Shown here: piece after piece, positions 1 through 64,000 of the stretch
Position numbering within the stretch: position 1 is the first letter of the stretch
Layout: every line of letters starts with the position of its first letter
Origin: Methanobrevibacter ruminantium M1
GTDB lineage: Archaea; Methanobacteriota; Methanobacteria; Methanobacteriales; Methanobacteriaceae
Assembly: GCF_000024185.1 (NCBI RefSeq)
Contig: NC_013790.1
Coordinates: 682,001 to 746,000, forward strand
Reading direction: 5' to 3'
Length of the DNA stretch: 64,000 nucleotides
Program-made: the position numbers and the translations under genes
Notes under the pieces: model-generated
Told to the model about the DNA's origin: nothing
What the model saw: the letters and a program-made list of their open reading frames with translations, nothing else
The model's database searches: none

Positions 1-1080
1 TTTGAAAGTCGTTTAGTAAATAATATAAAAGCGTCAATAGATGCGGAAGTGAAGGTTAACCAAGCAAGAATTTACATCTTTCCAAAAGAGTTTGATGATG
101 CAATAGAGAAACTGGAGAGGATATTTGGAATTGTATCATATTCTCCTGCAATATCCACCAAATCCACTTTTGAGGATATTGAAAAAACTGTTGGGGAATA
201 TGCAGAGCATCTTTATGAAGAAGGTCTTTTGGATGAGAACACTAAATTTGCAATAAGCTGCAGAAGGGTAGGTCAACATGAATTCTCTTCACAGGAAATG
301 GCTGCTTTTGCAGGGGCTGTTGTAGTTCGCAAATACTCTTGTCCTGTTGACTTGTCAAATCCAGAACTTACTATCTATCTTGAAGTAAGAGACGGCGATG
401 CTTATGTTTATCACGAAAAGATTGAAGGTCCGGGAGGCCTTCCTCTTGGAACTCAAGGAAAGGTCGTTTCACTTGTATCAAGTGGAATAGACTCTCCTGT
501 AGCTACATATCTTATGATGAAAAGAGGCTGTCAGGTTATTGCTTTATATTGTGATAATGAGCCTTATACTTCTCCTGAGGCACTGCAGAACTTTAATGAC
601 TTGATAGATCAATTGAATCTATATGCAAGCGGAGCTCCAATCAAAAGAAGGGTTGTAAAATATGGAGAATACCTTTCCACCTGTAAGGCGGAGGCTCCAG
701 ATAAGATGACTTGTGTTCTCTGCAAGTCTGGAATGTATAAGTTAGCTGGCAAATTGGCTAAAAAGCTTAATGCAGAGGCTGTTATTGATGGAAGCAGCTT
801 AGGTCAGGTAGCTTCCCAGACACTTCCAAACATACTTGCAACCCGTGAGGATCTTGATGTTCCGGTTTTAAGTCCCCTTATAGGTCTTGATAAATTGGAG
901 ATAACTAGAATTGCAGAGAAAATTGGCACATTCGAGATTTCCAAAAGGGATGATGGGGGCTGCAAGGCAGTTCCAAGGTATCCTGAAACAAATGCAGATT
1001 TGGAATTTGTAAAACAGGTAAAAGAAGAGATGAATCAGGATGAAGAGCTTGAAAAGGCTTTTAAGACCATTGTTTATTAG
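1..1080 (+). CDS. thiI: tRNA 4-thiouridine sulfurtransferase ThiI (5' partial)
   Basis: ATP-dependent tRNA sulfurtransferase that makes 4-thiouridine at position 8 of tRNA. The reading frame is open from base 1, so the true start lies outside the window; the GTG at 49 is only an internal codon. An N-terminal ferredoxin-like/THUMP part is followed by the PP-loop ATP site SSGIDS (nt 478-495; usual form SGGIDS). A CxxC pair (CVLC, nt 712-723) and a third cysteine in GGCKAVP match the methanogen-type ThiI, which lacks a rhodanese domain and uses three cysteines that can hold an Fe-S cluster. No rhodanese domain is present here. Family assignment is firm; the cluster role is taken from the family. 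Confidence 0.93.
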   Translation, partial: FESRLVNNIKASIDAEVKVNQARIYIFPKEFDDAIEKLERIFGIVSYSPAISTKSTFEDIEKTVGEYAEHLYEEGLLDENTKFAISCRRVGQHEFSSQEMAAFAGAVVVRKYSCPVDLSNPELTIYLEVRDGDAYVYHEKIEGPGGLPLGTQGKVVSLVSSGIDSPVATYLMMKRGCQVIALYCDNEPYTSPEALQNFNDLIDQLNLYASGAPIKRRVVKYGEYLSTCKAEAPDKMTCVLCKSGMYKLAGKLAKKLNAEAVIDGSSLGQVASQTLPNILATREDLDVPVLSPLIGLDKLEITRIAEKIGTFEISKRDDGGCKAVPRYPETNADLEFVKQVKEEMNQDEELEKAFKTIVY

Positions 1081-1206
1081 AAAAGATTATTTGAATAGAT
1101 TGGAGAGTTAAAGTTATTTATAAATTTTTTTTTAATAAAAATCGATTGAATTTTGGGATTTAAAGTTTTTCAAAGTTTTTTTTTAATAATGGATTAGGTG
1201 TATTCT

Positions 1207-1833
1207 ATGAGGGATTGTAGCAATTGCAATAGGGAATCTTGCCTTTTGCAGAAAGTAGCAGGAATAATAATGGTTTTTGGCAGCTTATACTATATTCTTG
1301 CTGAATTGATTTCAGCAGGATTTTTCAATGATTCCTTAATCAACACCTATCTTTTTCATACCATTTCAGAATTGGGAGTTCCTGTGGCCAATTCTCCTTT
1401 ATCCTTTTTAATGAATTCTGCTTTTATTCTAATTGGAATTACTCTTTTATTAGGTTATTTTGCTAAGTTTAGGGATTTTATTATAAAATATAAATTAATC
1501 ATTTCCATTTTGGCGGTCATTACAGCTCTTGGAGTGATAATTGTTGGCTTTATTCATGCTGGAAATCCATTGACTGATGGCTATCATAGTTTAGGCGCTG
1601 TTATGGCTATCCTTGGCGGAAATGTGATGCTGATTCTTGTTTCAAGAGCTATGGCTGAATTTGAAAGCTATCAGAAAATCACTTTTATATTGGGAATTAT
1701 TGGATTTATTGTCTTTTGGATAATGTTTTTCAATCTAGAAAGCCTTTATATGCCTGTCTTTGAAAGATTATCTGTTTATACCTTAATAATCTGGAATTTT
1801 ATGACTGGTTTTTATTTGTATAAAAATAGTTAA
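1207..1833 (+). CDS. DUF998-type membrane protein
   Basis: A protein of about 208 residues with six or so hydrophobic helices and a short Cys-rich N-terminus (CSNC...C). The conserved His-Ser-Leu-Gly-Ala patch between helices and the ERLSVYTLIIWN stretch near the C-terminus fit the DUF998 family of integral membrane proteins, whose function is not known. The ATG at 1207 is preferred over the GTG at 1198, because AGGTG at 1195-1199 lies at proper spacing before it. It is followed after 41 bases by the TMEM175-like locus on the same strand; joint transcription is possible but no functional link is evident. Confidence 0.7.
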   Translation: MRDCSNCNRESCLLQKVAGIIMVFGSLYYILAELISAGFFNDSLINTYLFHTISELGVPVANSPLSFLMNSAFILIGITLLLGYFAKFRDFIIKYKLIISILAVITALGVIIVGFIHAGNPLTDGYHSLGAVMAILGGNVMLILVSRAMAEFESYQKITFILGIIGFIVFWIMFFNLESLYMPVFERLSVYTLIIWNFMTGFYLYKNS

Positions 1834-1874
1834 CTTTTATTTTGTTTATATATTAAAAAATACATACTATAATT

Positions 1875-3015
1875 ATGAACACTAACAGATTTGAAACATT
1901 TTTTGATGCGATTATAGCAATCATAATCACAGTTCTTGTATTAAAGTTATCACAGCCTGCAGCTCCTACCGTTCCTGCATTTTTAGCCTTAAATGCAAGG
2001 TTTATAACTTATGCAATCTGTTATTTGGCCCTTTTTATCATTTGGTATGATAATCATAATTTATTCCAGGTAGTTGAAGAGATAAATAATACTGTATTGA
2101 TTATTTATGCCATTCAGATGTTTGCAATTTCTCTTCTTCCTTATTTTGCTACTTGGGTGGCATTGAATGTGAATTCAATTGCTGCTGAGACAATGTTTGG
2201 AATCGATTTTCTTGCAATACTTATTCTTTATGTATTGTCTATTTATGCGGTTTATAGGGCTGACCCCTATAATTGCGGAATATCTAAAAACAATTTCAGA
2301 AAGATCTATTGCTATATTCCGATTATAATCGTTCTTATAGGGATTTTTAATAAGCTATACAGTTTATACTCCAGGAATATTTGTCTGCATTCTGATTGCA
2401 CTGATTTGCTGGCTTTTCTTTTCAAGACTTCAAAGACCTGATGACGGTTCAACCGAACGGTTTGAAGCATTTATTGATGCAGTTATTGCCATTGTGATTA
2501 CAGTGATTGTCCTTGAGATTCCAATGGCTGTAGATGGATCTTGGGGAGCTTTGCTTGATATAAAATTGGAATTTATTGTTTATGCAGTAAGTTTTATCGT
2601 TTGCTTTAACTTTTGGAATTATAACAATAATGTTTTTAGCATGGTAAATAAGATAGATCATAAGGTTATCTGGTCAATAGGCATTGCAATGTTTTTCCTA
2701 TCTTTAATTCCTTATTTGACTACATTCGTTGCCTTAAATCCTGATGCATTCTTGCCTAGCTTCTTATATGGTTTGGACTTTATAATCGTTGCTATTTTGA
2801 CAATTTTTACTATAAATGCTTTAAAGAATTCGGATAAGGCAAATATTGCTCTTCAGATAGCATTGGCAGATAATCAGCCATATGTTACAACAATCGTATT
2901 TGTATTGTTTGGAATGATCGTTGGCTATTTTATTTATCCATTGGCTATTGTGATTGCATGCTTGTTTTCAATAATTACTCTATGGTTAATTTCTTATTAT
3001 AAAAAGCATGGCTAA
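1875..3015 (+). pseudogene. two-repeat TMEM175-type K+ channel, frameshifted
   Basis: Two reading frames encode the halves of one protein. The first (1875-2441) begins with RFETFFDAIIAIIITVLVL and the second reading, open from 2341, contains RFEAFIDAVIAIVITVIVL. Both match the R-x3-[F]-x-D signature of TMEM175 (DUF1211) potassium channels at the start of a six-helix repeat. Frame 3 reads ...IIIVLIG and frame 1 continues ...LISYTVYTPGIFVCILIALICWLFF, so a single extra base near 2338-2349 (GGG or T5 run) breaks one chain of about 380 residues with twelve helices. Prokaryotic members usually have one repeat per chain; a tandem arrangement resembles the animal protein. A second product starting at 2494 would lack the filter-bearing first helix. 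Real decay or a sequence error cannot be told apart here. Confidence 0.72.
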
Positions 3016-3590
3016 TTATTCTTTAAACTAAAAATGATTTGCTATTTTTTTCTTTTTTTCTTTTTAATTTGATTTCTAATCTTTTTCTATTCATTTTGAT
3101 TTGATTCATTATTTTTTTCTATTTTTTTTTAATTTCGATTCTATATTTTTTTATTTTTTTCTATTCTTTTTAATTCAATCATTAATTTTTTCATTCTTTT
3201 ATTCTATTTAATCACTCATTTTAATAAAGATTCGATTTTAAATCATAATTATTATATATAATATAAATCAAAAATAATAATGTATATTAAATAACTAAAG
3301 GAATTATCATATATTTCTATTTAGTTATTTAAAAAGTATTTAGTTTGATTAATAATTTAATTATTTTATATTAGCTATTAATTCAGTAATTAATTATTAT
3401 AACAATTAGTTATTAATAATATAATTATTCCTTAATAGTTAATTGCTATAATAGTTAATTATTATTCTTATATTATGAATTAAAGCTAAATATTTGCACT
3501 ATTTGACTAAAAAAAGCATATTATCTAGTTAAATAGTATTTATAGTATTTTACTATATTTTGTATATTTTATTTACTGAGGTGTTTTAAG
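3016..3590. promoter_or_regulatory. AT-rich leader of fbp with promoter
   Basis: 575 bases without a gene. The left half is T-rich low complexity, the right half a mix of ATTA-type repeats. TATA-like stretches (TTTATAGTA near 3538) precede the strong ribosome binding site GAGGTG at about 3580, 6-8 bases before the fbp ATG. No other gene or RNA is evident. Confidence 0.45.
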
Positions 3591-4691
3591 ATGAAAACTA
3601 CTGTAAGTGTAATCAAAGCGGATATTGGAAGTGTTTCCGGACACTGTGTATCTCATCCTGCATTAATGGAAAAATGTGATGAGGTTTTAGCTAATGCTTT
3701 AGAAACTGGAATTCTTGAAGATTACTATATAACCCGTTGTGGTGACGACATTGATTTAATCATGACCCACAGAAACGGTGAATTGAACGAAGAAGTTCAC
3801 AAAACTGCATATGATGCTTTCATTCAAGCAACTGAAATTGCAAGAGACTTAAAATTATACGGTGCAGGTCAAGACTTATTATCTGACACTTTCTCTGGAA
3901 ACGTTAAAGGTATGGGTCCAGGCTGTGCAGAAATGGAATTTAAAGAAAGAAGAAGTGACCCTGTAATTGTATACTGTATGGATAAGACTGAACCTGGTGC
4001 ATTCAACTTGCCTATATTCAAGATCTTTGCAGACCCATTCAACACTGCAGGACTTGTAATTGACCCAAGTTTACATGACGGATTCAGTTTTGAAGTCTTT
4101 GATGTAATGGAACACAAAAAAGTAGTATTAGACTGTCCTGAAGAAATGTACGACTTACTTGCATTAATCGGTTCCACTGGAAGATACGTAATTAAAAGAG
4201 TATTTAAGAAAAACGGTGAAATCGCAGCAGCAGTAAGTACTGACAAATTAAACATGTTAGCTGGTGAATACGTTGGTAAAGACGACCCTGTAGCTATTGT
4301 AAGAGCTCAATCTGGTTTCCCTGCTAATGGTGAATGTGTAGAACCATTTGCATTCCCTCACATGGTAAGTGGATGGATGAGAGGTTCCCACAACGGTCCT
4401 ATGATGCCAACCAGCCAAGAAGAAGCTAACCCAATCAGATTTGACGGACCTCCTAGGGTTGTAGGTTTAGGTTTCCAAGTAACTGATGCTAAATTAGTCG
4501 GTCCTGTAGACTTATTTGACGACCCTGCATTTGATGAAACCAGAAGACAATCTGCAAACATTGCAACCTACATCAGAAGACACGGTCCATTCGAACCACA
4601 CAGATTACCATCTGAAGAGATGGAATACACTTCATTACCTGGCGTAATGGAAAAATTAGAACCTAGGTTCGAAGATATGGATGATGACTAA
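3591..4691 (+). CDS. fbp: fructose-1,6-bisphosphate aldolase/phosphatase (bifunctional)
   Basis: The archaeal type V enzyme that condenses triose phosphates and dephosphorylates the product to fructose 6-phosphate, making gluconeogenesis one-way. At 366 residues it has normal full length. The Mg-binding residues seen in the family are present: Asp11, His18, Asp52-Asp53 and the acidic pair Asp231-Asp232. The Schiff-base lysine lies in Tyr227-Val-Gly-Lys230. The C-terminal segment PSEEMEYTSLPGVMEKLEPRF is also typical. Codon use is biased toward favoured codons (GGT, GAC, CCT), as expected of a highly expressed gene. The gene stands alone with its own promoter and is followed by a distinctive hairpin. 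Confidence 0.97.
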   Translation: MKTTVSVIKADIGSVSGHCVSHPALMEKCDEVLANALETGILEDYYITRCGDDIDLIMTHRNGELNEEVHKTAYDAFIQATEIARDLKLYGAGQDLLSDTFSGNVKGMGPGCAEMEFKERRSDPVIVYCMDKTEPGAFNLPIFKIFADPFNTAGLVIDPSLHDGFSFEVFDVMEHKKVVLDCPEEMYDLLALIGSTGRYVIKRVFKKNGEIAAAVSTDKLNMLAGEYVGKDDPVAIVRAQSGFPANGECVEPFAFPHMVSGWMRGSHNGPMMPTSQEEANPIRFDGPPRVVGLGFQVTDAKLVGPVDLFDDPAFDETRRQSANIATYIRRHGPFEPHRLPSEEMEYTSLPGVMEKLEPRFEDMDDD

Positions 4692-4693
4692 TT

Positions 4694-4730
4694 CAAGCTT
4701 TTTTTTGGCCTACGGCCAAAAAACCTTGAT
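4694..4730 (+). terminator. hairpin element after fbp (repeat family copy 1)
   Basis: Perfect inverted repeat TTTTTTGGCC-TAC-GGCCAAAAAA (4701-4723) a few bases after the fbp stop, flanked by CAAGCTT and CCTTGAT. A near copy, with a compensatory G/C swap inside the stem, follows the ABCE1 gene at 11620-11655 in the same orientation relative to its gene. Probably a transcript 3'-end or terminator structure. Confidence 0.65.
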
Positions 4731-4873
4731 TAAAAATTTTTTTGCACAATTTCTTTAAGATTCCTCTTAAAGATTTTGTTTTTTTTATTAGTTTTTTAAT
4801 TAGTTTTACTATATTAGAACAAATTTATTTTTTTTCAAAGAATATTATTGTTTTTTATTAAAGGGGGTATAAA

Positions 4874-5251
4874 ATGAGTTTTTGTCCAAATTGTGGAGTG
4901 GAACGAAAAGAAGGAAGTCATTTTTGCCATCATTGTGGCTATGATTATAGAGAAGCTAATTCATCTGGGATGGGCTCTAGTTCTAGTTCTGATTCACAAG
5001 TAAATCAGAATCCTAGTTTTAATTCTCAAGTAAATCAAAGTTCTACTTATAATGTCCCAACAAAGCAAAATCCTCATAATTTTGCTAAGATCACTGGTTA
5101 TATATTGTCCTTTTTAATACCTGTATTTGCAATCGTAATTGGTATATATTTGATTTTATCTAAAAATGAGGAAGTTCATAAACATGGAATAATTATTATC
5201 GGAATTTCTATAGTTGTTCAAATACTTTCTATGATTTTTATGATGGGTTAA
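4874..5251 (+). CDS. zinc-ribbon membrane protein
   Basis: A 125-residue protein. An N-terminal double-CxxC zinc ribbon (CPNC at residue 4 and CHHC at about 18) is followed by a Ser/Asn/Gln-rich linker with an imperfect internal duplication (SQVNQNPSFN / SQVNQSSTYN). Two transmembrane helices follow, with a short loop (LSKNEEVHKHG) between them. The strong ribosome binding site GGGGGT precedes the ATG. Such zinc-ribbon-plus-TM proteins are common in Methanobrevibacter; no function is known. It lies alone between fbp and a convergent acetyltransferase. Confidence 0.7.
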   Translation: MSFCPNCGVERKEGSHFCHHCGYDYREANSSGMGSSSSSDSQVNQNPSFNSQVNQSSTYNVPTKQNPHNFAKITGYILSFLIPVFAIVIGIYLILSKNEEVHKHGIIIIGISIVVQILSMIFMMG

Positions 5252-5304
5252 ATTCGTTTTTTAACTATTTTAAACTTTTTTTCTTTAAATGCTGTTTTTT
5301 TTAA

Positions 5305-5817
5305 TTACTTTTTCTCTAAAAACATAGCTATTTCATAGAATTCTTCTCCGGTATAATCCTTATTTTTTAAATCACAATAATATTTAAATCCTAATTTTTC
5401 TAAAACTCTTTTAGATTGATGATTTTCATATTTAAAACTAGCATAAATTTTATTTATATCAATGTCTTCAAAGGCATGTCTGATGAGTTCATTGCATGCT
5501 TCTACTACTAATCCTTGGCCCCAATATTCCTCTCCAATCCAATAGCCTAATTCTACACCTTCATTTTCCCACTTGTGATTAGTATCTGGATAGAATAAAA
5601 GCCCTACACATCCTATTGCCTTATCATTTATTGTAATTGCATAAGTTTCTTTTTTTGCAAAAATAGTTTTTATAATCTCTAAGCTCTCTTCAACGCTTTT
5701 ATGTGGTGGCCATCCTGCAATAGGTCCAATCTTTGGATTTTTAGCAAAATGATATAAGCATTCTGCATCTTCCTCTTTCCAAGGTCTTAAAATAAGTCGT
5801 GCTGTTTTTAAAATCAT
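5305..5817 (-). CDS. GNAT acetyltransferase (RimJ/RimL type)
   Basis: A 170-residue acetyltransferase starting ILKTARLILRPW, the usual beginning of the RimJ/RimL group. The acetyl-CoA loop is WGQGLVVEA, followed by a helix and NHQSKRVLEKLGFKY, the typical C-terminal signature. Family members acetylate N-termini of ribosomal proteins or small molecules; the substrate here cannot be told. It converges with the zinc-ribbon gene, their ends being 53 bases apart. Confidence 0.85.
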   Translation of the reverse strand: MILKTARLILRPWKEEDAECLYHFAKNPKIGPIAGWPPHKSVEESLEIIKTIFAKKETYAITINDKAIGCVGLLFYPDTNHKWENEGVELGYWIGEEYWGQGLVVEACNELIRHAFEDIDINKIYASFKYENHQSKRVLEKLGFKYYCDLKNKDYTGEEFYEIAMFLEKK

Positions 5818-5990
5818 AATTAATGATTTATTTTATAAGTTATTTAAAATTAATTAATTTTTTAAAAAAAGAGTAAATATGTAAGATAAGTGAGTAAGTA
5901 TTGATAAAATAAGTAAAAATAAGTAAGTAGGGGTAAGAATAGATAAGAATTGCTAAAAAATGGTAAAAAATAAAATTATTATTAATGGAA

Positions 5991-6182
5991 TTAGTCTAAA
6001 ACGCCAAGCTGGTCTAATTCATCAATAATAATGTCGTGGGAAATTTTAGTCATGATTTCTTTAATCAGGAATTTTTCGCTACCTTTGCTGGTATAGCCGT
6101 TTTTTTCTAAAATTTCAGTTAATTGATCTTTAGAAAGGTCTTCTAAAATAATTCTAATTTCAGTAACATCCACATCTGCCAT
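5991..6182 (-). CDS. small acidic helical protein, unknown
   Basis: A 63-residue soluble protein with two predicted helices and a Lys/Gly turn (LSKDQLTEILEKNGYTSKGSEKFLIKEIM), which resembles a small SAP-like or helix-turn-helix fold but shows no clear family motif. It is supported by a good ribosome binding site (GGAGATGAT) 3-8 bases before the ATG and by ordinary codon use. Upstream at 6330-6348 lies the palindrome TTATCAAA-TAG-TTTGATAA, a possible operator. No function can be assigned. Confidence 0.6.
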   Translation of the reverse strand: MADVDVTEIRIILEDLSKDQLTEILEKNGYTSKGSEKFLIKEIMTKISHDIIIDELDQLGVLD

Positions 6183-6560
6183 TTCATCATCTCCTATCTT
6201 TAAGAATTTTTTGTTTTATTTTTTGTTTTAGTTTATTTGAATCTTTTTGTTTTTAAATTTAAAAAATTGCTCTTAATGTCTTGAATAAATATTTATTTGT
6301 GAAAGTATTTATATTTTTTTGTTTTATACTTATCAAATAGTTTGATAATATACGAATTAAATTTTTATCATTCCCTAATTTTCATAATTCTATAATTTAT
6401 CGATCTTTCAATTTTTTAATTTTTTAATTTTTTTATTGAAAGTTTGTCTAAAATTATTAAAATCTTAAGTTATGTCAATTTGATTAATAATTTTAATGTC
6501 AAGTTTGATTATTGTATGGTTTACCATATTAAACTATAATTTAATCAATCGAATTTTTAA
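6183..6560. other. intergenic spacer with palindrome
   Basis: 378 A/T-rich bases upstream of the 63-residue gene. It holds a 19-base palindrome at 6330-6348 (TTATCAAA-TAG-TTTGATAA), suitable as a binding site, and a smaller one, TGGTTTACCA, near 6515. TATA-like sequences are too frequent to single one out. No RNA gene or ORF of note. Confidence 0.35.
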
Positions 6561-6803
6561 TTAAATTAATCCATGAATCATTCTTAGCGCATCTAACAAG
6601 CCGTGGCTATATTCAATGCAACCAAAAGCAGTTCTTGTGTCTTTTTTCTCTAGGTAATATTTTGAATCATTCCAGTAATCTATTGCCCTATCATAAACTT
6701 CCTTTTCTTTTCCTTCAAACTTGATGTCTTCAACTTGATTAAGATTTCTTTCAAGTTTGGCAATATCAATTGCTATCTTTTCTTCACTTTCCAAATCTTT
6801 CAT
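6561..6803 (-). CDS. DUF357 family protein
   Basis: An 80-residue helical protein with the archaeal DUF357 core: a Tyr-containing helix, then YYLEKKDTRTAFGCIEYSHG and LLDALRMI, which match the family's sequence closely. It starts after GAGGCAAT. It lies 125 bases downstream of the CDP-alcohol phosphatidyltransferase gene on the same strand; this pairing is common in methanogens and suggests co-transcription. Biochemical role unknown. Confidence 0.85.
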   Translation of the reverse strand: MKDLESEEKIAIDIAKLERNLNQVEDIKFEGKEKEVYDRAIDYWNDSKYYLEKKDTRTAFGCIEYSHGLLDALRMIHGLI

Positions 6804-6928
6804 TTTATTGCCTCGAACAATTTTTATTATTTTATCATTATCTTATTTTATCATTATCTATCTTATCATTTTCATTAATTTATTATTTTATTAGTCTATC
6901 ATTTTTATTCTTATTATTAATTTAGAAT

Positions 6929-7525
6929 CTACAATCTTCTTTGTGGGATTTTCTTTTTATTTAGCTCTTTCCAGACGTGGTAAACTCTTTGGCCTACTGT
7001 AAAGTATGAAAGAACTACAAGTATGTAGATAAAGTATGTGAAAATTATATCTGAATTGAATATGAATGCAATTACCGCTCCCACCATAAGAATTATCAAT
7101 CTAACTGCACGTTCGGCTATTCCAGTATTGCACTCAACTCCTTGTGATTCGGCTCTTGCCTTTACATAGCTTACTGTAATTGCTGAATGGATTGCTAAAA
7201 CTCCAACAAACCAATTACAATAACCTCCAAAGATTATTCCAATGAATATGATTGCATCTGCAAATCTGTCCATTGTAGAGTCTAGAAATGCACCAAATGG
7301 GCTTGATCTGTTGTGGTATCTTGCTACAGCTCCATCAACAACATCTAAAAATCCGCTAAGAAGTATGAATAATGCTCCGCCAATCAAATTCCCTGTAGCA
7401 AAGAAATATGCAGATATTATAGCTAAAAATGGCGAAATTATAGTTACAATATTTGGATTTATATTTAATCGGCTGGCTATAGGTTCTAATATTTTTGTGA
7501 GAAATGGTCTTAAACTTTCAAGCAT
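6929..7525 (-). CDS. CDP-alcohol phosphatidyltransferase, likely archaetidylinositol phosphate synthase
   Basis: Integral membrane enzyme of archaeal lipid synthesis. The CDP-alcohol motif D-G-x2-A-R-x8-G-x3-D-x3-D is present as DGAVARYHNRSSPFGAFLDSTMDRFAD, about residues 63-90, surrounded by six hydrophobic helices (198 residues in total, normal length). The Methanothermobacter homologue makes archaetidylinositol phosphate from CDP-archaeol and inositol 1-phosphate; the substrate here is inferred from sequence type and the DUF357 neighbour. No clear ribosome binding site precedes the ATG, so the mRNA may be nearly leaderless. Confidence 0.82.
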   Translation of the reverse strand: MLESLRPFLTKILEPIASRLNINPNIVTIISPFLAIISAYFFATGNLIGGALFILLSGFLDVVDGAVARYHNRSSPFGAFLDSTMDRFADAIIFIGIIFGGYCNWFVGVLAIHSAITVSYVKARAESQGVECNTGIAERAVRLIILMVGAVIAFIFNSDIIFTYFIYILVVLSYFTVGQRVYHVWKELNKKKIPQRRL

Positions 7526-7683
7526 AATTTTAATTATATTGATTTACTAATATATATTTAATTAGTTTTTAATTAGTTTTTTAAAATTAGAAAAATATTT
7601 TCTATTTTTTCATTCCTTTAGATAAGAAATTTAGATGTGGATATTCATTAATAGAAAAATTTAATCATTTTGGTGAATTGTTT

Positions 7684-8349
7684 ATGAAAATATTTAAAAT
7701 GAATCCTGAAAATCCAGATATGGATCTTATAGATGAGGCTATTGACATTATGGCTCAAGGAGGAGTTATATTATATCCTACAGACACTGTCTATGGCTTG
7801 GGAGCAAATATTTTCAATAATCAGGCTGTTCAACGAATTTATAAAATTAAGCATAGGGAAAGATCAAAGCCATTATCTGTTTTGGTTTCGGATATTGAAA
7901 GCTTGGAGCTTATCGCTCATTTAGATGATCATTCACGTGAAGTGGTTAATAAATGGCTTCCAGGACCTTTTACTTTTATTTTAAACAAGCAAAAGACTGT
8001 TTCTCCCTATGTAAGTTCAAGCACTAAAGTAGGTGTTAGGATTCCAGATAATAAGATTGCAAGAGAATTGGCTTCCATTTTTCCAATAACAACTACAAGT
8101 GCAAATATTGCAAATGAAGAGACTTTATCTAATCCACATGACATATTAAAACAAATTGGTGATTGCATTGATTTGGCTATTGATGTTGGAGACTTGACTG
8201 GGGGAAAGCCATCAACTGTGATTGATTTGACTTCTGCTAAACCTTCTTTAGTTAGGAAAGGACTAATTTCAAATGATTTGGAATCTATTAAAGAAGATAT
8301 TGGTGATATGGACTCTAATAAAAATGATATTGATGATATGAACTTATAA
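7684..8349 (+). CDS. L-threonylcarbamoyladenylate synthase (Sua5/YrdC)
   Basis: First enzyme of the universal t6A tRNA modification: it makes threonylcarbamoyl-AMP from threonine, bicarbonate and ATP. The YrdC fold shows YPTDTVYGLG, the K-H-R-x2-S-K-P motif and TTTSANIANE, all positioned as in the family. The protein is about 221 residues, longer than the YrdC core and ending in an acidic Asp/Asn tail (KEDIGDMDSNKNDIDDMNL). It lacks a full Sua5 C-terminal domain. ATG 7684 fits the GGTGA at 7672-7676 better than the upstream TTG. Confidence 0.9.
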   Translation: MKIFKMNPENPDMDLIDEAIDIMAQGGVILYPTDTVYGLGANIFNNQAVQRIYKIKHRERSKPLSVLVSDIESLELIAHLDDHSREVVNKWLPGPFTFILNKQKTVSPYVSSSTKVGVRIPDNKIARELASIFPITTTSANIANEETLSNPHDILKQIGDCIDLAIDVGDLTGGKPSTVIDLTSAKPSLVRKGLISNDLESIKEDIGDMDSNKNDIDDMNL

Positions 8350-8704
8350 TCTGTTTTATTTAGGGAGATTGGAAATTCTTCTTTCAAGTCTAAATTGTTT
8401 TCATCCTGTTAGATTTGCTTTATTTTTGGCATAATTTTTATTTAGCTTAGGTCAAAGTTGTTTCAATATTAAAGCAATATTGATGTGAAAAATATCAAGA
8501 TTTTTCAATAAAAAATTAGATTTAAATAATTGAACTTAAATAGATTTATTTAGCATTTATGTGAAAACTTTTGTTAAAAGTTTTTAATTAATTATCTAAA
8601 AGATTTAGAAAATATTTTTTAAAAAGTTTTAAATAATTTTTAAAAGAGCAAATAATCAATTTATTCATTTATTCGTTTATTAATTAAGATTAAAGGTTAA
8701 AACT
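8350..8704. other. AT-rich spacer before radB
   Basis: 355 bases without a gene. It contains several AT-rich TATA-like segments and a radB leader ending in TTAAAGGTTAAAACT just before the ATG. Nothing else stands out. Confidence 0.3.
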
Positions 8705-9400
8705 ATGAAAATTTTATCTACTATGCAAGATTATGAAAAAATATCCACTAATTCTCCTTTAGATGAATTGTTAGATGGGGGAATTGATAAAAGAACTATC
8801 ACTCAGATTTACGGACCTCCAGGTGTTGGAAAAACCAATGTTTCCTTAAATATTGCAGTTAATGTTGCAAGAAGTGGAAAAAAGGTAATCTATATTGATA
8901 CCGAAGGGGGAATCTCTGTTGAGAGGATTAAGCAAATATCTGGTGAAGATTTTGATAATGTTGCTAAAAATATAGTTGTCTTTGAACCGACTTCATTTAA
9001 GGAACAGGAAGAGGATTTGGAACTGATTGAAGATTGGCTAGCTTCTAATAACAGTGAAGTGGAATTAATCGTTCTTGATTCTGCTGTTGCATTGTTTAGG
9101 GTTGAAGACGATAAGTCAAGATCACATCTTTTAGGTAAGCAAATGCAGCAGCTTGCTAAATTTGCAGTTGATTATGATTTGGCTGTTTTAGTGACAAATC
9201 AAATCTATGCCTCCTTTGAGGAAGACAGTGATGAAATGGCTCCTGTTGGTGGAACAATCATTCAATATAGGAGCAAAATCATTATTGAATTGAAACGTGA
9301 AGAAGGAAGCAGTGAAAGAATTGCCATTTTAAAACGCCATAAAACCCGAAGGGAAGGATTAGCTATTCATTTCTCAATTACAAATAATGGAATTGAATGA
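8705..9400 (+). CDS. radB: DNA repair and recombination protein RadB
   Basis: RecA-family paralogue that modulates the RadA recombinase in Euryarchaeota. The Walker A motif GPPGVGKT is at residues 37-44; a Walker B segment (LIVLDSAVALFR) lies near 120; the protein has no N-terminal HhH domain, as is usual for RadB (231 residues). The C-terminal IAILKRHKTRREG and ISNNGIE-like end agree with the family. Transcribed alone. Confidence 0.95.
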   Translation: MKILSTMQDYEKISTNSPLDELLDGGIDKRTITQIYGPPGVGKTNVSLNIAVNVARSGKKVIYIDTEGGISVERIKQISGEDFDNVAKNIVVFEPTSFKEQEEDLELIEDWLASNNSEVELIVLDSAVALFRVEDDKSRSHLLGKQMQQLAKFAVDYDLAVLVTNQIYASFEEDSDEMAPVGGTIIQYRSKIIIELKREEGSSERIAILKRHKTRREGLAIHFSITNNGIE

Positions 9401-9871
9401 TTTTTTTAATCAAATCCCTTACTTTTATTTTTTTTTAAACTTATTTTTGTTTATTTTTTTAAAGTTTTATTTTTAATCCATTTTTTTGTTTATTTTTTTT
9501 TAAACTTATTTTTGTTTATTTTTTTAAAGTTTTATTTTTGATTCAGTTTTTTTGTTCATTTTTATTAAAAAATAATAACTTTTTTATTTAAATTATTAAT
9601 TTTTTCTATTTTAATGTATATTTTTGTATATTCTCACCTGTTTGGTGATTGTTTTATAAATAGTTTTATATGTATCTTTTAATATATTATATAGTGTTGT
9701 AACTTTGAAAATTTTACTATATTCTAATTAATTATTAATTGGTTTTTAACTAATTTTTATTAATCTAATCAATTAATCTATTAATTAATTTACATTACTA
9801 ACTAACTAGCTTAATTTGAAAAGGATTAGGCAAAAAATTTATATTTATTGATTTGAAAGGGTTTGTTAAAG
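9401..9871. repeat. spacer with 64-bp tandem duplication
   Basis: T-rich spacer between radB and the aminotransferase. A unit of 64 bases (AAACTTATTTTTGTTTATTT at 9437 and again at 9501) is present twice over about 9427-9540 with few changes. The rest is T-rich with TATA-like sequence (TTTATATGT near 9665) that may serve the aminotransferase promoter. Confidence 0.6.
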
Positions 9872-11032
9872 ATGATCCAAAAGAAGAAATATGCAAAGGC
9901 AGCAAAGATTATTCCAGAAGGTTATAAATCTGCGAATCAATTCTTTGAATCTGTTTTTCAAGATAAAGAAATGATTTGGATGGGTCAAAACACAAATGAA
10001 TTGCATATTGGTCACAATGAAGAAGTTCATAAGGCAATGATTGATTGCATTGAAAGTGACGAATACTGTAAGTACCCACCTCCAGAAGGATTTACAGAGC
10101 TCCAATCTTTAATTTTAAAGGATTTGGATTTGGAAGACTTAAGCATTTATATTAATGCAGGGGCAACAGAATCTTTATACTTGGCTATGAATGCCGTTTT
10201 ATCTGATACAGATAATGTAATAACTCCAGATCCAGGATATCTTATCATTGATAATTTTGCAAGCAGATTTGCCGGTGAAGTAAGGGCTGTAAAGATTTAT
10301 AGTGAAGAAAACAATTATAAATTAACTCCAAAGCTTGTTAGAGAGAATATGGATGAAAATACTAGAGTAATTCTTTTAATTGATCCATTAAACCCACTTG
10401 GAAGCTCTTACACTGAAGAGGAAATTAAGGAATTTGCAGAAATTGCAAAAGAAAATGATTTATTCTTATTACATGACATAACTTATAGAGATTTTGCACA
10501 AAAACATACTCTCGCTGCAAAATACGCTCCAGACAATACTATAACCTGTTATAGTTTCTCTAAGATATTTGGTATGGCAGGTCTTAGATTAGGTGCTATC
10601 GTATCAACTCAGGAAGTTATTGATGTTGTCAAAAGCATTATCATTAACGACGTAGGTACAAGCATGGTTGCACAGGCTGGTGCAATTGCAGCCTTAAAGA
10701 CTAAGCCTCAATGGATTGATAGGGTTAAAGACACCACTTTTGAAAATCAGAAGATCATTAAGGAAGCTGTGGATCAGTGTGAAGGTGTTTTCTTGCCAGT
10801 CTATCCGTCAAGTGGAAATATGATGGGAATTGACTTATCCGGTGCAGGAATCGACTCAGAAGACATGTCTCAATATCTAATTGACAGAAAAGTCTTTACA
10901 AGGCAAGGATCCTATACAAGCAATACCTTTGGTCATAAATATTTAAGAGTAAGTTACTCAATCGACCCAGAAAAGGTTAAAGTATTTGCTCGTGAGTTTG
11001 TTTTAGCTGTAGAAGCTTTAAGAACTAAATAA
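9872..11032 (+). CDS. PLP-dependent aminotransferase class I/II
   Basis: Fold-type I aminotransferase of 386 residues. Visible parts are the substrate-binding region (MGQNTNELHIGHNEEV), the PLP-ring region YINAGATESL, the Asn of LNPLGSS, an Asp in LLHDITYRDF and the Schiff-base lysine in CYSFSKIFGMAGLRLG. The C-terminal Arg that binds the substrate carboxylate is in HKYLRVSYS. Substrate cannot be read off; it resembles aspartate or aromatic aminotransferases and histidinol-phosphate aminotransferase-like archaeal enzymes. ATG 9872 is preferred over TTG 9863, with AAAGGG upstream. Confidence 0.85.
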   Translation: MIQKKKYAKAAKIIPEGYKSANQFFESVFQDKEMIWMGQNTNELHIGHNEEVHKAMIDCIESDEYCKYPPPEGFTELQSLILKDLDLEDLSIYINAGATESLYLAMNAVLSDTDNVITPDPGYLIIDNFASRFAGEVRAVKIYSEENNYKLTPKLVRENMDENTRVILLIDPLNPLGSSYTEEEIKEFAEIAKENDLFLLHDITYRDFAQKHTLAAKYAPDNTITCYSFSKIFGMAGLRLGAIVSTQEVIDVVKSIIINDVGTSMVAQAGAIAALKTKPQWIDRVKDTTFENQKIIKEAVDQCEGVFLPVYPSSGNMMGIDLSGAGIDSEDMSQYLIDRKVFTRQGSYTSNTFGHKYLRVSYSIDPEKVKVFAREFVLAVEALRTK

Positions 11033-11671
11033 TTTATTTATTTAGTTTCTTTTCTTTTTTTATTATATTTTTACTGTTTTTGAATTTTTTAATTAATTTT
11101 TTTTCAATTTTTTTAATCATTAATTAATTTTTTTCTTTTTTTTAAATTTTTTCATGTCATTGTTTTTTCATAGTTTTATAATCATTTTGAGGTATATTCT
11201 TTAATGATTTTTCATCATTTTTTTATCATTTTTTAGCATAATTTTTCACTAAAAACTTTTAATTTTTATTACTTTCAATTTCGATTTTTGAAGATTTCAT
11301 TACAATTTCTACCATCTTCTTGTAAAATTTAAAAATGAATATTTGCTTTTATTTTTTTATAAAAATAATTTTAATTTAAGATTTTTACAGTTTTCACGTA
11401 ATTTCACGTAATTACTTGTAATGAATTCGTATATTATAAAACATTTTTACATGTTGAAAAAAAGTATTACTTTTTCTAATTTTTTAAATCGATTTTTTAT
11501 TGTAGGTGCTGTTGAAAAATAGTTTTAAATTTAAAAGTTAAAGAAATTGTCTTGGAAATTTTAGTTGTCCCAACCTTAAAAAAAGAGCAGTTTAGAGCAT
11601 AGCCAAAATAAAAATTTTGGTCAAGGTTTTTTCGCCGTAGGCGAAAAAAGCTTGCCAAAAAAGCTTGTAGC
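11033..11671. other. convergent spacer with one AGTATTACTT box and hairpins
   Basis: 639 bases between the 3' ends of the aminotransferase and ABCE1 genes. T-rich at the left; CACGTAATTTCACGTAATTA near 11396 and the palindrome AAAAGTATTACTTTTT at about 11460-11475 (same box as in the hmd and cbi promoters) lie in the middle. At the right are a CCAAAAT-AAA-ATTTTGG hairpin (11603-11620) and the ABCE1 3' hairpin. No ORF seen. Confidence 0.45.
11620..11655 (-). terminator. hairpin element after ABCE1 gene (repeat family copy 2)
   Basis: Perfect inverted repeat TTTTTTCGCC-GTA-GGCGAAAAAA (11627-11649), just past the ABCE1 stop. Read in the gene's sense it is AAGCTTTTTTCGCCTACGGC followed by GAAAAAACCTTGACC, matching the fbp element except for a C-G to G-C pair exchange in the stem. 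Likely a conserved RNA 3'-end structure. Confidence 0.65.
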
Positions 11672-13447
11672 TTATTCTTTTAAGTAATAATACTCTCCTT
11701 GTTCTTTTTGCTCTCTATCAAGATAAGAATCATATTTATTTACTCTAGGACGTTTAGTTTCCTTATCTCTTCTAAATGTAATATCTAAATCTCCTAAGAA
11801 CTGATTCATGCTTGTTCTAAGGTCTGCAGGTTTAGATGCCTTACCATTAAGTCCAGGCTCTCCGCTAAAGACCATAGCTCTGTCTGAAATATAATCAATA
11901 AATACGATATCGTGATCTATGATAAGTGAAGCTGCATTTCTGCTTTCAACTATCTTTCTGATTACTCTTGCTGCAATCAGTCTTTGCTCTACATCCAAGA
12001 AAGCAGTTGGCTCGTCGAAAAGATAGGTGTCTGCATCCTGTGATAAGGTTACAGCGAGGGCAAGTCTTTGAAGTTCCCCTCCACTTAGTTTCTTAACCTT
12101 TTTGTCCAATAGGTTTTCAAGTGCAAGTGGCTTTCCGATTTCACTGTTGAAGATATTGGATCCATATGTTGGGGCGTTAGCAAAAAGGAAGTCTTGAGCA
12201 GTTCCATCAAAGTCAGATTCAATGTATTGTGGTTTATATGCAATTTCAACCTTTTCTAAAATGTTTCCTTCACTTGGCTTTTCAACTCCTGCCAATATTT
12301 TGGCAAATGTGGTCTTACCGATACCGTTTGAACCGAATGCAGTTACAATCTCATCGTGATAGATTTTTCCAGCTTCCGCTTCAAGTGTAAATCCGTCATA
12401 TTCCTTTTTAAGATCGCTGTATTCGCTTAAGACTTCACCGTCATCTTCAGGGGTAGGTGGACGAATGCTGAATTCAATTGCCTGTTTTCGGATTCTTACG
12501 TTTTCCTCTTGGAGGAATCCGTTAATGTATGCATTGATTCCTACTCTAACACCTTTGTTTCCACTTACAACACCGTATCCTCCAGGTTCACCATATAATA
12601 AGTGGACATTGTCACTTAATGCATCTAATGTAGCTAAGTCGTGCTCAATCACAAGGACGGATTTGCCTGCTTCTGCAAGGGAACGAATTACTTTAACTGC
12701 ATTTAATCTTTGGCGAACATCCAACCATGATGTTGGTTCGTCGAAGTAGTAGAAGTCTCCTTCACGAAGAACTGTAGCAGCTATTGCCACTCTTTGAAGT
12801 TCCCCTCCACTTAGGTTTTGCATGTCTCTCTCTAGCACATTCTTAAGGTCAAGGTCATCGATTATTTCATCCAATTTGCCTCTTTCATCCACATTTGAAA
12901 GAAGGGTCTTTACATTTCCTTGAACTACCTTAGAGAGCTGATCCACCATTTGTGGCTTGTGGATGGTCTTAATTTCTCCTGCTTGGAGCGCCTTAAAGTA
13001 GTTTTGAAGGGATGAACCTTTATAATATTCAATTACCTTATCCCAAGTGGCTTCCTCCTCATAGTTTCCAAGGTTTGGAATGAGCTCTCCAGATAGGATT
13101 CTCATGATTGTAGACTTACCGATACCGTTTTGACCAAGCAAACCAAGCACTGTGCCTTCTTTAAGGCTTGGAAGTCCAAAGAGTTCAAAGCTGTTTTGAC
13201 CATATCTGTGGATAGGGTCATCTAATGCTTCAGGTAAGTTAATAACGCTGATTGCACCAAATGGACATCTGTTGGTGCAGATACCACATCCAGAACATAG
13301 CTCTTCGGAAATAAGTGGTTTTTTAGTCTTTTCATCAATTACAATTGTATCTTCATCCATACGTACGCCAGGACAGTAGTGCATACATACTGTGTTACAT
13401 TTCTTTGGTTGGCACTTGTCCTTGTCTAAAATAGAAATTCTACTCAT
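11672..13447 (-). CDS. ABCE1 / RNase L inhibitor homologue, ribosome recycling ATPase
   Basis: Splits archaeal ribosomes after termination together with aPelota or aRF1. The N-terminal Fe-S domain carries two 4Fe-4S sets ([15 protein letters not shown] and [12 protein letters not shown]). Two ABC ATPase halves follow: Walker A GQNGIGKS with signature NLSGGELQR, and GSNGIGKT with signature KLSGGELQR; both are followed by a Walker B ending in DEPT. Length 591 residues is normal. Ribosome binding site GGAGATAAA precedes the ATG. Codon use is that of a well-expressed gene. Cytosolic; stands alone. Confidence 0.97.
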
Positions 13448-13859
13448 TTTATCTCCATATCCTTTAAAATAATAATTTTAATAAGTTTGATAATTTACTT
13501 AATTCATTGGAATTATTCTTGTTTTTTGATAATTTTTTAATGAATAACTCTTTTTTAGTAAATAGTTTATAATAAATATAATCTGTTTTTAATAGTTTAT
13601 AATAATTTGGTGTGTTTTTCTATTTTTTCATCAATTTTTGTTTTTTAGGTGTGTTTCTCTCTTTTTTTCACTTTTCATAATTTAGTTTTTTAATTTATCA
13701 TTTCTGTGTTTTTTCACAATTTCACAAAATCACATTTGTGTTTTTGTGTTTTTTCACATTTTGGATAAGTTTAAATAAGTTCGAGTTTAATATAAGAATG
13801 ATTAGAAGAAAAAATTCAATTATGCTTTTTTAAATTAATAATTTTTTATTGGGATTCAA
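13448..13859. promoter_or_regulatory. divergent promoter region ABCE1 / pth2
   Basis: 412 bases between two divergent genes. T-rich sequence with several TTTCACA / TGTGTTTT repeats (13610-13760), some forming the near palindrome CACAAAATCACATTTGTG. TATA-like boxes for both directions can be found, but none is decisive. Confidence 0.4.
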
Positions 13860-14198
13860 ATGAAACAGGTAATGGTTGTAAGAACAGATATAAAGATGGG
13901 AAAAGGTAAGATAGCTGCTCAGTGTTGCCATGCTGCTATAGGTGCTTATAAGCAAGCGGATAAGGAAAAAATAAGAAAGTGGGAAAATGAGGCCTATGCA
14001 AAAGTGGTTTTAAAAGCACCTACATTACAGGATCTTTATAATTTAAGGGAAATTGCAAGGGCAAATGGTGTGGCCTATTATTTGGTGACAGATGCTGGCA
14101 GAACCCAATTGCCAAAATCCACTGTGACTGTTTTAGGATTAGGTCCTGATGAAGATGATGTTTTAGATAAAATAACTGGTGATTTGAAGTTATTATAA
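13860..14198 (+). CDS. pth2: peptidyl-tRNA hydrolase Pth2
   Basis: Archaeal/eukaryotic-type peptidyl-tRNA hydrolase that frees tRNA from drop-off peptidyl-tRNAs. The 112-residue length and the conserved MGKGKIAAQCCHAAIGAYK segment near residue 15, LYNLREIARANGVAYYLVTDAGRTQ in the middle and the final TVLGLGPD match the family throughout. Short leader, no neighbour on the same strand. Confidence 0.95.
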   Translation: MKQVMVVRTDIKMGKGKIAAQCCHAAIGAYKQADKEKIRKWENEAYAKVVLKAPTLQDLYNLREIARANGVAYYLVTDAGRTQLPKSTVTVLGLGPDEDDVLDKITGDLKLL

Positions 14199-14372
14199 TT
14201 AAAAAATAATAAGGAAAGATTTATTTTATTAAATCTTTTCTCTCCATTATTTTTATGTAAATTAATATTTTTGAATTAATCTCTTTTTTCATAGAGTTTA
14301 ATTATTCTCTTTTTTTATTCTATTTTCTTATTTTATTTTCTTTTTCTATTTTCTTATTCTTTTTTTATGGAT

Positions 14373-15287
14373 TTACGGTTCTATAATTTTCTTTTCTAAT
14401 TCTTCTTCAGTCTTTTTTTCCAGATTGTTCTCTTTAAGGATCTCTTTAATTTCCTCATTATTTCTTTCAATCATCTCTTTTAATTCGGCATATTGTGCTT
14501 CATTTGTTTTTTCATTTTCCTTGATTCTTTTATTGAAGTGTTTTGAAAGAAGAGCAACTGTCATTGTAGCAGTACCTACTCCTGAAAGGATATAACCGCT
14601 CCAAACCAATAGTATGCTGTTTAATTTTCCACCGAATGAACTTCCTAAAACTGCATATCCATTACTTGTAAATGCATTTGAGACCATTGCTATTGAATCG
14701 ATCGGTGAGACTCCTTCTACAATCATTGTTAAAATAAAACTAATAAATATTATGGTAAATAATAGCAATATGGTTATTCCTAAACCATTTGTTTCAGTAT
14801 ATTCCCTAAACTTCTCATAATAGACTTTCATAAAGTATAAAAGAATTATCATATGGAATATGTCGAATAGGCTGTTTGTAAGTTCTTCAAAAAGGAACCA
14901 TGCTATTGATCCATAAGGCACTAAAAAGAAAAACAGTACCTTGTTTTTCCAGTTGCTATAGTCTATGTTTAATGCAATGTATACCATCAATACAATTTCT
15001 AAAAATGAGAAGAATTTCATATTTGCCATTGGCCAAAAACTGTATATGAAGAATATGAAGAGTAAAAATAGCACTATTAAATAGGATACTTGCTTTAATG
15101 TTTCAACTTCCTCTTTTGGCATATATTCAGCGGGATTAAGTAGCCTATTGTTTGTAAATTTACTTTCATGCTTTTTTATTTTATTCATAATGTATTTTCC
15201 TATTCCTAATGGAATTAGAAAAACTATGATGCTTGCAATGGTTTCTAGTAAGTTTTCAATTATTAGTTCAAGCAACAATTTAAACAC
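14373..15287 (-). CDS. potassium-channel-like membrane protein with unusual filter
   Basis: A 304-residue membrane protein with seven or so hydrophobic helices and a charged coiled-coil tail (about residues 255-304, rich in Glu and Lys). Residues 193-245 align with the pore helix, filter and inner helix of two-TM K+ channels: a pore helix ending in NAFTS, the filter-like TSNGYAVLG (207-215) where T-x-G-Y-G is usual, then GGKLNSILLVWSGYILSGVG, with inner-helix glycines. The second filter glycine is replaced by Ala and the Asp after it is absent. An ion channel is plausible, selectivity unknown. GTG start chosen because no Met lies nearer the first helix. Confidence 0.55.
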   Translation of the reverse strand: MFKLLLELIIENLLETIASIIVFLIPLGIGKYIMNKIKKHESKFTNNRLLNPAEYMPKEEVETLKQVSYLIVLFLLFIFFIYSFWPMANMKFFSFLEIVLMVYIALNIDYSNWKNKVLFFFLVPYGSIAWFLFEELTNSLFDIFHMIILLYFMKVYYEKFREYTETNGLGITILLLFTIIFISFILTMIVEGVSPIDSIAMVSNAFTSNGYAVLGSSFGGKLNSILLVWSGYILSGVGTATMTVALLSKHFNKRIKENEKTNEAQYAELKEMIERNNEEIKEILKENNLEKKTEEELEKKIIEP

Positions 15288-15411
15288 CGGTTTTTTAGTT
15301 TAATTTTTATTAGTTTTTATTAGTTTTTTCTGTTAGTTCATAAGATGATTTTTTGTATTATTTTTTTATTTAGAGAGCTTTAATGCTTTAATTTTTATAC
15401 TCATTAAGCCT

Positions 15412-16122
15412 TTAAACACTCTTTTTTGTCGGCCTATCCAGATTGCTATATTTTTTAATTTTATATATCTTATAGATTTGCCCAATTCCAATAAATTGGA
15501 TTATGAAGACTAGAAGGCCAAAAATCAAATCTGTTATGTAATCGAAGAATCCTAAGAATTGGAATCCATATTGGAGATAAGTTAAAATAGTTATTGCAAG
15601 AAGAAGCTTTGTATAATCAATTGTATATTTTTTCCAGCCTATAGTGTCTATGCATCGTTTGATTGCAAGCAAATTAAATGATTCAAGCAATTTTCCCCCA
15701 TCTGCAAGTCTTGCAAGTGAAATTTCCATAAAGAACACAAAAATATAGGTTAATATTATACTTATTACAACATATTCGCCAATCAATATAGGATTATTTG
15801 CAGTGAACATTTGTAATGTTCCAGTTATATCTGTAAGGGCATGCTCTAATTCAAATTCTGGAAAAAGGAATCTATGGGAAAGGTCAACCATAACTAAGGT
15901 TTGAACTGCAGAGTATATGAGTGCCACTATAACACATTTAATTCCATAGATGGTGCACTCTTTAATGTATATTTTAGGCAGTTTCTTGCCCCCTCTTATC
16001 ACATCCTTTGTTATGACTGATCCATATCCAAATATGAAAATCATTATGATTAACGAGGCAATTATCAATAAAAAGTCATTGCCCATAAAGACAGTGGCAT
16101 AATTTTGATTTAAATAATTCAT
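15412..16122 (-). CDS. DUF4013-type membrane protein
   Basis: A 236-residue multi-pass membrane protein. The pattern GYGSVITKDVIRGGKKLPK, then KECTIYGIKCVIVALIYS, fits the DUF4013 family that is expanded in Methanobrevibacter; later helices (residues 90-220) and the basic C-terminus also agree. Function is unknown. It is followed 124 bases later on the same strand by the channel-like gene, so the two may be co-transcribed. Confidence 0.65.
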   Translation of the reverse strand: MNYLNQNYATVFMGNDFLLIIASLIIMIFIFGYGSVITKDVIRGGKKLPKIYIKECTIYGIKCVIVALIYSAVQTLVMVDLSHRFLFPEFELEHALTDITGTLQMFTANNPILIGEYVVISIILTYIFVFFMEISLARLADGGKLLESFNLLAIKRCIDTIGWKKYTIDYTKLLLAITILTYLQYGFQFLGFFDYITDLIFGLLVFIIQFIGIGQIYKIYKIKKYSNLDRPTKKSV

Positions 16123-16620
16123 TATAAGGAATCAGAATCAAAATAATTTGGAAAATCCCTATTTGGATTTTGTTTTTGCAAATTAGGTCATATGTGGTAT
16201 CTGAATATGTTTAATGGCATTTTATTCCCTTTTTGATTGTTTTATAGTTCTAATATTGGTTCTAAAATTTTCTTTCTTATCCTTTTTGTGCCTTAATTTT
16301 TATTTGTTTTTAAAGAATATTTTAGAATTGAGTCCAAAGTTTTATTAGTTTCTATAATTGAAATTATTCTTATCTATACTAATTATTTTGGAAATTATTA
16401 TTTAAATCATTTATTATTTAAATTAGTATTATTTTAATTAATTAATATTTTAGAAAGGGTTTCGACAAGTTTAAAAAATAGTAAATTGTATATTTTTTAA
16501 GAAAAATAATATTAAATATTGTAATTTGGATTAATTATTTTCTAAATTTTTTTCAAATATTTTATTTTCTAATTTTTATTTTCTAATTAACTTTATCTTT
16601 TAATTTCAATGAGGTTCAAT
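16123..16620. promoter_or_regulatory. divergent spacer DUF4013 gene / esterase gene
   Basis: 498 A/T-rich bases with promoters for two divergent genes. The esterase ribosome binding site GAGGT (16611-16615) closes the region. No RNA gene or marked repeat is seen. Confidence 0.35.
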
Positions 16621-17535
16621 ATGTCAAATAAAAAGTCATTTCTTGCAAAAATTGAAGAGATTATCTTGATGCAAACAAAACCTGATTATATGGATTCCTA
16701 TGAAAAGGTAAATGATTTAATAAAAGAGAGATTAAACGCTCAAGAGAAGCCTCCTAAAAGCGCCTTATTCAAAAGCACATACTTAAATGGAACACAGATA
16801 TTCCATTATGGAAATAGCCAATCAAAAAATCTGATTGTTTACATTCATGGAGGGGCCTTTATAAATGAAATAGGATTCCAGCATCACTTCTTCTGTTCAT
16901 ATATTTCTAAAAAATTAGATGCTTATGTAATCTCTCCAGTTTACCCTTTGGCTCCTAAGCATTCCTGCAATGAAACCTTTAATCAAATAACTGATTTATA
17001 TAAGTCTTTAATTGAAGAGAATAAATCTAATGGAGATAATAAAAATAATAACTATAATAACAGTAATAACAATAAATCCATTTATCTGATGGGAGACTCT
17101 GCTGGGGGTGGATTTGTCTTATCATTCTGCCAATACTTAAAGACAGTCAATCTTCCACAACCTGATAAGATAGTGGTTTATTCTCCATGGGTAGATATTT
17201 CAATGGATGATTCTCCTTATGATAATGAATCCGATCCGATCCTTGGTGAGATAGGCCTTAGAGAAATAGGAAAGTCATGGGCTGGAGAATTGGATACAAA
17301 GGATTACAGAGTAAGCCCATTGTTTGGAGACAATTCTGGCTTGGCTCCAATACTTATCTTTGCTGGAGACAATGAGATATTCTATAAGGACATATTGAAG
17401 TATTATGAAAAGTTAAAAGAAGATAATGTTGATGCTCGATTGGTTGTAGGAAGTGGCATGTTTCATATTTATCCTCTATTTCCTTCCCCAGAGGCAAGTG
17501 AGGCTTTTAAAGAGCTAAAAAAAGAGTTTGAATAA
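16621..17535 (+). CDS. alpha/beta-hydrolase, hormone-sensitive-lipase type esterase
   Basis: A 304-residue serine hydrolase. The oxyanion-hole motif YIHGGAF, the nucleophile elbow GDSAGG, an Asp in FAGDNEIFY and a His in GMFHIYPLF give the full catalytic set in family order. An Asn-rich insertion (KNNNYNNSNNNKS) before the nucleophile looks like a low-complexity expansion. Likely cytosolic, as no signal peptide is present. Substrate unknown. The ATG at 16621 is preferred, because GAGGT lies 5 bases upstream; the ATG at 16609 would overlap that site. Confidence 0.85.
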   Translation: MSNKKSFLAKIEEIILMQTKPDYMDSYEKVNDLIKERLNAQEKPPKSALFKSTYLNGTQIFHYGNSQSKNLIVYIHGGAFINEIGFQHHFFCSYISKKLDAYVISPVYPLAPKHSCNETFNQITDLYKSLIEENKSNGDNKNNNYNNSNNNKSIYLMGDSAGGGFVLSFCQYLKTVNLPQPDKIVVYSPWVDISMDDSPYDNESDPILGEIGLREIGKSWAGELDTKDYRVSPLFGDNSGLAPILIFAGDNEIFYKDILKYYEKLKEDNVDARLVVGSGMFHIYPLFPSPEASEAFKELKKEFE

Positions 17536-17589
17536 TTTCAAATTCTTTAAATTATTCTTTTTTTAATAATTAGTAAAATTAGTTCTTTT

Positions 17590-17690
17590 TCTAAATATCA
17601 ATAAATTCTTTAAAAATCAATAAAAATAGTCTTTTTTTATAAAATATCAATAAATTCTTTAAAAGTCAATAAAAATAGTCTTTTTTTTAT
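17590..17690. repeat. 49-bp tandem duplication
   Basis: AAATATCAATAAATTCTTTA... occurs at 17593 and again at 17642 with the rest of the 49-base unit conserved, in the spacer between the convergent esterase and acyltransferase genes. Confidence 0.7.
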
Positions 17691-17728
17691 AAAAAATAAA
17701 TAAAATGAGATAATAATAAAATAAACAA

Positions 17729-18772
17729 TTATCTCATATATAAAATAAATTTACCGAACTTAGGAATTCTATAAATAATAACTGCAGCTGCATAACTGGT
17801 TATTATTAAAAGTATCCAAAGTATAATCGCTTTAACCGGTTCTGTATATGGCAGGTAAACCACCATAGGAAGCAATATGATTCTAAACAGGTTGTGTATT
17901 AAAAACACAGCAAATGAATATTTGGCTAAAAATTCAACTCCTCTAAATCCTCTGACCTTTTCTCTTCTTGAACATAATTCAAACAATGCAAATGATCCGG
18001 TTAGGATAAATGGGAACTCATACCATAATGAGAAACTGAAGTCTATAGAGAATGCATACCATTGGAAGAGAACGCAAATTATAAACGAAACTATTGCAAG
18101 CAGCCTCAAGCTGTTTGAGGAATACTTCTTGAATAGTCCCTTCTTAACCAGCCAACCCAGTATGATATAGATACCATATACTCCTCCACTGAAACCAAGG
18201 CAGTATTGGATGTTTACATTCTGAAGCCCTTGCATCTCACATACAATCGAAATGAAAGGCAGCAGGAATGCCAGGCAGGAGAATACGATTGTAGCTTGGT
18301 TAATTGTTCTTGGATCAAAGTTTTTCAATGCATTCGCTACGAAAGGCATGGATAAATACATACCGATAATCATTGGCATATACCACATATGGCTGAAGAA
18401 TAGGTTTCCAGCTTCTATTGTATTGACTTGTATGCTGGAATAGGCCACAAGCTGTATGCTCACTGCATAAATCAGGGACCAGATGATTGTAACTATGACC
18501 AAGCCCTTACAGCTCTTGTTCCAAAACTTTTTGACTCTCTCATCGTCATAGGTTCTATCAAGCAATAGATAACCTGTAATCATTAAGAAGAATGGAACTC
18601 CTATACGTCCAATAAAAAGTGATATGAATTGGAAAACTCTTGAAAAAGGAGTCCAATAGGGGATTAAATCAGAGGAGATAATATAGATTCCATCTGTTGC
18701 ATGAATGTATAGAACGGTTAAAATAGCGAGAGCTCTTACGAGATCAATCCATTCAATTCTATTCTTGCTCAT
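17729..18772 (-). CDS. acyltransferase family 3 membrane protein
   Basis: Ten-helix O-acyltransferase of the OafA/WecH type (347 residues). The N-terminus RIEWIDLVRALAILTVLYIHA carries the catalytic-type His of the family, and GVPFFLMITGYLLLDR follows in the next helix. Such enzymes acetylate or succinylate surface polysaccharides or lipids. The start at 18772 is chosen because GGAG lies 7 bases upstream; an upstream TTG or ATG would add a Lys/Ile-rich stretch without support. The acceptor cannot be predicted; the polysaccharide polymerase at 50-51.5 kb is a possible functional partner. Confidence 0.85.
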   Translation of the reverse strand: MSKNRIEWIDLVRALAILTVLYIHATDGIYIISSDLIPYWTPFSRVFQFISLFIGRIGVPFFLMITGYLLLDRTYDDERVKKFWNKSCKGLVIVTIIWSLIYAVSIQLVAYSSIQVNTIEAGNLFFSHMWYMPMIIGMYLSMPFVANALKNFDPRTINQATIVFSCLAFLLPFISIVCEMQGLQNVNIQYCLGFSGGVYGIYIILGWLVKKGLFKKYSSNSLRLLAIVSFIICVLFQWYAFSIDFSFSLWYEFPFILTGSFALFELCSRREKVRGFRGVEFLAKYSFAVFLIHNLFRIILLPMVVYLPYTEPVKAIILWILLIITSYAAAVIIYRIPKFGKFILYMR

Positions 18773-19111
18773 TAATAATCTCCAAAAGATAATTTTTATG
18801 TATATATTTTTGTTTTTTATCTTTATAACTTTTTTATACAATTTTTTTTCTTAACAGAATATTAAAATAGATTTAATTATTTTGATTTTGATTAAAAATA
18901 AGTGAAGTATCTTTAAATAGTTAATATGTATTAAAAGAGCTTAAGATTTAGCTTTGAATATGTTATAAAAATAAAAATAAGTTGAACCATTAAATCTATA
19001 GTTAGCGATTACTATAATTTAATGATTATTTTTTCTTTTTTCTTTTTTCTTTTTTTGTTTTATTGTTTTGTTTTATTCATTTGTTTTATTTTTTGATTTT
19101 GTTTTTTTGTC
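18773..19111. other. AT-rich spacer
   Basis: 339 bases. Promoter of the acyltransferase gene at its left, T-rich downstream region of the STAS gene at its right (TTTTCTTTTTTCTTTT near 19030). A weak inverted repeat, TTAAATCTATAGTTAGCGATTACTATAATTTAA (longer than a simple box), lies near 18990-19022 and may act as a 3'-end hairpin. Confidence 0.35.
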
Positions 19112-19411
19112 TTATTGAATATTTAAAATCTTGTCAAAGCCAGACATTGTTAGAATGTTTTTAATGTTGTCATTAGTGTTTATGATAACAAACGGAATGT
19201 CGTCAGCTTTTAATTTCTTTTGAACAAGAATTAAAACCCTTAAGCCTGCACTGGAAATGTATTCCAAATTCTTTAAATCTAAAGTCAATGAATCAAAGTT
19301 GCCCATTTCATCCATTATTTCATTTTCAAAGTCAGGTGCAGTGGTTGTATCTATCTTGTTTCCAGTTTCAATTGTTAATTCCTTTTCATTATAATTTTTT
19401 ATCAATTCCAT
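19112..19411 (-). CDS. STAS-domain anti-sigma-factor antagonist-like protein
   Basis: A 99-residue stand-alone STAS domain like SpoIIAA/RsbV. The phosphorylation-site helix start ISSAGLRVL has the conserved Ser-Ser-Ala-Gly-Leu-Arg, and the preceding LTLDLKNLEYI strand matches. In bacteria a HATPase kinase phosphorylates this Ser and a PP2C phosphatase reverses it. Both partners are encoded within 4 kb upstream on the same strand. Archaea have no sigma-70, so the final target must differ from the bacterial one. Confidence 0.9.
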   Translation of the reverse strand: MELIKNYNEKELTIETGNKIDTTTAPDFENEIMDEMGNFDSLTLDLKNLEYISSAGLRVLILVQKKLKADDIPFVIINTNDNIKNILTMSGFDKILNIQ

Positions 19412-19577
19412 GATATCGCCTTATTTACTTATCTAATTATTTAATTATTTTTATTAGTTTTATTATATTTTTATTTCTATTATTTAATTAACTTAGTTAT
19501 TAATTTTATTGCTTATCATTATATAAATTTATAATTTTTATTCTTAAATATTTCTATAAATCCTAATAAGCATTTAA

Positions 19578-20210
19578 TTAATACAGTTCCTTAAGATCAT
19601 ATTCAATCAAGTCATATACATTGTAATGGCTTGCTATTCCAATTTTATAATCTTCTATTTCAAATAGATTGAATTTTAAATCACTATCGTCATCTTTAAG
19701 TTTGATCTCATCTCCAATAACTATTTCAAAACTATCCAGTTTCAAATTCATTCCAAGGCCAGTGTATTTCATATAGCTTTCCTTCAGGACCCAATATTTG
19801 AAGAATTCATCACTTGGATTGTCGCAGTTCATAATCGACTTATACTCATCATTATAGAAAAAATTTTTAGCTATATTTAAATCAATTTCGCCATCAATAT
19901 TTTCAATATCTACGCCAAGTTCCTTATCGGATATTGCACATAAAACCATTTTGCTTGAATGACTTATATTGAAATATATGTTCTCATGGTCGACTATACG
20001 GGGCTTCTCATATTTTTCAATAATTATTTCAAAATCCTTAATATTCACCTCAGACAATAGCCTTTTCAATAGAAGATATGCTCCAGCGCTTAGCTTCTTA
20101 TCCTTATCGAATCTGTAAAAGTCGATTTTTTCTTGACGGCTCTTGGAGACTAAGCTGTAAGCTCTTTTTAAGTCAAGTTCTTCTACATTGCAATAGGCTA
20201 ATTTTATCAT
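19578..20210 (-). CDS. 4'-phosphopantetheinyl transferase (Sfp type)
   Basis: Transfers phosphopantetheine from CoA to carrier proteins. The two metal- and CoA-binding motifs are present: LGVDIENID near residue 95 and FFKYWVLKESYMKYTGLG near 150, with NISHSSKM before them. At 210 residues it has normal Sfp length. In archaea such enzymes usually go with nonribosomal peptide synthetases; none is in this window. It sits between the STAS and PP2C genes. Its first codons and leader are copied twice in a 58-base tandem repeat directly upstream. Confidence 0.88.
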   Translation of the reverse strand: MIKLAYCNVEELDLKRAYSLVSKSRQEKIDFYRFDKDKKLSAGAYLLLKRLLSEVNIKDFEIIIEKYEKPRIVDHENIYFNISHSSKMVLCAISDKELGVDIENIDGEIDLNIAKNFFYNDEYKSIMNCDNPSDEFFKYWVLKESYMKYTGLGMNLKLDSFEIVIGDEIKLKDDDSDLKFNLFEIEDYKIGIASHYNVYDLIEYDLKELY

Positions 20211-20337
20211 TTTATCTTTAAGTTATTTTTAAATTGTTCTTCTAATTGCTATAGGCTAATTTTATCATTTTATCTTTAAGTTATTTTTAAATTGTTCTTC
20301 TAATTGCTATAGGCTAATTTTATCATTTTATCTTCAT
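20195..20337. repeat. 58-bp tandem repeat spanning the PPTase start
   Basis: A 58-base unit begins at 20197, 20255 and 20313 (GGCTAATTTTATCATTTTATC on the + strand; third copy partial). It contains the PPTase start codon, the next five codons and the leader. The two outer copies read as short ORFs MIKLAYSN followed by TAG on the - strand. Confidence 0.85.
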
Positions 20338-20356
20338 TTTTATAATAATTATCAGT

Positions 20357-22231
20357 TTAATCATTCACTTTCAAGTATAATAAAGTCATGTCATCAAACT
20401 GTTCTGTATCTTTAGTAAAGTCATTAATGTCTTTTAATAATGGTAATATTGGGTCTTTATCGCTTTTAAATTTATTAAAGAATTCTAAAAGCCTATCCTC
20501 GCCATACATTTCACCATCATTATTGTTTGCATCGGTGATTCCATCAGTATATGTAACCAATTCTCCATCTATGGTTATTTCCTCATCCTCATATTGGAAG
20601 TCTTCCATTATTCCAAGGACAATTCCGCTTTCGATATCCAAATATTTGAATTTGCCGTTTTCCTTGATTAAAGGAGGATTATGTCCGGCATTGGAAAATG
20701 TCAGCTTTTTATTTGTTTTATTATATATTCCGAGCCATAGGGTAATGAACATTGATTCGGGATTGTTTACACATAGCTGATTATTCAATGAGAATAGGAC
20801 TTCTGAAGGGTCGTGATTGTTTATCAGTGTCTGCTTGATTACCACTTGTGTAATCATGGCAACCAGTGCTGCTGGAACTCCTTTTCCTGAAGCGTCTCCG
20901 ATTACAATTGCTAAATTGCCATCATCCAACTCATAATAGTCAAAGAAGTCTCCTCCGACCTCTTTTGCAGGCTTTGAATATCCATTGACAATGAATGCAT
21001 CTGTTTTAATTGCTTCAGTTGGAAGGGCAGCTGCCTGAATGTTTGTTGCAATGTCAAGCTCTGCATTTGTGCGCTCCTTTTCCCCTTCGATCTTTTGAAT
21101 GTTTTCGATATAGTTGTTGTTATGATTGATAAGCTCTGTATATGACCTTGCAAGGGTTCCTATTTCATTCTGTTCATTGACATATTCTGAATAGACCTTA
21201 ATGAGCCCTTCCGCTTCTATCTTTTCATCTTCCTTGATGAATCCTTCGATTTCGGAAAATGAGGTGATTGGCTTGACTACATTATCTCCAATGTATTTAA
21301 GGATAATGATTCCTGGAATGAAGAAGAGAATTATGATTATGTCGCTTATCACAAGAATCGGCATCAGATGGAGGTAGATGTTGAGTGTAATGCTTGTTTC
21401 AACATAGTCAAAGCTGGCTATGGAAACGAGCCCTCCAAAGAATCCAAGGATTAGGGTAATTATAATGAAATTGCGGACAATCTTTGCAATTATGCTGTTC
21501 TCGTTGACCTCTTGTATCTCATGTATGAATGGCTTTGTCATATAGGCATACATTAGGGCCACAACTATTATTAGGCCTGTGATTATTGTGAGATTATCTG
21601 AATTTCTAATTATGAATATGAATGAGACTATTGTCATGACCATTAATAAGGAAAAGATCAAACGGTATAGGTTCTTGTTCAATCGACGCTCTGATTTTTT
21701 AGGGGTCTCTATGAGATTTGTTCTTTTAAAAAGCCAAATTCCTGCAATACCCATAATGAATGCAACGTTTGTAAAGTTCAAGAAGGATGGAATGATTATT
21801 GATTCCTCTATATCTGGGCTGATTAGGATATATGCCAGATTTCCGTGGCCTACTGAATAAATCATTCCGCATATGATTATGCTTGCTAAAAATAGGCATA
21901 GGTGGTAAATTGTATCCAATCTTGGTTTTGTATACTCATCTGATTTAAATCCGGAGTACCAAAGCTTATATGCCAAAAGAGAAACTCCAAAGCTGATGAT
22001 GGCTGAAGGGAGTATTTGAACAAAGGTATATCCATGATAAACATCTATTGCTACGTTTGATAATGATGCACCTAATGCACCAAAAGGGCCAAATAATAGG
22101 CCAAAAACGTATAATAATCCTATTTGTGGGCTCCCTAATCCTAATTGAGTTATAAAGGTTTGAGAAAGCGCAAAATAAAATATTGTTGTCACAATAAATG
22201 AGATTAATATTTGTTTTAGTTTAGTCTTCAT
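20357..22231 (-). CDS. membrane-bound PP2C-type serine phosphatase (SpoIIE/RsbU-like)
   Basis: A 624-residue sensor phosphatase. The N-terminal half has eight or nine transmembrane helices (residues about 5-310), with the helix 280-310 next to a HAMP-like segment and a coiled coil (about 350-390). The C-terminal SpoIIE domain shows GGDFFDYYELDDGNLAIVIGD with metal-binding Asp residues, GKGVPAALVAM, FSNAGHNPPL and VTYTDGITDANN. The N-terminal GLGSPQIGLLYVFGLLFGPFGALG pattern resembles small-molecule sensing or transporter-like membrane domains. It probably dephosphorylates the nearby STAS protein in response to a membrane signal. Confidence 0.88.
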   Translation of the reverse strand: MKTKLKQILISFIVTTIFYFALSQTFITQLGLGSPQIGLLYVFGLLFGPFGALGASLSNVAIDVYHGYTFVQILPSAIISFGVSLLAYKLWYSGFKSDEYTKPRLDTIYHLCLFLASIIICGMIYSVGHGNLAYILISPDIEESIIIPSFLNFTNVAFIMGIAGIWLFKRTNLIETPKKSERRLNKNLYRLIFSLLMVMTIVSFIFIIRNSDNLTIITGLIIVVALMYAYMTKPFIHEIQEVNENSIIAKIVRNFIIITLILGFFGGLVSIASFDYVETSITLNIYLHLMPILVISDIIIILFFIPGIIILKYIGDNVVKPITSFSEIEGFIKEDEKIEAEGLIKVYSEYVNEQNEIGTLARSYTELINHNNNYIENIQKIEGEKERTNAELDIATNIQAAALPTEAIKTDAFIVNGYSKPAKEVGGDFFDYYELDDGNLAIVIGDASGKGVPAALVAMITQVVIKQTLINNHDPSEVLFSLNNQLCVNNPESMFITLWLGIYNKTNKKLTFSNAGHNPPLIKENGKFKYLDIESGIVLGIMEDFQYEDEEITIDGELVTYTDGITDANNNDGEMYGEDRLLEFFNKFKSDKDPILPLLKDINDFTKDTEQFDDMTLLYLKVND

Positions 22232-22366
22232 TATTCCACTTTTCTTAGTTTTTAAAGTAGTTTTAAAGCAAATCTATTGGATTTTCTTTTATTCTACTTT
22301 TTTTAGTTTTTAAGTAGTTTTTCAGTTGTTTTCCAGTGATTATTTAAATAATTCACTCACTTTTAC

Positions 22367-22744
22367 TTATTCTACTTTTTTAACAATCATCAAGTGATTT
22401 TCACCATCTTCGTAGTGATAATCCAGTTCATCAGCTATTTCCTTGGTTAGATGAATTCCAAGACCTCCTATTTTTGCATCCTCAATACTGTCTGGGGCTT
22501 CATAATCTTCCTTTGAAAGAGGATTGAATTCTATTCCATTGTCAACAAACTCAATTGTTAAATTAGGCTCTTTGTAATCTAAATTAACTATGATATATTC
22601 TGTTTGGGAATAGTTAACTATGTTTACAAAGATCTCTTCTACAATCAGATTTACCATAAAGTCTTCATGAGGAAGTTCGTTTAAAATAAACTCGTTTAGT
22701 CTATGTAATTCATCTATTTCTACTTTAAAGTTCATTGAATTCAT
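22367..22744 (-). CDS. HATPase anti-sigma-factor-like serine kinase (RsbW/SpoIIAB type)
   Basis: A 125-residue GHKL ATPase domain. The N box is LIVEEIFVNIVNYS, the G1 box EFVDNGIEFNP and the G2 box IGGLGIHLTKEI. The small size without a histidine phosphoacceptor domain is typical of RsbW-like kinases that phosphorylate STAS proteins. It is the first gene of a same-strand series, kinase - PP2C - PPTase - STAS, with spacers of about 100-170 bases. Confidence 0.88.
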   Translation of the reverse strand: MNSMNFKVEIDELHRLNEFILNELPHEDFMVNLIVEEIFVNIVNYSQTEYIIVNLDYKEPNLTIEFVDNGIEFNPLSKEDYEAPDSIEDAKIGGLGIHLTKEIADELDYHYEDGENHLMIVKKVE

Positions 22745-23210
22745 TTTATCATAGTTTTAAATTTTATATCCATACTTAACTTAATTAATAAGATTATTTT
22801 TCTATTTTAATGGATATTTGTTCTACTTTATTTATTCTAATAAATATCAAAGCTAAATTTTAATATTAAAGTTCATAAGCAAATATTAAATTATGCTATA
22901 GTCATATATATTGAATTTATAATACTAAAATATTATGATAATTTATGATAATTTTATGATAATTCGATTTGGATTGTGATGGTTTGTGGTGGTTTTTGGG
23001 GTAGTTTGATTTGGTTTGTGCTAGTTTTGCGCCAGTTTATCTTACTTTTATTTGAATTATAGGATAATGATAATTTTTATATTTTTTAAAAATGTTCATT
23101 TTTTTTATTATTCTTTATTTTTTAGACTTTTTTTTAATTTTTCTAGCTTTTAATAATATGATAAATTTATTTTAAAACTAATGAAAAATAAATATTATTG
23201 CTCTCTTCAT
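22745..23210. other. spacer with G/T-rich stretch
   Basis: 466 bases upstream of the kinase gene. Around 22965-23040 the + strand is almost free of C and A and rich in GG/GGGG separated by T runs (for example GGTTTGTGGTGGTTTTTGGG), unusual in this AT-rich context. The rest is ordinary AT-rich sequence with TATGATAA repeats at 22935-22965. Confidence 0.4.
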
Positions 23211-23528
23211 TCATTTACGTCTTTTTCTAGGGGCAGGTAGCTCTTCATACATCGCTTCTACAAGTTCTCTTAAAAACTCCTTGTCTTCCACATCATCTAC
23301 AAGGATCATTTCCTTTGCTCCTTCATAAGGCAATTCCATATTTGCATTTGGCATCATTTCCCTTGCTGATTTTACAGGCTTGACTAGAAAGCGGTCATCA
23401 TAGACTCCTCCAATGATCTTGCCTCGGTAGTAGATGATGTATTCTCCCATCATTGCACGGTAAGTTATCTCATCCAGTTCAGAGAGCTGTTCCAGTATAT
23501 ATTCTAAATATTCCTTGCTTGATGACAT
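23211..23528 (-). CDS. TfoX N-terminal domain protein
   Basis: A 105-residue protein with the TfoX_N fold: the RAMMGEYIIYYRGKIIGGVYDDRFLVK segment is diagnostic. It ends in a basic tail (PRKRRK). In bacteria TfoX domains occur in competence regulators, but stand-alone archaeal copies have no established role. A GGAGG site precedes the ATG. Confidence 0.85.
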   Translation of the reverse strand: MSSSKEYLEYILEQLSELDEITYRAMMGEYIIYYRGKIIGGVYDDRFLVKPVKSAREMMPNANMELPYEGAKEMILVDDVEDKEFLRELVEAMYEELPAPRKRRK

Positions 23529-23827
23529 ATAGTTTCCTCCATTAAAAGCAGATATTTTGTTTTTCTTTTTTCATTAATTATTTTTACTTTTTATATTTTT
23601 ATATTTAATAAGGTTTTGATGGTTTTTTAAGTATTTTTACTGTATTCCTTGATGACAGTAATTTGATTTTTTGATAGAAATTCTCATAATTTGGGAAATT
23701 TTTTACACTCACAAACACTAATTATATATAAGGTAAAAAATAAATAATTAATAAATGCTATTTTTATAAATATTTTATATTTTATAAGAATTTTTTTAAT
23801 TATTCATCATTCAGTTGTGATAGTATT

Positions 23828-24484
23828 ATTGAATGGATCATTAAGATTGGCGGAAGTTTATTCCCAAAGAAGGCAATTGAACTTGCAGATTCATTAAAAA
23901 ACCAAAGCTGCCTATTTGTTATTGGCGGAGGAGAGTTTGCCAATCTGATTAGAAAATATGACAGAGAAATAGAATTCTCAGAGGATGTAACCCACGAAAC
24001 AGCTATTGATTCAATGGACATCTTAGCTAAATTGCTGAATGATAAATTAGCATTTGCAGAAATCAGCTATACAATAGAAGAAGCAAAAAGTATATCTGAT
24101 TCAAATAAGATACCAATTATGATTTGTAGCGAAATTCTAAAGGAAAATGAGCCATTTGCACATTCCTGGGATGTTACAAGCGACTCAATTGCAGCATATA
24201 TTGCAAGCCTTTTAGATGCAAAGCTTTTAATAGCAACAGATGTAAATGGTATATATACTAAAGATCCATCCTTAAGTGGAGCAGAGCTTATTAAAGAGAT
24301 TGATGTAAATGAACTGCTGACTTTTGAAGAATCATCAATCGATTTGATGCTGCCCAGTTTATTGATTGAGTATGGATTGGATTGTTATGTCGTAAATGGA
24401 GAGTATCCTAAGAGAGTTTTATCCATAATCAACAATGAGGATTGCTCTTTTGAATATACTTTCATAAGAAATGGAAACGACTAA
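23828..24484 (+). CDS. mfnE: [5-(aminomethyl)furan-3-yl]methyl phosphate kinase MfnE, apparent ATT start
   Basis: Amino-acid-kinase fold enzyme of methanofuran synthesis. The N-terminal nucleotide loop IIKIGGSLFP and FVIGGGEFAN are encoded upstream of the first ATG (24014); SWDVTSDSIAAYIA and LIATDVNGIYTKDP follow, as in MfnE. The frame is open back beyond 23765 with no ATG, GTG or TTG before the GGSL motif. GTGAT at 23817-23821 is well placed for an ATT at 23828, giving a 218-residue protein that begins at the usual point (xEWIIKIGGSL). So either ATT is used as start, or an ATG was lost by mutation or error. Starting at 24014 would delete the ATP site. Confidence 0.78.
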   Translation: MEWIIKIGGSLFPKKAIELADSLKNQSCLFVIGGGEFANLIRKYDREIEFSEDVTHETAIDSMDILAKLLNDKLAFAEISYTIEEAKSISDSNKIPIMICSEILKENEPFAHSWDVTSDSIAAYIASLLDAKLLIATDVNGIYTKDPSLSGAELIKEIDVNELLTFEESSIDLMLPSLLIEYGLDCYVVNGEYPKRVLSIINNEDCSFEYTFIRNGND

Positions 24485-24653
24485 AATAAACTGTCTTTTT
24501 TATTAATTCATAGGTGAACTTAGGATAAGTCTAGGTTTTTATACTCGGATTTTGATTAAAATAAGTCTAAGTTTTATGCTTGGATTTAATTAAGTTATCA
24601 TTAAGTTTATAAATTAATAAATCAAATAATTATAATATATTTCGGTGATATAT

Positions 24654-24815
24654 ATGGAAAAAGTAAACTGTCAATCTTGTAAACAAGAAATACCATTAAT
24701 TGAACCTTATGTTCAATTCAACTGTCCAGAATGTGGTAGACCTATCGCAAGATGTGAAAGCTGCCGTACTTTCGGTCACTCTTACAAATGCGAATGTGGA
24801 TTTGAAGGACCATAA
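24654..24815 (+). CDS. small zinc-finger protein (HVO_2753 type)
   Basis: A 53-residue protein with four CxxC/CxC pairs (CQSC, CPEC, CESC, CEC) that would bind two zinc ions; it ends in CECGFEGP, as in the archaeal HVO_2753-like family. GGTGAT lies 4 bases before the ATG. It precedes the aEF-1beta gene by 66 bases on the same strand, an arrangement conserved in many Euryarchaeota, which suggests a translation-linked role. Function otherwise unknown. Confidence 0.88.
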
Positions 24816-24881
24816 GTTTAATTTGGTATAAATTTTTGTATTTAGAATAATTAATTATCTAGAATTATTGGAGGAATGATT

Positions 24882-25151
24882 ATGGGAGAAGTTGTTAACA
24901 CTTTAAAAGTAATGCCAGAAAGTCCAGAAGTAGATTTAGAAGCATTAAAAGTAGCAATTACTGATGCAATGCCTGAAGATGCAGAATTACACGAAATTAC
25001 TGAAGAACCTATTGCATTTGGTTTAGTAGCTTTAAATGTTGTATTCATCGTAGAAGACGGTGAAGGTGGAACTGGACCTACTGAAGATGCTATTAATGCT
25101 ATCGAAGATGTAGCTAGTGCAGAAATTACTGATTCTAGAAGATTAATGTAA
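24882..25151 (+). CDS. ef1b: translation elongation factor aEF-1beta
   Basis: Nucleotide exchange factor for aEF-1alpha. An 89-residue protein beginning GEVVNTLKVMPESPEVDL and containing IAFGLVALNVVFIVEDGEGGTGPTEDAI, the complete archaeal form. The second ATG (24882) is chosen because GGAGG at 24870-24874 is adjacent to the first. Codon use is strongly biased, as in highly expressed genes. Confidence 0.95.
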   Translation: MGEVVNTLKVMPESPEVDLEALKVAITDAMPEDAELHEITEEPIAFGLVALNVVFIVEDGEGGTGPTEDAINAIEDVASAEITDSRRLM

Positions 25152-25992
25152 TTGGATTCTTTTAAATCCAATTATCTATTTTTTTTATATTTTTTTAAAT
25201 TTTTATCTATTTTTACTAGTTTTTTAATTTATTTTTATTATTCTTTTTAACTTATTCTATTCTTTATTATTTAATATAAATATCTAGTTGGATTTATTTT
25301 TATAATTAACTTATTTTTTAACTATTTTTAATTATTTTATCAGTTATCCATAGATATTCCAGTTTTACATCAATTTCACATTCTTATATCAATTTTACAC
25401 TTTCATATCAATTTCTCATTCTCAAGTCAATTTCACATTTTCATATCAATTTTACACTTTCATATCAATTTCACATTTTCAAGTCAATTTCACATTTTCA
25501 TATCAATTTTACACTTTCATATCAATTTTACACTTTCATATCAATTTTACACTTTCATATCAATTTCACATTTTCAAGTCAATTTCACATTCTGACATCA
25601 ATTTTACGAGATGAAGTCAATTTAACACTTTCACATCAATTTTACGAGATAAAATCAATTTTACACTTTCAAATCAATAATTACTTATCATACTAAGGTT
25701 ATTTTTATATATAAAGACGTCTAAACTATTTATTGTATTGGAACTGCTTTAAAAAGCAAAAATGATTTTAAAGAATTTTTTTATGGCTCGGATTGTGATT
25801 CTTTAAAAAGCAATTTTTAACGAATATTTTTAATATCCTCCGTTATTTATAGTTTATATGCAAATTTACATCCTTGCATTTTATCTCCATTATTTTTTTA
25901 TTCTTTAAAATCCTACAAAATGAGATAAGGTCTTATGATTTCATTTTCTCTTTTTGTATTTTTTTTCATCAGATAATAGAATAGGTAAAAAA
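25152..25992. other. long spacer around a 19-bp tandem array
   Basis: 841 bases without a gene between aEF-1beta and the TctA-like gene. The left part is T-rich; 25370-25692 is the tandem array listed separately. To its right are two similar GCTTTAAAAAGC-type stems (near 25748 and 25800) and TATA-like sequences (TTTATATATAAAG near 25705) that could be the promoter of the next gene, with an unusually long leader. Confidence 0.45.
25370..25692. repeat. 19-bp tandem array, 17 copies
   Basis: TCAATT recurs at 25370, 25389, 25408 and so on to 25674, exactly every 19 bases without one insertion or deletion. The commonest unit is TCAATTTTACACTTTCATA; variants are TCAATTTCACATTTTCAAG and TCAATTTTACGAGATGAAG. 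There are no spacers, so it is not CRISPR, and 19 is not a multiple of three, so it is not a coding repeat. Confidence 0.93.
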
Positions 25993-27243
25993 ATGTTTGA
26001 TCTATTAGCGGCATGTTTTATTGGAATAGCAATTGGAACAGGTACAGGAATGGTTCCAGGCATCCATGTAAACACTGCCGGAGCAATCATGTTTGCATCA
26101 TCAGGATTTTTGCTTAGTTTCTTATCTCCTGAATTTTTATGTATAGTTATGGTATCAATGAGTATTGCTCACGCTTTGATTGAGTTTGTTCCATCAATGC
26201 TTCTTGGAGTTCCCGAAGAGGGCACTGCAAGTTCTATTCTTCCAGGACATAGGATGGTTTTGGAAGGAAGATCTAAGGAAGCTATCAGAATAGTTTCAGT
26301 AGGCGGGTTTGGCGCTATTGTTGTAGTGATATTAATGTTGCCAATATTTGCAGTGGCATTGCCATTTCTGCAGGATTTATCAAAGCCTTACACTTGGATG
26401 ATACTTACGGTTGTTTCTATTTTAATGATATATAAGTTAAGCAATGGAAGGCTCGCATTTATGTGGTCTATCTTGTTATTTGTATTATCTGGGATTTTAG
26501 GTTGGATAATGCTTCAGACCCCTATATCTTCAGGAATTTCATTAATGTGCACTTTCAGTGGGTTATTTGGAATTAGCACTATTCTTTTTAGCTTAAATGA
26601 TAGCTCTTCAATTCCTCATCAAAATAAATACTACGATTTCGTAATCGATAAGGATACAATAAAGAGCATTTTCGCAGGAGGCACTGCAGGAGCTATCTTA
26701 GGCTTTTTACCAGGTTTTGGACCAGCTCAAGGAAGCATTATTGCACAGGGAGTATGTGGAACAAGCGCAGATGGGGATGACACTAAAAATTTTCTTCTAG
26801 CAAACAGTGGATTGAATACTTCAGACACCTTATTTTCCCTAATAGCAATCTATCTGATAGGAAATCCTAGAAGTGGGATTGCAGTGTATATGTCCTATTT
26901 GATATCTGAATTTACTTTGTCTCATTTGATGATATTCACTTTTGCTTCTTTAATTGCAGTTTCAATATCATTGATTATTTGCTTAAAGCTGGGAGACGGC
27001 TTTTCAAACCTAATGCAAGGTGTTGATTATAGAAAACTGTCCATATCAGTAATCCTATTGATGATAGTAATTCTCTATATATTCGCCATAATATATGAAG
27101 GTCCTATTTTATATCTCACCCTTGCATTGATCACATCAACTGCAATGGGTTTGTTGCCCCACTATTTGGGGGTCAGTAAATCCCATTTGATGGGGGTCTT
27201 GATTCTCCCGGCTATAATAATCTATATGCAGATGTTCATGTAG
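25993..27243 (+). CDS. TctA-like integral membrane protein (COG1784 type)
   Basis: About 416 residues with ten or more transmembrane helices. It has the duplicated TctA-type signature: GIAIGTGTGMVPGIHVNTAG near the N-terminus and GGTAGAILGFLPGFGPAQGSIIAQG in the middle. Archaeal members lack the periplasmic TctC partner, and their substrate is not known. ATG 25993 is chosen, with TAGGT upstream; the TTG at 25954 would add Phe/Ser-rich residues. Monocistronic or followed by the secretion ATPase after 118 bases. Confidence 0.8.
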   Translation: MFDLLAACFIGIAIGTGTGMVPGIHVNTAGAIMFASSGFLLSFLSPEFLCIVMVSMSIAHALIEFVPSMLLGVPEEGTASSILPGHRMVLEGRSKEAIRIVSVGGFGAIVVVILMLPIFAVALPFLQDLSKPYTWMILTVVSILMIYKLSNGRLAFMWSILLFVLSGILGWIMLQTPISSGISLMCTFSGLFGISTILFSLNDSSSIPHQNKYYDFVIDKDTIKSIFAGGTAGAILGFLPGFGPAQGSIIAQGVCGTSADGDDTKNFLLANSGLNTSDTLFSLIAIYLIGNPRSGIAVYMSYLISEFTLSHLMIFTFASLIAVSISLIICLKLGDGFSNLMQGVDYRKLSISVILLMIVILYIFAIIYEGPILYLTLALITSTAMGLLPHYLGVSKSHLMGVLILPAIIIYMQMFM

Positions 27244-27361
27244 TTAAATGGCTTTTAAAGATCTTAAACTGCTAATATGATTAATAATTATATTTTCTTT
27301 TTATTTTTTTATTTTCTTCATTTCTTATTTTTTTTAAAACAATGATTTAGATAGTGATTTT

Positions 27362-28876
27362 ATGGCTAAAACAATTATTCCAAAATATAAGGTTTCAAAG
27401 TTTGAATTTACAGAAGAAGAGAGAAGAACTCTAGAAGAGTTGCGGGAAAATCTAATCGATCTGGCTATCTCAGAGAGAATGTCCAACTTCAATGAGGATC
27501 TAATACTAAACGATATCATTCGTTTTTTAGACAATCGTCTATTCTCAAATGCAGATTATGTGAGAAATATTGATTTTGAGAAACTGGACAGTTTCAATCC
27601 TTCAAAATATAAGCATATCGGAAATCCTAAAAGGTATTCTCAATTCTATGCAATATTCAAGGATGAGATTGAAAAATACAAGAATAATTTGGCTCGAAAC
27701 ATGTTTCAAGAGCTTATTGGATATGGGGAAATTGGATTTTTGATTGATGACGATGATTTGGAAGAGATTATGGTGATTGGACTCAATAAGCCTGTATTTG
27801 TATATCATAGGGAATATGGTATGATGGAAACTGATTTAATCTTCAAAGAGGAGGAAAAGATTCTAAGCATAATCGATTCAATTGCCCGTGAGACAAACCG
27901 CAGAATAGATCAGCAATCTCCAATTTTAGATACAAGACTTCCTAATGGCTCCCGTGTTAATGCAACCATTCCTCCACTTTCAGCAGATGGCCCAACCATA
28001 ACCATTCGAAAGTTTAAGAAAGACCCATTGACAATTGTTGATTTGATAAGATACAACACATTAAACACTGAAATCGCATCATTCCTATGGCTCTGTGTTG
28101 ACGGGCTTGGGGTAAAGCCTGCAAATATCATAGTCTCAGGCGGAACCAGCTCAGGTAAGACAACCCTCCTTAATGCCCTTTCAATATTTATCAATCCAAA
28201 GGAGCGAATCGTCACAATAGAAGATACTCTTGAGCTTCAAATCCCTCATAAGCATATCTTAAGAATGGAAGCACGTACAGTTAATATTGAAAATCAAGGG
28301 GAAATCACAATAGAGGACTTGGTAAAGAACTCCTTAAGGCAAAGGCCAGATAGGATAATTGTAGGTGAAGTGAGGGGAAAGGAAGCTATCACTCTGTTTA
28401 CAGCCCTTAACACAGGGCATTCAGGATTCGGCACATTGCATGCAAACAGTTCAAGGGAAACCATTACAAGGCTTACCAATGCTCCAATGTCTGTTCCAAA
28501 GATAATGATAAGTTCTATTGATTTCATCATTATGGAAAAAAGAATCTACAAGTCAGATGGATTGTCCTATAGGAGAATCACTGAAATAGCAGAGGTGGTT
28601 GGAATAGAGGAAGGAACAATCCAGCTTAGCAAACTCTTTGAATGGGATAGTAAAAAGGATGAGTTCAAGAATCTGACAATCTTAAGCAAAACATTGGAAA
28701 ACATTGCAAGCCTAAAGGGAGTTCATATTTCAATTCTTAATGAGGAATGGAAAAACAGGAAGAAAGTTTTAGATTATTTGGTAAGAAATGACATTTCTTC
28801 TCAAGATGATATATCTAAAGTTCTCGAGGACTATTATATTAATCCCGACTATGTATTAAATATGATTTCCAATTAA
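27362..28876 (+). CDS. type II/IV secretion (pilus/archaellum-type) ATPase
   Basis: A 504-residue assembly ATPase of the GspE/TadA/FlaI class. The N-terminal domain leads to LPNGSRVNATIPPLS, followed by Walker A SGGTSSGKTTLLNA, the Asp box IEDTLELQIP, Walker B RPDRIIVGEVRG and the His box TGHSGFGTLHANSS. It powers a membrane-embedded pilus or secretion platform. The platform protein (T2SF domain) follows at 29.1-30.3 kb. No archaellin, pilin or prepilin peptidase gene is in the window. Confidence 0.92.
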   Translation: MAKTIIPKYKVSKFEFTEEERRTLEELRENLIDLAISERMSNFNEDLILNDIIRFLDNRLFSNADYVRNIDFEKLDSFNPSKYKHIGNPKRYSQFYAIFKDEIEKYKNNLARNMFQELIGYGEIGFLIDDDDLEEIMVIGLNKPVFVYHREYGMMETDLIFKEEEKILSIIDSIARETNRRIDQQSPILDTRLPNGSRVNATIPPLSADGPTITIRKFKKDPLTIVDLIRYNTLNTEIASFLWLCVDGLGVKPANIIVSGGTSSGKTTLLNALSIFINPKERIVTIEDTLELQIPHKHILRMEARTVNIENQGEITIEDLVKNSLRQRPDRIIVGEVRGKEAITLFTALNTGHSGFGTLHANSSRETITRLTNAPMSVPKIMISSIDFIIMEKRIYKSDGLSYRRITEIAEVVGIEEGTIQLSKLFEWDSKKDEFKNLTILSKTLENIASLKGVHISILNEEWKNRKKVLDYLVRNDISSQDDISKVLEDYYINPDYVLNMISN

Positions 28877-29081
28877 TATTTTTGAATAGTTCTTGGAATT
28901 CATTTATTCTAATTGGTGGAATTTTTAATATAATTGTGTGATGTTTTTGTGCAAAATATTTTTTTCAGTTTTTCCTTTTTGTGACATTTCATTTTTGCAT
29001 TTTTGCATTTTTGTGTTTTTTCTATCAATCATTATTTCATTTCTGTGAATTTGTGTTTTTGCATTTTTGTGTTTTTGTGCT

Positions 29082-30258
29082 GTGGTGATTTTTATTTTTG
29101 ATAAATTTTTTATCCAATTAAGTGATTCTATCATAAATTTCTTGGTTTCTATCTCAAATCTTTTTCTTTCATTTTTTGATAAGAATAATGATTCTAAAGA
29201 GAAATGGGGAAACGAAACTAATCAATTTGATTCAAGCAAATATGAGGAATTGAATTATTTTAACAATTTTAAATCTGTTAATTTAAATTATTCAGATAAT
29301 TCTAATTCTGGAGACGATTTAAAAAATGAGAATTATTCATTCATCTCTAATTTAAACTTATCTAAGATTTTTAATAATGAAAATATCTTTGAATACTTGG
29401 AAAACAAATATTTAAACAAGCAAGCAATGTTTATAACTCCAAATGGCACTAATGAAAATGAATCAAATAAAAATTTCCTATATAATTTAAAGATAAAACT
29501 AGTTGTTTTAATATTAGACAACAGGTTTTTTCAAATAAGATCTTCTCAAGACCTTTTAAAACTGTTATTTTATGTCCTTTTTAATTATAATAAATCCTTT
29601 TTCCATTCTTATTGCTGTATTTGTTTCTTTTGAACTTTCCATTGCCTTTTTAATGTTTTTTATATTGTTTGCTTTGTTTATCCTTTATCTTCCTAAAATA
29701 AGACATGAGAATGATTATTCATCAATCTCAAAAGAACTGCCCTATGCATTGCGCCAATTGTCCACTGAATTAAGGGCTGGAAAAAGCTTGTTTGATGCTC
29801 TTGATTCTATTGTTGACTCTGACTATGGTGTTTTATCAAGGGAATTTTCAAGGGTTCTTGAGGAGATAAAATATGGTGAAACAAGTGAAAATGCCTTTTT
29901 GAATCTGGAGAAGAGGGTAAACTCCAAGGCATTATCTAGAGTAATCTATGAGATACTTGCAAGCTTAAGGATAGGGAGCAATCTGTCCCATTCATTAAAT
30001 ATTATTGCTGAAGATGTTAATTTTGATATGAGAATGAAGTTAAAGGAATATAGTGAAAAATTAAATGCTTTCATTATGATTTATACATTTTTAGCTATTT
30101 TAGCGCCTGTGATTATTTTAACAATGCTTCTTGCAGCTTCTGTTGTAATTGGAGATATTGTTCCAAGCAGTCTGCTTTTTATTCTGTATGGATTGTTCTT
30201 TCCAATGATAATTGTGTTTTTAGCATTTGCAATTAAGAAATTAGAGCCTAAGCTGTGA
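29082..30258 (+). pseudogene. T2SF-domain platform protein, apparently split by a frameshift
   Basis: A first frame (29082-29633) encodes an N-terminal amphipathic region, a long Asn/Glu/Ser-rich segment and ends in SSQDLLKLLFYVLF before drifting into Phe/Tyr-rich residues. A second frame (from 29572) starts SFLIIINPFSILIAVFVSF and carries the T2SF domain (ELPYALRQLSTELRAGKSLFDAL, two C-terminal helices). The two join smoothly as FYVLF-LIIINPF if one base is removed in CTTTTTAA near 29577-29584, giving about 390 residues. Alternatively the second is a separate 228-residue protein overlapping the first by 62 bases. Start uncertain: GTG 29082/29085, or ATT 29094 after GGTGAT. Confidence 0.6.
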
Positions 30259-30741
30259 GCAATTTACTTTTTACAATTTACTTTTTAAGAAAAAAATAGG
30301 CTTTGCATTGATTTTTATAATAATTGGTGTAAAAAAGGGTTTAAAATAAAGTGATAAAGGAAGGAAATTGGCAAATCTTGTTTGATGTGTAAACATAAAA
30401 TTTTAAAATATGAATAAGAACAATGTTTTTTTTTAAGGTGACACATTGTTCTTATATTGTTTAAAGAGTTATTTTTTATTTTAATTTGAGCGATATAATT
30501 TAAAAAAAATTATTCTCTTTAAACAATTTTTATTTTATAGTTTGTCATATAAAAAGTTTATTACTTTTTTCTAAAAAAGTATTACATTTTTATATTTTTA
30601 TTCATTTTTTGTATTATTTTTTTATTTTTATAAAAATCTCTTAAGATAAATCTTATTTTTTGAATATTTTTCATATAAAAAGATAATTTCCAGATATTTA
30701 ATATCTAAAATAACATATATCTGGAGATTTTTTTAATCTAT
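30259..30741. other. convergent spacer with two long inverted repeats
   Basis: 483 bases between two gene 3' ends. ATAAGAACAATG (about 30414-30425) pairs perfectly with CATTGTTCTTAT (about 30444-30455). Directly after it ATTGTTTAAAGAG (30456-30468) pairs perfectly with CTCTTTAAACAAT (about 30513-30525). A GTATTAC box with flanking A/T runs lies at 30578-30584. Likely bidirectional transcript ends or a structured RNA. Confidence 0.55.
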
Positions 30742-32250
30742 TTAGATGATATTTACTGCATGAGGAATCTTGGATTTAATTGCATTATGGATTTTAGGAA
30801 TTGTAGTGGTTACAATAGATTCCTTAGCAATCATTCCAGCTCCCTTATCATCTGCATGGCCTCTGATGATAGTTGCATTCAATTCCTCTTGAAGATTGTC
30901 TACGCTGACTTTCTCTACCCATGGGTTGCTGTCAGTGATTATTATCTCATCGATTCCTTTCTTATCCAGCTCTTTTGCAACAAGCCATGAAACGAATCTT
31001 CCTCCATGCAATGAAACTGAATTGCCATTTACGCTATCAGCTATTTCCTCTAAGGTTTTTGGAAGATACATTTCCTTATACATTTTAGAGTTTTGTATTG
31101 TAGCCCAATGGGCGTCTCCAATTGCAAATGATCCGATTGTCTTAGGATAGATGTTTTCAGGTCCTGCAAGCTTGACTGCATGGGTCAATGCCAATAGCTC
31201 TTCTCTTTGGACAGGAACTCTTGTTGGGCCTGCACTTATTTCCTCATTCATGATCTTGATTACTCTTGGGAGGCCGAACTTGCCTCTTCTTGCAGTTCCA
31301 GGCTCGAAACCGCACATGTATCCGTGATGGTTTTTAGGAAAACCGGTAATTATAACATTTAGTCCGGATCTAAGCCCTGCTCTGCATTCACTTTCATATG
31401 CACCGTTTGTGGCAACAACTTTTCCAGGACATAAGACTCTGCTCATTGCAATTGTCTTAGCAAAGCTTTCGTTGGTGTTTTCGCATCTGTTGAATGGTCC
31501 CCCTTCAATTACAAATACATCAACACCCATTTCGATTGCCTTTGTAAAGCCTGTGATAAGTTCATCATATCCGTCTCCTACAAACATGATTGCTTCAAGG
31601 CCCTTTCCATATTTCTTTGCAAGGTCTGCCAAGTCTTGGGCCTCTTCAAGAGGTGCCGCATGGCCGTCATTGCATTGCTCGCTGCTTAAGTTGATTGCAA
31701 CGGAAGATGATAATTGGACCCAGGTTTCCTTATCGTCAAGCTCTGCCTTTTCCTTGTCAAGCAATCTTTCGTGGATTCTTCCTCTAGGGCATTCGGTAAA
31801 GCTTGGTCCTTGGTTGTAGCAGTCTCCTCCGCATCCTACAATATGCTTTGGGAATCTCATGGCACCGTATTTTCCAAAGTGGTCAAGGTCCAGTGGAACA
31901 TCTGTGATATTGTAGACCTCTTCCATTATTTCCACACCTCTTTGGCCATATTTCTCTGCAATGTCTGAGAACGCATATGCGCATATGTGTATAGGAGCAC
32001 CGATCATGTTTGCAAGCATGCAGTTGCCGAAGAGATCCATCTTTTCCAAATCTGATGCACAGGTTCCAACCACCACTTCAGTTAAGTCACAGCCGATCGG
32101 GAACTTCTTGAATCTTGTTCCAAGTTTCATGGTGTCTTCAAAGCTTAAATCGGATATTGCATCTACAACAGAGATTACATCTTTTTTGCTTTTAGCTAAT
32201 TCCAAAGCACTTTCATCACTATTAATTGATTCCTTAATAAGTTCGTACAT
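30742..32250 (-). CDS. hcgG: FeGP-cofactor biosynthesis protein HcgG (HmdC)
   Basis: About 502 residues; part of the seven-protein set for the iron-guanylylpyridinol cofactor of [Fe]-hydrogenase. Two Cys-rich stretches (HIVGCGGDCYNQGPSFTECPRGR and TNESFAKTIAMSRVLCPGK) and the Gly-rich LSGLNVIITGFPKNHHGYMCG-type region match HmdC-type proteins, which occur only where hmd occurs. With HcgA it is thought to build the Fe-acyl part. Divergent from hmd over a 575-base shared promoter region. ATG 32250 (GAGGG 6 bases upstream) is preferred over ATG 32262. Confidence 0.85.
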   Translation of the reverse strand: MYELIKESINSDESALELAKSKKDVISVVDAISDLSFEDTMKLGTRFKKFPIGCDLTEVVVGTCASDLEKMDLFGNCMLANMIGAPIHICAYAFSDIAEKYGQRGVEIMEEVYNITDVPLDLDHFGKYGAMRFPKHIVGCGGDCYNQGPSFTECPRGRIHERLLDKEKAELDDKETWVQLSSSVAINLSSEQCNDGHAAPLEEAQDLADLAKKYGKGLEAIMFVGDGYDELITGFTKAIEMGVDVFVIEGGPFNRCENTNESFAKTIAMSRVLCPGKVVATNGAYESECRAGLRSGLNVIITGFPKNHHGYMCGFEPGTARRGKFGLPRVIKIMNEEISAGPTRVPVQREELLALTHAVKLAGPENIYPKTIGSFAIGDAHWATIQNSKMYKEMYLPKTLEEIADSVNGNSVSLHGGRFVSWLVAKELDKKGIDEIIITDSNPWVEKVSVDNLQEELNATIIRGHADDKGAGMIAKESIVTTTIPKIHNAIKSKIPHAVNII

Positions 32251-32825
32251 TCTTTCCCTCATCTATAAAGATTTATATTAAATATTTTTAAGTAATTTAT
32301 TTGGAAAAAGTTTCATTTCCAATATGGGGCAATCCCCTTTTCTAATTATTACAAAAATATAATAAATTTATAAAAAAGTAATACTTTTATATAATATTTT
32401 ATTACTGTACTATTTTCTTATTTAATCTTTATATGATATAAAAATTTTGCTATTTTTTGGCTCATTTTTTTACAATTCATTTGTAGTATTACTTTTAGTT
32501 CTATATGTTACAAAGAGTAATAAATATCTTTAAATATGTATTACAATAAAGTTATTATTACTACTTTGTTATTTAGTATTACTTACTTGAAAAAAACTTC
32601 ATTTAAGTATTACTTAATTTCCTTAAATTTATAAAAATGGCTTAAATGTCTTATTTAAGGATTTAATGGGGTTTTATCAAAACTTTAAAATTCATTAATT
32701 CTTGAGGGTTTCAATATTTGCCTAAACTTAATGAAGTTTTATGATTATTGAACCTCAGGGATGTATATAGAAAATTTGTTATATGCTCTTAACAAGGTGG
32801 TAAAATATAAAGGAGATATTTTAAA
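32251..32825. promoter_or_regulatory. hcgG/hmd divergent control region with GTATTAC boxes
   Basis: 575 bases. Palindromic boxes built on AAGTA-T-TACTT: AAAAGTAATACTTTT at 32374-32388, AGTATTACT at 32485-32493, GTATTAC at 32538, 32576 and 32607 (the last inside TAAGTATTACTTA), plus a weak GAGTAAT near 32517. Centres lie about 31, 38 or 52 bases apart. For hmd, a TATA-like GTATATAG near 32764 and AAGGAGATAT before the ATG are visible. Confidence 0.6.
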
Positions 32826-33842
32826 ATGAAAGTAGCAATTTTAGGTGCTGGCTGTTACAGAACTCACGCAGCTAGTGGAATTACAAATTTTTCTAGAGCT
32901 TGTGAAGTAGCAGACGCAACCGGTAAAGAAAACATTTCAATGACCCACTCTACCATTGAAATGGGTGCAGAACTTTTAGAATTAGCAGGTGTAGACGAAG
33001 TTGTAGTAGCTGACCCTGTATTTGACGGCGAATTCACTGTAGTAGAAGACTTTGACTATGCAGAAGTAATCGCAGCTCACAAAGCTGGAAACCCTGAAGA
33101 TGTAATGCCTGCAATCAGAGCAAAAGTAGGAGAATTAGCTGAAACCGTACCTAAACCAGCTAACGGTGCTATCCACTTCACTCACCCTGAAGACTTAGGA
33201 ATGAAATGTACTACTGACGACCGTGAAGCAGTAGCTGACGCTGACTGGATCATGACCTGGTTACCAGAAGGAGGTATGCAACCTGCTATCATCGAAAAAT
33301 TCGCTGATGTAATTAAAGACGGTGCAATCGTAACCTCCGCATGTACCATCCCAACTCCTGGATTAAACCAAATCTTTGAAGACTTAGGCAAAAACGTAAA
33401 CGTAGCTTCCTACCACCCAGGTGCAGTACCTGAAATGAAAGGTCAAGTTTACATTGCAGAAGGATTTGCTGACCAAGCAGCTATCGACACCTTAAAAGAC
33501 TTAGGTGCAAAAGCAAGAGGTTCCGCATTCACCTTACCTGCAAACATGGTAGGTCCTGTATGTGATATGTGTTCCGCAGTAACTGCAATTACCTACGCTG
33601 GTCTTTTATCCTACAGAGACACTGTAACTCAAATCTTAGGTGCACCAGCAGGATTCGCTCAAATGATGGCTAACGAAGCATTAACCAACGTAACCAAATT
33701 AATGGCTGATGAAGGCATTGACAAAATGGATGATGCTTTAAACCCTGGCGCATTATTAGGTACTGCTGACTCAATGAACTTCGGTCCATTATCTGAAATT
33801 GTACCTACTATCTTAGAATCTTTAGAAAAAAGATCCAAATAG
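32826..33842 (+). CDS. hmd: [Fe]-hydrogenase, H2-forming methylene-H4MPT dehydrogenase
   Basis: Nickel-free hydrogenase that reduces methenyl-H4MPT with H2 in the CO2-to-methane pathway. A 338-residue protein, close to the Methanothermobacter enzyme over its whole length: Rossmann start KVAILGAGCYRTHAASG, His14 (active site), the iron ligand Cys173 in TSACTIPT (Cys176 in other species), and SYHPGAVPEMKGQVYIAEG. Codon bias (GGT, GAC, ATC, AAC) marks it as highly expressed. Known to rise under nickel limitation in related methanogens. The gene itself is intact. Confidence 0.98.
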   Translation: MKVAILGAGCYRTHAASGITNFSRACEVADATGKENISMTHSTIEMGAELLELAGVDEVVVADPVFDGEFTVVEDFDYAEVIAAHKAGNPEDVMPAIRAKVGELAETVPKPANGAIHFTHPEDLGMKCTTDDREAVADADWIMTWLPEGGMQPAIIEKFADVIKDGAIVTSACTIPTPGLNQIFEDLGKNVNVASYHPGAVPEMKGQVYIAEGFADQAAIDTLKDLGAKARGSAFTLPANMVGPVCDMCSAVTAITYAGLLSYRDTVTQILGAPAGFAQMMANEALTNVTKLMADEGIDKMDDALNPGALLGTADSMNFGPLSEIVPTILESLEKRSK

Positions 33843-34518
33843 ATAATTAGGGTCTTGAAAAAAAGATAAAATAAGTTTTATAACTTTATAAGTTATAATA
33901 GTTGAAATTTAGCTCTTGGAGAAAATTTTAGCTACCAAATATACTAAAGAAAATAAATTTAATAGTCATTAATCTTTTTGTGAATTTTGGGTTTAATGCT
34001 ATTAATTTATTTCTTTAGTTTCACATTAAATAATAAGTTATTTAATTTAAAAAAGGAGTGATAAATTATAATAACAAATTATCTAATGTTTTAATATTTA
34101 TTTAATTCATTATTTATTTATTGTTATTTTCTTTAGGATTTTATATGATTTTATAAGATTTTGTAAGATTATTATAAAATTTTGTAAGATTTTGTAAGTT
34201 TTTTAATCTTTAAGCTTTAAATCTTTTAAATTGGATTTTTCTAAAAAATCTTTAAAAAGGTCTTAGGCTTAATTTTTTAATTCAATTAAAGATAATCAGA
34301 TTAATATTTTATAGGTTTTAATAAAGCATTTGAATGAGTTTTATAACTTTTAATTAATCATTTAAATGAGTTTTATAACTTTTAATTAATCATTTAAATG
34401 AGTTTATAGCTTTTAATTGTCCATATAAAATAAGGGCTTTTACAGATTAGTTTATGCATGTAAAATATTAATCTAATTATTATTAATTATTTATTCAAAT
34501 CATTAATAGGGTGTTAAT
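33843..34518. repeat. hmd-hcgA spacer with 32-bp triplicated repeat
   Basis: 676 bases. A hairpin ATAACTT-TAT-AAGTTAT lies just after hmd (about 33879-33897). Near 34140-34200 GTAAGATTTT recurs four times. A 32-base unit starting CATTTAAATGAGTTTTATAA is present at 34327, 34359 and 34391. The hcgA leader closes with AGGGTG before a TTG start. No gene is seen; an isolated GGAGTGAT near 34054 has no ORF behind it. Confidence 0.65.
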
Positions 34519-35520
34519 TTGATAGAATCTATCTTGGAAAAAGCTAAAAATAGAGAAAAGTTAAGCAGAAATGAATTGATCCAATTATTTGAAATAGATG
34601 ATGAGGAAACTTTAAAGGAATTATGTAAAATAGCTTGCGATATTCGCAATGAATGTTCTGATGTAATTAAATTAACATCCACTATTCATCTTACAAATAA
34701 ATGTCAAGTTCAACCTAGATGCAAATATTGCGGATTTGCTGCTAAGACTTCATCCATTGGATATTATGACGCTTTTTATAAGTCTGATGAAGAGATACGC
34801 CAAGCTGCAATGTGTGTTGAAAGATCAGGCATTCCTAGAATAAGCTGTTCTGGAGGACATGGATATAAAGGAAAGCAAGCAGTAAATGCTGCAAAGATAG
34901 TTAAGGGAGAAACCTCCCTTGAAATATTGGTTAATGTCGGCGCTGATTTAACTCAAGAAGCAGTAGACGAATTGAAGAAATATGATGCTGATACTGTTTG
35001 CTGCAATTTAGAGACAACCAATGAAGACGTTTTTAACTTTGTAAAGCCTGGTGAAAAGTTATCTGACCGCATAAACATATGCAGAATGGTATCAGATGCA
35101 GGTATTGGATTGTCTTCCGGTCTGTTGATTGGCATTGGAGAATCCTATGAGGATAGGGTTGACCATCTATTATTCCTTGGAAGCTTTGAGAGCTTAGAGG
35201 AGATTCCTATAATGGGATTTAATCCATATGTTGACACCCCTATGGAAAATCACCCTCCTTGCTCTATCGAAGAGCAGCTAAAGACAATTGCAATTACAAG
35301 GATCATGTATCCTCGCATTAGAATAACTGTTCCAACACCTACAATCGGTCCTGAGAATGTTGAGCTTCCTTTGATGGCTGGAGCAAACAATTTGGCAACA
35401 GTAATCCCTGAAGACTATCCTTTAGTCGTTAAGGGAGTTGGAAATCCAGAATACGGCAATTTGCATGAGGTGATTTCAGTAGTTGAGAATTTGGGCCTTG
35501 AGGTTCAGCTTCATGCTTAA
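34519..35520 (+). CDS. hcgA: radical SAM protein HcgA (HmdB)
   Basis: A 333-residue radical SAM enzyme of the FeGP cofactor pathway. The cluster motif is the unusual C-x5-C-x2-C (CQVQPRCKYC, nt about 34705-34733) that sets HcgA/HmdB apart from the normal C-x3-C-x2-C of BioB/HydE relatives. LLIGIGESYEDRVDHLLFL and PYVDTPMENHPP match the BioB-like barrel. TTG start, with AGGGTG 5 bases upstream; no ATG is available at the N-terminus. First gene of a tight same-strand row hcgA-F. Confidence 0.9.
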   Translation: MIESILEKAKNREKLSRNELIQLFEIDDEETLKELCKIACDIRNECSDVIKLTSTIHLTNKCQVQPRCKYCGFAAKTSSIGYYDAFYKSDEEIRQAAMCVERSGIPRISCSGGHGYKGKQAVNAAKIVKGETSLEILVNVGADLTQEAVDELKKYDADTVCCNLETTNEDVFNFVKPGEKLSDRINICRMVSDAGIGLSSGLLIGIGESYEDRVDHLLFLGSFESLEEIPIMGFNPYVDTPMENHPPCSIEEQLKTIAITRIMYPRIRITVPTPTIGPENVELPLMAGANNLATVIPEDYPLVVKGVGNPEYGNLHEVISVVENLGLEVQLHA

Positions 35521-35734
35521 AGCCTAGCTTTTGGCTATTAGGTAAATAATATTTATAATTTTTATTAATACAGTCAAATTTTTGCCAATTTTTTTGACTT
35601 GATTAATAATTATTTTATTTTTTTTAATTTTTCATTTAATTCTTTTATTTATAGTTCATTTTTTATTAAAGCTTAAATTTTATTGTATATTCAAATTTTT
35701 ATTGAAATTATTTATTTTTATTTTTGGTGGTAAT

Positions 35735-36208
35735 ATGGCCTTTGAGGAAAGTATTAGAAAAGCTTCTATCCAATCTTATGAAGGAACACGTAAGGGAGAC
35801 ACTATTGAAGAGATTGAAGCAATCCAGAACTATATTCGAAATGCAAAGATTGTTGTTCCTAATAAGAATGGCATAAAAGTAGAGGTAATAAATGAGGTTC
35901 TAGCTAAATTCAATATTCCTCCTGCTGAATATCTGCAGGTAAATACTAATTATGCTGATTTCAGTAGAATGCCTGCAATTGCAAAGGCTATGATAGCTGT
36001 AGATCAGTCAGATGCAGATTTGGTCATTGCAAGAGGTCGTTTAGGAATCCCTGGCTCTGGTTCTTTTTTGGTTTTTATGGACAGCAAATCCAGGATTTTA
36101 ACTGCAGCCACTTCCCCATCCCATATAATTCATAATCAGCCACTCGAAAAGACTGTTTATAAGGAGACATTAGAGGCGTTAAAGAAAGTAGGCTTTAAAG
36201 AAGAATGA
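35735..36208 (+). CDS. hcgB: guanylyltransferase HcgB
   Basis: Joins GMP from GTP to the pyridinol precursor of the FeGP cofactor. About 157 residues with the RGRLGIPGSGSFLVFMD nucleotide-binding loop and the ending TYKETLEALKKVGFKEE, as in HcgB. ATG 35735 follows GGTGGT; the upstream in-frame ATT/TTG would add an unlikely hydrophobic lead. Located in the hcg row after a 214-base gap. Confidence 0.87.
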   Translation: MAFEESIRKASIQSYEGTRKGDTIEEIEAIQNYIRNAKIVVPNKNGIKVEVINEVLAKFNIPPAEYLQVNTNYADFSRMPAIAKAMIAVDQSDADLVIARGRLGIPGSGSFLVFMDSKSRILTAATSPSHIIHNQPLEKTVYKETLEALKKVGFKEE

Positions 36209-36277
36209 GTTAAAACGAAGATAATCAAGTATTGAAATGACTTATATAATGATAATAATTCTTTTTTGATGATTTAA

Positions 36278-37126
36278 ATGAATAATCAAGATTACGATAC
36301 TGGAATAAGTTCAGAGGTTTTTACAGTCAAATCAAATATCAAATTAATAGATATTTTTAATTTGATTTTAGAAAAGAAAGCAAGGGCTGTTATGGACTTA
36401 TTTGATAGTCTAACAAACAAGGAAACAATACATAATGAAAGTTCCATCATAATTATTGGAACCTATTTTACAGGAATAGCCATTGCGAAATATTTATCAT
36501 ATAATGGTTTTAAAAATATTACTATAGTTGATATTTATCCCCATTTGGAAGGTTTTATTGATTCTAACTTGGGAGATCCTATTGATGTGAATAAATCTTC
36601 TAAAGGTAAATTTAAAGAGAATATAGAATTTTCATCAGATTTGGGCTTAATAAGAAGTGCTGATGTTGTAATTGACACTACTTGATTGGGAGGAATAGAT
36701 GAAAGCCAATCAGAATCAATTTACACAAAGGTCTTTTTAATTGAAGACCCTATAGCTGAAGACAATGATGACTTATTGAAGAATAAAAACAATATCTATT
36801 CTCGCATAAGCCTGGTGAATTCATATAATAAGTTCATTCTTAAAACAGAAGGTTTAAACACAAAAACCTCTGGAACCATGACTTTGACAATAGATATCTT
36901 AAGGCAATCAATGAATGAGATATTGTCAAGGGAAGGAGTTCTTTACTGTTCATCTGAAATGACCTTCTTTGAAGAGATTGTTTTTAAGGAAAATGACTTG
37001 GATAAGTTCTTTGAATTAATAGGGTCTCCTGTAATTAAAGTTTCAACTATTGCTCCATTTGACTGTGAGGAAATTATTAAATGCTTTATTGACAAAATCT
37101 ATTCTGAAATCTTGATTAGGTGGTAA
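36278..37126 (+). pseudogene. hcgC: SAM-dependent pyridinol methyltransferase HcgC with in-frame TGA
   Basis: A 282-codon frame interrupted once, at 36683-36685. Before the stop it reads ...LIRSADVVIDTT and after it LGGIDESQSESIYTK, so TGA replaces a Gly codon (GGA to TGA is one change) in the conserved DTTGLGG loop of the Rossmann-like SAM site. Both halves keep HcgC sequence, normal codon use and no other lesion. HcgC methylates C3 of the guanylylpyridinol ring. Translation past the stop could only restart at TTG 36686, without a good ribosome binding site. Either a recent nonsense mutation, an error in the sequence, or readthrough. Confidence 0.85.
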
Positions 37127-37190
37127 ATTTTACTTGTTGATTTTTATTTCTTGATTAGGTGGTAATTTTTTACTGATTGATTTTATATCG
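37105..37190. repeat. 39-bp tandem duplication at hcgC 3' end
   Basis: CTTGATTAGGTGGTAA plus following bases occurs at 37111 (the last hcgC codons and stop) and at 37150. The copies share most of 39 bases, so the end of hcgC was duplicated into the spacer before hcgD. Confidence 0.75.
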
Positions 37191-37203
37191 TTTAGGTGTT
37201 AAA

Positions 37204-37932
37204 ATGTATGCAAATGATATTTTTAATATTATAGATGAATTGGTGCCTCGTAAATTGGCATTGAAGAATGATAAATTCGGCTATTTTGGAAAGACTTTCG
37301 ACAATTTCGATATTAAAAATATTAAAGTCATATTAGATTTATTGCCAGAAGATGACTTGAAATTTGATAAGGGTGATTTGGTTATTTCCCATCATCCTCC
37401 TCTCTTTATGCCAAAGACTCCAACCTATGTTGTCCATTCCAATTGGGATATTGTTCAGGGAGGGGCAAATGACGCTTTGGCTTATTATTTGGGTTTAAAG
37501 CCTATTTCTATTTTTCACAAGCAGACAGGCATAGGCCGAATCTGCTCTTCAACAAAGACATTGGATCAGTTCTTAGCCTTGGTTTGCTATAAGTTCGGTC
37601 CTGAAAATGTTCGATTGGTTCATGATGGCGACTTTGATAAGATGCTTAGGAAAATTGCTATAGTTTCCGGATTTGGCTTAAGCAATAAGGAATTTATTAA
37701 ATTGGCTAAGGACAGGTCCGTAGATGCATTTTTATCTGGTGACTTGAACCATTCAAATGCGATTTATGCGAAAAAGCTAGGAATTACTTTAATCGATGTT
37801 TCTCATCATATTATTGAGATTCCGGGGCTATTTGCCTTAAAGGAATTGCTAAGACGAAATGAGGATATTACTGTTCCTGTAGAAATGATTGACAATGGAG
37901 TTCCTTGGAAATATATTTCTGCTGATTTTTAG
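37204..37932 (+). CDS. hcgD: Nif3-like protein HcgD
   Basis: A 242-residue NIF3/YbgI-fold protein, thought to deliver iron for the FeGP cofactor. The fold's metal-binding signatures are visible: ISHHPPLFM in the N-terminal half, GDLNHSNAIYAKKLGITLIDVSHH near the end. ATG 37204 follows AGGTGTTAAA; the upstream start at 37177 would read through that site. Located between hcgC and hcgE. Confidence 0.88.
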   Translation: MYANDIFNIIDELVPRKLALKNDKFGYFGKTFDNFDIKNIKVILDLLPEDDLKFDKGDLVISHHPPLFMPKTPTYVVHSNWDIVQGGANDALAYYLGLKPISIFHKQTGIGRICSSTKTLDQFLALVCYKFGPENVRLVHDGDFDKMLRKIAIVSGFGLSNKEFIKLAKDRSVDAFLSGDLNHSNAIYAKKLGITLIDVSHHIIEIPGLFALKELLRRNEDITVPVEMIDNGVPWKYISADF

Positions 37933-38139
37933 ATATTTCCCATGCTTTCATTGCTTTTTAGTTTTAGGAATATGTGTTTTCAGTATTCCTTTTAAATTAT
38001 CTTAATTTAGAGGCATTGTTTAGTTTTTTTTTAATTTTCCGATTTAATTTATAATTTTATGGTTATGTGATTTTTATATAAATGGAGGAAAAATAAGATA
38101 TTTTTAGATTTTATTTAAAAGGAGAATTTTGGTGTAATA

Positions 38140-38784
38140 ATGATTCAAGAAATGGAAAATAGTTTAATTCCAAAAGGAAGTATTGATTTAGTGGGATTTG
38201 GAAGATTAGGTTTAAGAACAGGAATCAATCTTATACAGGTTCACAGAGGAGGTCCAGCTAAGATAACAGTTATTGATGGACAGAAGATCTCTGAATCTGA
38301 TATAATATTTCTATTGAAAGGAGCTAAAGTCGGCACTTATAAATCTGACTTTTTAAAGGAAATTTCCACCCATTCAAAGGATTTTAGAGAAGTTGTTTCA
38401 ATCACTGAAGACATAACAGAGGATAATATTGATTTAATCACTGGAGATGTGGTTGTAATTGAAATAGCTGGAGGAAATACCGTACCTACTGCAGCAAAGA
38501 TAATTAAAAAAGCTCATGAAAACGGCTCAAAAACAATTGGAACTGCAGGTATATTCGGAATTGGGGATGAAGAGATTGTTGTAGCAGACATCTCTGAATT
38601 TGATGATTCCAATCCCGCTATTGAAGAGTTAAGAAAAGAAGGAATCCTTGATAACCATTTAGTTATAAGCACTAATAGGTTTATTAGGGATGGAATTCCA
38701 ATAACTCCTTATGTATTGGATGATATTGCTAATATCATTACAAGAGAGGCCTTAAAATTACTTATTGAAAAGAATAATGAATAG
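38140..38784 (+). CDS. hcgE: E1-like adenylyltransferase HcgE
   Basis: A 214-residue ThiF/E1-fold protein that activates the carboxyl group of the guanylylpyridinol with ATP. The Rossmann start IDLVGFGRLGLRTGINL and the ITVIDGQKISESDI strand with acidic end match; no Cys pair for zinc is seen. GGTG precedes the ATG by about 6 bases. 207 bases follow the end of hcgD. Confidence 0.87.
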   Translation: MIQEMENSLIPKGSIDLVGFGRLGLRTGINLIQVHRGGPAKITVIDGQKISESDIIFLLKGAKVGTYKSDFLKEISTHSKDFREVVSITEDITEDNIDLITGDVVVIEIAGGNTVPTAAKIIKKAHENGSKTIGTAGIFGIGDEEIVVADISEFDDSNPAIEELRKEGILDNHLVISTNRFIRDGIPITPYVLDDIANIITREALKLLIEKNNE

Positions 38785-38847
38785 TTGTTTTCTAAATAAA
38801 TAAAAGGAGATTTTTTAGTAAGCTTTAATTTACTTAAAGGTGTTTAA

Positions 38848-39456
38848 ATGATTACTATCGCAACTGCAGAATGTTTTACACATGGGATTTTAGCTCGTGA
38901 AATACATGCTCTCGCTCAGGATTATGATGATATTTTTGCATCTTCCTATTGGGGTTTGGTTAACAAAGTCCAAAAGGATTGCATCAAGGATGCAATTCTT
39001 GAAGATAAATGTTCCATTTTTGATTTAAGGGATTTGAGTGTTAGCTGTGGATTGTTCATTCCTACATTGGATGCTGTAAAATCTGTTTTAAAGATAGAAA
39101 ATCCGCTAGAGCCTTTGACACTTATTGATGGAATTAAGGTTTATGACGATGATGGCGATAGGGAAATGGCTATATTGATGGCAGAGGCTGCTAAAAAGGT
39201 ATCTGGTTCTGATATTGGAATAGGCACAACTGCAGGGATTGGATATGGTGGCATAGCTATTGTCGATGATGATATTGTCATTAGCACAAGTTCTGATGTT
39301 TATGCTGATTTGGTAAATGTGGATTCCGATGATCTTTATATGCGTCAAAGAAGTGGAATAGAAAAGACTTTAAAAATATTGATTTATTATTTAAACGATA
39401 ATTTAGACATTATTAATCAAATGAATAATGTGAAAATATATAATAAATCAGAATAA
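38848..39456 (+). CDS. hcgF: FeGP-cofactor thioester-forming protein HcgF
   Basis: A 202-residue protein, last gene of the hcg row. The N-terminus MITIATAECFTHG holds Cys9, which in homologues forms a thioester with the adenylated guanylylpyridinol carboxylate. The Gly-rich GTTAGIGYGGIAIVDDD segment is conserved. AAAGGTG precedes the ATG. The role is inferred from family and context. Confidence 0.87.
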   Translation: MITIATAECFTHGILAREIHALAQDYDDIFASSYWGLVNKVQKDCIKDAILEDKCSIFDLRDLSVSCGLFIPTLDAVKSVLKIENPLEPLTLIDGIKVYDDDGDREMAILMAEAAKKVSGSDIGIGTTAGIGYGGIAIVDDDIVISTSSDVYADLVNVDSDDLYMRQRSGIEKTLKILIYYLNDNLDIINQMNNVKIYNKSE

Positions 39457-39634
39457 TTGTTAAACAGTTAATTGAGTAAAAAGAGTTTATTTTAAGTAGA
39501 ATATTATTAAATTGTATAAAATGAGTAAAAAGAGTTATTGTTTTTATAAATAATTTCCTTTATCAAAATCTTTTTTCTAAAAGTAAAAATGTAAAATTAT
39601 AGAAATTAATCTATAATTTACATAAAAACTAATT

Positions 39635-41803
39635 TTATTTGCCTGATTGGCCAATCAAAGCACCATCATTATTAATTACGTTTGTATCAATAACGACTTC
39701 TTCTTTTTCACCTAAAACAGACTTAGTGCTTCTATATCCAAAGAGCATTGTAGATAAGTTATGAAGCAATGAGCTTGTTGTAGGTGGAATGACTCCAAGC
39801 AATCCAAGTCCAATCAGTGATCCATTAAACATGACAATATGCCTGTAATTTGTATTTATCTTATCAAGCATGCCTGTTGCAAGCAATCTAAGAGTTGCCA
39901 AGTCATAAAGGTCATCTGAAAGTAGGGAAATATCTGCAACTTCTCTTGCAATGTCTGATGAGTTTCTCATAGCTACTGACACATCAGCAGCAGATAATGC
40001 AGGAGAGTCGTTTATTCCATCTCCAACCATAATGACCTGATGGCCTTCGGCTTTAATCTCTTGAATAATGCTTGCCTTATCCTCTGGAAGCACTTGAGAT
40101 TTATACCGGGTAATGCCTAAATCCTTGGCTATTCTTTTTGCAGCGTTTTCGCTGTCTCCAGTTAGCATCACTACATTTTCAATGCCTAATGCCTTAAGCT
40201 GACTTATTACTTCATGGGCTTCGTCTCTTACAGGATCTGCAATGCAAAGGATTCCTTGAAGTTTTTTACCTATTGCAAGATAGATTACAGAATACTCTTC
40301 TGCATTTTCTTCAATAAGTTTTTCTTGCTTTTTGGTAAATCTGATTCCTTCGTCCTCTTCTAAAAAGTGCCTGCTTCCAATGATTGCTTTCTTGCCGTCA
40401 TAAGTAGTTGAGATTCCATGTGCAACAATGTATTCCACTTCACTATGGTCTTCCTCATGGTGCAATCCTTCTTTTTCGGCTTGCTTCACAATGGCAGTGG
40501 CTACACTATGGGCAAAGTGCTCTTCAATGCATGCTGCAATTCTTAAGACCTCATCTCTATCATATTTTCCACAAGGAATGACCTTTTCCAATACTGGATG
40601 AGCATTGGTTAATGTTCCAGTCTTATCAAAGACAATGGTGTCTGCATTTGCATATGCTTCCAGGTGCTTTCCACCTTTTACCATTATCCTATTGTCTGAT
40701 GCCTCTTTCATTGCTGAGATGACAGAAATAGGGGTTGTTAGCTTGATTGCACAGGAGAAGTCTACCATCAATACGGATAATGCCTTTGTCACATTTCTTG
40801 TAATGAGGTATGTCAGTGCTGTTGCAGCTAAGCTGTATGGCACAATTGAATCTGCTAGCTTTTCTGCTTTGCTTTGAATTCCAGCCTTCAGCTCCTCTGA
40901 ATCCTCAATCATGTCAATGATCTTATTCAATCTTGTCTCATCGTTAACGGAGCGGACTTCAATGACTATTGAGCCCTCTTCAACAACGGTTCCTGCATGG
41001 ACAGCCTTGCCATTATCCTTATGAACAGCTAATGACTCTCCAGTCATGGAGGCTTCATTGATCATTGCATCCCCATCTGCAATGACTCCATCGACTGGAA
41101 TGATCGCGCCGGTTCTGATTCTTATCTTGTCTCCTTTTTCAAGCTTGCTTAATGGGAATTGGCTTTCGATTTCATTTCCCTCATCATCAATCTCCACTTT
41201 CCATACGCTGTCAATGTTTAAGGCCAGACTGCTTTTTAATGTGCTTTTGGTCTTTTGCATTGTATAGTCTTCTAACATTTCAGAGATGGATAGGAGAAAC
41301 ATCATTGACCCTACAGACTTGTAGTTTTTAGTCAATAATGATGCAGTAATTGCTGTTCCATCAAGAAGGGCCACATCAGCGCGGAAACTTGTTAGGCTGT
41401 CGAGCCCTCTCCAGATATAGGATGACGCATGATAAAGCATTCTTAATTTCCTTAAAGGAATTGGCAATATGATCTTAAAGAGGTATCTTTTGAGAATATG
41501 CTTTGCAATTTTTATTGCAAACTTGTCATTCAGCTCTTCAAGAGCAGCCTTATCACTTGCCTTTGTTTCATATAAATTATCTTGGCTGATTTTTGATATG
41601 ATTCTAAGAATTTCTATCCTTTTTTTAGGATCATTGTATAAGACAAGAATGCTTCCGTTTCTATGAGACACCTTTACTTCATCTATGAAGTCATAGTCGA
41701 TTAAGGTTTCAGCTAAGCCATAGGATTCCTCTTTGGTAAATGCTTCTTTACCACATCTCACTCTTAAGCGAGTTCCTTTATCATATTCTATTGTAAAAAT
41801 CAT
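39635..41803 (-). CDS. P1B-type heavy-metal translocating ATPase
   Basis: A 722-residue metal pump. An N-terminal HMA-like domain without CxxC (residues 1-80) is followed by helices, the actuator loop TGES (254-257), the phosphorylation site DKTGT (Asp393) and GDGINDSPAL. The metal-site helix carries Ser350-Cys351-Ala352 followed by IKLTTP, in place of the CPC or TPC of copper, zinc or cobalt pumps. Metal specificity is therefore open; manganese-like or zinc-like roles are possible. The DUF6110 gene lies directly upstream on the same strand, as seen next to similar ATPases in Firmicutes. Confidence 0.88.
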   Translation of the reverse strand: MIFTIEYDKGTRLRVRCGKEAFTKEESYGLAETLIDYDFIDEVKVSHRNGSILVLYNDPKKRIEILRIISKISQDNLYETKASDKAALEELNDKFAIKIAKHILKRYLFKIILPIPLRKLRMLYHASSYIWRGLDSLTSFRADVALLDGTAITASLLTKNYKSVGSMMFLLSISEMLEDYTMQKTKSTLKSSLALNIDSVWKVEIDDEGNEIESQFPLSKLEKGDKIRIRTGAIIPVDGVIADGDAMINEASMTGESLAVHKDNGKAVHAGTVVEEGSIVIEVRSVNDETRLNKIIDMIEDSEELKAGIQSKAEKLADSIVPYSLAATALTYLITRNVTKALSVLMVDFSCAIKLTTPISVISAMKEASDNRIMVKGGKHLEAYANADTIVFDKTGTLTNAHPVLEKVIPCGKYDRDEVLRIAACIEEHFAHSVATAIVKQAEKEGLHHEEDHSEVEYIVAHGISTTYDGKKAIIGSRHFLEEDEGIRFTKKQEKLIEENAEEYSVIYLAIGKKLQGILCIADPVRDEAHEVISQLKALGIENVVMLTGDSENAAKRIAKDLGITRYKSQVLPEDKASIIQEIKAEGHQVIMVGDGINDSPALSAADVSVAMRNSSDIAREVADISLLSDDLYDLATLRLLATGMLDKINTNYRHIVMFNGSLIGLGLLGVIPPTTSSLLHNLSTMLFGYRSTKSVLGEKEEVVIDTNVINNDGALIGQSGK

Positions 41804-42054
41804 GGCTCTAATTTATCCGAATCTAAATCGTTAAAAGCTTCTTTTAAGAATTAATTTGTAAAAAATATTATCTTATTATAAAACTTCTTTTAGGAGAGAA
41901 TTATAAAACTATAATATAATATTAAAAGTTTTTAAGTTATTTAGATTGGAATTTTATCTAATAAAAATAATAGTTTTAAAATTATATTTTAGATTGGAAT
42001 TTTATCTAAATTATAATAAAATAATAAGTTAAGAATTAAAAAATAATATTATTT

Positions 42055-42333
42055 TTATTCTTCTTCTTCAGTTACATCTACACAGATTGCTTCTTTTTGA
42101 GCAGCTTTTGCATCAGTTTGAATGTCTTCTGCATTGTCTTTAATGTCTTGAATGGATTCTTCTAAGTCGCTTTTGCAAGTTAGAACTTTAGCCATTCCTT
42201 TTGCAGCGTAATCTTTAGTGGTTTGGGATTTTAAAATTTTTGCCCCTACAATTGCAGTTGCAATTCCTCCTACGAAAAGTAAAGTGTGTTTGTTTTCATA
42301 CATTTTGTCTACAATTTCATGTCTGTCTACCAT
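42055..42333 (-). CDS. DUF6110-like small protein
   Basis: A 92-residue protein. A single hydrophobic N-terminal helix (TLLFVGGIATAIVGAKIL) is followed by a Lys/Asp/Glu-rich helical tail ending in an acidic cluster with one Cys (EAICVDVTEEEE). It resembles DUF6110 proteins that accompany P-type ATPases. CAGGTGAT precedes the ATG. A TTGGTATACCTAAA box lies 88 bases upstream (42421-42434), suggesting control by the same regulator as feoAB. The role is probably as a helper of the ATPase. Confidence 0.65.
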   Translation of the reverse strand: MVDRHEIVDKMYENKHTLLFVGGIATAIVGAKILKSQTTKDYAAKGMAKVLTCKSDLEESIQDIKDNAEDIQTDAKAAQKEAICVDVTEEEE

Positions 42334-42938
42334 ATAATCACCTGTTTTTTAATTGTTAATTCTTTTGGAAATTTTTTAGAATTACAATAAATAATTTTTA
42401 TTTAATTTTATTTAAAAGTTTTGGTATACCTAAAAGATAATTATAATACTAATATTATTATTTTTGAATATAAAAATATTATATTAATTTATAGATTATT
42501 ATTTATATTATAATTATAATAAGAGTTATTTTATTTCTTTTTATTAGTTTCTTTTTTTCCAGCATTCGTCCTTTATTCTGGAAAAAGAAGGGTTCCTTGA
42601 CCTTTTTTATTAATGTCTTGTATTATGGGGGGTATACTATTAGGTAAACCTAAACTTTATATACTAGTAGGGAGTAAAATAATATTAGGTTTTAGGTATG
42701 CCTAATTAGGTTTTTATAGTAATCTTTTTATTTTCATTTAATCAACAATCCAATATATTTTTAAAAACCAATGCAATTTATTTTAAAAATATCTAATTTT
42801 TAAAGAAAATTTAAAAATTTTAATTAAACTACAAATACCTCAAAATATTGAGATTCCAATAAACCTTAATTTAGGTATACCTAAATTTCCTACTTCTTGG
42901 ATATTATTTTTATATTATGATTTTTGCGAGGTTATAAA
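42334..42938. promoter_or_regulatory. iron-type control region between DUF6110 and feoA
   Basis: 605 bases with four palindromic boxes: TTGGTATACCTAAA 42421-42434; ATTAGGTAAACCTAAA 42639-42654; TTTAGGTATGCCTAAT 42691-42706; TTTAGGTATACCTAAA 42870-42885. Between the second and third lies TTTATATA at 42656-42663 (box-TATA-box, as in the ncRNA promoters). The last stands upstream of a TATA-like TTTTTATATTA near 42908 and the feoA ATG. A DtxR-family repressor binding with Fe2+ or Mn2+ is the likely reader. Confidence 0.7.
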
Positions 42939-43172
42939 ATGATTAAAAAATTAAGCGAACTCAAATCTGGAGAACAAGGCACCTTATCTTCTTACGGAAC
43001 TGGCGGAGATTTGGAATTGAAAAGACATTTGCTCGGTATGGGCTTCATTAAAGGAGCAGATATTGAAGTAGAAAAAGTAGCTCCTCTTGGAGATCCTATG
43101 CAAATTAAGGTAAAAGGATACTCTGTATGTCTTAGAAAAGAAGAAGCTAGGAATATCGATGTAGAAGTATAA
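42939..43172 (+). CDS. feoA: ferrous iron transport protein A
   Basis: A 77-residue SH3-like FeoA with the usual LSELKSGEQGTL beginning, the LLGMGFIKGADIEVEKVAPLGDP centre and the SVCLRKEEARNIDV end. It regulates or assists FeoB. ATG 42939, with GAGGT 6 bases upstream, is chosen over the TTG at 42924. Precedes feoB by 303 bases. Confidence 0.93.
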   Translation: MIKKLSELKSGEQGTLSSYGTGGDLELKRHLLGMGFIKGADIEVEKVAPLGDPMQIKVKGYSVCLRKEEARNIDVEV

Positions 43173-43475
43173 TTTCATTTTATTTTATAGATGAAAAATT
43201 GGTGAGTTAGAAACTTCCAAATATTTAAAATTTAATTTTATTAATTTTTTATTTAACATTTTTTTCAAATATTTAATTTTATAAATTTATTAGTTTATGT
43301 CTAATTTGATTCACTAGTCTATGACTTAAACTTAAATTTATTTTATTAGTTTATGTCTAATTTGATTCACTAGTCTATGACTTAAACTTAAAAATTTCAT
43401 TTTGATTTTTATAATTAATCAAAAATATGTTAAAAAGCATAAAAACTTAAAATCAATTACAAAAAGGTATACAAT
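43173..43475. repeat. feoA-feoB spacer with 56-bp tandem duplication
   Basis: TTATTAGTTTATGTCTAATT plus the rest of a 56-base unit starts at 43287 and again at 43343, almost unchanged. The feoB leader ends AAAAAGGTATACAAT before the ATG, with half an iron-type box (GGTATAC). Confidence 0.75.
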
Positions 43476-45491
43476 ATGGCAAATCTCAAAATAGGTTTAG
43501 CAGGTAATCCTAATGTAGGTAAAACCACCCTATTCAATAATTTGACCGGTTTAAACCAACATGTAGGTAACTGGCCTGGTAAAACCGTAGCACAAGCAAA
43601 AGGTTCCTATAAACATAGTGGGAACGAAGTTGAAGTAATTGATTTACCTGGTAACTATGCTTTAAGTGCTCATTCAATTGAGGAAATTGTATCAAGAGAC
43701 TTTATCGTAGATGAAGACTCTGATGTAATCGTGAACATTATAGATGCAGCAAACATAGAAAGAAACCTGTATCTGACTGTTCAGATGATGGAGCTCGGAG
43801 CTAATTTAGTAGTTGCATTGAATATGAATAAGTACGCCCAAGACAAGGGATATACAATCAATGCAGATAAGCTTTCTGAATTATTGGGAGTTCCTGTTGT
43901 TGAAATTGAAGCAAATAGTGATATAGGTAAAGAGCAATTGCTTAAAACTATTGAACAAGCAGCTGCAAACCCGGTAGACTCTTCTAAAAAATTGGTTTAT
44001 AACAATGAACTTAAAGAGCATCTCGCTGAATTGCAGGCTGTTATAGAAGAAGACAAAAACTTACTTGATGTTCCTTCATCTTGGATTGCAATCAAATTGC
44101 TTGAAAATGATGAAATCGTTGAAGAGAAGATTGAAGGATCTTCAAAAAGAAACAATATAGTAAATGAAACTCAAAAGGTCAAGGACCACTTGAAAGGCAT
44201 ATTTGGAGAAGGCAGTGAAGAGGTAATCGCAAATGCAAGATATGCATTCATTGACGGATTATTAAAAGAATCTCTCACCAAGCCGGACCATTTGAAAACC
44301 ACTATAAGTGAAAAAATCGATAGAATCGTTACAAACAGGATATTGGGCTTCCCGATATTCCTTGTTATAATGTATGCAATGTTTGAAATCGTATTTACTT
44401 TCGGCGCACCTTTCCAAGATTTGATTGACGAATTCTTTGGAATCTTAGGTGATGCCATAATCGGCTCCCTTGGAGAAACAATGCTTTCTTCATTCCTAGT
44501 CAATGGACTTATCGGAGGGGTTGGCGGAGTATTGGTCTTCTTGCCTCAAATCATTCTATTGTTCTTAATTATTAGTTTCCTTGAAGATTGCGGTTATTTA
44601 GCTAGAGCTGCATTCGTTATGGATAAATTAATGCATAAGTTTGTAGGATTACATGGTAAGGCATTTATTCCTATGCTTTTAGGAATCGGTTGTGGTGTTC
44701 CAGGTATTATGGCAACCAGAACCATGGAAAACGAAAAGGACAGATTGATCACTATGCTGATTGTTCCATTCATGTCCTGTTCTGCTAGAATGCCTGTATA
44801 CTTATTGTTAGTTGGGGCATTTTTCGCAGCTAATGAAAGCCTTGTAATCTTCTCATTATACTTGCTTGGTATACTTGTAGCAGTCATTGTTGCATTTATA
44901 TTAAGAAAGACTACATTTAAAGAAATGGACGCTCCATTTGTAATGGAATTACCTGACTATAAATTGCCTACAATCAGAGGTATCATAATGCACACCCTTG
45001 AAAAATCCTGGGGATTCATTAAAAAGGCAGGTACCATTATTTTGGTAGCAAGTATTGTAATCTGGATGTTAAGCTATTTCCCTGCTGGTGTGGAATATGG
45101 ATCTGCAGATAGTGCAATCGGTACTATCGGTCAGGTCATTGCACCTGTGTTTGCTCCTTTAGGTTTCGGAGAATGGCAACCTGCTGTAGCCTTATTATTT
45201 GGTCTTGTTGCTAAGGAGGTTGTTGTCGGTACCTTCAGCTCGCTCTTTGGAGTGGCAGAGGAGGGAGCCGAGATTGCTGCAGCTATGCATGGAATCTTTA
45301 CTCCTCTAACCGCTTACGTATTCATGGTATTTGTACTTCTATACATTCCGTGTTTTGCAGCATTGGGGGCAATCAAGCAGGAAACCGGTGGATGGAAATA
45401 TCCATTGCTGATGGCTGGATTGACTTTAGTTGTTGCATATGTGGTAGCTTTCATAGTTTATATGATTGGACTAGGTTTGGGATTGGGTTAA
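43476..45491 (+). CDS. feoB: ferrous iron transporter FeoB
   Basis: A 671-residue Fe2+ transporter of the cell membrane. The N-terminal G domain has [16 protein letters not shown] (G1), DLPG near residue 55 (G3) and ALNMNK (G4). The helical bundle follows, then Gate regions with the conserved [15 protein letters not shown] and [11 protein letters not shown], and the second gate near the C-terminus ([14 protein letters not shown]). Complete, no lesion. Iron-box promoter upstream of feoA. Confidence 0.97.
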
Positions 45492-45814
45492 CCCATTCCA
45501 AATCTTTATTTTTTTTTTTTTAAATGGAGTTATGAACTAGTTTAGCCAGTTCTAACTCTTTTTTTTAATTAAGTTTTGATCGTTTAGCTAGTTCTAGTTC
45601 TTTATTTTTCTTTATTTGATTTAATATTCTTTATTTAGATAATTTAATTAATTTAATCAATTTAATTAATAACTTAATCTATTCATTTTATATTGGGGAC
45701 TATTAAATTGAACTAAAGAAAAGCTTTAGTCCTAGCGTTTTAATGATAAATACACTTAAATCAATATATTTTTTATTATTTTCAGTTGTTTAAAAATTAA
45801 TTTAAGGTGATATG
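45492..45814. terminator. feoB 3' hairpin and spacer
   Basis: 323 bases. About 45525-45558 GAGTTATGAACT and AGTTCTAACTC form a stem (one bulge), followed directly by T8. A second GTTTAGCTAGTTCTAG copy lies near 45580. The remainder is AT-rich and carries the promoter of the small zinc-ribbon gene. Confidence 0.6.
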
Positions 45815-46012
45815 ATGCAATGTAGTATGTGTGGTTACGAGTTTGATCCTCTTGAAGGAGGGCCTTGTGGTGCTTGTGGACAGTGTAAAGGCTGTAATAA
45901 GGCTTTTTGTCCAAGATGCGGATATGGGAATTCCCTTTCTACTGTAAAGGAATTTGATTATATATCCAAACTTCAAGCAAAATTAAGGGCTTTTAAATCA
46001 AAAGCAAAATAG
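45815..46012 (+). CDS. small zinc-ribbon protein
   Basis: About 65 residues with three CxxC pairs and extra cysteines (CSMCG, CGACGQCKGC, CPRCGYG), a metal-binding knuckle protein with a short basic helical tail (KLQAKLRAFKSKAK). GGTGA 5 bases before the second ATG supports 45815. It lies 323 bases after feoB; a role with iron transport is conceivable but not shown. Confidence 0.7.
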   Translation: MQCSMCGYEFDPLEGGPCGACGQCKGCNKAFCPRCGYGNSLSTVKEFDYISKLQAKLRAFKSKAK

Positions 46013-46945
46013 TTCCAATATTAAAAAAAAGTTTTGCTCTTATGATTTAAAAGCATTTTAAAATTAACTTTAAAAAATGATTTTTACAATAAGTTAAAAA
46101 ACAGTAAAATAATAAGTTTTAAGGGATAAGAATTGTTCATTTAGCGAATAATAAACAGTTATTTCTTATTTTTATATAATATTTATCTAAAAAAATTCAA
46201 ATTAAAATCATAATAATATGCATTATTATTAAGTAAAATAAAAATGGTATGGTATTTAAAAACAATTTTAACTTGCTCTTCTTTCTCTTTTTATGAAATT
46301 TACCTAATTAAGTCTATCATTGTTCTTATTTTTATGAACAAAATTTATATCTGTCTTATTTTTCATTAATTGGGAAAATCCATAATTATTTTTTCCATAA
46401 TTTATCAAATATACTTGATTTTCTATTTTTATCTTTAATTCTTTATTCTTAAACTAAAATAATTGTTAATAAAATGTTTTAAATTTTTATTACTTTTAAA
46501 AAAGTATTACTTTTTTTATTAAAATCAAAGGATTAGTAATACAAAACAAACATTTATAAATGCTTTATATATAAATAGTATTGTTTATTTGTTTATAAAT
46601 AGCATTATCTCTATATTATGTTGTTTATTTTGACAAATAATGGTGAATTCTGCTTTCTAGTAATACTTAATCATTTCTTTGTTTTTTAAAAAGTATTACT
46701 AAAGTATTACTTTCATAATGAATTATATTAAAAAAGTATTACTTTTTAAAAGTAAATTATTTTTTTGCATTGTATTTAGTATTTAAAGTATTAATGGGTA
46801 ATAATTTTTCTTAATATTTTTATTTTCAATAATCTTATTAGCTTTTAAAATTCTAATATTTTTATTTTTAATAATCTTATTTAAGTTTAAAAAGTAATCT
46901 TTTTAGTGTGATTTATTCAATTTAATTAATTTGGAGGAAAAAAAT
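46013..46945. promoter_or_regulatory. long cbiM upstream region with repeated AGTATTACTT boxes
   Basis: 933 bases. Palindromic GTATTAC/GTAATAC boxes lie at 46504-46510, 46536-46542, 46660-46666, 46693-46699, 46704-46710 and 46736-46742, several extended to AAAGTATTACTTT. Centre spacings are 32, 124, 33, 11 and 32 bases, mostly near whole helical turns. The same box occurs before hmd. TTTATATATAAATAG near 46564 could be a promoter. GGAGG precedes cbiM. Confidence 0.6.
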
Positions 46946-47572
46946 ATGCATATACCTGATGGTTTTATACCTCTTTGGCAATGTGCGATCTACTATGTAA
47001 TCTTGATTATTGCATTGTATTTCGCTGGAAAATGGGCCAAAGCAAATCTAGATGAAAAACGTATACCACTTCTTGCAGTATTAGCTGCAGGTATTTTTGC
47101 AATTATGTCTATGAACATGCCTATTCCATTTGGTACCAGTGGCCACATGGTCGGTGGGGCATTAGTTGCTATTGTATTTATGGCTCCTGAAGCTGCTGTT
47201 CTTGTATTCACTGCAGTATTGCTTATACAAGCTTTATTCTTCGGAGACGGTGGAATTACCGCTTTAGGTGCAAATGTATTTAACATGGCTATCGTTGGAG
47301 GATGTGTCGGTCTTTACACCTACAAAGGATTAAACGGCATCATTGGAAAATATCCTTCAATATTCTTAGGCGCATGGCTTGCAACATTAGTTGCAGCTGT
47401 TGTCTGTGCTCTTGAGATGGCTATTGCAGGAACTTTCCCATTGAGTGTGGGAGTCGCTTCTATGGCACTTTACCATGCATTCATTGGTTTAATTGAAGGA
47501 GTATTAACAGTTATTGTTATATTTGCTCTTGAAAAATACAGACCAGATCTATTGGCATGGAATAGAGAATAG
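46946..47572 (+). CDS. cbiM: cobalt/nickel ECF transporter S component CbiM
   Basis: A 208-residue membrane protein that binds and imports Co2+ or Ni2+. The mature N-terminus MHIPDGFIPLW is diagnostic: His2 and the free N-terminus bind the metal, so ATG 46946 (GGAGG upstream) is the right start, not the TTG at 46931. Six helices with GTSGHMVGGALVA and FGDGGITALGANVFNMA follow. Cobalt feeds B12-type cofactors, and nickel feeds F430 and hydrogenases. Confidence 0.93.
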   Translation: MHIPDGFIPLWQCAIYYVILIIALYFAGKWAKANLDEKRIPLLAVLAAGIFAIMSMNMPIPFGTSGHMVGGALVAIVFMAPEAAVLVFTAVLLIQALFFGDGGITALGANVFNMAIVGGCVGLYTYKGLNGIIGKYPSIFLGAWLATLVAAVVCALEMAIAGTFPLSVGVASMALYHAFIGLIEGVLTVIVIFALEKYRPDLLAWNRE

Positions 47573-47583
47573 AGGGTGAAAAT

Positions 47584-47877
47584 ATGGAATTAAGTAAAAG
47601 TGACAAATATTTAATCGTAGTAGGGATTATATTCTGTCTTGCATTAGCAGTATTATCTCCTTACATTGCATCTGGAGACCCAGATGGATTAGAAAAATCA
47701 GCAGAAGATGCAAACGTTGGCGAAGATGTTGAAGCTCCAGTAATGGAAGCTCCATTCCCAGACTATACCTATGAGCCTTTAGAAAAAATAGGTGAAATCG
47801 GCGTATTGATTCTAGGCGCGCTGATAACACTTATTGTTGCATGGGGTATAGGTTATGCATTGAAAAGATCTGAATAA
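47584..47877 (+). CDS. cbiN: ECF transporter component CbiN
   Basis: A 97-residue protein with an N-terminal helix, an extracytoplasmic acidic loop (residues 30-65; SGDPDGLEKSAEDANVGED, typical of CbiN) and a C-terminal helix. It helps CbiM load metal. Starts 11 bases after the cbiM stop. Confidence 0.9.
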   Translation: MELSKSDKYLIVVGIIFCLALAVLSPYIASGDPDGLEKSAEDANVGEDVEAPVMEAPFPDYTYEPLEKIGEIGVLILGALITLIVAWGIGYALKRSE

Positions 47878-48345
47878 GTTTGTTCAGACTATAAAATTTA
47901 TTAATTTAAGGTTCCATTAAATTTTAAACTTTTTAAAAAGCATTAATTTAAGGTTTTATCAATTTTAAAGTTTTAAAAAGCTTTAATTTAAGTTTTTATC
48001 AAATCTAAACTTTTAAAGACTTTTTAAAGGGGCATTTTGAATTTAACCGAACTTTAAATATTAGAAAAAAATCTTAGATATTAATTATTTTTATAATTTT
48101 TATCTAAGATCACCTCTTTTCTATTTCTAAAGATTTAAAGTATTTAAGTTAAGTTAAATGGGTAATTTAAGTTTTATCTTTTTAAGTTAGGTTAAATGGG
48201 TAATTTAAGTTTTGTCTATTTAAGTTAAGTTAAATATTTTTATTTGAAAATCTAATATTTAATTAGGAATTTTAATTTTTAATTAAATATAATTTTAAAA
48301 AACTGATTTTTACTAATATTAAAAAACTAATTTTAAGTGATTATT
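47878..48345. repeat. cbiN-cbiQ spacer with two tandem repeat families
   Basis: 468 bases. A 40-42 base unit TTAATTTAAGGTTTTATCAA recurs at 47901, 47943 and 47983. A 38-base unit TTTAAGTTAAGTTAAATGGG recurs at 48143, 48181 and 48219. No gene is seen. The cbiQ leader has AAGTGAT before ATG. Confidence 0.7.
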
Positions 48346-49176
48346 ATGGCAATAGAAGAAGTTAGAAATTTGGAAGTGATCGCTTCTAAGGACACTATCA
48401 TTCATAATTTGGAAGGTAGGGTTAAGCTTATTGCCATCTTATTAATAATCGTTTTCTGTGTTTTTTCAGATAGGCTAATAGTTCCACTTGTATTGGAAAT
48501 ATTCTTGCTCATTGTAATGTATCTGGCTGAATTGTCCTTTAAGGACAGCTTTAAAAGAATAGCTCTTCTTTTGCCATTCGGTGGTTTTGTTATCGCTTTC
48601 CAGCCATTCATCCACCCTGGAAATATCATTTGGCAAGGTCCTTATCCTTGGTTGTTTATAACAGACACTGGTTTAAATTGGACAGTTCTCTTATTTGCTA
48701 GATTAATCGTCTGTTTGACAGCTATTGTCATCCTTTCATCTACCTCACCAATGCAGGAAGTTGTTCAATCATTTAGAAAGCTTGGAATGCCAAGAGATCT
48801 TGCTATGATTTTAACAATTATGGTCAGATTCCTATTTATCTTTGTAGATGAATTAAGGGACATCAGACAGTCAATGAAGTCTAGAAACTTTGATCCTTTC
48901 AATAAGAAGATTCCGTATAAATGGAGAGTCAAGCAGGTGGGATATAGCATAGCGATGATGTTTTTAAAGGCATATGAAAAGGGAGAAACCATTTATTTAA
49001 GTATGGCCAGCAGATGCTTCTCAGACAATTCCAGATTATATCATGCCAAGACTATAATTGGAAAGCATGAGTATATATTTTTAGCTTGTGTTATAGGCAT
49101 TGTCATTGTTTTAGAACTGGTTGTATTGTTCTATTCTGGCAATTTGGATTATTTAGGCGTTTCTTTATCTTTATAA
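48346..49176 (+). CDS. cbiQ: ECF transporter transmembrane component CbiQ
   Basis: A 276-residue T component with five helices. The two coupling motifs that contact the ATPases are seen as SMKSRNF (about residue 182) and LSMASRCF (about 216). ATG 48346 is chosen over GTG 48337. The cbiO ATPase that normally follows is absent: the next 1 kb is non-coding, so the ATPase must come from elsewhere or the locus was rearranged. Confidence 0.9.
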   Translation: MAIEEVRNLEVIASKDTIIHNLEGRVKLIAILLIIVFCVFSDRLIVPLVLEIFLLIVMYLAELSFKDSFKRIALLLPFGGFVIAFQPFIHPGNIIWQGPYPWLFITDTGLNWTVLLFARLIVCLTAIVILSSTSPMQEVVQSFRKLGMPRDLAMILTIMVRFLFIFVDELRDIRQSMKSRNFDPFNKKIPYKWRVKQVGYSIAMMFLKAYEKGETIYLSMASRCFSDNSRLYHAKTIIGKHEYIFLACVIGIVIVLELVVLFYSGNLDYLGVSLSL

Positions 49177-49238
49177 TCATTATAATTATTTAATGGATTA
49201 ATTATTATTTCATATCCAATTCTATTTTTTATATCATT

Positions 49239-49327
49239 AAAAATTTAGGTATGCCTAAAAATTTAGAAAGATTTATATACTATGAAGAACAACCTATAAT
49301 TAACAATAAGTTTAGGTATACCTAAAT
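49239..49327 (+). promoter_or_regulatory. box-TATA-box promoter module A
   Basis: TTTAGGTATGCCTAAA 49244-49259, TTTATATA 49272-49279, then TTTAGGTATACCTAAA 49311-49326. It is almost identical over 84 bases to module B at 49748-49836 and resembles the tRNA-Leu promoter around 52984. By normal archaeal spacing transcription would start near 49302, so the second box covers the first bases of the RNA. Confidence 0.8.
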
Positions 49328-49628
49328 ATTATTGTTTATAAAAATATAATCATGTTGTTTATTAATTGGTTAATAATAATCTAAAGGCTTATAAAATTAC
49401 ACATTATGTCTCAAATATTGTCCTCCTATCTTTAGGTTATTATTAACTTTAAATGAATTCACAAAGCATCATTTTCTTCTCATGCTCTCTTTTCTTTTGC
49501 GGGGGTTCATTGATTAATAAGAACATTTTGATATTTTAAGACCATTTAATAACACTTAAGTTATAAACAATCTCCAAAAAATACATAGTAACTCTAATCC
49601 CTGAGTTTACTATGTATAATCTCTTTTT
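49302..49628 (+). ncRNA. predicted iron-regulated non-coding RNA A
   Basis: Predicted from a promoter module and a 3' hairpin; no ORF longer than about 10 codons with a ribosome binding site is present. TACATAGTAACTC (49582-49594) pairs with GAGTTTACTATGTA (49603-49616), followed by T5. Shares CATCATTTTCTTCT (49467-49480) with RNA B; also has TCCTCC near 49421, able to pair with a ribosome binding site. Length about 327 nt, start by inference. Whether the RNA is made is untested. Confidence 0.55.
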
Positions 49629-49747
49629 ACTATGTATGATTTCTTTTTAATCAGTTTTTTTTTAAATTATTTTAAATTTTTATTCTTATTTTTTTTTTTT
49701 CAATTGATCCACATTATCTCATTTATCATCTTATCCAGATTTCCAAT

Positions 49748-49836
49748 AAAATTTTAGGCATACCTAAAAATTTAGAAAGATTTATATACTATGAAGAACA
49801 ACCTATAATTAACAATAAATTTAGGCATACCTAAAT
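49748..49836 (+). promoter_or_regulatory. box-TATA-box promoter module B
   Basis: TTTAGGCATACCTAAA 49753-49768, TTTATATA 49781-49788, TTTAGGCATACCTAAA 49820-49835. Spacing of the parts equals that of module A (67 bases from box to box), and the sequence in between differs at one base. Predicted transcription start near 49811. Confidence 0.8.
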
Positions 49837-50138
49837 TATTGTGATATTGAATAAAAATCTGTAATAATCTTGTTAATGATAAGTTCTTTAATTCAAGTAA
49901 AATTGTACAAGAATTGATTTAATCATTTATTTTCTTGAATTAAGAATTTATTATTAATTGTTTAGTTAAATGAGTTTTACATAAAACACATCATTTTCTT
50001 CTGCACATTTAATCGCTCTTTTCTAATGTAAGATTCAGGGTCCAACTAAAAAAGATTATTCTTCAATATTTAAGTAAATAATTCTTTATTATTTGCCATC
50101 TTGAAATCATTCATAGCATTGCTATGAATTCTTTTTTT
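49811..50138 (+). ncRNA. predicted iron-regulated non-coding RNA B
   Basis: Same design as RNA A, downstream of module B. Shares the segment ATTATTAA ... TAAATGA ... CATCATTTTCTTCT (49989-50002) and a GCTCTTTTCT-like stretch after it, but most of the rest has diverged. Ends with ATTCATAGC-ATT-GCTATGAAT (50109-50129) followed by T7. Length about 328 nt, nearly equal to RNA A. No coding frame. Expression untested. Confidence 0.55.
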
Positions 50139-50211
50139 CTTTTTTTATAGCTTTATTGATTTAGCGATTTTAAAATCTGTTTTTATAAAAAATAGTTATT
50201 GATATCTTCTT

Positions 50212-51561
50212 TTAATAGATTCTTATGCCTTTATCTTTTAATATAACTGCAAAATAGATAAAAGCACTTATAAAGAAGTAAGCTAAAATCTGTATGTCCA
50301 ATATTCCAGTTTCAACACCTACAATGGAATAGGTTAAAATCAAGCCATAAAGGGCTATGTAAAAAGAGTTTTCAGTGATTTTAACTATTTTATATCCAGT
50401 TCCTAAAAGGAATCCAAGCAGGCACATCTCCACTGCAACCCCAAGTTTTCCGAAATCCACTAGCATCTGTCCTAGCAATGTAGGGGTTACAGTAACCTCT
50501 GTTCTCCAAGCTATCAGTTTGCCCACCATCATTCTAGGTCCAAGATCGCTTCCAGGCATGGCGCTTGCTATCATCTTTCCATGCATTAGTCCGAAATTCC
50601 CTGAAATATAATTCAGTAGGTTCAATACATGCATTGTAAAGTTTGCCCTTGAGTTTAAGGTGGAGAATATATTTGTATTTGAGCTTATTGCAAGCTCATT
50701 CAATGATCTTAAATATCCAATTCCAATGATGGCACATACTCCAAGCAGGGCACCTAAAATGACCTCCCAAACTGATAGTATTTTACCATAATATCCTATT
50801 ATAATCATCATAAGTAAAATGGCAATGATTGGGGTTCTATATTGGAGTGTAAGGACAGTTCCAATTCCAATTGCAGTTAAAACCAAGAATCTGAATCTTG
50901 TTTGGCTGCGGCTGATTTCATTATTCTTGTACTGGTTTAGATAATGTGAAGCCATAAGTCCGATACCTGGAATTATTAAAAATACAGGCATTGTAAATGC
51001 TGGCTTAAGTGAATATCTTAATGAGGACTTTAGTATTGGCAGCCCTCCAACGGAGGCAATGCTTAAAAACAAAAAGACAATTCCAATTAAGCTAAGGCAG
51101 AATCCTATTGAATATACATCGTAGGAATTAAATAAGGGAATTTGCTTGCTTTTATCAGTCTTTGATTCTTTATTGTCGGTATTAGTTTCATCATTTAATT
51201 GATTTAATTGATTATTCAAAATAAATCTTGGAAATATTATTGCACCAATAAAAAAGCTTAGAAAAGCAATGATTATAGTGGTCTGCAAATCCCTTGGGAC
51301 CGGATCAGTTGCAAGAAGTATAAAAAGAGTGAATGTGACTAAAACAATAAGGGGTGAAAATATCTCTTCCTTTAAGATCTTACTCTTATTTACAATTGAT
51401 AGGAATCTTTCGCTAGGGTATAAGCCCTTAAAATAACTGTTGACCCATTGATTTTCAATAAATTCCAATATATTGAAAATGATTGTAAATAAAAGGGACT
51501 CTCTTAGTATTTTTTCTATATTTCTAGTTATTGTGCTAGTTATAGAATATATTAAGCTCAT
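50212..51561 (-). CDS. oligosaccharide repeat unit polymerase-like membrane protein
   Basis: A 449-residue protein with twelve or so transmembrane helices of the Wzy/O-antigen polymerase-like type (RFLVLTAIGIGTVLTLQYRTPIIAILLM in the centre, ALYGLILTYSIVGVETGILD near the end). A hydrophilic loop at about residues 118-140 is Asn/Asp/Lys-rich. Probably polymerizes surface polysaccharide or pseudomurein-associated glycan. It converges on the predicted RNA B. The DUF4330 gene lies 65 bases upstream on the same strand. Confidence 0.75.
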   Translation of the reverse strand: MSLIYSITSTITRNIEKILRESLLFTIIFNILEFIENQWVNSYFKGLYPSERFLSIVNKSKILKEEIFSPLIVLVTFTLFILLATDPVPRDLQTTIIIAFLSFFIGAIIFPRFILNNQLNQLNDETNTDNKESKTDKSKQIPLFNSYDVYSIGFCLSLIGIVFLFLSIASVGGLPILKSSLRYSLKPAFTMPVFLIIPGIGLMASHYLNQYKNNEISRSQTRFRFLVLTAIGIGTVLTLQYRTPIIAILLMMIIIGYYGKILSVWEVILGALLGVCAIIGIGYLRSLNELAISSNTNIFSTLNSRANFTMHVLNLLNYISGNFGLMHGKMIASAMPGSDLGPRMMVGKLIAWRTEVTVTPTLLGQMLVDFGKLGVAVEMCLLGFLLGTGYKIVKITENSFYIALYGLILTYSIVGVETGILDIQILAYFFISAFIYFAVILKDKGIRIY

Positions 51562-51625
51562 ATTTTCACTTTATTATTTTAAAATTCAATAATAGTTTGT
51601 TCTCTTTTATTGGGATTTTTTTTTA

Positions 51626-52417
51626 TTAATGACTTGTATTAGCAATGCTTAAAACATTAAATGCATTTTGAATGTCTATGGAATCTTGTGCTGTAGAATT
51701 ATAGATTCTAATTTGTATCTCGCTTGTCTGTCCTTTAAAGTCTCCTAATACATTGTCAGCTATTTCAAAATCAGTCTGATTGGCTCTATTGACTTCAAGT
51801 ATGACTGTTCCACTATTCTTTAAGACAATGCAAGGTTTCTTATTTTTATTTAATGCATTTGCTAATTTTTGAGCAGTAACGCTATCTAGGTCATCTATAG
51901 CGATGCTTGTACTGATTTCATATTCTGTATCATTAGGAATTTTAGATATTATTTCCTTTAGATTCTTAATCTCTTTAGGACTGACTACAAAGTCTGTAAT
52001 GTTTGCATAGCTGTCTCCATTTGTCTCTAGGCTTATCTGTTCAATAAAGACATCTGCATTTGGTGTGTCTTTGTAGAAACCAGCGAGTATAGGCTTGCCG
52101 TCATTGTTAATTTCAATGTTTACCTTATCGTTTTGATTGTCTCCAAGCCATAGGACTGTGCCGTTCATTTCAATCTTTTCGCCGGTGTTTGATTTAGTTC
52201 CAATAAGGCTGCTTGTAACTATTTTTCCATCTTTATAATAATTCATATATGTTTCAAGCATCTTATTGTTTGTTGAATAGTCAAAGGAGGTAGCTGAAGC
52301 CTTTGTTGAGTCATCATCAACCATATGGTAAACTGCGAATCCCACTGCTCCAATGATACAAATTATTATTAGAATGTCAATAATTGTAATTTTATTTAAA
52401 ATCCCTGGTTTTTTCAT
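51626..52417 (-). CDS. DUF4330-type membrane-anchored protein
   Basis: A 263-residue protein. A single N-terminal helix after a short basic lead (KKPGILNKITIIDILIIICIIGAVGFAVYHMV) is typical of DUF4330; the rest would lie outside the cell and contains repeated beta-like segments (VILEVNRANQTDFEIADNVLGDF). Same strand as the polymerase gene, 65 bases before it, so likely one transcript with a surface-glycan role. Function unknown. Confidence 0.65.
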   Translation of the reverse strand: MKKPGILNKITIIDILIIICIIGAVGFAVYHMVDDDSTKASATSFDYSTNNKMLETYMNYYKDGKIVTSSLIGTKSNTGEKIEMNGTVLWLGDNQNDKVNIEINNDGKPILAGFYKDTPNADVFIEQISLETNGDSYANITDFVVSPKEIKNLKEIISKIPNDTEYEISTSIAIDDLDSVTAQKLANALNKNKKPCIVLKNSGTVILEVNRANQTDFEIADNVLGDFKGQTSEIQIRIYNSTAQDSIDIQNAFNVLSIANTSH

Positions 52418-52459
52418 AGTTTTAACCTATCTTTTTTATTATGTTTAATAAAAAATCTT

Positions 52460-52572
52460 TATCCATTTTAAGCTATAAATTAAAGGTTTTTAATTTAATT
52501 AATTATTTTTTATAGATTTTTTTCACTTTAAGCTATAAATTAAAGGTTTTTAATTTAATTAATTATTTTAAT
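52460..52572. repeat. 60-bp tandem duplication
   Basis: TTTAAGCTATAAATTAAAGG and the following bases to TTAATTAATTATTTT occur at about 52467 and 52527, exactly 60 bases apart, in the spacer between the ferredoxin and DUF4330 genes. Confidence 0.8.
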
Positions 52573-52574
52573 AG

Positions 52575-52742
52575 CTATTCCTCATAGATGGCTCCTAAAG
52601 GACACATATCCAAGCATATGCCACAGTCATCGCAGCCATCTTTTATAATCATTGTATATCCTTTTTTTTCAATTAGTTCCTTAGGACAGACAGGTATGCA
52701 TTTTTCACATACTCCGCATTCGTCTAAATCAATCACTATCAA
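52575..52742 (-). CDS. small 2[4Fe-4S] ferredoxin
   Basis: A 55-residue electron carrier. Two complete cluster motifs, CGVCEKCIPVCP (residues 9-20) and CDDCGICLDMCP (37-48), separated by a short strand region as in clostridial-type ferredoxins. TTG start chosen, after GAGGCGAT; an in-frame GTG lies two codons further on. Read on the strand opposite to a spurious long frame. Partner oxidoreductase unknown. Confidence 0.85.
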   Translation of the reverse strand: MIVIDLDECGVCEKCIPVCPKELIEKKGYTMIIKDGCDDCGICLDMCPLGAIYEE

Positions 52743-53024
52743 TATATCGCCTCATAAAAACAATTTTTTGAGAATTTTGTATTTTAATTTCGCTTATTTT
52801 CAATTAAATTATTAATTTTTAATTAAGATTAATTTTCTTAGTTAATACTATTTTAAAATATAATATTTTTTCTTTATATAATTTTGTAAAATTTCAGTAA
52901 TTTTCCATTAATTTTTTATCTCAAATCCAAAGTTTTAATTCTATTTTTCCATTTCGCCATCAGATTTTCATAAATCCACAACCTTTATATATTATGAAGT
53001 TCAACATAATATTGTTGTTACTAT
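52743..53024. promoter_or_regulatory. tRNA-Leu promoter region
   Basis: 282 bases. TTTATATA at 52984-52991 followed by TTATGAAG, then TTCAACATAAT, about 40 bases before the tRNA. Strikingly like the promoters of the two predicted ncRNAs, supporting a strong stable-RNA-type promoter. Confidence 0.75.
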
Positions 53025-53107
<83 letters not shown>

Positions 53108-53135
53108 CTATTTTTTTTATTTTTTTCTCGATTTT

Positions 53136-53208
53136 GCCTTAGTGGCTCAGCCGGTAGAGCGCTACCTTGGTAAGGTAGAAGTCGGGGGTTCGAATCCCCC
53201 CTAAGGCT
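53136..53208 (+). tRNA. tRNA-Thr (GGU)
   Basis: Acceptor stem GCCTTAG/CTAAGGC with discriminator T, D-arm GGCTCAGCCGGTAGAGC, anticodon loop TTGGTAA with anticodon GGT between CTACC/GGTAG, T-arm GGGGGTTCGAATCCCCC. 73 nt, no encoded CCA. Only 28 bases after tRNA-Leu, so probably one transcript. Confidence 0.95.
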
Positions 53209-53580
53209 CTTTTTCTAATTATTTCAAATAATTAGTTTTTTTTATTTTTTTCAATCTTCGGATTGTTTTTTTTTTTTAATTTTCAAATACTAGACAATTT
53301 GCTATTTGATTAAGCTTTGTTCAGTGAAATATATGTTATTATAATGGTTTTTTAGTTTTTTTATCCCAATAATTTTTTTTATTCAAAATTATTAGGAATT
53401 TTTTCTTCTTTTGTCTAAAATATAACGATTTTAAAAAATTAAACAATATAAGAATGTAGTTTGTTTAAATACGAATAATCAATGCATTACTTTATATACT
53501 ATAAGTATTATATTTATATTGCAAAAGAAATTTTAAGATAAGAAATTTAATTTTTATAAATGTATTTTTGTGGTGATAGT
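53209..53580. other. T-rich spacer after the tRNAs
   Basis: 372 bases. Ordered: a T-run after tRNA-Thr, a CAATCTTCGGATTG hairpin (about 53250-53263) followed by T12 that would end the tRNA transcript, then promoter-like TTTATATACTATAAG near 53491. The leader of the next gene has GGTGAT. Confidence 0.55.
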
Positions 53581-54588
53581 GTGGTAAAACATTTTAATGT
53601 TATAATGGCAGGACTTATCTCTGGAATTGTTGCTTTGTTCACCTCTTGGCTAGGTGTCTCTGGAACAGTCATAGGGTCTGTTTTCAGCTCATTTCTTTAT
53701 CAATTCCTTTCATCCTACTCTGCTGAGAAGTATGAGGAGCGAGTTGGGGAAGGAACTTCAAGAAAGCCTAGAAACATTGGCAGCGAAATAGTCTATATAT
53801 TTCCAATAGTGGTCATAGTTATAATAGAAGTGATCTTCATACTCTCTGACATGCATTATGTATTTGATAAGATCTTTGACATTCTTGAGTATGGGATATT
53901 CCAGAACAATCTATTTAGGTTAATGGGTCTTGGTCTTATTGCTTTAGGGGTTTATCCATTGTTAAGCTCAACTAACATTGAAAAGATCAATGGTGAAATC
54001 GTTTTAGTTGCAGGAATATATCTCTTCATCAGAGGAATGGTGGATATAAATGACTTGACCATGCAAGTGCATAACATGTTCTTTGCTGATTTTGACTTTT
54101 TTATTGCAATAATAGTTGTTTTAGCCCTTGTATTTGTAATTTTCAATGTTTTAAGAAATTCTACACAGGAATACTTTAATAAGGAAGATGGAGATTATGA
54201 TGCAGTGAATGATGAGTTCACTCAAAAAAGATTCTCTAAGCCTAGAAGAAAATCAAAAGCTCGCAAGATTGACACCAGTTCCTTCCATAAGGGCCAAGAG
54301 TATAAAGAGCATTATCTAAACAGTGATTTTAATGATAAGGGTCATAATCAGAGTCCTAACCCTGATTCCAATATGGATGATTATCATAATGATGATTTAA
54401 ATAATTATCAAACTCCTCAAGAGGATTTACCTATCTATGAAGAGGAGATTATTTATCTCCATAATCCGGAGGATCCTAATAATCCAATAAAGAAAAGAAT
54501 CTTAAAAAGAGTCAATCCTGATTCTCATTATGATGATGACTATGATGAGACTTATATAATTGATGATGCCAAAAACGACAATTTTTAA
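53581..54588 (+). CDS. membrane protein with acidic disordered tail, unknown
   Basis: About 335 residues. Two short N-terminal helices (GLISGIVALFTSWLGVSGTVIGSVFSSFLYQFL) with Gly/Ser spacing, then three or four more helices up to residue 200, then a long hydrophilic cytosolic or external tail rich in Asp, Asn, Tyr and Lys (DYHNDDLNNYQTPQEDLPIY... YDDDYDETYIIDD). GTG 53581 is the likely start (GGTGAT upstream). No family recognized. Confidence 0.6.
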   Translation: MVKHFNVIMAGLISGIVALFTSWLGVSGTVIGSVFSSFLYQFLSSYSAEKYEERVGEGTSRKPRNIGSEIVYIFPIVVIVIIEVIFILSDMHYVFDKIFDILEYGIFQNNLFRLMGLGLIALGVYPLLSSTNIEKINGEIVLVAGIYLFIRGMVDINDLTMQVHNMFFADFDFFIAIIVVLALVFVIFNVLRNSTQEYFNKEDGDYDAVNDEFTQKRFSKPRRKSKARKIDTSSFHKGQEYKEHYLNSDFNDKGHNQSPNPDSNMDDYHNDDLNNYQTPQEDLPIYEEEIIYLHNPEDPNNPIKKRILKRVNPDSHYDDDYDETYIIDDAKNDNF

Positions 54589-54616
54589 ATAGAAGGTATT
54601 GATTTAAACTCTCAAT

Positions 54617-54700
54617 TTACTTCAAAATAGAATTTATATTCTATACTTCAAAATAGAATTTTTATTCTATACTTCAAAATAGAATTTTTATTCTATTTAT
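54617..54700 (+). terminator. triplicated 26-bp hairpin array
   Basis: ACTTCAAAATAGAATTTTTA... starts at 54619, 54645 and 54671 (period 26). Each unit contains the stem ATAGAAT/ATTCTAT, so three small hairpins stand in a row after the membrane protein gene, the last followed by a T-run. Probably a reinforced transcript end. Confidence 0.65.
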
Positions 54701-54746
54701 TTTTTCCTTTTTTTAATATTTATTCAGTTAGATTTTTATAATTTAT

Positions 54747-55064
54747 TCAGTTAGACCTTCTCCAAGTGTTTCCGCATTTTACGCATCTGATAAAATAAGT
54801 GGGGGCTTCATCAGCAGATCTTGTCTGAACTGTCCACCAAACCCCTTTAGTGCCTCCGCATTTATAGCAGGTTATCTTTGTGGTAGGCAATGCAATGTTA
54901 TTATTGTCTGTAACAATAACCTTATTCTCTTTTTTTCTCTCGCCTTTGAATTTATACTCCCTTTCAGCTACTTCTGCAGATATCTTTTCCTCATATCCGC
55001 AAGCACATTTAAGAATATCATTTTTAGGCATTAGCATTTTACCACATTTAGGACAAAATCTCAT
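54747..55064 (-). CDS. tfs: transcription factor S (TFS, TFIIS-like)
   Basis: Archaeal RNA polymerase cleavage factor. About 105 residues with an N-terminal zinc ribbon (CPKCGKML ... CACGYE) and a C-terminal ribbon (CYKCGG ... CVKCGNTW); the cleavage hairpin SADEAPTYF with the acidic Asp-Glu pair is present. ATG 55064 is chosen, with GGAGCT upstream; the in-frame start at 55079 adds only MELII. Stands alone, convergent with the membrane protein gene. Confidence 0.95.
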   Translation of the reverse strand: MRFCPKCGKMLMPKNDILKCACGYEEKISAEVAEREYKFKGERKKENKVIVTDNNNIALPTTKITCYKCGGTKGVWWTVQTRSADEAPTYFIRCVKCGNTWRRSN

Positions 55065-55336
55065 TATAATTAGCTCCAAAATTAAATATATTTAACCATT
55101 AAATTGAACAATTTTTCATTCAGATCATGCAATTCATCTTGATTTTATAAAATTATATTATTATAAAAACTTATTAAAATACTTTATGGCATATCATATG
55201 AATTGCTTATTCTTATTAAAATTTATAAATTTATACTTCTTAATGTGTTGTATGTTCATTTTATTAGCCTTTTTCTTATTTGTTGTCTATTTATTTTATA
55301 AACTTATTTATATGATTAATTGACAAATTAATAATT

Positions 55337-56230
55337 ATGACAACGAATGATAAAGTATCTGATTATATTAGCTTTCCTAAGACCTTTGAAAGCTATAGGT
55401 GGTACAAGCCGATACTTGTTTTTATAATAAGTTTTATAATAACTCTTATACTCGGAGCACTGATAGTGGCGGTTTTTTATCTGATAATGGGTCCTGATTT
55501 TATAATATCCATTTTCAAAGGGGGAGCTGAATCATTAAACACTTCAATGAACATATTCTTCACCGATCTGATTATTATTGCATTCATTCCTTCATTGTAT
55601 ATTGCATCAAAGATTGTTAAGGACAGGCCCTTTTCCTCCTATTCATCTTCACGAGGGGGATGGAACTTCAGACTCTACTTTAAGGCATTGGCAATTCCTG
55701 TAATATTGTATATAATATATTTGGGGGCAGAATCTCTCATTTTAGGATCAGAAGGCACATCTCATTTCTCAATAGCCTTTCTTGCTGTGCTTTTGATTTC
55801 CGTGCCTCTCCAATGTATTGCAGAGGAATATATATTTCGTGGGATTATCATGCAAACATTAGGGTCATGGATTGGGATACCTCTTATAGCCATAGTTATT
55901 CAAGCCATAATATTTACTTTGGGCCATGGATATGACGCCCTAGGACTCCTTGAAACATTGGTTTTAGGTATTGCCTATGGATTTTTTGCCTGGAAAACAA
56001 ATGGGATAGAGATAAGTTCAGCCCTTCATACTGCGAATAATTTTTCTCTTGGCTTATTCATCATGCTTGGACTGGAAGCATCAAATTCCTCTTTCCAATT
56101 ATATGATAAGATAGGAGGAATTGTCTATTTAATAATATTATGTATAATAATGTATTATGTTGGCAAGAAAACTGATTGGTTTGGTGAAATCCCAGAAGAC
56201 TCTCAAAATATAGGATTATTAAATTTTTAA
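55337..56230 (+). CDS. CPBP-family intramembrane metalloprotease
   Basis: A 297-residue membrane protease of the CAAX/bacteriocin-processing (Abi) family. Motif 1 is EEYIFRG near residue 165, motif 2 is TLGHGYD near 200, motif 3 is SSALHTANN near 237, giving the Glu-Glu, His and His/Asn metal-binding set. Eight helices. Substrate unknown. The final residues IGLLNF are encoded by a 23-base unit repeated three times. Confidence 0.88.
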   Translation: MTTNDKVSDYISFPKTFESYRWYKPILVFIISFIITLILGALIVAVFYLIMGPDFIISIFKGGAESLNTSMNIFFTDLIIIAFIPSLYIASKIVKDRPFSSYSSSRGGWNFRLYFKALAIPVILYIIYLGAESLILGSEGTSHFSIAFLAVLLISVPLQCIAEEYIFRGIIMQTLGSWIGIPLIAIVIQAIIFTLGHGYDALGLLETLVLGIAYGFFAWKTNGIEISSALHTANNFSLGLFIMLGLEASNSSFQLYDKIGGIVYLIILCIIMYYVGKKTDWFGEIPEDSQNIGLLNF

Positions 56231-56680
56231 TTTTAGGATTATTAAATTTTTAATTTTAGGATTATTAAATTTTTAATTTTAGGATTATAATTTTTTAATG
56301 ATCCTCTTATTTTTTTATTTTTTTTATTTTTTAGTTAAAATTAAAACTTTTAAAAAACCCTCTGATTTTTGATTCTTTAACGATTTATCATTATCGTTTT
56401 AAAAAATAATTATTTTTTATTAATAATTAATCTATTTTTTTTATAAACATTCTAAAGATTAAAACATTGATATTTTGTTTATAAATATCAGAAAAATGAT
56501 TTTATATTTTAATTTTTATGATTTTTTTATAGTTATCTGTTTATAAATATTATAATTTTTTTCTAATTTTGTCTTCTCTAAAAAAATAATAATTTGTAAT
56601 TATTTATCATTATAAATCAACATATTTATATACTTTTAACATATAAATATAATACATATGATAGAATGGAGGAAATCTCA
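56231..56680. repeat. 23-bp triplicated repeat and por promoter region
   Basis: 450 bases. The unit AAATTTTTAATTTTAGGATT (23 bases in full) is found at 56221, 56244 and 56267, the first overlapping the CPBP stop. After T-rich sequence, TATA-type CATATTTATATAC near 56617-56635 and GGAGG at 56668 mark the por operon promoter and leader. Confidence 0.65.
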
Positions 56681-57202
56681 ATGATTGAAATTCGCTTTCA
56701 CGGACGTGGAGGACAAGGTGCTGTAACTGCAGCAGAAATTTTGGCTAAAGCAGCATTTAAAGATGGTAAATACTCTCAAGCGTTCCCATTCTTCGGTGTA
56801 GAAAGAAGGGGAGCTCCTGTTATGGCATTTACCAGAATCGATACAGAGCCTATCAACCTAAGATATCAGGTATACAATCCTGACCATGTGATAGTTCTTG
56901 ACGACGGTCTCTTAAATGTTGTGGACGTCTATTCCGGATTAAAAGAAAATGGTGAAGTAATTATAAACACTCATGAAAAAGTCGAATCTGAAAGTCACAA
57001 GGTATTTGATGTTGATGCTACAGGCATCGCATTGGAAATTTTAGGTGTAAACATCGTTAACACCATTATTTTAGGATACTTTGCTAAAAAGACTGGTGAA
57101 GTAAGTATTAATTCACTTATTGAAGTAATAAAGGAAACTTTCCCAGGTCCAATTGGAGAGAAAAACGCAGTGGCAGCTCAAAAGGCTTATGATATGGCTT
57201 AG
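56681..57202 (+). CDS. porC: pyruvate:ferredoxin oxidoreductase gamma subunit
   Basis: A 173-residue Por[20 protein letters not shown] is the hallmark of the gamma domain; [16 protein letters not shown] and [14 protein letters not shown] follow. GGAGG before ATG 56681. First gene of porCDABEF. The complex links pyruvate and acetyl-CoA with ferredoxin for carbon assimilation. Confidence 0.95.
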
Positions 57203-57232
57203 CTGCAGATAAAATTTTGAAAAGGTGATTGA

Positions 57233-57475
57233 ATGGTTTCTATTGGATGTGCAATTTATGAACCTGGAAGTACACGTAAGAACAAGACAGGGAGTTGGAG
57301 AACTTTTAAGCCAATCCTTGATAAAGACGCTTGTGTAGATTGCAATAACTGTCTCATGTTCTGTCCTGAAGGATGCGTAAACAAGGAGCATGACATTGAT
57401 TACGATTATTGTAAAGGTTGCGGTATTTGTAAAGTAGAATGCCCAGTTCAAGCTATTAAAATGGAAATAGAATAG
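57233..57475 (+). CDS. porD: pyruvate:ferredoxin oxidoreductase delta (ferredoxin) subunit
   Basis: An 80-residue subunit with two 4Fe-4S motifs (CVDCNNCLMFCPEG and CKGCGICKVECP). The N-terminal part GSTRKNKTGSWRTFKP is typical of PorD. AAGGTGATT precedes the ATG. Second gene of the operon. Confidence 0.95.
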   Translation: MVSIGCAIYEPGSTRKNKTGSWRTFKPILDKDACVDCNNCLMFCPEGCVNKEHDIDYDYCKGCGICKVECPVQAIKMEIE

Positions 57476-57537
57476 TTATGTTGATATTTGGATAGATAGA
57501 ATCTATCGTTATTTATAATTTAAGTGGAGAAAATTTT

Positions 57538-58686
57538 ATGGCAAAAGAAATTATGACAACAAATAGAGCAGTTGCAGAAGCTGTAAAGTTAGCAAAACCA
57601 CAAGTTGTTCCTGTTTACCCTATTACTCCTCAAACTACAATATCCGAATACCTTGCACAGTTTGTTGCAGACGGCGATTTGGATGCTGAGTATATTAGAG
57701 TTGAATCTGAACACAGTGCGATTAGTGCTACTTTAGGAGCTTCCGAAGCGGGAGTAAGAGTATTCACCGCTACTTCATCTCAAGGATTAATGCTTATGCA
57801 TGAGATATTGTTTGCAGCTGCAGGTATGAGAGCTCCAATAGTAATGGCAGATGCAAACAGGGCAATTTCTGCTCCATTAAACATTTGGAACGATCAACAA
57901 GACTCCATCGCACAAAGGGATGCAGGATGGATACAGCTTTATGTGGAAAATGCTCAAGAGGCATTCGACACTGTGCTTCAAGCATATAGAATTGCAGAGC
58001 ATGAAGAGGTCATGCTTCCAGTAATGGTATGTTTAGACGGATTTATTTTAACACACACTGTCGAGCCAGTAGATTTATTGGAACAAGCTGATGTGGATAC
58101 ATTCCTCGAACCATACGTACCTAAGTTTGCATTTTTAGACCCTGAAAAACCAATGTCATTAGGTAACTTTGCAGACCCTGAATATTATACAGAAGCAAGA
58201 CATGACATGCAAGTGGCTATGGACAAGTCCATGGATGTAATCAAGGAAGTAGGTGCGGAATTCGGTGAAAAATTCGGAAGGACCTACGGCTTGACTGAAC
58301 CTTACCTTTGTGACGATGCAGAGATCATATTGGTCTGTATGGGTTCAATGGCAAGTACAGTAAGATATGTGGTAGATAATTTAAGAGAAAAAGGCGAAAA
58401 AGTAGGTCTCTTAAAAATAAGGGCTTACAGACCATTCCCATTCGAGGAAATTGACGAAATTGTCAAAAATGCTGATAAATTAGCTGTGCTTGACAAGAAC
58501 TTCTCATTTGGTATTGGAGGAGCGCTTTTTGCAGACTTGAAAGCCAAATGCCACAAGGAAACCTATGGTTTCATTTTAGGATTAGGTGGAAGAGACGTAA
58601 TTCCTGAATACATTGAAGAAGCTGTCGAATTAACTAAAAATCCAGTAAAAGAAGTTACTTGGTTAGGCTTAAAGGAGGATGAATAA
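57538..58686 (+). CDS. porA: pyruvate:ferredoxin oxidoreductase alpha subunit
   Basis: A 382-residue alpha subunit. The start [32 protein letters not shown] and the [29 protein letters not shown] core are diagnostic. The GDVGxxK-like end region is normal. GGAG stands before the ATG. Third gene of the operon. Confidence 0.96.
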
Positions 58687-58687
58687 T

Positions 58688-59554
58688 ATGGAATTTCCTG
58701 AAGAAGAATTATTGGCACCAGGTCACAGAGGCTGTGCTGGTTGCGGAGCAGCTATCGCTGTAAGACTTGCTCTTAAGGCATTAGGCAAGAATACTGTGGT
58801 TGCTTGTGCAACTGGTTGTTTGGATGTTATGACATCCCCTTATCCTGAAACAGCATGGGAAGTCCCATGGATTCATGTTGCTTTTGAAAATGCAGGGGCA
58901 GTGGCTTCCGGTGTGGAAAGAGCATTGAAAGCTCAAGGAAAGGAAGATGTAAATGTTGTTGCTTTCGGTGGTGACGGAGGTACTGCAGATATTGGTATCC
59001 AATCATTATCCGGTGCAATGGAAAGAGGTCACGACTTAACTTATATCTGTTACGATAACGAAGCTTATATGAATACAGGTATTCAAAGAAGCGGAGCTAC
59101 ACCTTATGGTGCATCAACAACCACTTCACCAGCAGGTAAGCAAAGCTTCGGTGAAGACAAGCCTAAGAAGAACATGGCTTTCATTATGGCAGCTCATGGA
59201 ATTCCATATGTGGCTACTGCATCAATTTCCTATCCTGAAGACTTTATGAAAAAGGTTAAAAAGGCAGCTGAAACCAAAGGTCCAGCTTACATTCACTTGC
59301 AACAGCCATGTACCACTGGATGGGGATTCAAGCCTGAGCAAACCATTCAATTAGGCAGACTTGCTGTTGAAACCGGTGCTTGGGGATTATTTGAAATTGA
59401 AAACGGTGAATTCAGAGTGACTTACAGGCCTCAAGAAAGAAAACCTGTTAAGGAATACTTATCCGCTCAAAAAAGATTCAAACATCTTGATGATGAACAA
59501 ATTGCAATTATACAAGAATTCGTTGACAACCAATGTGAAGAATTAGGTATCTAA
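58688..59554 (+). CDS. porB: pyruvate:ferredoxin oxidoreductase beta (TPP) subunit
   Basis: A 288-residue TPP-binding subunit. [22 protein letters not shown] carries the N-terminal Cys pair, and [39 protein letters not shown] is the TPP/Mg motif. ATG 58688 is preferred: GGAGG lies 9 bases upstream, while ATG 58679 would touch it. Starts 1 base after the porA stop. Confidence 0.96.
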
Positions 59555-59566
59555 GGAGGGTCTCTA

Positions 59567-60067
59567 TTGGAGAAATTAATAGTAGATAATGAATTATGTG
59601 ATGGATGCCAGGATTGTGAAAAAGCATGTGCAGGAGTCCATGGAGTTCCTAGAATCACTATTCATGAATTAGACGGTTCTTATTTCCCTATTCGTTGTCA
59701 ACAATGTGAGGACGCTCCTTGTGAAATCATCTGTCCAACCGGTGCAATGAGCAATCTGGGAGTGGATGTTACCAAGTGCATAGCCTGCGGATTCTGTGCA
59801 ATGGCATGTCCTTTCGGTGCAATCAGCATTCAATACAGCAACGCTCATAAGTGCAATCACTGTGCAGATAGAGAGGAAGGTCCTGCATGTGTTCGCGCCT
59901 GTTCCAAAAGGGCAATTGCAGTCCATGACATTGCAAATGTCATCAAAAGGAAACAAAGGGAACACATTGAAAAGATGTATGGCTTAGACAAGCCTGCTAA
60001 AAAGAAAGGTCTTCTCAGTGTAATTACAACTGATACAAGGGCTAGAAAGCCATTGGATGGAGAATAG
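59567..60067 (+). CDS. porE: por-associated polyferredoxin PorE
   Basis: A 166-residue protein with four Cys-cluster motifs (CDGCQDCEKACAGVHG, CQQCEDAPCEIICP, CIACGFCAMACP, CNHCADREEGPACVRACSK), similar to the PorE electron-transfer protein of methanogens. TTG start, with GGAGGG 8 bases upstream. Needed for pyruvate synthesis in Methanococcus. Confidence 0.9.
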   Translation: MEKLIVDNELCDGCQDCEKACAGVHGVPRITIHELDGSYFPIRCQQCEDAPCEIICPTGAMSNLGVDVTKCIACGFCAMACPFGAISIQYSNAHKCNHCADREEGPACVRACSKRAIAVHDIANVIKRKQREHIEKMYGLDKPAKKKGLLSVITTDTRARKPLDGE

Positions 60068-60077
60068 AGGTGTTAAT

Positions 60078-60506
60078 ATGGATGAATTAAAAGTCAACCC
60101 AGAATTATGTGTAGATTGCGGACTTTGCGAACGTAATTGTCCTAACAATGCAATTCGTGTTCATGATGGAGTCCCTTTATTCTGTATGCATTGCAGTCCT
60201 GAAAAAGCACCTTGTCTTGCTGTTTGCCCTAAAGGAGCTATAGTTGCCCTAGGCGGAGCAATCACAATTAAGCAGGATAAATGTATCGGCTGTGGATTAT
60301 GTCATAGCGTATGTCCCATTGGGGCTGTTACCATCAATGAGATAGGTCAAGCCACAAAATGTGATCTTTGCGCAGACTATGACACCCAACAGTGCGTTGA
60401 AGCCTGTCCGACCCATGCTCTTACAAATGATACAGAAAAGATAATTCATGATAAACAGGAAAAAATATCCGAAGGATTTAAGAAGGTTCAAACTCTTTTG
60501 AAATAG
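60078..60506 (+). CDS. porF: por-associated polyferredoxin PorF
   Basis: A 142-residue companion of PorE with the same kind of Cys clusters (CVDCGLCERNCP, CMHCSPEKAPCLAVCP, CIGCGLCHSVCP, CDLCADYDTQQCVEACP). ATG 60078, with AGAGGTG 6 bases upstream, is chosen over ATG 60057 inside porE. Last gene of the operon. Confidence 0.9.
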   Translation: MDELKVNPELCVDCGLCERNCPNNAIRVHDGVPLFCMHCSPEKAPCLAVCPKGAIVALGGAITIKQDKCIGCGLCHSVCPIGAVTINEIGQATKCDLCADYDTQQCVEACPTHALTNDTEKIIHDKQEKISEGFKKVQTLLK

Positions 60507-60913
60507 TCTGAATCCTTTGTATTTTAATCTTTTAAATTTTAATGATTTTTAAAGAGCTATTCTTTAAAAATTATCTTTTTTTATTTTTCATTTTAATATT
60601 TATTTATTTTTAACTATTTTTATTATTTTTTAACATTTTTTAACTATTTTTATTATTTTTTAACATTTTTTAACTATTTTTTAACTATTTTTTAACTATT
60701 TTTATTATTTTTTAACATTTTTTAACATTTTTTAACATTTTTTAACATTTTTTAACATTTTTTAACATTTTTTAACTATTTTTTAACTATTTTTACTATT
60801 TTTACTATTTTTTAACTATTTTTTACATTTTCTATTTTAGCTATTTTTTCATTTTTAATTAATTGTCTTTTAACTGCATCAAATTTAAATATTTTTAAAA
60901 ATAATATATTACC
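60507..60913. repeat. TTTAACATTT / TAACTATTTT low-complexity repeats
   Basis: 407 bases after the por operon. At 60711-60775 TTTAACATTT repeats every 10 bases six times; before and after it TTAACTATTTT units of 10-13 bases fill about 60600-60830. No gene. A TATA-like AAATATTTTTAAAA lies before the next ATG. Confidence 0.7.
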
Positions 60914-61348
60914 ATGACTTTCATGAATAATGGTGCAAATATAAAACAGTTCCAATTGCTCAAATTCATAAATGAGAATTGCAATGATGATCATGTGATA
61001 TCCAAAATTTCAATTGTGCTTCGCAGGGATAAGATAGAGGCTCCCTATTATATGAATACTAAAATTAGATTATCTACATGTATGGATGGGGAAGAAAAGG
61101 GAGTTATTCATGCAATGGACATTTTAAACCATAGCAGGAAGCATAATCTCTGTGAATATAAATATGATGAAATCAAATCACTAATCTTTGACTTATTCGA
61201 TAGCGACCATAAGTCCGACCAGGTGGAATTCTCTCAAAATGACAATCGATTGAAGATATCTTTTATGTCTAAGAATGATGAGGAGTTCAGGAATCTTTTC
61301 GAAAATTATCATGAACTTTTTGAAAAGATAGATGGTCTGGTTGATTAG
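60914..61348 (+). CDS. hypothetical protein
   Basis: A 144-residue soluble, charged protein without clear motifs; one Cys in RLSTCMDGEEKGVI and a short C-terminal helical end (RNLFENYHELFEKIDGL). No ribosome binding site is evident before the first ATG (60914), but it lies right behind a promoter-like stretch, so a leaderless mRNA is possible. The 84-residue gene starts 31 bases downstream. No family recognized. Confidence 0.5.
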   Translation: MTFMNNGANIKQFQLLKFINENCNDDHVISKISIVLRRDKIEAPYYMNTKIRLSTCMDGEEKGVIHAMDILNHSRKHNLCEYKYDEIKSLIFDLFDSDHKSDQVEFSQNDNRLKISFMSKNDEEFRNLFENYHELFEKIDGLVD

Positions 61349-61379
61349 ATATTCAAATTTAAAAAGGGGTAGTGATATA

Positions 61380-61634
61380 ATGTCAGATCCATTGATTATA
61401 AAAAAAGAATTATTATTTAATGAATATACCGGGCATGAAGATGGAAATTGTTTAGAATGGGTTGATGGTCGACTAAGCAATAGTGATGACCATCATAGAA
61501 TTCCATGCAATCTTGAAGATGCTTTTGAAATAGCAAAAAAACAAAAAGCCGTGCTTGTAATTCAACCTGAATTTCAGGAACAATGCATATTTGCAGACTT
61601 TACAGGTGAAGAAATTGATGAAAATTGGGATTGA
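61380..61634 (+). CDS. small acidic hypothetical protein
   Basis: An 84-residue acidic protein, with HEDGNCLEWVDGRLS in the middle and CIFADFTGEEIDENWD at the end. GGGGTAGTGAT lies just before the ATG at 61380, so the upstream TTG/ATG frames are not needed. Probably co-transcribed with the preceding gene. No family recognized. Confidence 0.55.
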   Translation: MSDPLIIKKELLFNEYTGHEDGNCLEWVDGRLSNSDDHHRIPCNLEDAFEIAKKQKAVLVIQPEFQEQCIFADFTGEEIDENWD

Positions 61635-61915
61635 TTTGAAGTTTCGTTTAACTCGCTTTAAAGAACTTTAATAAACCCCATTATTCTTGCTTATTTTATA
61701 TATTTAAACCTTATCTTCTTTATTAAACAATTATTAAATAATTGGGGCCATCTATTTATTTAGTTTTATTAACGACATTTTTAAAATTTGAATAATTCTC
61801 TTTCTTCTTATTTTTCTTCTTTTTATAAATTTTAATAAATTATTTAAATAAATAAATTAAATATTTTATATAGATTATTCTAAATTATTATTCTTTTAAT
61901 TTTATTCGTGATTTT

Positions 61916-62755
61916 ATGATAACAGAAAAACAGATTGAAGATACTATTTATCAATTATACAAACAGGCAGCTATCGTCCTTGGAGATGATGTTAAATCTG
62001 CACTTGAAGATGCATTAAAACGTGAGGATAGTGAGCTTGGTCAGCTAAATATTAAAGCTATCTTAAAGAATATTGAACTTGCTGAAGAAAAGTCAATTCC
62101 GATGTGTCAGGATACAGGGCTACCTATAATTTTTGTAAAGCTTGGTAATGTTCAAGTGGAAAACCTTTATGAGGGAATAAGAAAAGGTGTTGCAAGAGCA
62201 ACTGAAGAGGTGCCTCTCAGACCAAATGTGGTGGATCCAATCACAAGGGTTAACTCTGGCAATGTGGGAGATAAAGTGCCTATTGTGGATATAGAGCTTA
62301 TAGATGAAGACTACATTGAATTTACAATCATGCCTAAGGGATTTGGCTCTGAAAACAATAATGCCCTTAAGATGGCACTTCCAGCTGAAGGAATAGAAGG
62401 TGTTAAGGACTTTGTTGTGGAGACCGCTCTTAAGGCTGGAGGCAAGCCATGCCCTCCTATAGTTGTAGGTGTTGGAATCGGCGGAAGCTCTGATATGGCT
62501 TTGAAATTAGGAAAGAAGGCTCTTCTTGGAAAAGTTGGAGAGCGTAATGGCGACCCAACATTGGCAGAGGTCGAGCTTGAATGCTTGAATAGAATAAACA
62601 AGGATGGAAAAGGTCCTATGGGTCTTGGCGGAAGAACCACTGCATTGGATGTGAAGATTCTAAAGATGGACACTCATACAGCAGGGCTTCCTATTGGCGT
62701 AGTCATTCAATGCTGGGCAGATAGACATGCTACAGCTCGTTTGAGAGATGATTAA
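61916..62755 (+). CDS. fumarate hydratase alpha subunit (class I, FumA N-terminal type)
   Basis: Interconverts fumarate and malate in the partial reductive citric acid path of methanogens. A 279-residue protein with the class I Fe-S hydratase features: [17 protein letters not shown], then [18 protein letters not shown] and [26 protein letters not shown], which hold the three cluster cysteines. The beta subunit is not in the window; many archaea encode it elsewhere. Could also be a tartrate dehydratase alpha subunit, which is less likely here. Confidence 0.9.
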
Positions 62756-62872
62756 ATTTATAAAATATTATTGTTGATGATTAAATTTTAAAAATGCTCC
62801 TTTGACTGATGATTAAATTTAAAAAATAATAATTTCGATGATTTTTATTGAATTTTAAAGATGGGGAATTTT

Positions 62873-64000
62873 ATGATACTTATTATAACCGGACACTTGG
62901 CCTATCCCTTGGTAAAGGAGATGGCGGATAAATCAAAAAAGGAAACTGTAGTTCATATAGCAGAGACTCAAGTGGCTGCTTTTTTAACTCCTAATCAAAT
63001 TATAAAGGAAATCCACGAGTATTTTGAAGACAGATTAGATGATATTGATTTGATATTGGTTCCAGGTTTAATAAGAAAAGACACATTCCTGATTGCTGAG
63101 GAATTTGGAATTCCTTGTTATAAGGCATCTACAGATGCAGCAGACCTTGCTATGGTCTTGGACCTTGTGGATGAGCTGGAACTGTCCCAGTCAACACCTG
63201 CTGATAAGCTTATCATAGAAGAGAAGAAGAAGCAGGCCTTGAAGTTCATTGAAGACTTTGAAAAAGACATGGAAAAGAGGGAGGAACTACTTAAAAAAGA
63301 GAACAATATTCTTGTCAGGAACCTTCCTGTTGGTGAGGATTTCCCAATGAGGGTATTGTCTGAGATAGCAAGTGCCCCTATATTGTCAAAAGAGGATTTG
63401 ATTAAAAAGGCCGAATTCTTTGTCGCTTCAGGCTCTGACATGATAGACATCGGTATGATTGCAGGTGAGGACAGGTCTGATGAGATTCCCGATTTGATTG
63501 ATACATTGAGGCCAATTGTGGGAGACAGGCCTTTAAGTATAGATACATTGAATCCTAAGGAGATTGAAGCTGCTGTAAACCATGGGATTGACATGATCTT
63601 GAGTTTAGACAATGGTAATTACCATGAGATTTTGCCTTTGCTCAAGGAAAAGAATGTTCCTGCAGTTATTTTGCCTACAAACTTCTCTGAAGGCTATGTG
63701 CCACACAGTCCCGCGGATAGGGTGGCATCTATGCAAAAGCTTGTGGAAGCTTGTGATGGACTTGAAGTTGTCTGTGACCTTATATTGGACCCAGTCAACA
63801 GTGCAAGTCTTGTGGATTCAATAATAGCATTCCATGATTTCCATGAGGTGGATAAGAAGCCGATGTTCTTTGGAATAGGAAATGTGATTGAGCTTATGGA
63901 TACAGATTCTGTAGGGGCCAATGCAGTTCTTGCAGGTATTGCTATGGAACTTGGAGCAAGCATTCTATTCACTCCAGAGGAGAGCGGAAAGACTCATGGA
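62873..64000 (+). CDS. dihydropteroate synthase-related protein (3' partial)
   Basis: The frame is open from ATG 62873 to the window end (376 codons). The N-terminal part resembles archaeal DHPS-like proteins of the MJ0301 type ([15 protein letters not shown]). The TIM-barrel part shows [53 protein letters not shown] and [20 protein letters not shown], which correspond to the pterin-binding barrel. MJ0301 is reported to have dihydropteroate synthase activity; role in tetrahydromethanopterin synthesis inferred. The C-terminus is outside the window. Confidence 0.85.

Follow-up and report, generated by a model that had tools for sequence, protein, structure and literature searches.

What does a single stop codon mean inside one gene of an otherwise intact cluster for the nickel-free [Fe]-hydrogenase Hmd and its cofactor? 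The window analysed here is a stretch of 64,000 nucleotides (682001-746000) of the single-contig genome of Methanobrevibacter ruminantium M1 (2,937,203 bp), and codon 136 of its hcgC gene is an in-frame TGA (36683-36685, + strand; positions are those of the window). An ATG at 36278 opens the frame upstream of the TGA, and a TAA at 37124-37126 closes the same frame downstream. Read through the TGA, the product of 282 residues covers the Pfam family HcgC (PF06690) completely (positions 1-248 of 248; 263.8 bits against a cut-off of 31.4), and its residues 9-277 align to the solved structure 5d4t; as a read-through product, M1 HcgC is thus a full-length family match like the solved proteins 5d4t and 5o4h. 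A sequence-only reading of this DNA had held that a single in-frame TGA stops HcgC at codon 136, and the frame, the Pfam match and the alignment agree in showing this to be true. M1 does not encode a single uninterrupted HcgC chain with the invariant glycine loop, and has a premature stop where its relatives carry a sense codon.

The interrupted codon sits between DTT and LGG in M1 HcgC, and the solved proteins have a glycine at the position of the stop, within DLTGLGG in MJ0489 (5d4t) and within DLTGIGG in 5o4h. In an alignment of 41 of the 83 full-length HcgC matches (M1 and 40 others, those with loci retrieved), all 40 of the other genes have a glycine codon in this column (GGT in 24, GGA in eight, GGC in seven and GGG in one). 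As GGA is the only glycine codon that is one change away from TGA, it would offer the shortest route to the stop, and the ancestral codon was probably a glycine codon, most simply GGA. The earlier statement that GGA became TGA holds in that TGA replaces a glycine; GGA itself would be the simplest origin of the TGA. The stop follows a predicted strand (residues 130-133) in a structure prediction of the read-through protein, which is poor (mean pLDDT 49.4, from 2 sequences).

HcgC was found above the cut-off in 86 of 151 genomes of the phylum, with 83 full-length matches, and only the M1 gene has an internal stop; the 82 others are without one, so that a TGA in place of the invariant glycine in the loop D-x-T-G-x-G-G is seen in M1 alone and the interruption is unique among the 151 genomes searched. 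Of the three remaining genomes, one (G067) has an assembly gap of N in the gene and two (G072 and G043) have partial matches; the gene of G067 at first looked broken, with a TGA and a TAA in its second piece, and this was traced to the N-run rather than to a lesion. Within the genus, hcgC is present in 11 of 19 genomes, and the other 10 copies are uninterrupted, with 72-78% identity to that of M1. Because conserved coding sequence lies on both sides of the stop and only one of 83 full-length genes is interrupted, the arrangement is not a chance one. A search of the M1 genome revealed no second HcgC locus. No mention of an hcgC stop in M. ruminantium was found in the literature searched (by locus tags, hcgC and hmd pseudogene), a body of text that mostly excludes subscription papers.

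The gene lies between hcgB and hcgD, an order kept in congeners with contigs long enough, and hcgG, hmd, hcgA, hcgB, hcgD, hcgE and hcgF are all uninterrupted and of full length relative to their relatives (Table 1). The start of hcgB is placed at ATG 35735, since the codon is ATG in 10 of 10 genus genomes compared (M1 counted), and hcgE is named from its place in the cluster and from its relatives, its ThiF match being below the cut-off. That hmd and the other hcg genes are intact, and that hmd has a strong codon bias, had both been proposed from the sequence and are borne out; the effective number of codons is 28.9 for hmd vs 40.6-46.8 for the seven hcg genes. The M1 RNA-seq table lists hmd as mru_0526, bioB2 as mru_0527 and a ThiF protein as mru_0532, in an order that fits the cluster (PMC5816558). 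Four locus numbers thus fall between hcgA and hcgE, where there are three genes, which suggests that hcgC is annotated as two genes in the deposited record.

Table 1. Features of the Hmd/hcg cluster and of the hcgC interruption in M. ruminantium M1 (window positions)
Feature	Position	Strand	Evidence and remarks
hcgG (Fibrillarin_2), intact	30742..32262	-	PF10113, 877.7 bits
hmd, [Fe]-hydrogenase, intact, strongly codon-biased	32826..33842	+	PF22616 and PF03201; ENC 28.9
hcgA, radical-SAM enzyme, intact	34519..35520	+	TTG start in 10/10 genus genomes compared, M1 counted
hcgB, guanylyltransferase, intact	35735..36208	+	PF11576, 236.1 bits (ORF from earlier TTG 35702)
hcgC, 5' part, 135 aa to TGA	36278..36685	+	PF06690 positions 1-105, 79.7 bits; N-terminal part of SAM-dependent pyridinol C-methyltransferase
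hcgC, 3' part, 146 aa, same frame, first codon TTG	36686..37126	+	PF06690 positions 107-248, 168.3 bits; uninterrupted
GGGAGGA, Shine-Dalgarno-like, within conserved LGG codons	36688..36694	+	After TTG; faces out-of-frame ATG 36699, 13-codon frame
hcgD (DUF34/NIF3), intact	37204..37932	+	PF01784, 118.9 bits; 242/242 aa aligned in congeners with unbroken contig
hcgE (ThiF-like), intact	38140..38784	+	ThiF 24.3 bits, below Pfam cut-off; 213-214/214 aa aligned in congeners
hcgF, intact	38848..39456	+	PF06787, 217.5 bits

The age of the stop was approached through the constraint on hcgC along the M1 branch, using a tree of hcgA, B, D, E, F and hmd sequences drawn from as many as 11 genus genomes (M1 counted). 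In a two-ratio codon model, omega was 0.15 on the M1 branch vs 0.129 elsewhere (p 0.645), and a likelihood profile rejected values for the M1 branch above about 0.29-0.30 and below about 0.08. For the two halves of the gene, the omega of this branch was 0.21 (p 0.31) upstream of the stop and 0.098 (p 0.70) downstream. At the columns that are invariant in the other 40 HcgC proteins M1 departs twice, at the stop and by a D to E change at 264, and among the aligned genes of the genus it has six departures vs two to nine for the other members. Outside the TGA, no frameshift or further lesion was found in M1 hcgC, and its constraint is not relaxed. If omega is taken as 1 after the stop, the upper limit on omega would allow neutral evolution since the stop over about one fifth of the M1 branch at the most, a bound that also assumes a tree with weak nodes (support down to 32). 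From the absence of decay, the stop would seem to be very recent, or unreal, or harmless, and all three fit the constraint data alike; for a nonsense pseudogene, constraint this intact can be reconciled with nothing but a very recent event.

Two published sources bear on whether Hmd is in use. In its passages on this enzyme, a 2011 review names M. ruminantium among the species able to synthesise active [Fe]-hydrogenase, citing a 2007 review for the activity, and gives HcgA-G as present (PMC3087415), which counts against a simple loss. In the M1 RNA-seq table, hmd has an abundance of 10.96, taken as log2 counts per million, and lauric acid raises hmd by 1.41, hcgA by 1.24 and hcgE by 1.38 log2 units (PMC5816558). 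Since hmd is strongly transcribed and rises with hcgA and hcgE, the cluster is in use at the RNA level; continued transcription of hmd and the hcg genes is hardly expected after an old loss of Hmd and is expected after a recent one.

The review statement just cited (PMC3087415), like the lack of decay in the remainder of hcgC and the 2010 vintage of the published genome, would also suit a wrong base in the consensus sequence as deposited, with an intact hcgC and normal Hmd in the living strain, an explanation that we regard as rather unlikely. Against it, no other stop-split gene was found in the 64-kb window or, in a 360 kb sample with 63 same-frame ORF pairs (21 of which are not shadows of another frame), among the 10 of these 21 candidates that were tested by Pfam for one family split by a stop, although a single error is compatible with this result. 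Substitutions, unlike homopolymer indels, are also atypical of a mix of Sanger sequencing and pyrosequencing, and this again counts against an error. The M1 genome is described as a hybrid assembly of these two kinds of data, with PCR-based gap closure and with base conflicts resolved (PMC2812497). The other ORF pair of the window that has long flanks and is split by a stop in one frame, at 58673-60067, proved to be two different genes, with TPP enzyme and ferredoxin domains.

Methanococcus and M. jannaschii are examples of the archaeal recoding of UGA for selenocysteine. In M1 hcgC, the intact and conserved frame downstream of the stop is the only observation that favours a UGA decoded on purpose, by selenocysteine or by a suppressor tRNA, as a means of regulating HcgC. 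M1 hcgC has in common with archaeal selenocysteine recoding an in-frame UGA inside a conserved gene, but differs from it in having no tRNA-Sec above threshold and no relatives with Cys or Sec at the site (PMC8211752, for the known system). The tRNA-Sec model RF01852 gave no match over its gathering score in the M1 genome (best 35.5 vs 47 bits), and no UCA anticodon occurs in the ARAGORN calls spanning the 58 RF00005 tRNA places, one intron-bearing call being doubtful. RNA folding around the stop is unremarkable (z scores of +0.20, -1.04 and +0.88), no Rfam match was found there, and at the position of codon 136 the relatives show neither a stop nor Sec or Cys (glycine in 40 of 40). TGA terminates 39 of 213 long frames in the 360 kb sample and is thus a normal stop in M1, and the lack of a further stop-split gene among the tested pairs gives no indication of a general TGA suppressor. 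According to a 2021 review, Sec and Pyl are the only demonstrated cases of readthrough in archaea (PMC8211752). Taken together, we give programmed recoding scarcely any credence. The doubtful call is an intron-bearing tRNA at 1083628-1083736 of the genome (L126, G000:C1:1083580-1083780), assigned by ARAGORN to Pro(agg); by eye, its anticodon region is without TCA.

Another way of keeping some HcgC would be ordinary leaky misreading of UGA, for instance by tRNA-Trp, or the production of two chains by termination and reinitiation at TTG 36686, which stands directly after the TGA; low levels could possibly be enough for a cofactor required in small amounts. The frame after the stop is constrained as in relatives (omega of 0.098 for the C-terminal part on the M1 branch), but equal constraint is expected from a recent stop. 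Termination-reinitiation without a Shine-Dalgarno motif is described in Haloferax (PMC6728339), and the cluster is transcribed (PMC5816558); TTG 36686 has no Shine-Dalgarno-like sequence upstream. The break falls within the loop of the invariant glycine, where misreading would presumably place a bulky residue, and the full-length matches, from 83 genomes, included no two-chain HcgC. We consider residual HcgC of this kind distinctly unlikely, and that Hmd is functional in M1 in spite of the stop, through reading of UGA by an ordinary tRNA or through a two-chain HcgC made via TTG 36686, very unlikely. If true, readthrough by an ordinary tRNA would be an archaeal case beyond Sec and Pyl (PMC8211752).

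Hmd is also lacking elsewhere in the genus. Two congeners with nearly complete genomes (G012, 96%, and G016, 99%) have neither an hmd match nor HcgC above the cut-off, and in M. arboriphilus strain AZ is described as having Hmd activity and strain DH1 as lacking hmd and hcg (PMC5467289). Thus, Hmd is a dispensable, patchy trait in Methanobrevibacter. As in M1, Hmd function in M. arboriphilus is apparently gone from one strain or species while relatives keep it; however, the entire cluster is absent from DH1 (PMC5467289), whereas in M1 a single gene is interrupted by a single base and hmd is still highly expressed. One further genome (G008) has hmd without hcgC, and here a contig end explains the absence, not a loss. 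A separate observation concerns hmd at another locus (L070, G014:C36:18500-28500), where, compared with M1, a deletion of 64 bp breaks the frame, the rest being conserved; an identical deletion is present in MAG RUG11428 (L127). This may be a second case in which the Hmd system has lost just one gene, or else a fault of MAG assembly.

The sequence-only reading had left the choice among a very recent loss, an error, readthrough, and restart at the TTG. A recent loss fits best, because there is no decay elsewhere in the gene, the pathway is dispensable with an intact mtd, and some congeners lack both hmd and hcgC; dedicated readthrough is disfavoured, and restart is possible but a weak candidate. 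We therefore think it probable that M1 has undergone a very recent nonsense loss of hcgC, perhaps in culture, which leaves Hmd without its cofactor while mtd, present and intact in M1, covers the reaction. The gene would have been inactivated when a glycine codon, GGA in the simplest case, became TGA. Translation would end after 135 residues, in the loop following a predicted Rossmann-type strand, and a fragment cut short at this place should be inactive, so that no working methyltransferase would be made. Hmd function in M. maripaludis reportedly requires seven hcg genes, to go by the title of Lie et al. 2013. HcgC methylates pyridinol 1 to 2, from which HcgB then makes 3, and in the in vitro FeGP assay described for M. 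maripaludis extract, omission of HcgC abolished Hmd activity (PMC9314073). Without 3-methylation of precursor 1, the FeGP cofactor of M1 would remain unfinished and the abundant Hmd would stay apo and inactive; Mtd, with the F420-reducing hydrogenase, would take over the methylene-H4MPT step, and the remaining cluster would have had too little time for decay. We infer that the stop is real in the cells and that no HcgC activity is left. Hmd is described as most important under nickel scarcity (PMC12350162), and because ordinary media are without such scarcity, a loss borne by culture is plausible; the stop may have arisen in the laboratory in nickel-sufficient medium, where Hmd would be least needed.

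The interruption is ordinary in kind, and is most probably a very recent nonsense loss and next most probably a base error, but either has consequences for a reference rumen methanogen that the review of 2011 counts as having Hmd and HcgA-G (PMC3087415). If the stop is real, Hmd of M1 is probably inactive, and M1 would be a poor model for Hmd and for rumen electron flow under nickel limitation; the strongly expressed hmd would then yield an apo-enzyme, and the strain would offer in vitro FeGP complementation a natural mutant affected in hcgC alone. If the stop is an error, the reference sequence needs correction, and if M1 has Hmd activity nonetheless, it would point to unexplained decoding or to a split methyltransferase.

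Two further features of the locus are noted here. First, hmd (32826-33842) differs far less between congeners than the genes around it do, fourfold sites included; identity at these sites between M1 and three congeners (G006, G002 and G007) is 84-85% for hmd and 40-63% for the hcg genes, which could reflect the strong codon bias or a recent exchange of hmd. Second, a sequence of about 37 bp around the end of hcgC (TCTTGATTAGGTGGTAA...) recurs a single time about 39 bp further on, in the space that separates hcgC from hcgD (37110-37187).

Follow-up and report, generated by a model that had tools for sequence, protein, structure and literature searches.

The intergenic region downstream of cbiQ in Methanobrevibacter ruminantium M1 holds what we consider, with a probability of roughly 78%, to be two paralogous trans-acting small RNAs (sRNAs) of an archaeal iron-sparing response, whose transcription, response to iron and repressive action we infer. 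The sequence-level support consists of the promoters, a regulon of shared palindromic boxes, conservation within the genus, covariation, the absence of a conserved open reading frame (ORF) and a conserved complementarity to one mRNA. Judged by its sequence, the locus holds two genuine non-coding RNA genes that are conserved as a pair and very probably iron-regulated.

The analysis was based on a 64,000-nucleotide stretch of the chromosome (NC_013790.1, positions 682,001 to 746,000; hereafter the window), and the main features are collected in Table 1. Between cbiQ (48343-49176) and a convergent membrane-protein gene (50212-51561), no conserved gene is present over about 1,030 bp. This region contains two promoter modules of the same design, 509 bp apart, as a preliminary description of the locus had claimed for elements of 84 bases; the modules are in fact 93-bp direct repeats with 94% identity. 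In both modules, the palindrome TTTAGGNNNNCCTAAA forms a box on either side of the TATA element, and palindromes flanking the TATA element and the start site are the geometry expected of a repressor. The modules were near-invariant in alignments of relatives across the genus. The likeness to the tRNA-Leu promoter (CCTTTATATATTATGAAGTTCAACA), also pointed out earlier, is real. From the predicted start to the hairpin and T-run, each RNA would measure about 328 nt, in agreement with the earlier estimates of about 327 and 328 nt. The possibility that these transcripts are leaders of the downstream gene was rejected because gene 50212-51561 runs convergent to them.

Table 1. Features of the tandem sRNA locus and of genes sharing its promoter type (positions are those of the window unless a contig is given)
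Feature	Position	Strand	Description
Box-TATA-box and further perfect box before feoA	42639..42885	+	Boxes (imperfect and perfect) at 42639, 42691 and 42870
Promoter module A	49235..49327	+	Box, BRE/TATA TTTATATA at 49272-49279, predicted start ~49302, second box at about +10 to +25; perfect boxes at 49244 and 49311
sRNA A	49302..49629	+	~328 nt, non-coding, predicted
Central hairpin, sRNA A	49369..49447	+	Consensus CTTCCTCCCTTT, CCTCC-containing loop, 7 of 17 pairs compensated
Seed CATCATTTTCTTCT, sRNA A	49467..49480	+	Complement is the ferredoxin ribosome-binding site
Second shared motif CAATCTCCAAA, sRNA A	49568..49578	+	Shine-Dalgarno-complementary, just 5' of the terminator; predicted unpaired 0.81
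Terminator hairpin and T-rich tail, sRNA A	49576..49629	+	From sequence, alignment and covariation
Promoter module B	49744..49836	+	Same design as module A, TATA TTTATATA at 49781-49788, predicted start ~49811; perfect boxes at 49753 and 49820
sRNA B	49811..50138	+	~328 nt, non-coding, predicted
Seed CATCATTTTCTTCT, sRNA B	49989..50002	+	Exact copy of the sRNA A seed
Terminator hairpin TTCATAGC..GCTATGAA and T-run, sRNA B	50104..50142	+	From sequence, alignment and covariation
Box-TATA-box and ORF of a very basic 32-aa protein	G000:C1:1321409-1321690 (L048:3010-3300)		Protein sequence (M)GRSKSGICGKKQIKPNKRERKRDPKVVSFRR / MGRSKSGICGKKQIKPNKRERKRDPKVVSFRR

The two RNAs share a seed, CATCATTTTCTTCT, whose only exact occurrences in the window are at 49467 and 49989; a single additional exact copy was found when both strands of the genome were considered. 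The accessible motif CAUCAUUUUCUUCU is kept in the RNAs. Structure prediction gave the seed an unpaired value of 0.77 in sRNA A (0.41 for the whole RNA) and 0.87 in sRNA B (0.36 for the whole RNA), which ranks the seeds with the most accessible segments of each RNA. The shared seed had been recognized in the preliminary description, which took it to be the sole transcribed element in common; this part did not hold, as a second motif with the consensus CAAYCUCCAAA is also common to both RNAs, directly before the terminator stem. The RNA B of relatives carries CAACCTCCAAA at this position, and the motif has degenerated in the window's own RNA B. In addition, the central hairpin of sRNA A displays the loop CUUCCUCCC.

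Constraint at the RNA level was evaluated by covariation against shuffled and slid controls. The consensus structure of RNA A had 98% of cells paired and 9 pairs changed on both sides, values reached by none of 500 shuffles, with slid controls giving 35-54% and at most 3 pairs. For RNA B, 95% of cells were paired and 5 pairs were changed on both sides; 16 of 500 shuffles reached 5 pairs, and slid controls gave 35-46%. RNA-level covariation is thus clear in RNA A and weaker in RNA B. No ORF was conserved in either RNA among the five species examined for each, so that a small ORF conserved in both transcripts, which the preliminary description had named as evidence against its reading, did not appear in this sample. 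With their own promoters and terminators and no ORF conserved in this sample, the two RNAs show what is expected of the general class of trans-acting base-pairing sRNAs. Neither RNA matched an Rfam family at the gathering score, with two tRNAs as the only matches in the window; homology to PrrF, RyhB, FsrA or IsrR was likewise not found at this score, for the families present in Rfam.

BLAST detected the complete locus or a part of it in at least 14 of 18 genomes of the same genus, and a more diverged tandem pair was present in addition in G013. By BLAST alone, the RNAs were not detected in other genera, nor in G001, G014 and G017. Among the loci examined, the pair lies after cbiQ, and in G013 after cbiO. 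Public relatives matched by pattern were all labelled Methanobrevibacter, including M. olleyae. The alignments displayed an almost invariant ATTAACAATAA region and a 5' hairpin formed from the transcribed box, with diverged spacers, and the motifs common to RNAs A and B were ACAUCAUUUUCUUCUG, usually followed by AAUCGCUCUC, and CAAYCUCCAAA. Furthermore, a third paralog was found in G013 (G013:C19, ~217 kb; L229, 216400-218600, minus strand), about 16 kb from the tandem pair, with the same promoter, CAATCTCCAAA and a terminator whose sequence is of the same type, and without the ferredoxin seed. In this genome CAATCTCCAAA is kept in all three paralogs, and RNA A has lost the seed while the RNA itself persists. 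Since the third paralog has the motif without the seed, CAAYCUCCAAA may have marked the sRNA family earlier than the seed did. In another genus of the Methanobacteriaceae, contig G023:C57 (L242, reverse complement 100-1200) carries tandem box-TATA-box promoters about 620 bp apart, which precede AT-rich sequence with hairpins and without large ORFs; the layout is the same and the sequence unrelated, and these promoters are possibly those of an independent or strongly diverged sRNA pair.

A search for the seed complement, as proposed in the preliminary description, returned one conserved match, at the ribosome-binding site of a ferredoxin gene. This was a pattern search covering close matches to the full 14-mer seed complement rather than all translation starts. 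Each of the 12 same-genus genomes searched contained the complement, AGAAGAAAAUGGUG (one G-U pair) or AGAAGAAAATGGTG, a single time, and the reversed pattern was almost absent in the same search. In 10 of these genomes the site is located five or six nucleotides upstream of the AUG of a gene that encodes a 63-aa 2x[4Fe-4S] ferredoxin; in the remaining two, both 64-68% complete, it is located elsewhere. The ferredoxin leaders of G012, G013 and G016 also contain the site. Altogether it was kept in 13 of the 14 sRNA-bearing genomes with a readable leader (G000, G002, G004-G013 and G016), counts which, the species being related, are not those of independent events. Several species combine a conserved seed, predicted to be accessible, with its complement at the translation start of a distant mRNA, the exception being G015, which has sRNA B and whose ferredoxin leader no longer contains the site. 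The target gene sits between eno and rpsB in the window's genome.

The site spans the ferredoxin ribosome-binding site, and the duplex would cover the Shine-Dalgarno sequence GGUG. Eleven anchored leaders were identical from the first to the last paired base and varied just upstream, so that the 5' edge of leader conservation coincides with the 5' edge of pairing; as the leader contains the ribosome-binding site, part of this conservation may serve translation itself. In G001 and G017, which belong to the same genus and have no detected sRNA, the leader keeps ATGGTG and not AGAAGAA, and the ferredoxin leaders of other genera differ. The predicted energy of the seed duplex was -19.8 to -20.4 kcal/mol in sRNA-bearing genomes, in contrast to -7.1 to -9.5 kcal/mol in G001 and G017. 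Duplex energies of the full-length RNAs were dominated by AU-rich pairing, and the ferredoxin leader performed only moderately better than shuffled leaders (18 of 500 and 15 of 500 as low). The 2x[4Fe-4S] ferredoxin mRNA is a strong and specific candidate target. As is typical of iron-sparing sRNAs, the target mRNA would encode an iron-containing protein, an assignment made by complementarity only.

The ferredoxin was the one well-conserved target found in the seed-pattern search, and two further genes were considered. The leader of a DUF1894 gene (L052:2026 region), located between DUF1890-like and methionine-synthase-like genes, contains the only exact seed complement outside the sRNAs in the window's genome. 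The complementarity extends over 14 nt in G000 and G005 and 13 nt in G008, and is shorter or absent in others; because it is so patchy among relatives, this gene is doubtful as a second target. Relatives of a 360-aa FdhA-like protein (L186:1501-2580) have the Shine-Dalgarno context AAATTTTGGAGATAG, which in several species matches the complement of the second sRNA motif over 10-11 nt. The fdhA-like gene was not retained as a target of CAAYCUCCAAA, since TTTGGAGRTTG matches unrelated places as well as the Shine-Dalgarno sequence in several species, and G022, which has no detected sRNA, carries a leader of this kind too.

The distribution of the box was assessed over the whole 2.94-Mb genome, where 10 perfect copies of TTTAGGNNNNCCTAAA were counted, 4 of them at the sRNA locus, and the reversed control pattern gave none. 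The correspondence with boxes before feoAB, noted in the preliminary description, was confirmed by the boxes before feoA (Table 1). The other perfect boxes lie before feoA, a 32-codon ORF and an ABC transporter, and upstream of the eha and frh hydrogenase operons; a pair 54 bp apart constitutes a second box-TATA-box, before the 32-codon ORF. Near-perfect boxes precede a second feoB (1 mismatch), a CopZ/CopA-like pair and a methyltransferase. Product names in this regulon were read from sequence, and the identities of FeoA and FeoB were checked and confirmed in Pfam. Moreover, feoB with clustered boxes was also found in G017, of the same genus and with no detected sRNAs, and in G022, of another genus. 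Among the box positions in the window, none lies before cbiM. Because the boxes accompany feo genes and none precedes cbiM, the operators shared with iron uptake genes make iron the best guess for the signal; it is called iron mainly because feoA has a box-TATA-box and a further box of the same regulon. The form of the palindrome and its feo company suggest that the box-binding regulator would most likely be of the DtxR family.

Two further observations concern this regulon. The frh box (L050:3045) and the eha box (L049:3020) are both perfect, and the frh box lies upstream of an apparent TATA box, a position which suggests that it would suit activation rather than repression. A gene for a DUF6110 protein (42055-42333, minus strand) is divergent from feoA and near a near-perfect box at 42419; it probably belongs to the feoA regulon.

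The 32-codon ORF was found behind a box pair, with a good Shine-Dalgarno sequence, in 12 genomes of the genus. In the 11 ORFs of equal length, variable sites were distributed 5/5/19 by codon position and 15 codons varied only synonymously, and for this reason the ORF is taken, from its substitution pattern, to encode a real protein. No Pfam family matched it. In Bacillus subtilis, the small basic iron-regulon proteins FbpA-C assist an iron-sparing sRNA (PMC7430163). The analogy with FbpB makes the archaeal protein a candidate RNA chaperone, which is suggestive only.

Together with iron as the signal, we infer transcription of both RNAs, DtxR as the regulator, the direction of regulation and a translational block, which would combine into the following mechanism. 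Under iron sufficiency, a regulator loaded with metal, most likely a DtxR-family protein, would occupy the palindromes flanking the TATA element and start site and keep the sRNA genes off, and the same regulator would keep feoAB off together with them. When iron falls, both RNAs would be made; in each of them, a 5' hairpin, structured spacers and a terminator would form, while C/U-rich stretches would stay single-stranded and exposed. The seed ACAUCAUUUUCUUCU would then pair over 14-16 bp with AGAAGAAAAUGGUG(U), covering GGUG five or six nucleotides before the AUG, and ferredoxin translation would be blocked and iron spared. In addition, the CAAYCUCCAAA motif and the CCUCC loop of RNA A appear suited to mask further ribosome-binding sites.

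Other explanations of the locus were also weighed. It is unlikely, if credible, that base-pairing sRNAs are present and the box reads another metal (nickel, cobalt or manganese) or the redox state. In its favour, the locus adjoins cbiMNQ, which encode a cobalt/nickel transporter, and the [NiFe] hydrogenase operons frh and eha are likewise preceded by boxes; against it, the closest box-TATA-box match in the window is before feoA, the second feoB lies behind a near-perfect box, cbiM has no box, and the conserved target, an iron-sulfur protein, contains neither Ni nor Co. We also regard as unlikely an action of the seed through a protein, as a binding or processing site, with the ferredoxin complementarity arising by coincidence from a conserved purine-rich ribosome-binding site. 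Such coincidence would fit the fact that the leader block is itself a ribosome-binding site, as well as the persistence of G013 RNA A without the seed; however, each genome has a single site, which with few exceptions lies at the same gene, leaders without a detected sRNA retain GGTG and not AGAAGAA, and conservation and pairing share their 5' edge.

Very little probability was assigned to DNA-level elements, for example in replication or chromosome organisation, or to unstable by-products of strong promoters. Although the DNA is AT-rich and flanked by palindromic boxes, and the promoters resemble a tRNA promoter, this explanation was rejected in view of compensatory stem changes beyond the slid and shuffled controls in RNA A (weaker in RNA B), conserved unpaired motifs, terminators, and the same boxes at feoA and other genes. 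That the transcripts encode small conserved peptides is hardly conceivable: the same promoter type does drive a real 32-aa protein elsewhere, but the ORFs here differ in place, frame and sequence among the five species per RNA, with none conserved, and the alignment gaps are not multiples of three, so that this explanation was rejected as well.

As putative iron-sparing sRNAs, the two RNAs can be compared with several known systems. PrrF1 and PrrF2 of Pseudomonas aeruginosa are reportedly arranged in tandem and are said to be Fur- and Hfq-dependent RNAs of about 110 nt. The likeness would lie in duplicated, iron-repressed paralogs that share a pairing core (PMC9410917), and the sequence is unrelated to that of the archaeal RNAs. 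The comparison with PrrF1/PrrF2 drawn in the preliminary description is a fair functional analogy; as regards C-rich motifs directed at Shine-Dalgarno sequences, FsrA and IsrR are the nearer counterparts. IsrR of Staphylococcus aureus is a Fur-repressed iron-sparing sRNA; it would resemble the archaeal RNAs in being iron-controlled, in coming from an AT-rich genome, in having C-rich single strands that form loops or adjoin stems, and in pairing with the Shine-Dalgarno and start region of iron-enzyme mRNAs (PMC9410917). Unlike them, it is a single gene with a bacterial promoter, Fur and other targets, and no sequence similarity was noticed. FsrA of B. subtilis is iron-repressed, as the archaeal RNAs would be, with a C-rich motif for the Shine-Dalgarno sequence and the small basic regulon proteins FbpA, FbpB and FbpC (PMC7430163), whereas it is one 84-nt RNA under Fur; the link of the archaeal 32-aa protein to the archaeal sRNAs is a parallel only. 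The archaeal RNAs appear analogous, not homologous, to PrrF, FsrA and IsrR, homology to which was not detected in Rfam. In Methanosarcina mazei, sRNA154, sRNA162 and sRNA41 are archaeal intergenic trans-acting sRNAs, and masking of ribosome-binding sites was proposed for sRNA41; they differ in being nitrogen-regulated, in belonging to another methanogen order and in not being reported for iron (PMC5867862, PMC3510493).

No report of an archaeal iron-sparing sRNA was found in the literature searched, and the system would, as far as we found, be the first proposed in Archaea. In bacteria, iron-sparing sRNAs have come to light in repeated, independent instances. A wider archaeal iron-sparing RNA system independent of that of bacteria, with two to three sRNA paralogs, a ferredoxin target, the 32-aa protein as chaperone and a tandem pair in a second genus, is a tentative and on the whole doubtful extension. 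The case is directly testable because it offers a specific 14-16-bp interaction and a candidate protein partner, and because relatives in which no sRNA was detected provide a natural comparison. Few cells are as rich in iron as methanogens, which depend on ferredoxins, so that a switch lowering ferredoxin in times of iron shortage would connect the iron supply of the rumen to methane metabolism.
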